This document shows positions 1 through 27,357 of a DNA stretch of 27,357 nt, one piece after another. A program made the position numbers and the translations under genes. Source of the DNA: a virus; the IMG/VR virus record IMGVR_UViG_3300030329_004464, positions 1 through 27,357 of that record; one strand, given 5' to 3'. The stretch's first letter is position 1; the number at the start of each line of letters is the position of its first letter. The notes under the pieces are model-generated. The model worked only from the letters and a program-made list of their open reading frames with translations. It was not told where the DNA came from and did not search any database.

Positions 1-70
1 TAGCTGCTTTATTGATCTGTTGAAATCCTTTTTCGGATCTAACTGGACCATTAAACGTTGTGTTTGCCAT
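1..70 (-). CDS. Phage structural protein, N-terminal fragment (partial)
   Basis: This is the first 23 codons of a minus-strand gene that leaves the window at base 1. The visible protein begins MANTTFNGPVRSEKGF. That opening is typical, from memory, of abundant structural proteins next to the capsid gene in marine metagenomic phages. The start is well fixed: an exact AGGAGG Shine-Dalgarno (77-82) lies 6 nt before the ATG. It has its own promoter (141-169) and a hairpin leader, so strong independent expression is likely. Whether it is a tail, neck or decoration protein cannot be judged from this fragment. Confidence 0.75.
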   Translation of the reverse strand, partial: MANTTFNGPVRSEKGFQQINKAA

Positions 71-90
71 AATATTCCTCCTAGAATATT

Positions 91-134
91 TAAATGTAGT
101 CCCTAGGGCAGTCGACTATACGCGTCTACATTTA
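91..134 (-). promoter_or_regulatory. 5' leader hairpin of the truncated structural gene
   Basis: TAAATGTAG (91-99) and CTACATTTA (126-134) are perfect 9-bp inverted repeats. Between them lie CCCTAGGG and a GTCGAC palindrome. The right arm falls where transcription from the promoter at 141-169 should begin, so the mRNA would start with this stem. A 5'-terminal stem of this kind can protect mRNA from decay; that role is inferred. Confidence 0.5.
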
Positions 135-140
135 TAGTTT

Positions 141-169
141 ATTATATTTATATAGTAAGTGATTTATAA
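141..169 (-). promoter_or_regulatory. Sigma70-type promoter
   Basis: On the minus strand TTATAA (164-169) is followed after exactly 17 bp by TATAAT (141-146), a perfect -10 box. It sits in the roughly 165-bp gene-free stretch between the 69-aa gene (236-445) and the gene starting at base 70, and would give a leader of about 60 nt. The surrounding sequence is very AT-rich, so a chance match is possible. Confidence 0.5.
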
Positions 170-235
170 CTTAAATTTTCAAAGAGTGCAAGGTATCCTA
201 CGAGAAATATACGATTTCAGCGATGTAGCTTTTGT

Positions 236-445
236 TTAAGTAGCTACAGAAACTTCAGGGGCCGAATTAATAATTGCTAATTCTCTGTCAGCAATCTTAC
301 GTTCCTCAGCTTTGATCTCAGTGATAATTTCTTTAATCTTCTTATCAATTTCGACCATATTAAGAGTATATTTACCAAACTGCTCATACTCCAACTGCCA
401 CCTTAACTCCAAGGACCGTTTTTGTTTGTACAGGTCTTGTACCAT
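236..445 (-). CDS. Small coiled-coil protein (69 aa)
   Basis: The sequence is rich in Glu, Lys and Ile and looks helical, with heptad-like stretches such as EIDKKIKEIITEIKAEERK. I do not recognise a family. An upstream in-frame ATG at 460 is unlikely to be the start: its own codons (ATG AGG AGG) supply the AGGAGG Shine-Dalgarno for the ATG at 445, 6 nt downstream. The start therefore overlaps the preceding gene by 62 nt in another frame. It is probably a minor structural or assembly protein, to judge only from its place after the capsid gene. A 6-bp hairpin covers its stop codon. Confidence 0.6.
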   Translation of the reverse strand: MVQDLYKQKRSLELRWQLEYEQFGKYTLNMVEIDKKIKEIITEIKAEERKIADRELAIINSAPEVSVAT

Positions 446-632
446 CAACAACCTCCTCATAGGTTATTCTGTTAGGTCTGTTCGAAAACATTCCCGTTGA
501 TTCCCACTTTATACTCTTTTCTCCAATTTTGTCAAGGATAGATTTTTCAATAGAGGCAGCATTATCTTCGGCTTCTACATCAAAGCACGCATAATGATCA
601 TAAGCCCATATTTTAACGGTAAATTTTGCCAT
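384..632 (-). CDS. Hypothetical protein (82 aa)
   Basis: This 82-residue protein opens MAKFTVKIWAYDHYACFDVEAEDNAASIEKS, here shortened: MAKFTVKIWAYDHYACF then an acidic helix. The pattern of a beta strand followed by an acidic helix suggests a small alpha/beta fold. There is no signal peptide or membrane segment, and no recognised family. Its only ribosome-binding candidate is a weak AGAAAG just before the ATG. The last 21 codons overlap the next gene in another frame. It follows the capsid gene across a hairpin (652-680), so expression probably depends on read-through. Confidence 0.55.
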   Translation of the reverse strand: MAKFTVKIWAYDHYACFDVEAEDNAASIEKSILDKIGEKSIKWESTGMFSNRPNRITYEEVVDGTRPVQTKTVLGVKVAVGV

Positions 633-651
633 TTTTTCTTTCTATTTTAGA

Positions 652-680
652 AATGTGGCGGAACTATGTCCCGCCACATT
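652..680 (-). terminator. Hairpin terminator or attenuator after the capsid gene
   Basis: AATGTGGCGG (652-661) and CCGCCACATT (671-680) form a perfect 10-bp stem with a 9-nt loop, 13 nt past the capsid stop codon. The following minus-strand bases (TTCTAAAATAG) hold only a poor U tract, so termination may be partial. That would leave high capsid expression and lower expression of the small genes downstream. Confidence 0.65.
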
Positions 681-693
681 AAATTGTTTAAGA

Positions 694-1596
694 TTACACT
701 CCAGGTGTTCCGAAGATTCCTCTCCAGTCTGAACATCCAAATGCGTATCTCTCTCTAGCTTTGTATCTAACGTTTCCAGTATCGAAATCGCCTTCCATTG
801 AAGTTTTCAACGGTGCTCTATCGAAATGTTTCATACCGTTAGGTACGTCAGTGATTACAAACCAAGCGTCGTCATCAGCTAAATAATTATTAATAACATA
901 TCCTTCTGGAACTGCTCCCATGTTTTTGATTGCATTAATATCATTGTCTGCTGTCTGAACTCTACCTTGAGATTTCATCAATCGCTCTGCAACGAATTGC
1001 AAGTTAACCGGAAGAACCATTCTTCTAGGTTTAGCTGCAATTTTAAGACCTCTTTCATCTTTAGCTTGCGCGATCTGAATGATCATCGCTTCTAAAGAAG
1101 TTTCGTTTAAGTCTGCTGCATTCGTTAACAAGTTACTTTGATTACCAGATAACGTAGGGTGCGAATTTACTATAAGAAATTGTCCATCTCCGAAAGTTCC
1201 GGATGTGAACGCATTGTTAAGTAAAGCTGCGCCTTTAGTATTCTTAGTACTCGCCATAGATCTTGCTAAAGCTTTTGTGTATCTAGAAGAAAGTCTGTCA
1301 TAAAGGTTGTCCTCTATTGCTTCTTCTGTGATTGCAAAAGCAAGTGCAATTGTTTCCATCGTGTATCTTGCAGTGTAAGTTTCCTGAGCTGTATCAAAAC
1401 TTACGTTTTGACCTTCAGGTTTTACTGCTGCATCACCAAAACCAGATAACATAACTTCCTCTTCGAAAGCTCTGTCAGATGATTCTGTCACGTAGATGTC
1501 TTTAGTTTGATCTGCGTACTGTTTGTATTCCAACCCGAATAAAGCGTTTAAACCGGGCTCTAGCTCTTTGATGAGCTGCTGTCGTGATATTGCCAT
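694..1596 (-). CDS. Major capsid protein (300 aa)
   Basis: This is the probable shell subunit of the virion head. The 300-residue length fits, and the sequence has the make-up of Mu gpT-like or HK97-fold capsid proteins. It has an N-terminal helix (MAISRQQLIKELEPGLNALF), a central extended and helical region around residues 75-125 (METIALAFAITEEAIEDNLY, then a helix with ALARSMASTKN), a P-domain-like part (PRRMVLPVNLQFVAERLM, about 190-205), and a C-terminal strand region ending in RYKARERYAFGCSDWRGIFG. It lies downstream of the scaffold, GroES and portal genes, as expected in a head module. The start lies 12 nt after the decoration-protein stop. The exact fold class was not tested. Confidence 0.85.
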   Translation of the reverse strand: MAISRQQLIKELEPGLNALFGLEYKQYADQTKDIYVTESSDRAFEEEVMLSGFGDAAVKPEGQNVSFDTAQETYTARYTMETIALAFAITEEAIEDNLYDRLSSRYTKALARSMASTKNTKGAALLNNAFTSGTFGDGQFLIVNSHPTLSGNQSNLLTNAADLNETSLEAMIIQIAQAKDERGLKIAAKPRRMVLPVNLQFVAERLMKSQGRVQTADNDINAIKNMGAVPEGYVINNYLADDDAWFVITDVPNGMKHFDRAPLKTSMEGDFDTGNVRYKARERYAFGCSDWRGIFGTPGV

Positions 1597-1608
1597 AGTT
1601 ATTTACTC

Positions 1609-2211
1609 CTATATTCCAGTTAGGTATACATGCTTACCAACATTAAATCTAACTATCCAGTTAGAGTTAGCTGTTGAAACGTCGCTGTTTGAAGGATCTT
1701 CAGTTAATCTAAGCACAGTAAACATATCGTTTGCTCCTGCTGTTCCTGAAAGTTCCTCTTTAGATCTACCATTGGTTACTGTTGAACCTGCTGCATAAAC
1801 CATATCACACGCTCTTCCCACAACTGCTTGAGTGTGAGTTCCAGCCGTCTGAACTTCGAATAAGTCATCAGGATCATCGTAGATGAATGCATCTGCTGCT
1901 GCAGCTACATCACCTGGCCAATAGTTTTGAAACGTTGGTTTATTAGTAGTTGGATCTTCATAGAGACAACCATTAAAGATACCTACGTTACGTGTTGCAT
2001 CAGTTTCAGATGGACCTACGTATCCAGCAGTCACAGTTGTGCCGCCTTCTACTTTTAAGCCACCATTACCTGCTAACGCGATAACGTCACCAGCATACAT
2101 TGCAGCAGTTTGTCCTGATGCAATTTTGTACTGTGAAGTACCGTTAGAAGTTGGTCTACTACCTAATCCGCCCACTTGTCTAAAACCAAACGGTGCGTCT
2201 ATATTTGCCAT
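1609..2211 (-). CDS. Probable capsid decoration or stabilising protein (200 aa)
   Basis: The protein starts MANIDAPFGFRQVGGLG, an opening I recall from structural proteins encoded just upstream of capsid genes in many marine phages. It is rich in Gly, Thr and Ala and in short beta-prone runs (YKIASGQTAAMYAGDVIALAG), and ends with a strand-rich segment (NWIVRFNVGKHVYLTGI). It has no signal peptide or transmembrane helix. Its place between the scaffold-side genes and the capsid, with a strong AAAGGAG site 8 nt before the ATG and a hairpin just ahead of that, fits a high-copy virion protein. Decoration function is inferred; it could also be a head-tail joining component. Confidence 0.65.
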   Translation of the reverse strand: MANIDAPFGFRQVGGLGSRPTSNGTSQYKIASGQTAAMYAGDVIALAGNGGLKVEGGTTVTAGYVGPSETDATRNVGIFNGCLYEDPTTNKPTFQNYWPGDVAAAADAFIYDDPDDLFEVQTAGTHTQAVVGRACDMVYAAGSTVTNGRSKEELSGTAGANDMFTVLRLTEDPSNSDVSTANSNWIVRFNVGKHVYLTGI

Positions 2212-2224
2212 AGTATACTCCTTT

Positions 2225-2238
2225 GTCCCCGAGGGGAC
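2225..2238 (-). promoter_or_regulatory. GC-rich hairpin directly before a ribosome-binding site
   Basis: GTCCCC GA GGGGAC is a perfect 6-bp stem that, on the minus strand, ends immediately before the AAAGGAG Shine-Dalgarno of the decoration gene. No U tract follows, so it is not a typical terminator. It could be an mRNA-stabilising or processing site, or could keep the ribosome site in a single-stranded setting. Confidence 0.55.
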
Positions 2239-2287
2239 GGGTTAATTTAAATCGATGATAGGGAATTGGTTGTTATCCCGAGAAAGA

Positions 2288-2749
2288 CTAATCTTCGTCC
2301 TTCTTTGTACCACCGAAGGTTACACGAGTCTGCCTCTCTTGATTGATTGGCATACTTGGGTGCTGTTCCCTATTTAAATCGTGTTTTAAAGCTTCGTCGG
2401 CTGATCTCGCTTGTTCAGCGAAATATGCCTCACGAGATTTAGCGATCTCTTCGGGTACCCTAGCCAGCACTAGGCCACCAACTCCGATAACCCCAGCGTA
2501 TTTTCCGTCTTTATTCACAGGATAATCTGAATTTGGATATTCGTCAGCTCTCACTAATTCGTATCCGCTTCTAAGTCTTCCTTGTACGTTTCTCGTATCA
2601 TCAAAACCTAGAGTCTCAGCTCTTATCCATCTGTGCCTAAATCCATCAGGCGCCGGTGGTGCATCTAAAGATGATGGTGGAGTCCAAACTTTTGGTCTTT
2701 CAGATTTAGACCTTGTTTCGCTCGCACGAGAAGTTTTATTGTTTTCCAT
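2288..2749 (-). CDS. Hypothetical head-module protein (153 aa)
   Basis: A soluble, charged protein of 153 residues. The N-terminal third is Ser/Pro/Lys-rich and probably disordered (PKVWTPPSSLDAPPAPDGFR). The middle is a compact part with RHRWIRAETLGFDDTRNV and GVIGVGGLVLARVPEEIA, followed by a charged helix (YFAEQARSADEALKHDLN) and a polar tail. From memory this arrangement occurs between scaffold and capsid genes of marine phages, but no function is known to me. The gene follows the scaffold stop after 4 nt and is surely part of the head operon. It may be a minor virion protein or an assembly factor. Confidence 0.7.
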   Translation of the reverse strand: MENNKTSRASETRSKSERPKVWTPPSSLDAPPAPDGFRHRWIRAETLGFDDTRNVQGRLRSGYELVRADEYPNSDYPVNKDGKYAGVIGVGGLVLARVPEEIAKSREAYFAEQARSADEALKHDLNREQHPSMPINQERQTRVTFGGTKKDED

Positions 2750-2753
2750 ATGC

Positions 2754-3755
2754 TTATGCTCCTTCCGTGTTTAATACTTGTTTCGCATATTCTTCGAGTG
2801 GCACACCTAATTTTTTTGCAATTTGCACCTGTGAAGATGTGAGATTCACAGTTTTGCGACCAGGTTTTACGCCTCTGCGTACAGGGGCAACCGTCTGAGC
2901 GGGTTTAGTCGTATTTATATTAGTTTTACCAAATTTATGTGGGAAGTCAAGTCTCATTCGCTTATCTATCTCCGCATAATACTCGTCAGATGTAGGATCC
3001 ATATTTTCAGACTCAACAAGATCCTTATGATGTTCAAAAGCAGTGTAAGTCATTGGTTTATCTTTACCAAACCAAGTATTCTTTTCTGCCCATGTCTCAG
3101 CTTTCTCATCTACTTGAGGTAAGGATTGAGGCGTTGGTTGTGCCATTCCTTCTCTGTATTGAGGAGCTTGAGGAGTTTCTCTCTCATAAGTTTCTCTTTT
3201 TGATTTTTCTGTAGCGATCCTATTTGCATCAGTTGTTAATGTGCTCAATTCAGTTTGAGCTTCAACTTGTTTAGCTGTATCTCCTCCTTCAATAGCTGCA
3301 GCCAATTTAGCTTTAACAGCTTCTAATTGGTTTTTAACTCTTGTTTCAGAATCTTTAAGATAAGCTGAATCTAAATGTTTATATCTAGATTCCCAAGTTT
3401 TTCTTTTTGTTTCTACGCCTTTAGCGTATTCTAAAGCAGCATCTTTCTGACGCTCTGCCTCTCTCCACTTTCTGGTAAGTTTAGAAATTCTTTTCTTAAC
3501 CGAATCACTATACTCTTCTAGTTTCTCGTCTTGCGTTTCTTTTTTCGTTTCTTCTTTTTCTTCGTTCTTCGTTTCTTGTTTACTTTCTTGAACATCAACG
3601 CTGACATCAGATTTCTCAGATGTGTCAACGGACTCAGTACTGACATTAATATTTTCGTCATTTTTTCCTTCCTCTTTAATTTCAACTTGAGCACCTTCAC
3701 CACTTGTGTCTAAGTCGACTAGTTTTTCACTAGGTTTTGTTGCTTCTTCTGGCAT
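2754..3755 (-). CDS. Capsid assembly scaffolding protein (333 aa)
   Basis: Probable internal scaffold that guides capsid subunits into a procapsid and is then lost. The evidence is composition and place. Residues 1-90 are extremely acidic and low in complexity (repeated Glu, Lys, Asp). Residues about 90-190 form a long charged coiled coil (KKRISKLTRKWREAERQKDA and later EAVKAKLAAAIEGGDTAKQVE). A basic C-terminal segment (RRGVKPGRKTVNLTSSQVQI, then a short helix) resembles the capsid-binding end of known scaffolds. It lies between GroES and the capsid genes. No protease domain is visible here or nearby, so removal may be by exit rather than cleavage. Confidence 0.75.
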   Translation of the reverse strand: MPEEATKPSEKLVDLDTSGEGAQVEIKEEGKNDENINVSTESVDTSEKSDVSVDVQESKQETKNEEKEETKKETQDEKLEEYSDSVKKRISKLTRKWREAERQKDAALEYAKGVETKRKTWESRYKHLDSAYLKDSETRVKNQLEAVKAKLAAAIEGGDTAKQVEAQTELSTLTTDANRIATEKSKRETYERETPQAPQYREGMAQPTPQSLPQVDEKAETWAEKNTWFGKDKPMTYTAFEHHKDLVESENMDPTSDEYYAEIDKRMRLDFPHKFGKTNINTTKPAQTVAPVRRGVKPGRKTVNLTSSQVQIAKKLGVPLEEYAKQVLNTEGA

Positions 3756-3770
3756 AGTTCCTTCCTATGT

Positions 3771-4226
3771 TTAATATTCATGCAAGATCATTTCAGGATC
3801 TTGTATGGTTCCAAGAATCTCATCTTCATTTAAGATTCTTATTTCTCCCCCTTCAATTTTTAAACGTGAACCAGCATATCTTGCAAAGATAACCCATTCA
3901 CCTTTTTTGCACCACGGACCCTCAGGATATCTTTTTTTATCTCGATAACAATCTGGTCCCATTCCTAAAACTAAACCACAAACCGTTCCGATTTGTTGTC
4001 GTTCTAATGCTGCTTCTGCTAATAAAATTCCACCTTTAGTTTTAACTTTTGGTTGAAAAGGTAAAACCATTACTCTCCAGCCAGTAGGTTTAGGTAAACT
4101 CTCTGCAGCTGGTGGAACATTTCTTTTAGCTTCTGCTTCTTCAGCAGCTTTTTTTAAAGCAGGTTCTAATGCTAATTTAATCTTTGGGATTTCTGTCTTT
4201 GTCGATTCTAATAACTTTTCCGTCAT
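3771..4226 (-). CDS. Phage GroES-like co-chaperonin (Cpn10 family, 151 aa)
   Basis: The C-terminal 100 residues match the GroES/Cpn10 pattern: PTGWRVMVLPFQPKVKTKGG (the N-terminal strand leading into the mobile-loop region), GILLAEA, a turn with GTVCGLVLGMGPDCY, then CKKGEWVIFARYAGSRLKIE and the closing strand GEIRILNEDEILGTI. The protein should cap the host GroEL so that the phage capsid protein can fold inside, as T4 Gp31 does. At 151 residues it is longer than bacterial GroES (about 95) because of a charged, helical N-terminal extension of about 45 residues. The first 50 nt overlap the previous gene. Its position just before the scaffold and capsid genes supports a capsid-folding role. Confidence 0.85.
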   Translation of the reverse strand: MTEKLLESTKTEIPKIKLALEPALKKAAEEAEAKRNVPPAAESLPKPTGWRVMVLPFQPKVKTKGGILLAEAALERQQIGTVCGLVLGMGPDCYRDKKRYPEGPWCKKGEWVIFARYAGSRLKIEGGEIRILNEDEILGTIQDPEMILHEY

Positions 4227-4428
4227 GTTCTTGCTCCTTTGTATTATTTAGCAGGTTAGAGATTTCCTGAAAGACACCTTCAAGTGCCGCTATCTGTCCA
4301 GTAATATACTTATATTTATCGAAGTTGTCAACTGCTCCAGATGTGACATTTAAAGATAGTGCAGCCAGCCTTTGTTTAATAGCTCGCTGTAATTTATGAA
4401 TTACAATAAATTCATTATTTTGTGCCAT
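4177..4428 (-). CDS. Small helical protein (83 aa)
   Basis: MAQNNEFIVIHKLQRAIKQR begins a helix-rich protein with a second long helix (YITGQIAALEGVFQEISNLL) and a charged tail. It looks like a helical hairpin, a common design for small phage assembly factors. The start overlaps the end of the 46-aa gene by 14 nt, and its end overlaps GroES by 50 nt. I do not recognise a function; the context points to virion assembly. Confidence 0.65.
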   Translation of the reverse strand: MAQNNEFIVIHKLQRAIKQRLAALSLNVTSGAVDNFDKYKYITGQIAALEGVFQEISNLLNNTKEQEHDGKVIRIDKDRNPKD

Positions 4429-4555
4429 GTTTCTTCTTTCCTTTCTTTTTCTTTTTTCCTACGGGTTTACTGCCATAGGTTTCAGTCCAATCTTTAGCAA
4501 TTTTAGGATGGTTTTTCCAGAGATATCTTCTTTGTTTCTCTGATTTAAAAGGCAT
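4415..4555 (-). CDS. Small basic protein (46 aa)
   Basis: The short gene reads MPFKSEKQRRYLWKNHPKIA, continues KDWTETYGSKPVG, and ends in a lysine-rich tail (GKKKKKGKKKHGTK). Its start shares bases with the upstream stop as TAATG, and it overlaps the next gene by 14 nt, exactly filling the space between them. The MPFKSEKQRRYLW opening is, from memory, common in small proteins of many phages. The strong positive charge suggests nucleic-acid contact, which is inference only. Confidence 0.75.
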   Translation of the reverse strand: MPFKSEKQRRYLWKNHPKIAKDWTETYGSKPVGKKKKKGKKKHGTK

Positions 4556-4941
4556 TATTTTTTACCATTCCTGAAGATTTGAGTTCCCTTAATTCCAAAA
4601 ATGCTCGCCACGACAAGGATCCACAAATTTGTGAACCATGATGGAAGCGACTGGAAATATTCGAAGAAAAGTTTTACCTTCTCCATAGCTGCCGGATCAT
4701 CCGACATCACTGCCCACATTAACACCATTATGGGCGCCGAAATAATCACGAGGACAAATTCGTCCTTGTAGTCTGATTGACGGGCCTCTAAAAGTTTTCC
4801 CTGGTAAGCTTCCTCACCACGAGCTTGACGCTCTGCGTGTAAAAGTTGTGCATCAGACATAGCAACTTTTGCTTTTTGTCTGTTAGCGTAAATTTTACCG
4901 CCAGCTTGTAATGCTATTTTAGCTAGGCTAAACCAAGCCAT
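4555..4941 (-). CDS. Holin-like membrane protein (128 aa)
   Basis: Residues 1-60 are a charged, helical cytoplasmic part containing HAERQARGEEAYQGKLLEAR. Two hydrophobic segments follow: about 62-79 (EFVLVIISAPIMVLMWAVM) and about 102-120 (TNLWILVVASIFGIKGTQIF), joined by an amphipathic stretch. The layout resembles the GTA_holin_3TM type, used to open the inner membrane at lysis. It is translationally coupled to the next gene by TAATG. No endolysin gene is visible in the window, so the lysis role rests on topology alone. It could instead be a membrane-bound virion protein. Confidence 0.6.
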   Translation of the reverse strand: MAWFSLAKIALQAGGKIYANRQKAKVAMSDAQLLHAERQARGEEAYQGKLLEARQSDYKDEFVLVIISAPIMVLMWAVMSDDPAAMEKVKLFFEYFQSLPSWFTNLWILVVASIFGIKGTQIFRNGKK

Positions 4942-4944
4942 AAA

Positions 4945-5130
4945 TTAGTACCACTTAACTTTTGATTTCTTATCCTTTAGCATTCTTCTTTGTCCACCAA
5001 CTGCATTCTCTAGAGGAATTTTTTCTGACACAGTATAATCTACTCCGCCTTTAGCATATCCATCTTTGTTAGTGAATTTAGAAAAATCTACGCCTTTGTA
5101 GAAAGGCTCTTTGTCTTTTTTATTATCCAT
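4945..5130 (-). CDS. Small DGYxKGG-motif protein (61 aa)
   Basis: A charged 61-residue protein with one copy of the motif shared with its neighbour, FTNKDGYAKGGV (residues 19-30), and a basic end (RMLKDKKSKVKWY). It overlaps the previous gene by 8 nt and ends 3 nt before the holin-like gene. The function is unknown. The shared motif and small size suggest that it and the 80-aa neighbour are related by duplication of the motif or share a binding partner. Confidence 0.65.
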   Translation of the reverse strand: MDNKKDKEPFYKGVDFSKFTNKDGYAKGGVDYTVSEKIPLENAVGGQRRMLKDKKSKVKWY

Positions 5131-5365
5131 TTTTTACTGGTACTCCTCCCTTTAAATATCCATCTTCATTTAAAAAAATAGATTGATCAGGTCTTTTTGT
5201 ATTTAAAGCTGATCCCATTCGACCACCATGTGTTTGAACACCAACTCCTGGTGCACTTGTTTTAACTTCTTTCATAGTAGTATTTCTAGGAGCTGCATTT
5301 TTTACATGCAAACCACCTTTTAAATAACCATCTTTATTTAAATATTTTCCAAATGCGTTTTTCAT
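5123..5365 (-). CDS. Small protein with two DGYLKGG motifs (80 aa)
   Basis: The motif appears near both ends: YLNKDGYLKGGL (residues 8-19) and FLNEDGYLKGGV (near the C terminus), separated by a Pro/Gly/Thr-rich linker. The open frame extends upstream to 5437, but that part lies inside the previous gene. The ATG at 5365 is one base after that gene's TAA and gives a clean N terminus (MKNAFGKY), so I chose it. Function is unknown. With the adjacent 61-aa protein it gives three copies of the motif in about 420 bp. Confidence 0.65.
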   Translation of the reverse strand: MKNAFGKYLNKDGYLKGGLHVKNAAPRNTTMKEVKTSAPGVGVQTHGGRMGSALNTKRPDQSIFLNEDGYLKGGVPVKNG

Positions 5366-5366
5366 A

Positions 5367-5717
5367 TTATTTTTTAGCCATCTTTTTAAAAGTTTTTGCA
5401 AGGTTGTATCTTTTAGATCCTGGAGGGCAACTTGCACTACCGAATTTTTTACCAGTACAAGGTTTATCTTTTCTCATACCTTTAGTAGCTTTTTGAATCC
5501 AGTTACTGTCTCCACCTTTTTTAAGGCCAACTCTTCCACCTTTGTTGTATCCTCTATTTAGTTCTCCAATAACTCTTCTTTTTTCCGCTCTTCTATTTGG
5601 ATTCATTCTCTCAGCATCGATACGACCTACTTCTTCCAATAGGTTTGCTCTACCGCCAAGATTCATAAGTGCTCTTCCCGCAGTTTTAGGGTTTCGAAGT
5701 ATATTTCTCCAAGCCAT
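5367..5717 (-). CDS. Basic GGRVG-motif protein (116 aa)
   Basis: A strongly basic 116-residue protein. Residues 1-55 are an Arg-rich helix region (MAWRNILRNPKTAGRALMNL and NPNRRAEKRRVIGELN). Residues 57-69 carry the window-wide motif GYNKGGRVGLKKGG. The C-terminal half has a lysine-rich segment with two cysteines (KPCTGKKFGSASCPPGSKR) and ends with KTFKKMAKK. I recall similar tails in other marine phage proteins but no function. The charge suggests packaging with DNA in the head or contact with the portal; this is inference. Confidence 0.7.
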   Translation of the reverse strand: MAWRNILRNPKTAGRALMNLGGRANLLEEVGRIDAERMNPNRRAEKRRVIGELNRGYNKGGRVGLKKGGDSNWIQKATKGMRKDKPCTGKKFGSASCPPGSKRYNLAKTFKKMAKK

Positions 5718-5729
5718 GTTAGTTACTCC

Positions 5730-5978
5730 TTACTTGTTAACTTTATTTGAACGACCAAACTTAGCTTTTCTTTTTCCCCATTTTCCGTAAGACTCATCTC
5801 TACGAGCTTTCATAGATTGTTTCTTACCAGATTCTTTTCCAGTTCTCATTCCTAGAGATTCGTCTTCTCTAGCTTTGTATCCCTGTTTTTTCTTTTTAAC
5901 AGATCCGCCTTTTTTCATGCCTTCTCTGTCATAAGGAAATCTTGGTTTGTAAGGTCTTGTTCCAAAATCATTTCTCAT
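5730..5978 (-). CDS. Very basic protein with DES(L/Y)G repeat (82 aa)
   Basis: Most of this protein is lysine, arginine and glycine. It begins MRNDFGTRPYKPRFPYDREG, then GMKKGGSVKKKKQGYK. It has an internal repeat: KAREDESLGMRTGK (about 34-47) and KARRDESYGKWGKR (about 57-70). The two share ARxDES(L/Y)G, so one probably arose by duplication. There is no membrane segment. It lies between the portal and the GGRVG protein and is likely a minor virion or DNA-associated protein. I do not know a characterised homologue. Confidence 0.7.
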   Translation of the reverse strand: MRNDFGTRPYKPRFPYDREGMKKGGSVKKKKQGYKAREDESLGMRTGKESGKKQSMKARRDESYGKWGKRKAKFGRSNKVNK

Positions 5979-6004
5979 AAGTTTTCTCCTAACTAATTGT
6001 TATA

Positions 6005-8506
6005 CTATTCTCGAGGACCTTTCAAGGTTTTTACATCTTTTCTTTTCATAATATCAGATTGACGTTTAGCCTTGTTAGCCATCTCTTGTTTAACTAATGA
6101 AGTTTCAGCTCTTAAGCTAGCTAAATCTTCATTTTGAGCCATTTTCTGCTCTTGAAGGTCCCTATTTTGGACTAATTTAGCTTTATCCAAGTTTACTCTC
6201 TCAGTAGTTTCGGTTTGTTTCCTATAGTTCTCCATAGCTTTAAGATCTAACTCTTGAGCTTTAAGTTTAACTAAAGGGTCACTATCTAACATAGAAGTAA
6301 TCTCTTTTTCTTGCTTCATAAACTCTTCAGTAAACTCGGCAATCAAAACAGCTTTTCTTGCTTCCATCATTAAATTCAGTTGTTGAACTTGTTGTTGAAG
6401 TTCCGGTCCTTGAGCACCCTGGGCCTGTGCCTGTTGTATTTCCATAATCTGTGCTGCAAATTCTATTTCAATATGTTCTTGTGCCATCAATGATATATGT
6501 TCCATAATATTTTTTTCTAGAGCCGCCATAATAGGTGGATTGTTTCTAGCAAAATTAGTAGCCATAAAATTCATGTGAGCTGTAATGTGAGCTCTATGAT
6601 CTTGATTTCTATAAGCTTGAAAAGGTTTCATAGCCATTGCATCAATATGTTCTAATGCAGGATCTTTTGGAACTGGTGGTTGAGGAGGAGGTAATACTTG
6701 ATCAATATTTTTAACTCCTAAAGCTTCATACATTTTTCTATAAGATTCATACATATTATGCATTTGTGGGTTAGACATAGATAATTGTAATTGAGTTTGA
6801 GCTAATTGAATTCTTTGAGTCATAGAAAATATATTAGGATCCGCTACAGGAACAATATCTATCCTGTCATCAAAATCTGCTTGTTTAATTAATCTATTTC
6901 CACCTACAACATCATAAGGATATTCTGGTGGTAAGTATTGAGCAAATATATTTGATAATAATTTAAATTCTTCTTTTAAAGAATTATAAATTCTTTTATG
7001 AATAGCTGACATTACTCTTGATCCTCTTTCCAATAAAGCAACTGTGGTACCCACCGCTGCTCCTTGAGCTTTAGCATCTCCTACTTGGTTATCAGCAATT
7101 GAAGCAAATCTTTGACCAGCTTCAACAACAATTCCCATCAATTGTAATAATGTTGGTGATGGTTCTTTATAGGGAAGATTAAAGAATGCATCTCTTAAAC
7201 TTCCTCCTGGTGCATCAACGTCTCTCCATTCTCCTGGTTGTAACGGTTGTGCATCATCTCTAACTCTTACTCCTCTTTGTTTAAATCCCGAAGGTAAATT
7301 ATTTAAAGTCCCTGCATCAAGTAATTGGCGGAGAGCGACTGTGGCAGTTCTGCTCAATCCGCCAATCATATGAATAAGTCCAAATCCGTAGAAACCTAGT
7401 CCTGGTAGAAATTTAAAATGGACAAAGTATTGGACTTTCTTCTTCAGAGGATCATTAGGTTGATAATTTCGTCTGATAGACAAAATTTTACGACCCCCTG
7501 CTTCCATCGTTACAATGTAAGGCAGTTTAATTCCTGTAGGTTCTCCTGTCTCTGGATCAACATCTTCAAAACCTTCCAGGTCTAAATTCATATGACATTC
7601 TAAAATTGTATAAGTTTGATCAGTTTGATTATAAGTTTTTCTAGTTCCTTCTAATTTTCTTTCTTCTTCGTGAACTCTATCTTGCGTATAGGCCGGTCTT
7701 CCTAATTCTATGTCTGCATAGAATCCGGAAACCTGTGCCTTACGTACGTCGTTCTCCGACATATACATACGTTGAATAACTGCTTCCGCATCTTCTAATG
7801 AGGTAGCCGAATACGGAACAATTAAATCATCCGCTTGTACAAATTTTGATACTGCTCTTCCAATCATTTCATCATAATAAACTTTTTTAAATGATGAACC
7901 TGCAAGAGGTAAATAAAATAACATTTGATCAAACTCTGCGTCGTATTCTTTCATTTCTTGTGTCAATTGATAATTCATATAATCTTTAACACGCATTGCT
8001 TGATCTTCTTTTTCTCTGTTGGACGCTCCTAAAATTTGAGTTCTTACTGGACCATTAGCCGGTAATAATTCTTTATAAGCTGTTGCTTGAAACTGAGTTA
8101 CTGCTTCAGCTAAAACTGGGTGCGTAGCGCCACTAGCTCCTTGGAAAGGTTGAGATCTTTGAGTATATTTAAAACCTAATAAATCTAAACCAGTTGTATA
8201 AGCTTGTTCCCAATCTTTTCTAGAAGTTTTATAATCTTCGTATTGTTGATAAATTTGAGAAGCTAATCTTCCTGTAACTTCATCACCAATTAATTCTGCT
8301 AAATTTGTAAAATGATCTTCTCCACCTGATGGAGAAACTTTACCAGGTTCGAAATCTATATCAACCGAACCATCTTCATTTTCCTGAACGTCTACTCCAG
8401 GATCCATTTTATTTTGTTGATTTAAAACTTCTATTTCTAAATCTTCTTGTGGATTAACTGTTACCTTTTCCCGATTATTAGGGAGTACTTTGTCTATTTC
8501 TGCCAT
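6005..8506 (-). CDS. Portal protein, P22 gp1-like (833 aa)
   Basis: The dodecameric ring through which DNA enters and leaves the head. Length (833 aa) and layout fit the long P22-type portals: an acidic N-terminal arm (1-85), then the clip/stem core starting near ASQIYQQYEDYKTSRKDWEQ. Next comes FQGASGATHPVLAEAV and a conserved-looking block FVHFKFLPGLGFYGFGLIHM followed by GLSRTATVALRQLLDAGTL. The last 200 residues are a long Gln/Glu/Lys-rich helix, matching the P22 barrel region in character. It is flanked by the very large virion proteins upstream and the basic small proteins downstream, and is separated by only 12 nt from the preceding gene. Confidence 0.85.
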   Translation of the reverse strand: MAEIDKVLPNNREKVTVNPQEDLEIEVLNQQNKMDPGVDVQENEDGSVDIDFEPGKVSPSGGEDHFTNLAELIGDEVTGRLASQIYQQYEDYKTSRKDWEQAYTTGLDLLGFKYTQRSQPFQGASGATHPVLAEAVTQFQATAYKELLPANGPVRTQILGASNREKEDQAMRVKDYMNYQLTQEMKEYDAEFDQMLFYLPLAGSSFKKVYYDEMIGRAVSKFVQADDLIVPYSATSLEDAEAVIQRMYMSENDVRKAQVSGFYADIELGRPAYTQDRVHEEERKLEGTRKTYNQTDQTYTILECHMNLDLEGFEDVDPETGEPTGIKLPYIVTMEAGGRKILSIRRNYQPNDPLKKKVQYFVHFKFLPGLGFYGFGLIHMIGGLSRTATVALRQLLDAGTLNNLPSGFKQRGVRVRDDAQPLQPGEWRDVDAPGGSLRDAFFNLPYKEPSPTLLQLMGIVVEAGQRFASIADNQVGDAKAQGAAVGTTVALLERGSRVMSAIHKRIYNSLKEEFKLLSNIFAQYLPPEYPYDVVGGNRLIKQADFDDRIDIVPVADPNIFSMTQRIQLAQTQLQLSMSNPQMHNMYESYRKMYEALGVKNIDQVLPPPQPPVPKDPALEHIDAMAMKPFQAYRNQDHRAHITAHMNFMATNFARNNPPIMAALEKNIMEHISLMAQEHIEIEFAAQIMEIQQAQAQGAQGPELQQQVQQLNLMMEARKAVLIAEFTEEFMKQEKEITSMLDSDPLVKLKAQELDLKAMENYRKQTETTERVNLDKAKLVQNRDLQEQKMAQNEDLASLRAETSLVKQEMANKAKRQSDIMKRKDVKTLKGPRE

Positions 8507-8518
8507 AATGTTCCTACG

Positions 8519-11500
8519 TTACCCTACCTTAACCTGTTTTACCTCAGAAGGCAACCCCATGATTCCTTGCGGATTAGGCCCTGCTAATGGAGGTACTAAA
8601 GATTGTCTTCGTGCAATTGCCCCTGTTTCAACTGTTCCACCACCAGCTTTTTTTTGCCAAGTATCTTTAGGAACCCAATCAGGAACATCTCCTCCCACAA
8701 CTTCTTGAGTTCCTTCTCCTGACCATCCGTCAGGAGTCATATGTCCTTCAGGATCAGGTTGAAGAGCTCCTTCTCCTTCAATGTCTTTAAACATTTTCTT
8801 TTTAAAAGCTTCATCGCCTTCTTTTAATATTTTCTCATCTACTGTCTTTGTTAAATTTTCTAAAGCACCAACAACGTTATCTCCATCTGCAACAATATCT
8901 AGAACCTCAAAGTCATCTCTCTCAGGAAGAGTTGTATCCGGATTACCATAAGTAAAGTCAGGATCACTTATTTTAACTCTTTCATATTGCCAAGCTCCAG
9001 GATGTTCCGGATCTACACCAAATTTCTGGAAACCCGTTTCTCCAGGTGCAAAGTTAATTTGTCGTTTCATAGTGTCACCAAAATCTTCTACATCCCAACT
9101 AATTTCAATTGTTCCACTTACAGGATTTTCTTCAAGAAGAACTCTTTTAGTTCCCATCTCCGTTCCTATTGCGTTATATGGAGGGACGTTAGAATATTTA
9201 GGTTGTTTAACAGGGAGAAGTATTTCATAAATATCTCCATTGACATAATCTTTATCTGCCATCTCAATTAATTTACCATCTGCTTTAATCTTGGCAACTG
9301 CTCGTGGAAACCACGCCGGCACTCCTCCAGGCAGCATTTGAGGTGCTTCTTTAACAACTTCTTTAGCTACTTGTTCTATTCCTTTTTTAGCACCTGTTTT
9401 AAATAATCCTGAAGCTCCAGCCACGACTCCCGCTCCAAGGCTCGCTAACCATTTTAAAAATCCTCTTCTATCCATTCCACCACCCTTCATGCCAACTCTT
9501 CCGCCTTCATTAAAGAAATCAAAATCATCAGCTCTATCTAAAGCTCTAACCTGTTGTCTTTCATCTTGGAATAAATCAATTTGTTCTTCCATTCCTGCAA
9601 GCACTTGTCTTTGTTGAGTAGAATCTAAATATTGTCCTCTTAATGTCATTTCATCATCACCAAATAATCTATTACCTATACCAAACGGTAAACTTCCCTG
9701 AAGAATAAGAGACATATAATTGTTTGCATCTTCTTCTGAAATTTTTCCTCTAGCTCTCATTGAATCGACGATTGCTTTACCATCTCGGTAATCTTTGTAT
9801 TGAGCATAACCAAAACTTAAAGCTCCTAAGCCAAGAGTTAATGGTGCTGAAACTAAACCAGCTGCAACAGTAGCCGGTAAAAGAGCAGCTGCTCCAAGTC
9901 CTATGGCACCTCTTTTAGCTAAAGCCCCTAATCCTTTTTTAGCTGCTTGTTGAGCACCAGGAGAACCAATAATTGCTTCTGTAAGTTTTTTAGTTGCAGG
10001 TTTTAATCTTTTTTGAAATGCTAAATCTGTTCCTGCTGCTGTAGGAGATAGAATTGCAGTTCTAAGTCGTGAAGGTAAATTTTTCCAACCCTGAGTAGTT
10101 TTTAAATCTTTTAAGTTTTGCATACTCATAAGTCTTGTTCGTTGACCTTCTGGTAAATTTCTATACCACTTTTCTGCAGCGGCAAGAGATGCTTTATTCT
10201 CAATTCCCAAAGCCCATAATGCATTCAATGGATCCGTGATCATTTCTCCAGCTTCCATTCCTTCTTTGTATTGCCACATTTTTTCTGGAATCATCATGGC
10301 TGGAATGGCTGCTGTCCAACTTGTTAAATATCTTCCTCCTGGTAATCCTGCTTTAGCTAAAGCTTGTCCTGCTCCTAGCATAATGGGTAAAGCTGCAAAT
10401 CCTGATTTACCTGGATTGTCTGCAATCCAGTTTAATACTCCTGTTTGAGTTTCTGGATCTCCTGTTTCTGTGTTTACAAATTCACCCGTTGTTGAATTAT
10501 ATTTCATCGATTGGTCCGTGATCCCTGTTTCGTCAGCGGTTGCATCTCCCATCATGGCATACGTACCAGCGCCCACGGCTCCCGCTCCTGCGAGTATTGC
10601 TCCAAGTCTTCCGCCTTTAGGGAGTTTAGATAAAAGTTGTCTAGCTATAGTTCTGAATTTTGTATTTTCACCTGGTTTAACTTTTACTTGAGCAGCTTCT
10701 TGGATTAATTTATCAGGATCCTCTTGTAAAGCTTGTCTTACTTCGTCCCCGCATCCTGGTTGTTGAGATCCTCCTATGGCACCTTTTTTTCTAACAAGAA
10801 TACAAATAGGTCCTCCTGCCTCTCCTTCGGCTATTAACTTGTTGAATTGAGTATTAGCATAATCTACTAAACCTTGTCCCCACGCTTTATCTCTTCCTAC
10901 AAGTTGAGTCTCCGCCAATTTTTCAAGTTTTCTCAAAGCTCCTCCAGGGGTCTTTGGTCCAAAGCCATATTCTTTTCCACCTGCCATAACTCTAGCTTGA
11001 TTATCTTTTAAAATTTTAATATCGTCTGCATTAGGCTCTTGTCCTAATTCCTCCACAGAGTACCTAATATTTCTTTCAGCATCGGTAATAGCAGAATTAT
11101 TAATATTTCTTAATAACTGTAAATCTGAAGTAGCACTTCCCGTTTTGCCTTTAAGGCCCCTTTTATGGTGCAGTACTATTGCTCGTGCCACAGGTTTATA
11201 TCCCTGCTCTCTTGCTAAATAATTTAAAAGAGTAGTAAGGGTAATTCTATTATCTACCACCCCTATTCTTTTTAACAGTGCTTTTAATGTTTTATTAAGA
11301 GGCGCGTTTGATTTTTTAGCTATGTCTATAAATTTTTTAACTTCATCATAATGTGGGTGAAGCCGCATTGGTCTACCATCTCCTTCTACAAACTCATCTC
11401 TTACATACCAATCCCCCCCTACGGTTTCATCAGTGAACCCAACTATTTTCATGTCATCCCCCACCATTTGAGAAAGTGGTTGATAATTAGGGTTTTGTTG

Positions 11501-12466
11501 TTCAACACCTGATCTAAACATTTCAGTCATCATCCAACCATGAGGTGTTTTATGATCTCCAACAAACTTATATTTTTTAGTAGAAGGGTCTCTTACAAAT
11601 TCATATTCTATCTTTCGAGCCATTGAATTTGTGGCACCTTTTTTAGGAACTCCATATAAATACCTTTTAAAATTCCATTCTCTTTTTCCTGTTCTTTTAT
11701 CAATGTAATCATCAGGCAATTCCCATTTTGTTTTAATTTCAGTCTGTTTATCTAAAGGCATTTGAGCTGCTTCAGGAAGTTCTCCTGAAGGAAGAGTTTG
11801 TGACCCAACTTTAAAACCTCTTTTTACAAAATCTTTTACGAGAGCATATATTCTTCTTAGTTCTTTACCTTTTTCTCCTTTAACCCCCGATCCACTAGGA
11901 ACACCATACCTTGTATTTGATTTAACAAAATCTTCATCACTAATATTAAAAGCTTTTTTAATTTTATCTTTTTGGGGTTTTGTATAAGTATCTGTTACGG
12001 GTTTTTCTTTATCTAACGTAAATTTAAAATCTCTATTTGCTGCTCTATTATAAATACTTTGTTGAGCTGTTTTTGTAGAAGTTGCATAAGTATCTCCCAT
12101 ACCTTCTACGCCTTGTTCTTTTAAATATTTTGCATACTTATCGAGTTCTTTTAATTGATTTGGATCCATTTGAGCTCCAGTATATGTTTTAGGAGTTTTT
12201 TTGGTAAGAGTTTTTCCTTTTAAATAAGTTTTTTTCATCTCATCTATTTTTTGACTGGGGTCAGCAAAACCCATATCCTCTAATTTTTTATACAGATCAT
12301 CTTTATTGATAACTTTTCCTTTATCTTTAAAATATTCGTCTAATATTTCTTTATTTTTTTTTCTTTTCTTTCCTATAATAGTAGTGATTGGGCGATTTTG
12401 TTTTTTATAATACTCTCGCATGTAAGCAGCTTTATCTGTGGTAGCTAATCCTGGTTTTTTACTCAT
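8519..12466 (-). CDS. Giant virion-associated protein with GGRVGM and Tat-like segments (1315 aa)
   Basis: Not a recognised family; probably an internal virion or DNA-ejection protein. Residues 1-130 are a lysine-rich basic part (IGKKRKKNKEILDEYFKDKG). Residues about 290-460 are compact and contain DHKTPH (304-309) and LHHKRG with LQLLRNINN (433-457), a His/Asn spacing reminiscent of HNH or His-Me finger nucleases. Glycine/alanine-rich hydrophobic stretches lie at about 617-640, 686-705 and 849-888. GGRVGM is at 988-993, followed at once by MDRRGFLKWLASLGAGVVAG (from 998), which looks like a twin-arginine signal inside the chain. The last 300 residues look soluble and acidic. The start forms TAATG with the previous stop. 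An internal start at Met998 is possible. Confidence 0.7.
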   Translation of the reverse strand: MSKKPGLATTDKAAYMREYYKKQNRPITTIIGKKRKKNKEILDEYFKDKGKVINKDDLYKKLEDMGFADPSQKIDEMKKTYLKGKTLTKKTPKTYTGAQMDPNQLKELDKYAKYLKEQGVEGMGDTYATSTKTAQQSIYNRAANRDFKFTLDKEKPVTDTYTKPQKDKIKKAFNISDEDFVKSNTRYGVPSGSGVKGEKGKELRRIYALVKDFVKRGFKVGSQTLPSGELPEAAQMPLDKQTEIKTKWELPDDYIDKRTGKREWNFKRYLYGVPKKGATNSMARKIEYEFVRDPSTKKYKFVGDHKTPHGWMMTEMFRSGVEQQNPNYQPLSQMVGDDMKIVGFTDETVGGDWYVRDEFVEGDGRPMRLHPHYDEVKKFIDIAKKSNAPLNKTLKALLKRIGVVDNRITLTTLLNYLAREQGYKPVARAIVLHHKRGLKGKTGSATSDLQLLRNINNSAITDAERNIRYSVEELGQEPNADDIKILKDNQARVMAGGKEYGFGPKTPGGALRKLEKLAETQLVGRDKAWGQGLVDYANTQFNKLIAEGEAGGPICILVRKKGAIGGSQQPGCGDEVRQALQEDPDKLIQEAAQVKVKPGENTKFRTIARQLLSKLPKGGRLGAILAGAGAVGAGTYAMMGDATADETGITDQSMKYNSTTGEFVNTETGDPETQTGVLNWIADNPGKSGFAALPIMLGAGQALAKAGLPGGRYLTSWTAAIPAMMIPEKMWQYKEGMEAGEMITDPLNALWALGIENKASLAAAEKWYRNLPEGQRTRLMSMQNLKDLKTTQGWKNLPSRLRTAILSPTAAGTDLAFQKRLKPATKKLTEAIIGSPGAQQAAKKGLGALAKRGAIGLGAAALLPATVAAGLVSAPLTLGLGALSFGYAQYKDYRDGKAIVDSMRARGKISEEDANNYMSLILQGSLPFGIGNRLFGDDEMTLRGQYLDSTQQRQVLAGMEEQIDLFQDERQQVRALDRADDFDFFNEGGRVGMKGGGMDRRGFLKWLASLGAGVVAGASGLFKTGAKKGIEQVAKEVVKEAPQMLPGGVPAWFPRAVAKIKADGKLIEMADKDYVNGDIYEILLPVKQPKYSNVPPYNAIGTEMGTKRVLLEENPVSGTIEISWDVEDFGDTMKRQINFAPGETGFQKFGVDPEHPGAWQYERVKISDPDFTYGNPDTTLPERDDFEVLDIVADGDNVVGALENLTKTVDEKILKEGDEAFKKKMFKDIEGEGALQPDPEGHMTPDGWSGEGTQEVVGGDVPDWVPKDTWQKKAGGGTVETGAIARRQSLVPPLAGPNPQGIMGLPSEVKQVKVG

Positions 12467-14757
12467 TAAACCTCCCTAAACATGGAACCTACACCACCGC
12501 CTGCTGCATTTGGTTTTCTTTTTATATCCGCTTTGATAGCGTCAACAATTTCATCGGGTCCCATGCCTATTTCTTGCATCTTTAATCCTTGTTCAACTGT
12601 AGCCATCACTTCGGCCAGTCTATAAGGATCATCGTCGGCTAACATATTATCTAAAAGTCTTTGATCAACAAGATCACCATACTTAGCTCTTATAACTTGT
12701 TCTTTAATTTCTTTTGGCCATCCGTCCATGCCTCCTGCAATTGCTTCTTCCCATGCAAAAAAATCTTTTTGTTTAGACATATCATAACCCATTTTTTTAG
12801 CAGCATCAGATAAAGCTATTCCTTTTACCTGTGCGTTGTTTAAAGCTGCCTTAACTCTTGGATCTTCCCAATCTATTTGAGGTTTTGTTTTTTTCTGAAC
12901 AAAAGCTTTTTTAACTCCACTTAATTCATCTTTAACGATAGGAGAATCGGCTTTTCTAATATAATCATCAATATTTAAAAATTTTTCAGGACTTCCTCTG
13001 ACTTGTCTTAAATAATCAAACATTGCAACATTACCTCCTAGTTCTTCAGTAATATCTAAAGCAACTAATCTATTTTTAACTCCTTGTCTGATTTGTCTCA
13101 TATCTTCCCAATTAGGATGACGTTTTGAAGGAAGAGGACCTAATTTTTTTAATGTGTCTTTTGCTTTTTCTCGTTCAATAGCTATCCAGTTAGATGGAAC
13201 TTTCTGACCTAAAAAGTCTTTAGCATCTGGTCTAAAAAATTTTTCTTGCATTAACCATGTTGTATGGTCTGTTGATACAGGATCCCAGAACCCTTTATTT
13301 TCAGTTTTAATAGGACCCGCCATTTTAGGTTCAGCTGCTTTCATTAAATCTTCTGTTGTTAATTTCATATTAAAATCTTTAAATAATTTTCTAGTCTCTT
13401 CATCCGCTATTGCTGCTTCAGGTCTTGTTATATCGTCCGCTGTCTTTAAAGTTCCTTCCCCAAATTTATCGTCTACTAATTTTATTAAAGACCCAACTCC
13501 TTTTTTTCCAGAGCCTTTCACCATCCCTACTCTTCCGCCATCTTTATAAAAATATTGACCTACTCCCAGTTTATCTATCCAGTCTTTAAAGGTTTTAATT
13601 TCTCTAGATCTTCTTTTTTTTCTAGATTGTCTATTTCCTCTACCTTTTTTATTTTCTACAATGTGTCTATAGTTTTCAAAATCTTTTAAAGCTCTTTCAA
13701 TTGCTTTATCGGTAGAAGGCCCTACTTCTTCTTTATAATATTGTTCCATCCCAGGCCAATCACCTCTGTAAGAAGGTCTATCAGGATCAATGTTAATATT
13801 TACATCATCTGTTTTTTTCATTAAAGACTCTAGACCTTCCTGAATTATCTTTTTTCCCGAACCTTTCCACATTCCTACTCTTCCACCTTGATTAAATGGA
13901 ATATCAGGATCCTCCGGTGGAGGTTTTTTGTACTCGAAAGATTCGTCTAAAACTAAAGTTCCATCTCCAACATTTTCTTTATTTAAAGGTTTTAAAAAAT
14001 CGTCTCCCATATTTTCTCTAAAAATTTTTTCATAGTGTTTAAAATCTTCACCTTTTTCAAATGCACCAGGAAACGTCCCAGCTTTGTTATAAGCATCATC
14101 ACCGTAAATTCTTTTAAAAACTAAAATTACATCATCTTCAATTGTTGGATAATAATTTCTAACTCTATGAGTATCTTTTCCATCTAACTTTAATCTGCCG
14201 GAATCTAGTTCTGTTGTTAAAAATTGTCGAATACCTGTTCTAAGTTGACCTTCTTCGTGCATACTACCGCCTAAAAATTTCTCATCTGGAACTTTAAACG
14301 GACCTCCGTGTTGAGCGGCTAATAAAGCGTCCTTCATTTGTTTTTCTGCTTCCGTTTTAGCTTCATCGGCTGATGTTTTTAAATTTTTAGCAGACTCTTC
14401 TAAATCAGTCATCGCTTTCATCATAGAACCAACACCTTGCTGATCTACACCCCCTCCTCCAATACTTTTGTAAGTATTAAGATTATTTAAAAAATTTACG
14501 AGTTCTCCATCATTAGCATTCATGATATATTTGGCTTCATTAGCAAAAAGGTCTAATGCATCACCCATAGTTTTATTTTCACCACGCATTGCTTGTAACA
14601 TGTTGGGTTTAAATGGATTAATGTCCCTACCACTAGTAATTCTTTGAACGTTAGTACCTCTACCCATAATATCATGGGCTCTAATACCAATTCCTTCTAA
14701 AGCTTCTAAAACTTTTTTCTTTAAAATCTCAGATGTAACTCCAGGTACTTTTGCCAT
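12466..14757 (-). CDS. Large virion-associated protein with two GGRVGM motifs (763 aa)
   Basis: A soluble, charged protein without recognised enzymatic motifs. An N-terminal region of about 140 residues is helical with a coiled coil (MTDLEESAKNLKTSADEAKT). Two copies of a basic glycine motif follow: NQGGRVGMWKGSGKK (289-303) and DGGRVGMVKGSGKK (406-419), about 116 residues apart. The C-terminal 250 residues are mixed alpha/beta, ending in AAGGGVGSMFREV. Both ends join neighbours by TAATG, between TerL and the 1315-aa protein, so it belongs to the head operon. I expect an ejected or head-internal protein, but a tail-related role cannot be excluded. Confidence 0.7.
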   Translation of the reverse strand: MAKVPGVTSEILKKKVLEALEGIGIRAHDIMGRGTNVQRITSGRDINPFKPNMLQAMRGENKTMGDALDLFANEAKYIMNANDGELVNFLNNLNTYKSIGGGGVDQQGVGSMMKAMTDLEESAKNLKTSADEAKTEAEKQMKDALLAAQHGGPFKVPDEKFLGGSMHEEGQLRTGIRQFLTTELDSGRLKLDGKDTHRVRNYYPTIEDDVILVFKRIYGDDAYNKAGTFPGAFEKGEDFKHYEKIFRENMGDDFLKPLNKENVGDGTLVLDESFEYKKPPPEDPDIPFNQGGRVGMWKGSGKKIIQEGLESLMKKTDDVNINIDPDRPSYRGDWPGMEQYYKEEVGPSTDKAIERALKDFENYRHIVENKKGRGNRQSRKKRRSREIKTFKDWIDKLGVGQYFYKDGGRVGMVKGSGKKGVGSLIKLVDDKFGEGTLKTADDITRPEAAIADEETRKLFKDFNMKLTTEDLMKAAEPKMAGPIKTENKGFWDPVSTDHTTWLMQEKFFRPDAKDFLGQKVPSNWIAIEREKAKDTLKKLGPLPSKRHPNWEDMRQIRQGVKNRLVALDITEELGGNVAMFDYLRQVRGSPEKFLNIDDYIRKADSPIVKDELSGVKKAFVQKKTKPQIDWEDPRVKAALNNAQVKGIALSDAAKKMGYDMSKQKDFFAWEEAIAGGMDGWPKEIKEQVIRAKYGDLVDQRLLDNMLADDDPYRLAEVMATVEQGLKMQEIGMGPDEIVDAIKADIKRKPNAAGGGVGSMFREV

Positions 14758-16262
14758 TAATAATACTCCTTCTTAGTAGGTTCCGTTTTTTCGTCTTTGT
14801 AATCTTCCGGGTGAGGAAGAAAACCACCTTGTCTGAAGCGCATAATAGCCTGTGTTGTGGAGTCAACAAGGTCATCGTGGTCACCATATGGGAATGCTGC
14901 GCACTCTTCAATGACTTCCTCCGCAAACTTCTGATCTGGTGCCCATATAATACCACTTTCAAACAAAGGTGCAACAGAATTGACCCTAACGTGCTTGTCG
15001 TTACCCTTCGATGGAGTGAAGTTGACAACTGGAATGTCCATCTGACGAAGTTCGTAAGTGAGTGGAAGTCCGGATGCCTTTGATTCGATAATTACAGTTT
15101 CAGGTTGCCAATATTTGTATTGTTCCAGGGCCCGTCGTCTAAGTTCCGGGAATTCATAACGACCTTTGAGTGCATCGAGTAAAATTAAGTTCAACGGAGC
15201 GTCTTCAGAGGGATAAAACACTCCCCAAGTGGTAATTGCACTAAAATCGGCTGTTTCTTTTTTCATAAATGCAGTATCATAAGATTGAATAACGTGTTGA
15301 AGCGTTGGAATCCAATCTTTATCCCATTTACGCCACCATTCTCGCTTAATAATGGCTCCTTCTTCAGAAGTTGGCCCTTGCATCCATTGAGCGTTCCATT
15401 TTGCAACTGGAAGAGTTGCTTTTACCTTCAATAATTCTTCTTTATTCCAAAATTCTGGCCACATCGGTGTTTCGTCTTCCATGATCGCTGGAAATTCGAC
15501 CACTTCCCACTGGTCAGCTTTGACTTCTTTTTGATTTTTTAACAACATTCCTGTTAAATCTTTAGTGCTCCAACGAGTCATTACACAAATGATCGCTCCA
15601 CCTGGTTGAAGACGTTGTCTTGGACCAGAAGTGTACCAATCATACGCACTTTCCAATTTAGTTTCGCTTAATGCGTCTTGCTCTGAGTGAGGATCATCAA
15701 TAATTAGTAGATCAGCACCACGACCCGTGATCGCTCCGCCAACACCAGCAGCAAAATATTCACCACCTTGGGCAGTTTCCCAACGACCTGCAGCTTTTGA
15801 GTCCTCTTGTAATTTTGTAACAAAAATTTTTTTATATTCTTCACTATCGATTAAGTGTTTTGCCTTACGACCAAACCTAATTGCTAATTCTCCTGTGTGA
15901 GTTGCTTGAATGATCTTTAATTTTGGATTACGGCCCACCATCCATGCAGGTAATAAGAAAGATGCAAACTCAGACTTAGTGTGTCTAGGAGGCATATTAA
16001 TAATTAAACGTTTAATTTCTCCTGTAGCCAGTTTATTAAATTTTTCTGCTACGTGTCTGTGGTGTGCCCCTTCAACAAATTCAGGCCAAACACACTTTAC
16101 AAAACTTAAAAAATCATCTTTTGCTTTATTTTGAATTTTTTTCTCTGCATGCATGACTTGATATCGTCTAAAAGTCTTTCTGACATCAGCCGGTAATTGT
16201 GAAATATCTACTTTATCCAGGTTCATATAGGAGTCCCAAAATGTTTTTAACAGCTCTAACAC
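14757..16262 (-). CDS. terL: Terminase large subunit (TerL, 501 aa)
   Basis: The DNA-packaging motor: an ATPase that pumps DNA through the portal and a nuclease that cuts concatemers. Visible motifs, counted from the GTG: Walker A variant PPRHTKS (91-97), Walker B LLIIDDPH (185-192), coupling-motif region VMTRWS (227-232). The RNase H-like nuclease acids are SYDTA (Asp329), IIESKASG (Glu393) and DHDDLVDS (461-468). The longest frame starts at GTG (16262); an in-frame ATG at 16226 (MNLDKVDISQLPADVR) is an equally good start and neither has a clear Shine-Dalgarno. TerS is not adjacent. This gene opens the morphogenesis operon. Confidence 0.95.
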   Translation of the reverse strand: MLELLKTFWDSYMNLDKVDISQLPADVRKTFRRYQVMHAEKKIQNKAKDDFLSFVKCVWPEFVEGAHHRHVAEKFNKLATGEIKRLIINMPPRHTKSEFASFLLPAWMVGRNPKLKIIQATHTGELAIRFGRKAKHLIDSEEYKKIFVTKLQEDSKAAGRWETAQGGEYFAAGVGGAITGRGADLLIIDDPHSEQDALSETKLESAYDWYTSGPRQRLQPGGAIICVMTRWSTKDLTGMLLKNQKEVKADQWEVVEFPAIMEDETPMWPEFWNKEELLKVKATLPVAKWNAQWMQGPTSEEGAIIKREWWRKWDKDWIPTLQHVIQSYDTAFMKKETADFSAITTWGVFYPSEDAPLNLILLDALKGRYEFPELRRRALEQYKYWQPETVIIESKASGLPLTYELRQMDIPVVNFTPSKGNDKHVRVNSVAPLFESGIIWAPDQKFAEEVIEECAAFPYGDHDDLVDSTTQAIMRFRQGGFLPHPEDYKDEKTEPTKKEYY

Positions 16263-16360
16263 TCTAAATCAAGCCATAAAGTGAAAAGCAGTGGGACCCC
16301 TTTTTTAAAAAAGGTTTTAAAGGTTGGGGGGTGTAACTTTTTTGAGATGGCGCGGGGCCC
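16263..16360. other. Intergenic stretch ahead of terL with A/T palindrome
   Basis: No gene fits here. It contains a perfect 16-bp palindrome, CCTTTTTTAAAAAAGG (16299-16314), then TTTTAAAGG, a run of six G (16325-16331 region) and a short GC-rich piece (GGCGCGGGGCCC). I see no convincing -35/-10 pair for the morphogenesis operon, although a promoter would be expected. A phage-specific late promoter or a packaging-site element is possible. Confidence 0.4.
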
Positions 16361-16371
16361 GATATGAAAAA

Positions 16372-16391
16372 CAGGGCGCGTTAGCGCCCTG
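16372..16391 (-). terminator. Rho-independent terminator of the 101-aa gene
   Basis: CAGGGCGC (16372-16379) and GCGCCCTG (16384-16391) form a perfect 8-bp GC-rich stem with a GTTA loop. On the minus strand the stem is followed directly by TTTTT. It lies 15 nt past the stop of the gene at 16407-16712 and separates the accessory genes from the morphogenesis operon. It is the best terminator in the window. Confidence 0.9.
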
Positions 16392-16406
16392 CTTAAGTTT
16401 AATAGA

Positions 16407-16712
16407 TTAAGCCGCCCATTGTTTAAGCGCCTTCTTTTTAATTAAGATTGCAGGACCAACAACAAAGTCTTTACGACCGGTAATGTAATTGTCATTGTCG
16501 AATGTTGCTCTCCACAATGCAGTTGCCTCTGGATTTAATGGCAGTTGTCTTAACTTGCCTTCCTCATTGATAATAAGATAATCTCCATTAGGGAATGATA
16601 TGCCCTCAACCATTCCACCAACAAAAGCTTGAGCCGCTTTTAAATCTGGCTCATCTTTTACATCATCAATAATTTTAAACTCAGCTGCGTCTGTGTTTAT
16701 TTTTGTTTTCAT
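16407..16712 (-). CDS. DUF3846-like protein (101 aa)
   Basis: The core reads AFVGGMVEGISFPNGDYLII, then NEEGKLRQLPLNPEATALW, and later ITGRKDFVVGPAILI. This is the pattern of DUF3846: a GG-V-E start, an NEEGK segment, a P-N-xAT helix and a final VGPAI strand. The family is widespread in phages and plasmids and has no known function to my knowledge. Its own promoter (16720-16748) ends 8 nt before the ATG, which predicts a leaderless mRNA. A strong terminator follows, so it is a single-gene unit. Confidence 0.75.
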   Translation of the reverse strand: MKTKINTDAAEFKIIDDVKDEPDLKAAQAFVGGMVEGISFPNGDYLIINEEGKLRQLPLNPEATALWRATFDNDNYITGRKDFVVGPAILIKKKALKQWAA

Positions 16713-16719
16713 AATAGTT

Positions 16720-16748
16720 ATCCTATACTATCCCTTAATCATTGTCAA
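16720..16748 (-). promoter_or_regulatory. Promoter TTGACA-17-TAGGAT, predicted leaderless start
   Basis: On the minus strand TTGACA (16743-16748) is followed after 17 bp by TAGGAT (16720-16725). Eight bases later is the A of the ATG of the 101-aa gene, about where transcription should begin. The -35 box lies inside the last codons of the upstream gene. The same box pair recurs at 17457-17486 and 19015-19043. Confidence 0.75.
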
Positions 16749-17103
16749 CTGATTTAATTATGGTTCTTGTTGCCATATATGGTACTCGTTGTGGTCTTTC
16801 TTGATAATTACCATTCCAATCATATTTATAACTCTCGTATTTTTCTTTCTCAACTTTAATCGGTGTTTCAAGAGCCTTGGACCTTGGTGCAATGGCAATG
16901 ATACTAGTTATGTGCTCTCTAATAAAATCTATTAAACAAGATTGATTACAGAAGTAATCCCAAATACCATTTTGATAACCATTGTATCTGCCTTGTTTAA
17001 TTTTAATAGTTCTTAGAACTTTATTATCGCCACTCCCTCGCACTCTTGATTGTGTTTGATTAGTATGGCAGTTCGGTCCGTGGCACCAATTATAATTACT
17101 CAT
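16735..17103 (-). CDS. Cysteine-rich, zinc-finger-like protein (122 aa)
   Basis: Two cysteine pairs suggest a small metal-binding site: CHGPNCHTNQT (residues 7-17) and DYFCNQSCLIDF (about 49-60). The CxxxxC plus CxxxC arrangement followed by an aromatic helix resembles MYM-type or treble-clef fingers. The C-terminal half is Lys/Tyr-rich and probably flexible. No enzymatic motif is seen. The start overlaps the stop of the small membrane gene (ATGAGTAA). It may bind nucleic acid or a host protein; that is inference. Confidence 0.65.
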   Translation of the reverse strand: MSNYNWCHGPNCHTNQTQSRVRGSGDNKVLRTIKIKQGRYNGYQNGIWDYFCNQSCLIDFIREHITSIIAIAPRSKALETPIKVEKEKYESYKYDWNGNYQERPQRVPYMATRTIIKSVDND

Positions 17104-17215
17104 AGGGTTTCCATTCTTGTAGTTTATCTCGTTTGGTTTCTTTTAAACAATACCAAGCGCCACCAATAAGTGGCGCAAGTATTATGATTAATAATGTTGT
17201 GGGAATACAAATCAC
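17096..17215 (-). CDS. Small single-pass membrane protein, GTG start (39 aa)
   Basis: The protein reads MICIPTTLLIIILAPLIGGA then WYCLKETKRDKLQEWKPYE: an N-terminal hydrophobic helix and a basic cytoplasmic tail, a typical N-out or N-in small membrane protein. The GTG start overlaps the upstream stop (GTGA) and the TAA overlaps the downstream start (ATGAGTAA), so it exactly fills the space between two genes. This coupling is the main support for a real gene of this size. Function is unknown; small phage membrane proteins often act in lysis or superinfection control. Confidence 0.65.
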   Translation of the reverse strand: MICIPTTLLIIILAPLIGGAWYCLKETKRDKLQEWKPYE

Positions 17216-17427
17216 GCTTTCCTCACAGAATAATTAACTGCAGTTCTTGGGTGTTCTGCGTCCAAATCCCAGAAGTTATAACAAGGAAAACCTTTAAGGT
17301 CTGTCCATTGTCTTGATTTAAATGTTTTGAATTGTCCTGTCCACTCGTCATAGTATTCGTGTTCATCAACACCTCTACAAGTCGCAAACTTATTTCGTGA
17401 TTTCATATACCAACTAAAGTATTTCAT
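17212..17427 (-). CDS. Hypothetical protein (71 aa)
   Basis: A soluble, aromatic-rich protein (MKYFSWYMKSRNKFATCRGV then DEHEYYDEWTGQFKTF). It has two cysteines and no recognised fold. It has its own promoter with an overlapping hairpin (17452-17486) and a good AGAAAGGACAG Shine-Dalgarno region before the ATG. It is the first gene of a three-gene set with the membrane peptide and the zinc-finger-like protein, joined by GTGA and ATGAGTAA overlaps. Confidence 0.65.
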   Translation of the reverse strand: MKYFSWYMKSRNKFATCRGVDEHEYYDEWTGQFKTFKSRQWTDLKGFPCYNFWDLDAEHPRTAVNYSVRKA

Positions 17428-17451
17428 CTTTCTGTCCTTTCTGTTTGTTAT

Positions 17452-17486
17452 GGGCTATCCTACTATGAATAGGATAGCCCTGTCAA
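17452..17486 (-). promoter_or_regulatory. Promoter TTGACA-18-TAGGAT inside a perfect hairpin
   Basis: Minus-strand TTGACA (17481-17486) and TAGGAT (17457-17462) are 18 bp apart. GGGCTATCCTA (17452-17462) and TAGGATAGCCC (17470-17480) are perfect 11-bp inverted repeats with a 7-nt loop, so the -10 box is one arm of the dyad. The element lies just past the stop of the 325-aa gene. It can act as an operator, and as RNA it could end transcription from upstream. Confidence 0.7.
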
Positions 17487-17489
17487 GTG

Positions 17490-18467
17490 TTAATTTACAC
17501 TTTCATTTTGTTGTTTTTCATACAACAATCTTGCCTTTATTTTATCCTCTCTTGTTTGATTTTTGTTTTTCATTCCTTTTATTCTGTCAGCAAGATTTTT
17601 AGGGTTATAGATTACAAGTCCTGTTGAGTTCGTTCTAATTATTTCTGCTTCTTGAACATTTAATCCAAGTTCAGTACATAACTCAATCGCTTCATCAAGA
17701 TACTTATAACCTTTTAGACCAATTTTAATTTCTTTCATCTGGTCTAAAATAGATTTAATCCAGTTTCTATGTGCAATAACAAATTGACCTTTTGCTTGTT
17801 TCCACTCTTTAAGCATTTGGAATTGTTCTTGATTACAAGCAATAGACCTGTCTCTACAATACTCTCTACCAATTAAATCTAATTGGTATTTTTCATTCCA
17901 CTCTTTGCCATAACCAGTATCATCACGACCAAGATACTTGTCATTGTTATCACAATATTTTGTTTTATGTGGGTTTTGTTCTTTGCCCTCTTGTTCAATC
18001 AAAATATCAGGATTGCAATTATCTTGTGCCTTTAATTCATCACGATACAAAGCATATCCATAAGCACTATCTCTTGAATATGAATTGCTATCACTACCCT
18101 CAAAAGCACCATTTAAACGAAAGTCAAAATGTTCTTCAATATTTTGTTCTTTCATTATTGGATTGTTGTCATAATCTCTATCTTCTACTTGACCTAAATA
18201 ATGAAAATGAAAACAACTATCTTTTGCAATCGTTGAAACATTCTCAAATTTGTTTTGTAGATGATATGCCATTTTGACATCTTCTGGTGTATAATGTTTT
18301 CTGACAATAGTTTCTGCTAAATTCCACGCATTGTCATTTAACTCAATTTGATCTGCTTTGAGTTCATCATACTTTGTTTTTTCTTGTGTTGGTTCTTGTT
18401 CCAAGTGTACTCTCATTCTATTTGCGATCTTATTTCTGTACTCTTGGTTTAGTCTTATTCTACTCAT
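17490..18467 (-). CDS. Hypothetical protein (325 aa)
   Basis: A soluble, charged protein rich in Asn, Asp, Lys and Tyr, with helices at both ends (MSRIRLNQEYRNKIANRMRV and QTREDKIKARLLYEKQQNE). The centre is polar, with several Cys and His residues (DSCFHFHYLG; GREYCRDRSIACNQ; CNPDILIEQEGK). I recognise no domain. The frame is open upstream to 18518, but ATG 18467 is preceded by AGAAAGGACAAAA, a good Shine-Dalgarno, and lies properly downstream of the divergent promoter, so I chose it. As the first gene after that promoter it is probably an early gene. The base use is even more AT-biased than the capsid genes. Confidence 0.7.
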   Translation of the reverse strand: MSRIRLNQEYRNKIANRMRVHLEQEPTQEKTKYDELKADQIELNDNAWNLAETIVRKHYTPEDVKMAYHLQNKFENVSTIAKDSCFHFHYLGQVEDRDYDNNPIMKEQNIEEHFDFRLNGAFEGSDSNSYSRDSAYGYALYRDELKAQDNCNPDILIEQEGKEQNPHKTKYCDNNDKYLGRDDTGYGKEWNEKYQLDLIGREYCRDRSIACNQEQFQMLKEWKQAKGQFVIAHRNWIKSILDQMKEIKIGLKGYKYLDEAIELCTELGLNVQEAEIIRTNSTGLVIYNPKNLADRIKGMKNKNQTREDKIKARLLYEKQQNESVN

Positions 18468-18489
18468 TTTTGTCCTTTCTGTTATTTTT

Positions 18490-18518
18490 AATTTATCACT
18501 TGACAATAACATTGTCAA
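18490..18518 (-). promoter_or_regulatory. Minus-strand half of a divergent promoter pair
   Basis: TTGACA (plus positions 18513-18518) and TAAATT (18490-18495) are separated by 17 bp on the minus strand and drive the 325-aa gene with a leader of about 15-20 nt. The -35 box is one arm of a perfect inverted repeat, ACTTGACAAT (18498-18507) and ATTGTCAAGT (18511-18520), shared with the plus-strand promoter. Confidence 0.8.
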
Positions 18519-18528
18519 GTATTATATA
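18500..18528 (+). promoter_or_regulatory. Plus-strand half of a divergent promoter pair
   Basis: TTGACA (18500-18505), 17 bp, TATATA (18523-18528). Both boxes are near-consensus, and the two opposed -35 boxes lie in the same 23-bp palindrome with a 3-nt centre. Polymerase or a repressor bound on one side should exclude the other. Downstream on the plus strand there is no ORF until 19064, only the structured region at 18541-19040. Confidence 0.8.
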
Positions 18529-18540
18529 GGATGTGTGTAA

Positions 18541-19040
18541 TGCGTCTAACTTTGTCCCATAAATGGTTGGGCTATGGTTAGCCAAAGCACTGGGACAACT
18601 TCTGGTTGTGTTGGCTAGATAGTAATAACTTGATGCACACCACTTCCAGAACTGATCCCTGATCCAATGGGCTGGAATGGGTTTGTTAATAGTTCGTACG
18701 GCTATTGAGTACTTAACTGTTGGATCTGGGATCAGTGTTGTAGCTGTGGGAATTAACCCACTATAGTTCAGGTCGCGATGCTATTAGCATGGGTAATCCG
18801 AAAGGCCTTGTGGAAAACCCTGCCTGCGCAGGACAACAACTGATCCCTGATCCCGCTAGTCAGGCCTTAACAACAGTGAACTGTGGGATCTGGGATCGGT
18901 GATCTTAGTGGACTAGTTCCTGACAAGATCTATTAGTGCCGGGTTATTGCAATGACCCTGGTGTGAAGAGATCTGATCACTGATCCCTGAAGCCTCAAGC
19001 AGCGAGCAACGAGCTTGACAGCTGGTCAGGGATAGTGTAG
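18541..19040 (+). ncRNA. Candidate large structured non-coding RNA
   Basis: A stretch of about 520 nt holds no supportable ORF but many hairpins. TTGTCCCA/TGGGACAA (18552-18559 with 18591-18598) encloses a smaller GGCTA/TAGCC stem. TTCTGG/CCAGAA (18600-18605 with 18646-18651) abuts a long stem of CTGATCCCTGATCC (18652-18665) with GGATCTGGGATCAG (18722-18735). GTGGG/CCCAC (18746-18761), ATGCT/AGCAT (18778-18790), a second copy of the long stem (18840-18854 with 18885-18899), GATCTT/AAGATC (18901-18930) and GGGT/ACCC (18941-18958) follow. A third related stem (18979-18991 with 19026-19037) ends inside the next promoter. The long stems keep the same T-T mismatch. A plus-strand promoter lies just upstream. 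A replication origin is the alternative, since 13 GATC sites cluster here. Confidence 0.55.
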
Positions 19041-19043
19041 GAT
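19015..19043 (+). promoter_or_regulatory. Promoter TTGACA-17-TAGGAT
   Basis: TTGACA (19015-19020), 17 bp, TAGGAT (19038-19043). It drives the plus-strand run of small genes from 19064, with a leader of about 15 nt containing AGAAAGAAG. The spacer contains the right arm of the third hairpin (19026-19037), so structure and promoter overlap. Confidence 0.75.
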
Positions 19044-19063
19044 GAATTTAGAAAGAAGAAATT

Positions 19064-19207
19064 ATGAAAAAAATAACAATAGTCTGGGGTACAGATAAAG
19101 AAGATAAAAAAACATATGAGTTTAAAACTGATGAACAGTTAAAATATTTTATGATGGGCGTTGACGAAGCGAACGGTTGGTTAGAATATGAAATCGAAGA
19201 GAATTAA
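19064..19207 (+). CDS. Small hypothetical protein (47 aa)
   Basis: The protein begins MKKITIVWGTDKEDKKTYEF and ends with GVDEANGWLEYEIEEN. It is acidic and predicted to be two strands and a helix (DEQLKYFMMGVDEANGW). The helix with xxGVDEANGW recurs, from memory, in small proteins of marine phages; the function is unknown. It has its own promoter (19015-19043) and AGAAAGAAG ahead of the ATG. Its last 20 nt overlap the next gene. Confidence 0.75.
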   Translation: MKKITIVWGTDKEDKKTYEFKTDEQLKYFMMGVDEANGWLEYEIEEN

Positions 19208-19367
19208 ACACAACGACCTAACACATTACTTTCTGCGGGACCATGCAGAGCTCCCGCCGGCGTATCTGGCCAGCTGTGAGAAGTTCTTCAAAGAACTAGG
19301 AAAAAAAAGAAATAAGTTCCAAGCTTCAAGCAGCAAGCGACAAGCTTCAAGCAAAGAAAGTACTTGA
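19188..19367 (+). CDS. Small basic protein with repeat-derived tail (59 aa)
   Basis: The first 40 residues (MKSKRIKHNDLTHYFLRDHA, then ELPPAYLASCEKFFKELG) look like a real folded unit with helices. The last 15 (KFQASSSKRQASSK) are encoded by the CAAGC-type repeat at 19320-19352. The ATG lies inside the end of the 47-aa gene in another frame. The gene ends in TGA at 19367, before the next promoter-like sequence. I do not know its function. The tail suggests repeat DNA was added to the 3' end of the gene. Confidence 0.6.
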   Translation: MKSKRIKHNDLTHYFLRDHAELPPAYLASCEKFFKELGKKRNKFQASSSKRQASSKEST

Positions 19368-19398
19368 CTCCTATAAAATCCTATGGTAAAAGATAATT

Positions 19399-19623
19399 AT
19401 GTCTCGTTCTTTAAAACCCGAGTTCCAACCAGGTGGCGCAAAGCGCCAATACATCCTGGACAAGGCTGTGGAATACATTCTGGACCCAAAATTTGGCACA
19501 CAGAATGCGAAGCACGCGTTCCTTCTGGAAGAGGTCGGGCTGTCTTCGACAGAATATTTGGAATGCTTAAACCGAGCTTCCAACGGTGGATTGGTAAAAT
19601 CCGCTCTATGGAATTCAGATTAA
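19399..19623 (+). CDS. Small hypothetical protein (74 aa)
   Basis: The protein reads MSRSLKPEFQPGGAKRQYIL, then DKAVEYILDPKFG and a helical end (FLLEEVGLSSTEYLECLNRA). It has balanced charge and looks like a small helical, perhaps DNA-binding, protein. A longer open frame on the same strand starting at 19383 gives an unlikely protein and overlaps it, so I preferred this one. A weak promoter (TTGACT near 19364) may precede it. Its end overlaps the next small gene by 16 nt. Confidence 0.7.
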   Translation: MSRSLKPEFQPGGAKRQYILDKAVEYILDPKFGTQNAKHAFLLEEVGLSSTEYLECLNRASNGGLVKSALWNSD

Positions 19624-19778
19624 TTCCATCAGGTTCAGGCCCGAAAGGGCCTGGCCAATTTAGAATGATTCTAAGGTACAAGCTCCAAGCAACAAGCAGC
19701 AAGCAAGAATTGACAAGCAAGCAAGAATTGACAAGCAAGCAAGAACATGTTAGTAATAGGATAATAAAGGAGAATTAA
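19608..19778 (+). CDS. Small protein with six-residue tandem repeat tail (56 aa)
   Basis: Reads MEFRLIPSGSGPKGPGQFRM, then ILRYKLQATSS, followed by a repeat tail KQELTSKQELTSKQE and a short end. The tail is encoded by 2.5 copies of an 18-bp unit (19701-19745), exactly in frame, and the GPKGP part by the 7-bp hairpin at 19636-19653. It lies between the 74-aa gene (16 nt overlap) and the 41-aa gene (2 nt gap), so the chain of small genes is unbroken. No function can be suggested. Confidence 0.5.
   Translation: MEFRLIPSGSGPKGPGQFRMILRYKLQATSSKQELTSKQELTSKQEHVSNRIIKEN
19636..19653 (+). other. GNRA-loop hairpin within a coding region
   Basis: CAGGCCC GAAA GGGCCTG forms a perfect 7-bp stem with a GAAA loop, 13 nt after the stop of the 74-aa gene. 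No U run follows. It could stabilise or weakly terminate the transcript, while also being coding for the 56-aa protein. Confidence 0.55.
19701..19745 (+). repeat. 18-bp tandem repeat with TTGACA boxes
   Basis: The unit AAGCAAGAATTGACAAGC occurs at 19701-19718 and 19719-19736, then partly at 19737-19745. Each full unit contains TTGACA. The second is 17 bp from TAGTAA (19751-19756) and could be a promoter for the genes from 19781. The sequence is related to the CAAGC repeats at 19320-19352 and 20540-20655. Confidence 0.75.
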
Positions 19779-19780
19779 CT

Positions 19781-19906
19781 ATGACACAAAAAGAAGAAAA
19801 AAATAAAACAATTAAAATAACAGTACAAGGTGGCGTTGTGGTAGATGTTGAAAATATACCTGATGGCTACGAAGTACAGATAGTTGATAAAGATGAAAAC
19901 AAGTGA
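19781..19906 (+). CDS. Small hypothetical protein (41 aa)
   Basis: A 41-residue protein, MTQKEEKNKTIKITVQGGVV then VDVENIPDGYEVQIVDKDENK, predicted to be a beta-strand pair. A strong AAAGGAG site lies before the ATG. The ITVQGGVVxDVEN pattern is, from memory, frequent in small marine phage proteins of unknown function. It overlaps the start of the GP88-like gene by 14 nt, so the two are probably translated together. Confidence 0.75.
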   Translation: MTQKEEKNKTIKITVQGGVVVDVENIPDGYEVQIVDKDENK

Positions 19907-20492
19907 AGCATGGAAACTGGTTGGCGGGCTGTCGAAGCCTGGCAAGATGCCCGGCTGGTCAATTGGTATACCTGCAAAAGAATGCAAGACTGGCGCCAAG
20001 CTCCAGCAGGTCCCTGGCTCAGTCTGTTATGATTGTTACGCAATGAAGGGCTGCTACGTATTTAAAGTTGTACAAGATGCACAGTACCGGAGACTGAAAG
20101 CCATCAAGCACCCGCAATGGGTCACCGCAATGGTTCACCTGATCAACAGCAAGAAGCCGAATGTGTTCCGCTGGCATGACTCAGGAGATGTACAGGATTT
20201 GGACCATTTAAATAAAATCTTTTCTGTCTGTAAGCTCACCCCGGGCAGGCGTCACTGGATGCCCACCCGGGAAGCATGGATCAAGGACCATCTCGACAGG
20301 TGCCCCAGCAACCTGGTCATCAGGTTTAGCGCGCCCATGGTGGACCAGGCAGCACCTGCCAGCTGGCCCAATACATCGACCGTGGTCACAGCTCATGCTA
20401 CATGCCCGGCGCCTCATCAAGGCAACCAGTGCAAAGATTGCAGAAATTGCTGGAATTCTGAAATTAAAAATATATCATACGGCCAGCACTAG
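19893..20492 (+). CDS. GP88-like cysteine-rich protein (199 aa)
   Basis: The features are those of the phage gene-product-88 (GP88) family as I recall it: MKTSEAWKLVGGLSKPGKMP at the start, KECKTGAK, CYDCYAMKG (CxxC plus another Cys), RLKAIKHPQWV, FRWHDSGDVQDLDHL in the middle, RHWMPTREA, IRFSAPMVDQ, then CPAPHQGNQCKDCRNCWN at the end. The conserved cysteines suggest a metal or iron-sulphur site; no function is established to my knowledge. The in-frame TTG at 19884 is less likely as start. The gene is distinctly GC-richer than the rest of the window. Its stop overlaps the GTG of the next small gene (TAGTG). Confidence 0.8.
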   Translation: MKTSEAWKLVGGLSKPGKMPGWSIGIPAKECKTGAKLQQVPGSVCYDCYAMKGCYVFKVVQDAQYRRLKAIKHPQWVTAMVHLINSKKPNVFRWHDSGDVQDLDHLNKIFSVCKLTPGRRHWMPTREAWIKDHLDRCPSNLVIRFSAPMVDQAAPASWPNTSTVVTAHATCPAPHQGNQCKDCRNCWNSEIKNISYGQH

Positions 20493-20671
20493 TGACCTTC
20501 GTTATAAGACATCCTAAATACTACTCAGAGTTAAGAAAAATATACAAGCAAGCACGTACCAACGAGCAACGAGCGAGCAACGATCAACAAGCGAGCAAAG
20601 TCTCGAGCACCGTGGACCATGAAGCACGAGCAACGGACGAGCAAGCAAAACCTTCCCTTAAAAGATCCTGA
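20492..20671 (+). CDS. Small basic protein, GTG start, repeat tail (59 aa)
   Basis: The GTG shares its first base with the preceding TAG. The protein begins MTFVIRHPKYYSELRKIYKQ, which looks like a genuine strand-helix unit. The remaining residues (ARTNEQRASNDQQASKVSS and so on) are encoded by CAAGC/CGAGC repeats. The last 88 nt are antisense to the end of the nuclease gene on the other strand. It is the last plus-strand gene of this set. Existence of the N-terminal part is more certain than the exact end. Confidence 0.5.
   Translation: MTFVIRHPKYYSELRKIYKQARTNEQRASNDQQASKVSSTVDHEARATDEQAKPSLKRS
20540..20655. repeat. CAAGC/CGAGC short repeats between convergent genes
   Basis: The pentamer-like units CAAGC, CGAGC and GAGCAAC recur at least a dozen times here. 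The same family occurs at 19320-19352 and 19682-19745, and upstream of the promoter at about 19000-19015. GACCATGAAGCACGAGC-type pieces also resemble the sequence inside the exonuclease gene at about 23365-23397. It supplies the ends of both overlapping genes. Confidence 0.75.
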
Positions 20672-20949
20672 ATCTTGGACCCTGGAACAAGTATCAAGCA
20701 CCCTTGACCAAGGTGCTTGGCTAAGATGAAAGTATTCTTGGGATGACGTGTATGGAAGGCAATTTGATGTGGTGAAAATCGGATTTTATTACTCTTGACT
20801 ACTTTTAATTCTACTGTGAAAAAGGTACCAGAATCATTATAGCCCAATAGATCAGGCACACCAACGCCAGCGAAATTTTCAATCCTTGTCCACTTAATTT
20901 GAGGACAATTCTTTTTAACTTCATGCCAAAGTTTGCGTTCAGGAGCCAT
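20584..20949 (-). CDS. PD-(D/E)XK nuclease, VRR-NUC-like (121 aa)
   Basis: The catalytic pattern is visible: a conserved Glu early on (MAPERKLWHEVKK), then VPDLLGY (Asp33), VELKV (Glu47, Lys49), and FSPHQIAFH after it. GxPDLLGY-x12-ELK is the signature of small VRR-NUC or Holliday-junction-resolvase-like enzymes. The likely role is cutting branched or structured phage DNA during replication or recombination. The last 22 residues (EGFACSSVARASWSTVLE and so on) come from the repeat region and are probably not part of the fold. The start follows the previous gene by 15 nt. Confidence 0.8.
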   Translation of the reverse strand: MAPERKLWHEVKKNCPQIKWTRIENFAGVGVPDLLGYNDSGTFFTVELKVVKSNKIRFSPHQIAFHTRHPKNTFILAKHLGQGCLILVPGSKIQDLLREGFACSSVARASWSTVLETLLAC

Positions 20950-20964
20950 CTCATTTCAAAGTAA

Positions 20965-21192
20965 TCATAGCTTCTTAATTACCTTACCCGGAGAGGCAAC
21001 TTCAGGTACAATTCTAACAACAATTCGATGAGTTTCACGGGCTCCAATGATTTTATTTTCTGCTAGAAACAAAGACTCTATGTCCCACATTCTACCATCG
21101 GGAGTTTTAATAGAAACCCTAGCCTCTTTAGCTACAGTACTTTTATCATTAAATTTTTTAATAATCTTTTCTACTTCTTGGGATTTTAACAT
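20965..21192 (-). CDS. Small hypothetical protein (75 aa)
   Basis: An N-terminal helix (MLKSQEVEKIIKKFNDK) is followed by strands (ARVSIKTPDGRMWDIESLFL) and HRIVVRIVPEV. It has no membrane segment and no known motif. The pattern DGRMWDIESLFLxENKIIGxRETH is, from memory, seen in other marine phage proteins without function. It overlaps the coiled-coil gene upstream by 7 nt and is probably co-transcribed with the nuclease. Confidence 0.65.
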   Translation of the reverse strand: MLKSQEVEKIIKKFNDKSTVAKEARVSIKTPDGRMWDIESLFLAENKIIGARETHRIVVRIVPEVASPGKVIKKL

Positions 21193-21455
21193 ACGTTGTT
21201 TTTAGTTATTCTGTCTATATAATCATTAACTTCATTGGCAAGTCTTTTGTTATCATTTTCCAATTCTTTAATACGTGCGCCGGCCTGTCTACATTTTTCC
21301 TGCAGGAATTCTTTTTGCTTTTGTAAAGCTTTCATCTCAGGAGAGTTCACTCCTACCGCTTTAACTAAAGATGTTTCTAGTTCAGCTTCTTGTGCTTTCT
21401 TTTTCCAATATTCTATTTGTGCTTCCAAATCGTTAGGCCCTTTCTCATTTATCAT
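21186..21455 (-). CDS. Coiled-coil protein (89 aa)
   Basis: Nearly all of the protein is predicted coiled coil (LEAQIEYWKKKAQEAELETS and RIKELENDNKRLANEVNDYI), with a short break at VGVNSPEM. It is likely a dimeric scaffold or adaptor. Promoter-like boxes at 21461-21489 end 6 nt before the ATG, which would make a leaderless mRNA. The gene opens the minus-strand set ending with the nuclease. Confidence 0.65.
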   Translation of the reverse strand: MINEKGPNDLEAQIEYWKKKAQEAELETSLVKAVGVNSPEMKALQKQKEFLQEKCRQAGARIKELENDNKRLANEVNDYIDRITKNNVC

Positions 21456-21456
21456 A

Positions 21457-21489
21457 TTGACTTGTACTTGGATTTACTGTAAAAGTCAA
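21457..21489. promoter_or_regulatory. Divergent promoter-like inverted repeat
   Basis: TTGACTTGTAC (21457-21467) and GTAAAAGTCAA (21479-21489) are inverted with one mismatch. Plus strand: TTGACT, 17 bp, TAAAAG. Minus strand: TTGACT, 17 bp, TACAAG. The -10 boxes are weak, but the geometry copies that of the stronger divergent pair at 18490-18528. It lies between the coiled-coil gene and TerS. Confidence 0.45.
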
Positions 21490-21493
21490 GCTT

Positions 21494-21538
21494 GGTCTTG
21501 TTTGGATGGACTCCACCACATGAAGTTCAAACAAGGCC
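21494..21538 (+). promoter_or_regulatory. Leader hairpin upstream of terS
   Basis: GGTCTTGTTTG (21494-21504) pairs with CAAACAAGGCC (21528-21538), 11 bp with one G-T pair and possible inner extension. The loop contains an ATG that opens a nine-codon reading frame (21520-21549) ending 5 nt before the TerS start. This resembles a leader-peptide or translational-control arrangement; function is inferred. Confidence 0.45.
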
Positions 21539-21554
21539 TTCAAAAATAACTATC

Positions 21555-22157
21555 ATGGGACTACCAAAAAAACTCACCGATATACAAAAAAGATTTTCTG
21601 AATTGTACGTATACAATGAAGGTAGAAAGACTCCTTATGAGTGTGCTGTTGAGGCAGGCTATGCTGAAGATTCAGCTAGAGTGAGAGCCAGTGAATTGAG
21701 AAACCCAAAAAGATATCCTCTTGTGGTAAAGTATATCGGAGAACTAAGAGAAGAAGTACAACAAAAATATGAAGTCACATTCGAAAAACATATTAAAGAA
21801 CTTGCAAGACTTAGAGAAGAAGCTCTTAAAAAAGGCAGCTTCTCATCAGCTGTTAACGCAGAAGTCTCTAGAGGAAAAGCTGCAGGTCTCTACATTGAAC
21901 AAAAAATTATTAAAACTGGTAAACTGGAAGATATGAGTGAACAGGAATTAGAACAACGAATGAAAGAAATTGTGGACCAATACAGTCCGATCTTAGACGC
22001 GAAACCTATTGAACAACTTAAGAAAGAAGTTAAAGCAAGTCCTGCAAAACTCCCAGAGCCACTCCCCGAAACTCAATATGAGGATAAAGACAACGTAGAA
22101 GAGAAAGATCAAGAAGAAAAAAGCGATGGTAATGTGAGCGAGAAAGTTACCCATTAA
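21555..22157 (+). CDS. terS: Terminase small subunit (TerS, 200 aa)
   Basis: The N-terminal part matches the Terminase_2 pattern of DNA-recognition subunits: LTDIQKRFSELYVYNEGRK, then AVEAGYAEDSARVRASELRN, which forms the helix-turn-helix. A long helix and an acidic, disordered C-terminal tail (EDKDNVEEKDQEEKSDGNVS) follow, as expected for contact with TerL. TerS picks the packaging site and stimulates TerL. I chose ATG 21555 because the upstream extension to 21492 lies in the leader hairpin and has an unlikely sequence. It is unusual in lying about 5 kb from TerL and on the opposite strand. Confidence 0.8.
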   Translation: MGLPKKLTDIQKRFSELYVYNEGRKTPYECAVEAGYAEDSARVRASELRNPKRYPLVVKYIGELREEVQQKYEVTFEKHIKELARLREEALKKGSFSSAVNAEVSRGKAAGLYIEQKIIKTGKLEDMSEQELEQRMKEIVDQYSPILDAKPIEQLKKEVKASPAKLPEPLPETQYEDKDNVEEKDQEEKSDGNVSEKVTH

Positions 22158-22474
22158 ATTTTAGTAATTTTTCTAATCCACTGTCGTGGTATCATAGTTC
22201 TATCCCCAAAACTAAAACTGCCATCATCTTCTTTATCGAAGGACGCAAATAACTTTACAGATTTTTTATCTTTAGAAAATAACCAACCTTCATTGATTGG
22301 TCTTGCGAGTCTCATCTTATCAAATTCTCTATCATTAGCCCAGCCAGAGTCACTCACACAGTCGATCCACTCCACCCTGACTTTAGGATAAGGTATGTCG
22401 GGAGTTCCAATTGAGGCGATAGCTTTTCTTCTTTTCCTAGGCATAAGGTCTTGTAACACAGTTGTCGACACCAT
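22154..22474 (-). CDS. Hypothetical protein (106 aa; start may be 22444)
   Basis: A soluble protein with mixed charge; the core is YPKVRVEWIDCVSDSGWAND, then RPINEGWLFSKDKKSVKLF and a closing helix IPRQWIRKITKI. The pattern VRVEWIDCVSDSGWAN is, from memory, shared with small phage and bacterial proteins of unknown role. The first ten codons include a copy of the GTGTCGAC repeat (22463-22472). The internal ATG at 22444 (MPRKRRKAIASIG) may be the real start, since neither start has a clear Shine-Dalgarno. Its stop overlaps the TerS stop by 4 nt from the opposite strand. Confidence 0.65.
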   Translation of the reverse strand: MVSTTVLQDLMPRKRRKAIASIGTPDIPYPKVRVEWIDCVSDSGWANDREFDKMRLARPINEGWLFSKDKKSVKLFASFDKEDDGSFSFGDRTMIPRQWIRKITKI

Positions 22475-22758
22475 AAAGGTAAAAAATTATTTTTTTAAAT
22501 CAGCGCTTATAAAAATATAAATAGGTGTCGAAAGGCACAAATTTCGATTACTTTCCTTATATACCAACGATAGTAGCTTCGACAGGGGGGGTGTCGCAAG
22601 GGTGTCGAAGGGGTGTCGAAGTGTCGACATATTATGGCAGAATTGTGGCCAAATTGCCTTAATTCAGTCATAATTGTACACTTTGGTCGCACTTTGGACC
22701 AAAAGTTCGACACCCTTCGACACCCTGCCGACACCCTGCCGACACCCTAGGTGTCGAC
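22463..22758. repeat. GTGTCGA repeat array with opposed arms
   Basis: Direct copies of GTGTCG[AC] occur at 22525, 22591, 22602, 22613, 22621 and 22751. Inverted copies (CGACAC) are at 22464, 22706, 22716, 22727 and 22738, with partial TTCGACA at 22578. Copies in each arm are spaced by 10 or 11 bp, one helical turn. The arms flank about 80 bp of AT-richer DNA with its own dyads (TTTGGTC/GACCAAA at 22682-22703; ATTATG/CATAAT at 22631-22674). There is no convincing gene here. This looks like a multi-site protein target: replication origin, partition site or operator array. Confidence 0.8.
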
Positions 22759-22760
22759 AT

Positions 22761-23429
22761 TTATGCTACTAATTTATTGTATTGATCGAGACGTGTCAGC
22801 CACTTGTGCTTCCAGTTTCTGAGTTCAGCGTCTTGTATTTTGAATTCTTGATAATATAAATCTGGAGTACATATCATTATAACTCCTTGTCTAATTTCAG
22901 ATCTATAAACATAATCATGAGCCATTGCATAAGCTGCAATCTGTAAAAAATAATCTTCAATCCAATCTTTACTTTTTGGACGATTTGCTTGCTTGAAGTC
23001 TACAATAGTTTCCATACTATTGTGTAAACAAACCAAGTCAGTAGACCCAGCATAAAGCCCAGGATAGTATAACGTAACTTCACTACCAAAGTATTCTTCC
23101 ACAGGCGTGAGCCCCACTTCAATAACTTTTTGGGCCATGGCTTTCGCCTCCTGTCCCAGCCCTGTAAGATCATCGTAGCCAACTCCTGTGATATGAGTTT
23201 CGAGGAATTTGTGCATGGCAGTTCCCCGCTTGCTAGATAAATTCTTGATTCGTTCTGCTGTTTCATTTCCAACCTTTTGTTTCCAGGCGGTTAAATAACT
23301 CTGATCTTTAGTTTTTGCAAGTATTGTCGTGACTGAAGGTAATTTTTCTCCTGCTACCTCATAGGTCCGTGAGCCGTGTTCCGTGGACCGTGAGCCCTGA
23401 ACATATTTATATTTTTCGTTTTGCTTCAC
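22761..23429 (-). CDS. PD-(D/E)XK exonuclease, Cas4/RecB-like (222 aa)
   Basis: The order of motifs fits RecB/Cas4-type nucleases: LPSVTTIL near residue 30, KRGTAMHKFLE (His73 of motif I), YAGSTDLV (Asp131), IVDFKQAN (Asp144 and Lys146 in the position of the D-x-K pair) and QIAAYAMA (motif with Gln163). It should degrade or trim DNA ends in recombination or replication. The GTG start lies inside the end of the 55-aa gene. Residues 11-23 (QGSRSTEHGSRTYE) are encoded by a short GTGAGC-type repeat, so repeat DNA appears to have entered the coding region. The last codons end just before the GTGTCGA array. Confidence 0.85.
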   Translation of the reverse strand: MKQNEKYKYVQGSRSTEHGSRTYEVAGEKLPSVTTILAKTKDQSYLTAWKQKVGNETAERIKNLSSKRGTAMHKFLETHITGVGYDDLTGLGQEAKAMAQKVIEVGLTPVEEYFGSEVTLYYPGLYAGSTDLVCLHNSMETIVDFKQANRPKSKDWIEDYFLQIAAYAMAHDYVYRSEIRQGVIMICTPDLYYQEFKIQDAELRNWKHKWLTRLDQYNKLVA

Positions 23430-23574
23430 TCAATTTCCTAGAAATAATATTCTCAACCAAGTCTCCGTACTTTCTATTTAGGCTGATTTGCGTTATAGAT
23501 TTAACAATATCCTGCTTCAATTTAGGTAATGATTTCAGGGATTTATTTAATTTTTCAGTTTTATTAGTTTCCAT
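23407..23574 (-). CDS. Small helical protein (55 aa)
   Basis: Reads METNKTEKLNKSLKSLPKLK, then QDIVKSITQISLNRKYGDLV and a basic end, ENIISRKLSEAKRKI. The start overlaps the endonuclease stop by 11 nt and its end overlaps the exonuclease start by 23 nt, which makes it a fully packed operon member. It is basic and helical with no known domain. The partnership with the exonuclease suggests a helper for recombination, but this is only a guess. Confidence 0.7.
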   Translation of the reverse strand: METNKTEKLNKSLKSLPKLKQDIVKSITQISLNRKYGDLVENIISRKLSEAKRKI

Positions 23575-23995
23575 GTAGATTCCAATTAAATTGTCTAGTT
23601 TTTCTATACAAATCTAAGTCTACTACATTTTCTCTATCTCTACCATCATAACCTTCATAATGGTCTATGACTTGTTCCACCTTATGTAACTTCGTTTTAA
23701 TATAAGGCCACACCGCCATGCAAATTTCTAAACAATCTCGATGGGCTACTCTCCATCGCCATTGTCTCTTCTTCCCTTCCTTAACTTTACGTTCTCCAAA
23801 GGATCCAACTTTAAAAGTATCGTGACACCACTTCACCGTATCCTTATCAGTCATAGCTATCTCGAGTCTAATGACCCAGACATTATGAACTGGTTTGCCA
23901 GGTCTCGTGTTACGTTTCTGTTTAGTTTTCTTATAATAAATAGAACCCTCACCATCGATGAGTCCTGCTAAATATGCAAAATCATTCTCTAACAT
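23564..23995 (-). CDS. LAGLIDADG-type homing endonuclease (143 aa)
   Basis: The motif YLAGLIDGEGSI (8-19) is a clear LAGLIDADG motif, with the catalytic acid at Asp14 or Glu16. It is present once, so the enzyme should act as a homodimer. Strand-rich parts follow (HNVWVIRLEIAMTDKDTVKW, then KRQWRWRVAHRDCLEICMAV). At 143 residues it has the length of a single-motif enzyme. It is free-standing, not in an intron or intein that I can see, so it is probably a mobile gene or a domesticated nuclease. The 5' end overlaps the upstream 63-aa gene by 14 nt. Confidence 0.85.
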   Translation of the reverse strand: MLENDFAYLAGLIDGEGSIYYKKTKQKRNTRPGKPVHNVWVIRLEIAMTDKDTVKWCHDTFKVGSFGERKVKEGKKRQWRWRVAHRDCLEICMAVWPYIKTKLHKVEQVIDHYEGYDGRDRENVVDLDLYRKTRQFNWNLHGN

Positions 23996-24173
23996 CTACC
24001 GTTCTTACTCTCCCTTCTGCGTCTCTCACCCTATCGGGCCATTTTAGTTTTAATTTTAAAAGTTTAGGTTTATAATAATCTCCATAAGCAATCCTAATCT
24101 CATGACCATCTTTAGTTCCCTCACTCCAGTATCTTATATAATCTTTAATTTCTATTACTTTCTCTCTAGGCAT
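23982..24173 (-). CDS. Small basic protein (63 aa)
   Basis: A 63-residue protein (MPREKVIEIKDYIRYWSEGT, then HEIRIAYGDYYKPKLLKLKL). It is basic with strand-like segments and no metal or catalytic motif. The start overlaps the methyltransferase end by 19 nt and the end overlaps the homing endonuclease start by 14 nt. No function is recognised. Confidence 0.6.
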   Translation of the reverse strand: MPREKVIEIKDYIRYWSEGTKDGHEIRIAYGDYYKPKLLKLKLKWPDRVRDAEGRVRTVDVRE

Positions 24174-24727
24174 ATCTTATTGTCTCCACATTCAATTGTT
24201 TTAAATCCATATACTGTTAAAGCATAGGCTATTATACTCATTTCATATTTATTATGATCATCGAATATAAACCTAGTTCCTCGTCTAGTTCTTGGTGCAA
24301 ACCAAATAGCTTCGGTCATAACATCTTTAGTCATGTGAGGACCATCAAAGAATACTAAATCGAATGGTCCCATATCATAATGAGTATTCATAAATTTTAC
24401 ATCAGTCATATGATGAAACTTAAATTCAGGATAATCTTTAAAATCTATTTCCATTTGTTTACGCATGTCATCCGTATAATCGGCAGTATATGCCGGTGAA
24501 TCATCATAGTGTTGATACTTAAGATTGTTATAAGGATCGATGGCTATATGTTTATAAGGAATTCCAGGAAGTCTTTCTTTGATTCCATCCATAATGATTT
24601 TAGATCCAAGTCCTTCACGCACACCAATCTCACAAGTAAGGACACTACTTGGCAATTCGGTAAAGAAAGGTAAAGTTCTTACCCATTCTTTTAATAATTC
24701 GTATTCTTTACTATCACCTCTTATCAT
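24155..24727 (-). CDS. Class I SAM-dependent methyltransferase-like protein (190 aa)
   Basis: The fold signature is visible: motif I CEIGVREGLGSK (32-43), with GxGLGS-like glycines for S-adenosylmethionine; IAIDPYNN (61-68), an acidic residue after strand 2; FDLVFFDGPH (122-131), the motif 4 position; then TRRGTRFIFDDHN (147-159). This order matches the Methyltransf_24 type of enzymes. The substrate is unknown; nothing resembles the NPPY motif of DNA adenine methylases, so small-molecule, sugar or protein substrates are more likely. The ATG at 24727 lies within the end of the lipoprotein gene. Confidence 0.75.
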   Translation of the reverse strand: MIRGDSKEYELLKEWVRTLPFFTELPSSVLTCEIGVREGLGSKIIMDGIKERLPGIPYKHIAIDPYNNLKYQHYDDSPAYTADYTDDMRKQMEIDFKDYPEFKFHHMTDVKFMNTHYDMGPFDLVFFDGPHMTKDVMTEAIWFAPRTRRGTRFIFDDHNKYEMSIIAYALTVYGFKTIECGDNKICLERK

Positions 24728-24845
24728 GCGTCATTGCTCTTAAAACTGTAGTCCAAGGATTAAAATCGTAATCTACCTTAGTGCACGCTGTCATTAGAAT
24801 GATCATTACCGTTAGAGTCACCAATAGTATTATCTGTACTCTCAT
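24714..24845 (-). CDS. Small lipoprotein hidden in another frame (43 aa)
   Basis: Reads MRVQIILLVTLTVMIILMTA, then CTKVDYDFNPWTTVL and a basic end MTHDKR. A short hydrophobic signal segment is followed by LMTAC, close to a lipobox, so Cys21 could be lipidated and the mature peptide would be 23 residues. An AAGGAG site lies 6 nt before the ATG, the best in the neighbourhood, though the start is inside the 67-aa zinc-ribbon gene in another frame. It also overlaps the methyltransferase start by 14 nt. Its role might be a spanin-like or superinfection-exclusion lipoprotein; neither can be proven from the sequence. Confidence 0.7.
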   Translation of the reverse strand: MRVQIILLVTLTVMIILMTACTKVDYDFNPWTTVLRAMTHDKR

Positions 24846-24981
24846 AAAATTCTCCTTCTGAATCACAATCCCAACACTGATGGACTGTTTCTCCCCATTC
24901 TGTGCCTACTTTAATGTAGCCATTACCTTTACAAGTAGGACAGATATGTTTACGAATTTGATTTATTTTTAATTTTACCAT
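24778..24981 (-). CDS. Zinc-ribbon protein, DnaJ-like CxxCxGxG (67 aa)
   Basis: CPTCKGNGYI (14-23) and CWDCDSEGEF (36-45) are paired CxxCxGxG-like knuckles, as in the cysteine-rich domain of DnaJ. They probably hold one zinc ion and may bind an unfolded or partner protein or DNA. The tail is Asp/Asn/Ser-rich and overlaps the lipoprotein gene in another frame, so its sequence is constrained. It overlaps the upstream 60-aa gene by 32 nt. Confidence 0.7.
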   Translation of the reverse strand: MVKLKINQIRKHICPTCKGNGYIKVGTEWGETVHQCWDCDSEGEFYESTDNTIGDSNGNDHSNDSVH

Positions 24982-25132
24982 TTAATTTCTTTGCTTTCTC
25001 GTTTGCTAAACATTCTACAGTCTTACTAATAGAAAGTTTGGCATCTGGTAATAAAACTTTAGACAAATTAATTAAAGTCTTATATGTTTCATGTGTTAAC
25101 GAAACATTTCTATATTTTGTTATGTCAGTCAT
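24950..25132 (-). CDS. Ribbon-helix-helix-like protein (60 aa)
   Basis: KYRNVSLTHETYKTLINLSK (about 6-25) has a beta strand followed by a helix as in CopG/Arc-type regulators, and a second helix, LSISKTVECLANEKAKKL, follows. The basic tail KLNGKIKNKSNS may contact DNA. The start is at 25132 because AAAGGA lies inside the codons of an in-frame ATG at 25144, whereas the ATG at 25132 is at the right distance. It is close to its own promoter (25159-25186), which it may autoregulate; that is an inference. Confidence 0.6.
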   Translation of the reverse strand: MTDITKYRNVSLTHETYKTLINLSKVLLPDAKLSISKTVECLANEKAKKLNGKIKNKSNS

Positions 25133-25158
25133 AGTTCCTTTCATTTATTTCTGAGCAC

Positions 25159-25186
25159 TATATAGGATTGAATAGGGATTTGTCAA
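25159..25186 (-). promoter_or_regulatory. Promoter TTGACA-16-TATATA
   Basis: Minus-strand TTGACA (25181-25186) and TATATA (25159-25164) are 16 bp apart. It drives the ribbon-helix-helix-like gene with a leader of about 20 nt. The 3' end of the -35 box is within 2 nt of the ATG of the divergent gene at 25188. Confidence 0.65.
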
Positions 25187-25187
25187 T

Positions 25188-25421
25188 ATGAAATTTGTAT
25201 TAACTATGATTATGTGCACGAGTGTGTACAATATGTGTTTGGAGCCTTTTCCGATGCCTACTAAATATAATACTCATTATGAGTGTATGATTGCGGGCTA
25301 TGAAGAATCTCTTAAAAAAGCTAAAGAAATAGGAAGTGAAGAGATTAATAAGTATGGGACTATTATAAAATTTTATTGTATGCAGGAACAAAACATCCCT
25401 AAAAAAGGAAAAGCTACATAA
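25188..25421 (+). CDS. Secreted or membrane-tethered small protein (77 aa)
   Basis: The N terminus MKFVLTMIMCTSVYNM is a short hydrophobic signal-like segment. The rest is charged with four cysteines in total (including HYECMIAGYEESLKKAKEIG and KFYCMQEQNIP), so disulphides in the periplasm are possible. Cys10 could be a lipidation site, though it lacks a good lipobox. It is a lone plus-strand gene between minus-strand operons and ends before a hairpin at 25439-25460. From memory this type is common in marine phages; the function is unknown. Confidence 0.7.
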   Translation: MKFVLTMIMCTSVYNMCLEPFPMPTKYNTHYECMIAGYEESLKKAKEIGSEEINKYGTIIKFYCMQEQNIPKKGKAT

Positions 25422-25438
25422 TATTTGACAATGTGTCC

Positions 25439-25460
25439 AAATTGTGTTAGAGCACAATTT
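25439..25460 (+). terminator. Rho-independent terminator after the 77-aa gene
   Basis: AAATTGTG (25439-25446) and CACAATTT (25453-25460) form an 8-bp stem with a TTAGAG loop, 17 nt past the stop of the plus-strand gene, and TTCCCTT follows. It lies in the 80-bp convergent space at 25422-25501, which has no gene. Confidence 0.65.
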
Positions 25461-25476
25461 TCCCTTCATCAAAACT

Positions 25477-25499
25477 CATCTAACTTTTCTTGTTGGATG
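25477..25499. terminator. Second hairpin in the convergent space
   Basis: CATCTAAC (25477-25484) and GTTGGATG (25492-25499) pair over 8 positions with one G-T pair on the plus strand (A-C mismatch on the minus strand). It lies just past the stop of the 35-aa minus-strand gene and is followed there by TTTTG. It may help end that operon. Confidence 0.35.
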
Positions 25500-25501
25500 G
25501 G

Positions 25502-25609
25502 TTATTTATCTTTAATTTGTTTTATATTACCTCGGTCGTCTATCCATAATACATATAGATTCTTCCCGTTGAAGTAATAACCATGTAAGGTCCATTTACT
25601 TTTTTTCAT
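25502..25609 (-). CDS. Small basic protein (35 aa)
   Basis: Reads MKKSKWTLHGYYFNGKNLYV, then LWIDDRGNIKQIKDK. It begins inside the end of the deformylase gene (14 nt overlap) and ends before a hairpin. Strand-rich and aromatic, it could be a tiny beta-hairpin fold. Short length limits confidence, but the sequence looks protein-like and fits the tightly overlapped operon. Confidence 0.5.
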   Translation of the reverse strand: MKKSKWTLHGYYFNGKNLYVLWIDDRGNIKQIKDK

Positions 25610-26039
25610 CTATTATTAACTTTCCGTTTAAGTGGTCCATTTCATGTTGGACAACACGACTAGGTAAATGATAAAATGTTTTATGTTGGTCTTTACCATG
25701 TTCACATTGCCATTCTAAATTAACTGATATAGATCTACTGACCTTAACCTGTTCACCAGGACAAGATAAACAACCTTCCGTATCTCCCATTTTAATATTA
25801 TTTTTAGTAGTAATGACTGGATTAATGAATACTTGAGGATCATTTCTTTCATTACTTACATCCATAACAAATATCTTTCTATTATATCCTGCTTGATTGG
25901 CAGCCAATCCAATTCCATTCTCTTGGTACATTAGATTAATCATATTTTTTATAATAATTTTATTTTCTTCACTCAAGGGAAATTCTATTTTTTCATTAGA
26001 CCCTCTTAAAAATGTATCTGGATGTTTAATGAGGTTCAT
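25596..26039 (-). CDS. def: Peptide deformylase (147 aa)
   Basis: Removes the formyl group from the first methionine of new bacterial-type proteins, using a bound metal ion. All three motifs are present: GIGLAANQ (42-49), EGCLS (88-92) with Cys90, and QHEMDH (131-136) with His132, His136 and catalytic Glu133. At 147 residues it lacks the C-terminal helix of the usual bacterial enzyme (about 168), as other phage deformylases do. It lies in an operon with small genes; its ATG is within a few nt of the 27-aa gene. It probably boosts turnover or maturation of proteins during infection. Confidence 0.93.
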   Translation of the reverse strand: MNLIKHPDTFLRGSNEKIEFPLSEENKIIIKNMINLMYQENGIGLAANQAGYNRKIFVMDVSNERNDPQVFINPVITTKNNIKMGDTEGCLSCPGEQVKVSRSISVNLEWQCEHGKDQHKTFYHLPSRVVQHEMDHLNGKLIIDEKK

Positions 26040-26109
26040 TGTTCCACATTATTAGCATTCCTACAATCACTGCATAAATACCTATTATAATTAACATACT
26101 CCAAATCAT
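26026..26109 (-). CDS. Tiny single-pass membrane peptide (27 aa)
   Basis: Reads MIWSMLIIIGIYAVIVGMLI then MWNNEPH: one transmembrane helix with a short polar end. It starts one base after the previous gene's stop and overlaps the deformylase start by 14 nt, filling the gap exactly. There is only a weak GAG-type ribosome site, so re-initiation after the upstream gene is likely. Short open frames of this kind can occur by chance in AT-rich DNA. Confidence 0.45.
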   Translation of the reverse strand: MIWSMLIIIGIYAVIVGMLIMWNNEPH

Positions 26110-26110
26110 A

Positions 26111-26329
26111 TTACTCACAAAGAACTCCTTGCCAAGTTCCTCTCCCATCGTTTAAATAGTAGCCATTTTTCATGGCATCATCAAATTCTTTATATGTTGC
26201 TATAACTTCCCTATGGTCGTCTGCAAACAATAAACATTCATGTACTTCCATTGGTCTTGCCAAATCGTACCTCTCTTTTACTAACGTTCCATCGAACAGA
26301 AGAATTAGTATTACTAATGTTTTTACCAT
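26111..26329 (-). CDS. Small secreted protein (72 aa)
   Basis: MVKTLVILILLFDG is a short signal sequence, followed by a charged domain (DLARPMEVHECLLFADDHRE and KNGYYLNDGRGTWQGVLCE). Two cysteines may form a disulphide in the periplasm. The ATG at 26329 has AAGGAG 7 nt upstream; the TTG at 26335 is unlikely. It overlaps the 62-aa gene by 92 nt in another frame. From memory, similar proteins are frequent in marine phages, without known role. Confidence 0.7.
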   Translation of the reverse strand: MVKTLVILILLFDGTLVKERYDLARPMEVHECLLFADDHREVIATYKEFDDAMKNGYYLNDGRGTWQGVLCE

Positions 26330-26426
26330 TTGCAAACTCCTTCACTAATTTATACCATAAATATTTATATTTTGGGTTTTTAGTTTTATTCCATTTATTA
26401 GCCGCTGCGTCAATCGCGTGCATCAT
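26238..26426 (-). CDS. Small basic protein (62 aa)
   Basis: MMHAIDAAANKWNKTKNPKY begins a basic helical protein with the segment KYLWYKLVKEFANGK. The last third (SSVRWNVSKREVRFGKTNG) overlaps the signal-peptide part of the next gene in another frame, over 92 nt. The first 40 residues look like the folded core. It starts 17 nt inside the end of the 60-aa gene. Function is unknown. Confidence 0.65.
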   Translation of the reverse strand: MMHAIDAAANKWNKTKNPKYKYLWYKLVKEFANGKNISNTNSSVRWNVSKREVRFGKTNGST

Positions 26427-26592
26427 ATCTTCGTTTTCCTTGAGTTATAATTTTTTTAACATTAGGAGCCATCAGTTCTAATCTTGCATAAGGTCTCCAC
26501 GCCTGTTTAATTAAATTAAGTTCAAGTATTAATGCCGCCCATTGTTTAGGTGTAATGTTTCTACTTGTTATTGTTATCTTTTTTTCTTTCAT
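26410..26592 (-). CDS. Small hypothetical protein (60 aa), probably leaderless
   Basis: Reads MKEKKITITSRNITPKQWAA, then LILELNLIKQAWRPYARLEL. A strand followed by two helices, with a basic end (KKIITQGKRRYDARD). The start at 26592 is chosen over an upstream in-frame ATG at 26649 because the promoter's -10 box ends 7 nt before it, so the mRNA should begin at or near this ATG. No Shine-Dalgarno is present, consistent with a leaderless start. The function is not recognised. Confidence 0.65.
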   Translation of the reverse strand: MKEKKITITSRNITPKQWAALILELNLIKQAWRPYARLELMAPNVKKIITQGKRRYDARD

Positions 26593-26627
26593 ATATCCTA
26601 TATAGGATATCAGGGGATAATTGTCAA
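26593..26627 (-). promoter_or_regulatory. Promoter TTGACA-17-TATATA inside an 18-bp palindrome
   Basis: Minus-strand TTGACA (26622-26627) and TATATA (26599-26604) are 17 bp apart. The -10 box is the centre of a perfect palindrome, ATATCCTATATAGGATAT (26593-26610). The predicted start of transcription is the A of the ATG at 26592. The stop codon TGA of the 47-aa gene (26624-26626) lies within the -35 box. Confidence 0.8.
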
Positions 26628-26767
26628 CGTCCTTTTCTACCTTTTCCACGATATTTTCCCATTCTTTTTTCGTGCTTATTTCTACGTTTTTTGTGTCTTC
26701 CAGGCCTTTTTCTAGGTTTATCTCTTAATGGTTTGGTAACTACACCAAACTTAGGTCTTTTGCCCAT
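26624..26767 (-). CDS. Very basic small protein (47 aa)
   Basis: Reads MGKRPKFGVVTKPLRDKPRK then RPGRHKKRRNKHEKRMGKYR and GKGRKGR. About 45 per cent of residues are Lys or Arg, so it likely binds nucleic acid (DNA compaction or RNA contact); this is an inference. From memory this is a common protein type in marine metagenomic phages. It overlaps the zinc-ribbon gene by 17 nt, and its stop lies in the -35 box of the next promoter. Confidence 0.75.
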   Translation of the reverse strand: MGKRPKFGVVTKPLRDKPRKRPGRHKKRRNKHEKRMGKYRGKGRKGR

Positions 26768-26984
26768 CTCTTTGAATATCTCGTTTCGAACTCATAATAG
26801 GTAAATAACTTATTTTACCATTAATATATTGTTTTAAATCACTACCACAGGTTGTACATCTAAAAATTTCAGGATGGATAGAAACAAATATACTTAATTC
26901 ACTACAGCTGGGACATGTCCCATTAGTGATTTGAGTTTCAAAATTTAATTTGCTTCCGAAGGTTCCGTCGCCGTATCCTGCCAT
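26751..26984 (-). CDS. Zinc-ribbon protein (77 aa)
   Basis: CPSC (24-27) and CTTC (43-46) are two CxxC knuckles, separated by SELSIFVSIHPEIFR, and the surrounding strands fit a zinc ribbon. The opening MAGYGDGTFGSKLNFET and the end QYINGKISYLPIMSS are, from memory, typical of a conserved marine phage protein. It may contact RNA polymerase or DNA. It overlaps its neighbours by 17 nt (downstream) and 40 nt (upstream TTG-start gene). Confidence 0.75.
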   Translation of the reverse strand: MAGYGDGTFGSKLNFETQITNGTCPSCSELSIFVSIHPEIFRCTTCGSDLKQYINGKISYLPIMSSKRDIQRDGQKT

Positions 26985-27082
26985 CTTTTTTTCCTATTAT
27001 ATTTTTTCTTATTCTTTATCACAAGCTGCCGGTAACGTCTATCTCTTAGAACCTTTGCTATTGGGTTCTTTTTCTTATTCAA
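26945..27082 (-). CDS. Basic small protein with TTG start (45 aa)
   Basis: Reads MNKKKNPIAKVLRDRRYRQL then VIKNKKKYNRKKRWQ, again rich in Lys and Arg. There is no ATG; a TTG at 27082 lies within the end of the upstream gene and fits translational coupling. The end overlaps the zinc-ribbon gene start. The NPIAKxLRDxxYR pattern resembles, from memory, small basic proteins of other marine phages. The last few residues (DTATEPSEAN) may be only overlap sequence. Confidence 0.55.
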   Translation of the reverse strand: MNKKKNPIAKVLRDRRYRQLVIKNKKKYNRKKRWQDTATEPSEAN

Positions 27083-27290
27083 TGATCAATTTTTTAATTG
27101 ACTTAGACCCATCAATATTATCCTCTAATTCAGCTTTACCTTTCCAACATTTGTAAGTTACTGATTCAGAATAGGTCCTTTCAGCTTCACGTTTTCCACG
27201 TAAACATTGGGCCATCCCATCAACCTGCAAACGCGCTTCCTTAATCTCTGCGTTTACAAACATAAGGAGGGCTACCACAGATTCTATCAT
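27075..27290 (-). CDS. Small secreted or membrane protein (71 aa)
   Basis: MIESVVALLMFVNAEIKEAR looks like a short signal sequence with a possible cleavage after the Ala of VNA. The rest is charged with two cysteines (GMAQCLRGKREAERTYSE and YKCWKGKAELEDN) and ends SKSIKKLIIE. It may act in the periplasm. The start has GGGAG 10 nt upstream and overlaps the previous stop (ATGA), so it is co-translated with the gene at the right edge. Confidence 0.7.
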   Translation of the reverse strand: MIESVVALLMFVNAEIKEARLQVDGMAQCLRGKREAERTYSESVTYKCWKGKAELEDNIDGSKSIKKLIIE

Positions 27291-27357
27291 TGATGACTCC
27301 CATTTCCGTTAGTATACTTCATTTCTCTAGATGCGTCTTTTAATTTTTCTATATCAG
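27287..27357 (-). CDS. Gene truncated at the right edge (C-terminal 22 residues)
   Basis: The last codons of a minus-strand gene that enters from beyond 27357: DIEKLKDASREMKYTNGNGS then HQ and TGA. The end overlaps the next ATG as ATGA, typical of this region. It is helical and charged; no more can be said. Confidence 0.6.
   Translation of the reverse strand, partial: DIEKLKDASREMKYTNGNGSHQ

Follow-up and report, generated by a model that had tools for sequence, protein, structure and literature searches.

We propose that a phased repeat array in the window (the whole 27,357-nt stretch analysed, positions 1 to 27,357 of IMG/VR virus record IMGVR_UViG_3300030329_004464) is probably the replication origin of this pelagiphage, with two arms of iterons that would be bound by a protein of the replication module, the candidate being a primase acting through its C-terminal winged helix. 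Comparison with relatives showed that the array goes with the replication module 5-14 kb away and not with the genes that adjoin it. The array lies between an exonuclease gene and a gene for a 106-aa protein and yet tracks these distant genes, which is the opposite of what linkage alone predicts, and this is our main evidence that it belongs to the replication module.

The array contained 11 exact copies of the hexamer GTGTCG/CGACAC and one degenerate copy in non-coding DNA, and when the whole window was counted, all 11 copies were confined to 22465-22756. The heptamer GTGTCGA occurred 8 times in the window versus 0.94 expected, a count matched by none of 100 shuffles. Shuffling the array's own bases 2000 times gave a mean of 0.14 copies and a maximum of 3, compared with the 11 observed, and none of these shuffles produced a pair of words 10-11 bp apart, of which the array has 6. 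The original prediction of about a dozen copies of one word therefore stood, far beyond chance. The array and its neighbours are laid out as follows.

21492-22157, plus strand: small terminase subunit gene, TerS (phrog_51); does not track word class
22154-22474, minus strand: 106-aa gene (phrog_25889), widespread in pelagiphages; does not track word class
22463-22758, no strand: whole array, proposed two-arm iteron origin (from sequence, shuffles and retention in relatives)
22465-22471, minus strand: outer left word, inverted (GTGTCGA on the minus strand), where the 106-aa gene begins
22472-22524, no strand: AT-rich (17% GC) stretch that may serve as a DNA unwinding element (from base composition)
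22525-22531, plus strand: single direct word
22558-22576, plus strand: core TATATACCAACGATAGTAG, recurring in arrays of other words (from sequence and comparison with relatives)
22580-22585, minus strand: degenerate inverted word CGACAG (from sequence)
22591-22626, plus strand: left arm of four GTGTCG words in direct orientation, at 22591, 22602, 22613 and 22621
22631-22704, no strand: inter-arm spacer, 38% GC, with AATT tracts about one turn apart (from sequence and GC count)
22708-22745, minus strand: right arm of four words in inverted orientation, at 22708, 22718, 22729 and 22740
22751-22757, plus strand: outer right word, direct
22761-23429, minus strand: PD-(D/E)XK exonuclease gene (phrog_298, E 1.8e-45); its tree departs from word class

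Successive words were spaced by 59, 66, 11, 11, 8, 87, 10, 11, 11 and 11 bp, so that the predicted spacing of 10-11 bp held for most steps while one step in the left arm was 8 bp. The predicted polarity, direct on the left and inverted on the right, was likewise found in both arms and broken by the outermost copies. As for the AT-richer centre that had been described, the inter-arm spacer is indeed only 38% GC, but the AT-richest part of the array lies elsewhere, at 22472-22524, on the outer side of the left arm; aligned relatives show a comparable A/T run, in many cases together with a GCGC motif. The location beside an exonuclease gene was confirmed by the phrog_298 match. The slot between the flanking gene matches measured 289, 299, 311 and 319 bp in relatives, and since these lengths differ by non-multiples of three, the slot is not coding, a finding that disposes of one way in which the prediction might have failed. 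An Rfam search of the array matched no family. In these respects the array has what is expected of an iteron origin, namely regularly spaced short repeats of one word in a non-coding stretch and an adjoining AT-rich segment.

The nearest named genomes were those of Pelagibacter phages HTVC027P, HTVC023P and 023Pt_psg01, of the HTVC023P-type group. Among the IMG/VR loci examined, 222 had both flanking genes on one strand, and some loci share a contig. Words of the GTGTCG class filled the slot in 109 typed loci of HTVC023P-type pelagiphage relatives, and many of these loci kept the 11-bp steps and the direct-left, inverted-right plan at exonuclease identities down to about 60%. Other relatives carried different repeated words in the same slot, including GGTATCGGA, ACCCCTCG, CCTTCGCA, AGTTCCAT, ATGTCCA and further words containing GACA or GTAC, and 023Pt_psg01 carried TGTGCCA words; the original suggestion to look among relatives for arrays of similar spacing but changed bases was thus answered by finding them. 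In HTVC023P, ACTAGGAAA words lie directly upstream of TerS and the exonuclease is located elsewhere, with the array and core still forming one cluster, and a distant 60-kb relative (contig G039, locus L620, about 5110-5310) has GTAGCA words in two opposed arms, again directly upstream of TerS. The gene order around the array differs among relatives while the array stays, and most of the long genomes examined have no dense cluster of their word besides this one. A core is common to several word types, reading TATATACCAACGATAGTAG in the window, TATATACCAACGATAATAG in a genome with TAGACA-type words, ATAAAATCAACACTTCTAG in several others and ATATAAATCAATACTTCTAG in HTVC023P. Compared with 300 shuffles, 12 of 18 arrays reached the lowest possible P (0.003) and three more had P of 0.03-0.04; in the other three, HTVC027P among them, the word count was matched by shuffles and did not exceed chance. 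No clear array was seen in the stretches read of the freshwater relative DSL-LC04.

We then retrieved long contigs spanning both the array and the replication genes and compared their proteins with the words. The primase slot in these contigs was occupied by one of two families, F19, which has the AEP-TOTE domain PF22548, or F81, a pRN1-like primase. All nine genomes with the pRN1-like primase, two of them near-identical, had GTGTCG, GTATCG or GGGTCG words, compared with 0 of 16 genomes with the AEP-TOTE primase. When primase family was used as the tree label and the changes needed were counted against shuffled labels, the PolA and helicase trees each needed 1 change (7.6 with shuffled labels) and the exonuclease tree 4 (7.6 with shuffled labels). 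The TerS and 106-aa trees did no better than shuffled labels, needing 5 changes versus 6.3 (83-89 of 500 shuffles were as low) and 5 versus 5.8, respectively. When PolA class was taken as a proxy at additional array loci, only ten of them were usable and none contradicted this pattern; extra contigs were also screened for further array-primase pairs, and most were without exonuclease and TerS.

A Mantel test of the similarity of repeated 5-mers against protein similarity in 21 genomes gave r of 0.71 for the primase C-terminus, 0.68 for the whole primase, 0.56 for helicase and 0.55 for PolA, followed by 0.46 for the exonuclease, 0.36 for TerS and 0.26 for the 106-aa protein. The partial correlation was 0.58 for primase given PolA and -0.36 for PolA given primase. 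These results indicated that the word co-varies with the primase/helicase/PolA module, as expected of an iteron origin and its initiator, and the archaeo-eukaryotic-type primase, through its predicted C-terminal winged-helix domain, is most likely the reader of the word. Within the AEP-TOTE group alone, which comprised few genomes, no gene stood out as reader, so the case for the primase rests mainly on the contrast between the two families; because a single branch in the PolA and helicase trees separates the two families, helicase or PolA might instead read the word.

Three neighbouring proteins were rejected as readers. TerS was ruled out by the trees and by near-identical proteins beside different words, such as the 96% identity between loci with GTTCCA and CGACAC words (L059 and L258). 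The 106-aa protein was ruled out by its trees and by identity across different words, reaching 97% between loci with ATGTCC and CCCTCG words (L026 and L089), where TerS is 94% identical. The exonuclease predicted the word slightly better than TerS, but its tree needed the 4 changes given above, and this slight edge may come from its lying on the replication side. Relatives of the 106-aa protein were found in 37 phage records, 36 of them pelagiphages, with very different genome sizes.

Structure predictions were made for primases of relatives, with a mean pLDDT of 86.2 for the F19 model and 78.7 for the F81 model. The F81 primase had no credible Pfam match and no PHROG match, and its profile matched none of the PDB sequences, but its predicted structure matched the Sulfolobus islandicus prim-pol (3m1m, Z 11.2, rmsd 3.3 A, 159 aligned). 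Both models end in a predicted winged helix. Residues 393-491 of F19 resembled TcpK on oriT DNA (5vfx_D, Z 8.1, rmsd 3.4 A, 87 aligned), and in F81, residues 367-467 resembled SCCmec Cch (5dgk_A, Z 7.2, rmsd 3.3 A, 91 aligned) and residues 366-462 resembled TcpK (Z 6.4, rmsd 3.3 A, 87 aligned). Winged-helix Z scores of 6-8 could reflect merely a common arrangement; the matches span the whole domain, and several of the matched proteins are replication or transfer-origin proteins. Both models also align in part to SaPIbov1 Rep. The origin-binding domain of P4 alpha was not among the structure matches listed, which is no argument against a relation. The iteron-type origin named in the original prediction thus gained support both from the tracking of the replication module by the word class and from the predicted origin-binding type of winged helix at the end of the module's primases.

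The window's record (28,624 bases) gave no AEP-TOTE match, and its contig ends before the replication genes; the window's own phage presumably carries a pRN1-like primase. A chimeric primase in contigs G004 and G005 (L284, 15849-17525, minus strand) joins an F19-type (AEP-TOTE) N-terminus to an F81-type C-terminus, the latter with E 4.7e-13 to the F81 C-terminal profile and 0.25 to the F19 one. The word of these contigs, ACCCCTCGCA, has TCGCA in common with the GTGTCGCA form of the other word class. There is a counter-case in G009, where the similar word CCTTCGCA is paired with an F19-type C-terminus, and the similar words CCTTCGCA and ACCCCTCG occur with C-terminal domains of different subfamilies. 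In five loci (L561, L562, L563, L565 and L601) one stop codon lies inside the matched F81-type primase stretch.

From these comparisons we infer an origin role for the array and the following course of events. The initiator of the replication module would bind the phased words side by side on one helix face in both opposed arms, and the neighbouring AT-rich segment would then open. A separate helicase would load, and the primase would begin primer synthesis. Lineages would swap the initiator and the matching word array as a pair, while the slot, the general layout and the core would be retained. Tentatively, and with somewhat less than even confidence, we extend this to HTVC023P-type pelagiphages as a whole, which may share a hitherto undescribed modular origin system with a conserved slot, two-arm plan and core, in which at least eight clearly different iteron words are exchanged, each read by the winged helix of the paired primase C-terminus, and in which the catalytic part of the primase, too, has been exchanged between two widely different families. 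GC skew showed no switch at the array and rose along nearly the whole genome with gene orientation, which made it uninformative.

The original prediction had also listed a packaging site, an operator and a partition site beside the iteron-type origin, and of these candidates the iteron-type origin is now favoured while packaging has lost its main support. If the array were a packaging start (pac or cos), TerS would bind the phased words and the large subunit would cut at the core; the TerS gene does lie a few hundred bp away, the array stays beside TerS in HTVC023P and contig G039, and the core between the word groups is conserved. However, TerS proteins 94-97% identical stand beside different words and the site does not co-vary with TerS, so the hint taken from its proximity was misleading, and contig ends were not enriched at the array, albeit in a weak test; we consider packaging unlikely. 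A similarly low probability attaches to an operator or enhancer through which a regulator encoded in the replication module would control transcription in the region of the 106-aa gene and TerS. There are regulators that bind many sites, and the array sits in an intergenic slot, but all 11 words in the window fall in a single cluster and thus leave no visible regulon on its contig, the surrounding gene order changes between relatives while the array remains, and among the gene families compared none co-varied better than primase.

Tracking of the replication module and the adjoining exonuclease gene would also suit another replication-linked site, be it a centromere, a site acting at forks or in termination, or a point where recombination-dependent replication enters. 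Partition sites, too, can have opposed arms, and lambda attP, with its phased arm-type repeats around a core, offers a further resemblance, namely to a phage attachment site with arm-type integrase sites. HTVC027P is reported to be obligately lytic and without lysogeny genes (PMC12753301), so partition is unlikely, and the exonuclease itself does not track the word; we regard these replication-linked alternatives together as improbable. The same lytic description argues against an attachment site, as does the lack of an annotated integrase in the listed features of HTVC027P (positions 1-50000), HTVC023P and 023Pt_psg01, and we regard this reading as very improbable.

The proposed iteron origin has parallels in known systems. 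Iteron origins, origin-initiator modules and their exchange are already known from SaPI, P4 and PLE (PMC7581432, PMC4234260, PMC8263062), while our literature search found no description of a pelagiphage replication origin. SaPI Rep and Cch2 have C-terminal origin-binding domains (PMC7581432), and in SaPI Rep origins and the putative SCCmec Cch2 origin, as proposed here, a replication protein binds short iterons through its C-terminal domain. The primase models of relatives have such a DNA-binding domain as a predicted C-terminal winged helix, which in F81 resembles that of SCCmec Cch. In SaPI, however, a helicase does the reading, and its gene is closely followed by the origin (PMC7581432), whereas the candidate reader in pelagiphages is a primase without a fused helicase, its gene 10-14 kb from the proposed origin.

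In satellite phage P4, the primase-bearing alpha protein binds origin repeats by a winged-helix domain before unwinding and priming (PMC4234260). The primase of alpha is of the bacterial (Toprim) type (PMC4234260) and shares a single polypeptide with the helicase (PMC7145576), whereas the pelagiphages have an archaeo-eukaryotic-type primase and encode the helicase separately. ORF904 of pRN1, like the F81 primase with its prim-pol-like core, ends in a winged helix, but the origin of pRN1 lacks iterons and consists of a large stem-loop (PMC4234260). The PLE satellites of Vibrio cholerae come close in another respect, as the origin and the origin-binding domain of the initiator RepA are exchanged jointly in modular fashion, perhaps under pressure from a nuclease directed at the origin (PMC8263062). 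They differ in having a RepA_N-type initiator (PMC7145576) and three semi-palindromic iterons of about 30 bp (PMC8263062), and they are satellites whereas the array belongs to a lytic tailed phage. What sets the present case apart is the lytic tailed phage in which it occurs, a likely reader that is a primase and not a helicase, the distance of this reader from its origin, and the many words found in one slot.

If this reading is true, pelagiphages would offer a natural series in which many origin words stand with their matching initiators on a common scaffold. The choice of DNA words by winged-helix initiators and the joint exchange of origins and initiators could then be tested directly. The series would also allow a test of what drives exchange, whether exclusion among co-infecting phages or nucleases that cut origins, the latter having been proposed for PLE/ICP1 (PMC8263062). 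With that proposal in mind, we note a LAGLIDADG/HNH homing-endonuclease-like gene near the array (window 23564-23995, minus strand). Elsewhere in the window, short tandem repeats with 18-bp units lie on both sides of a GP88-like gene, at 19698-19745 and 20560-20598.
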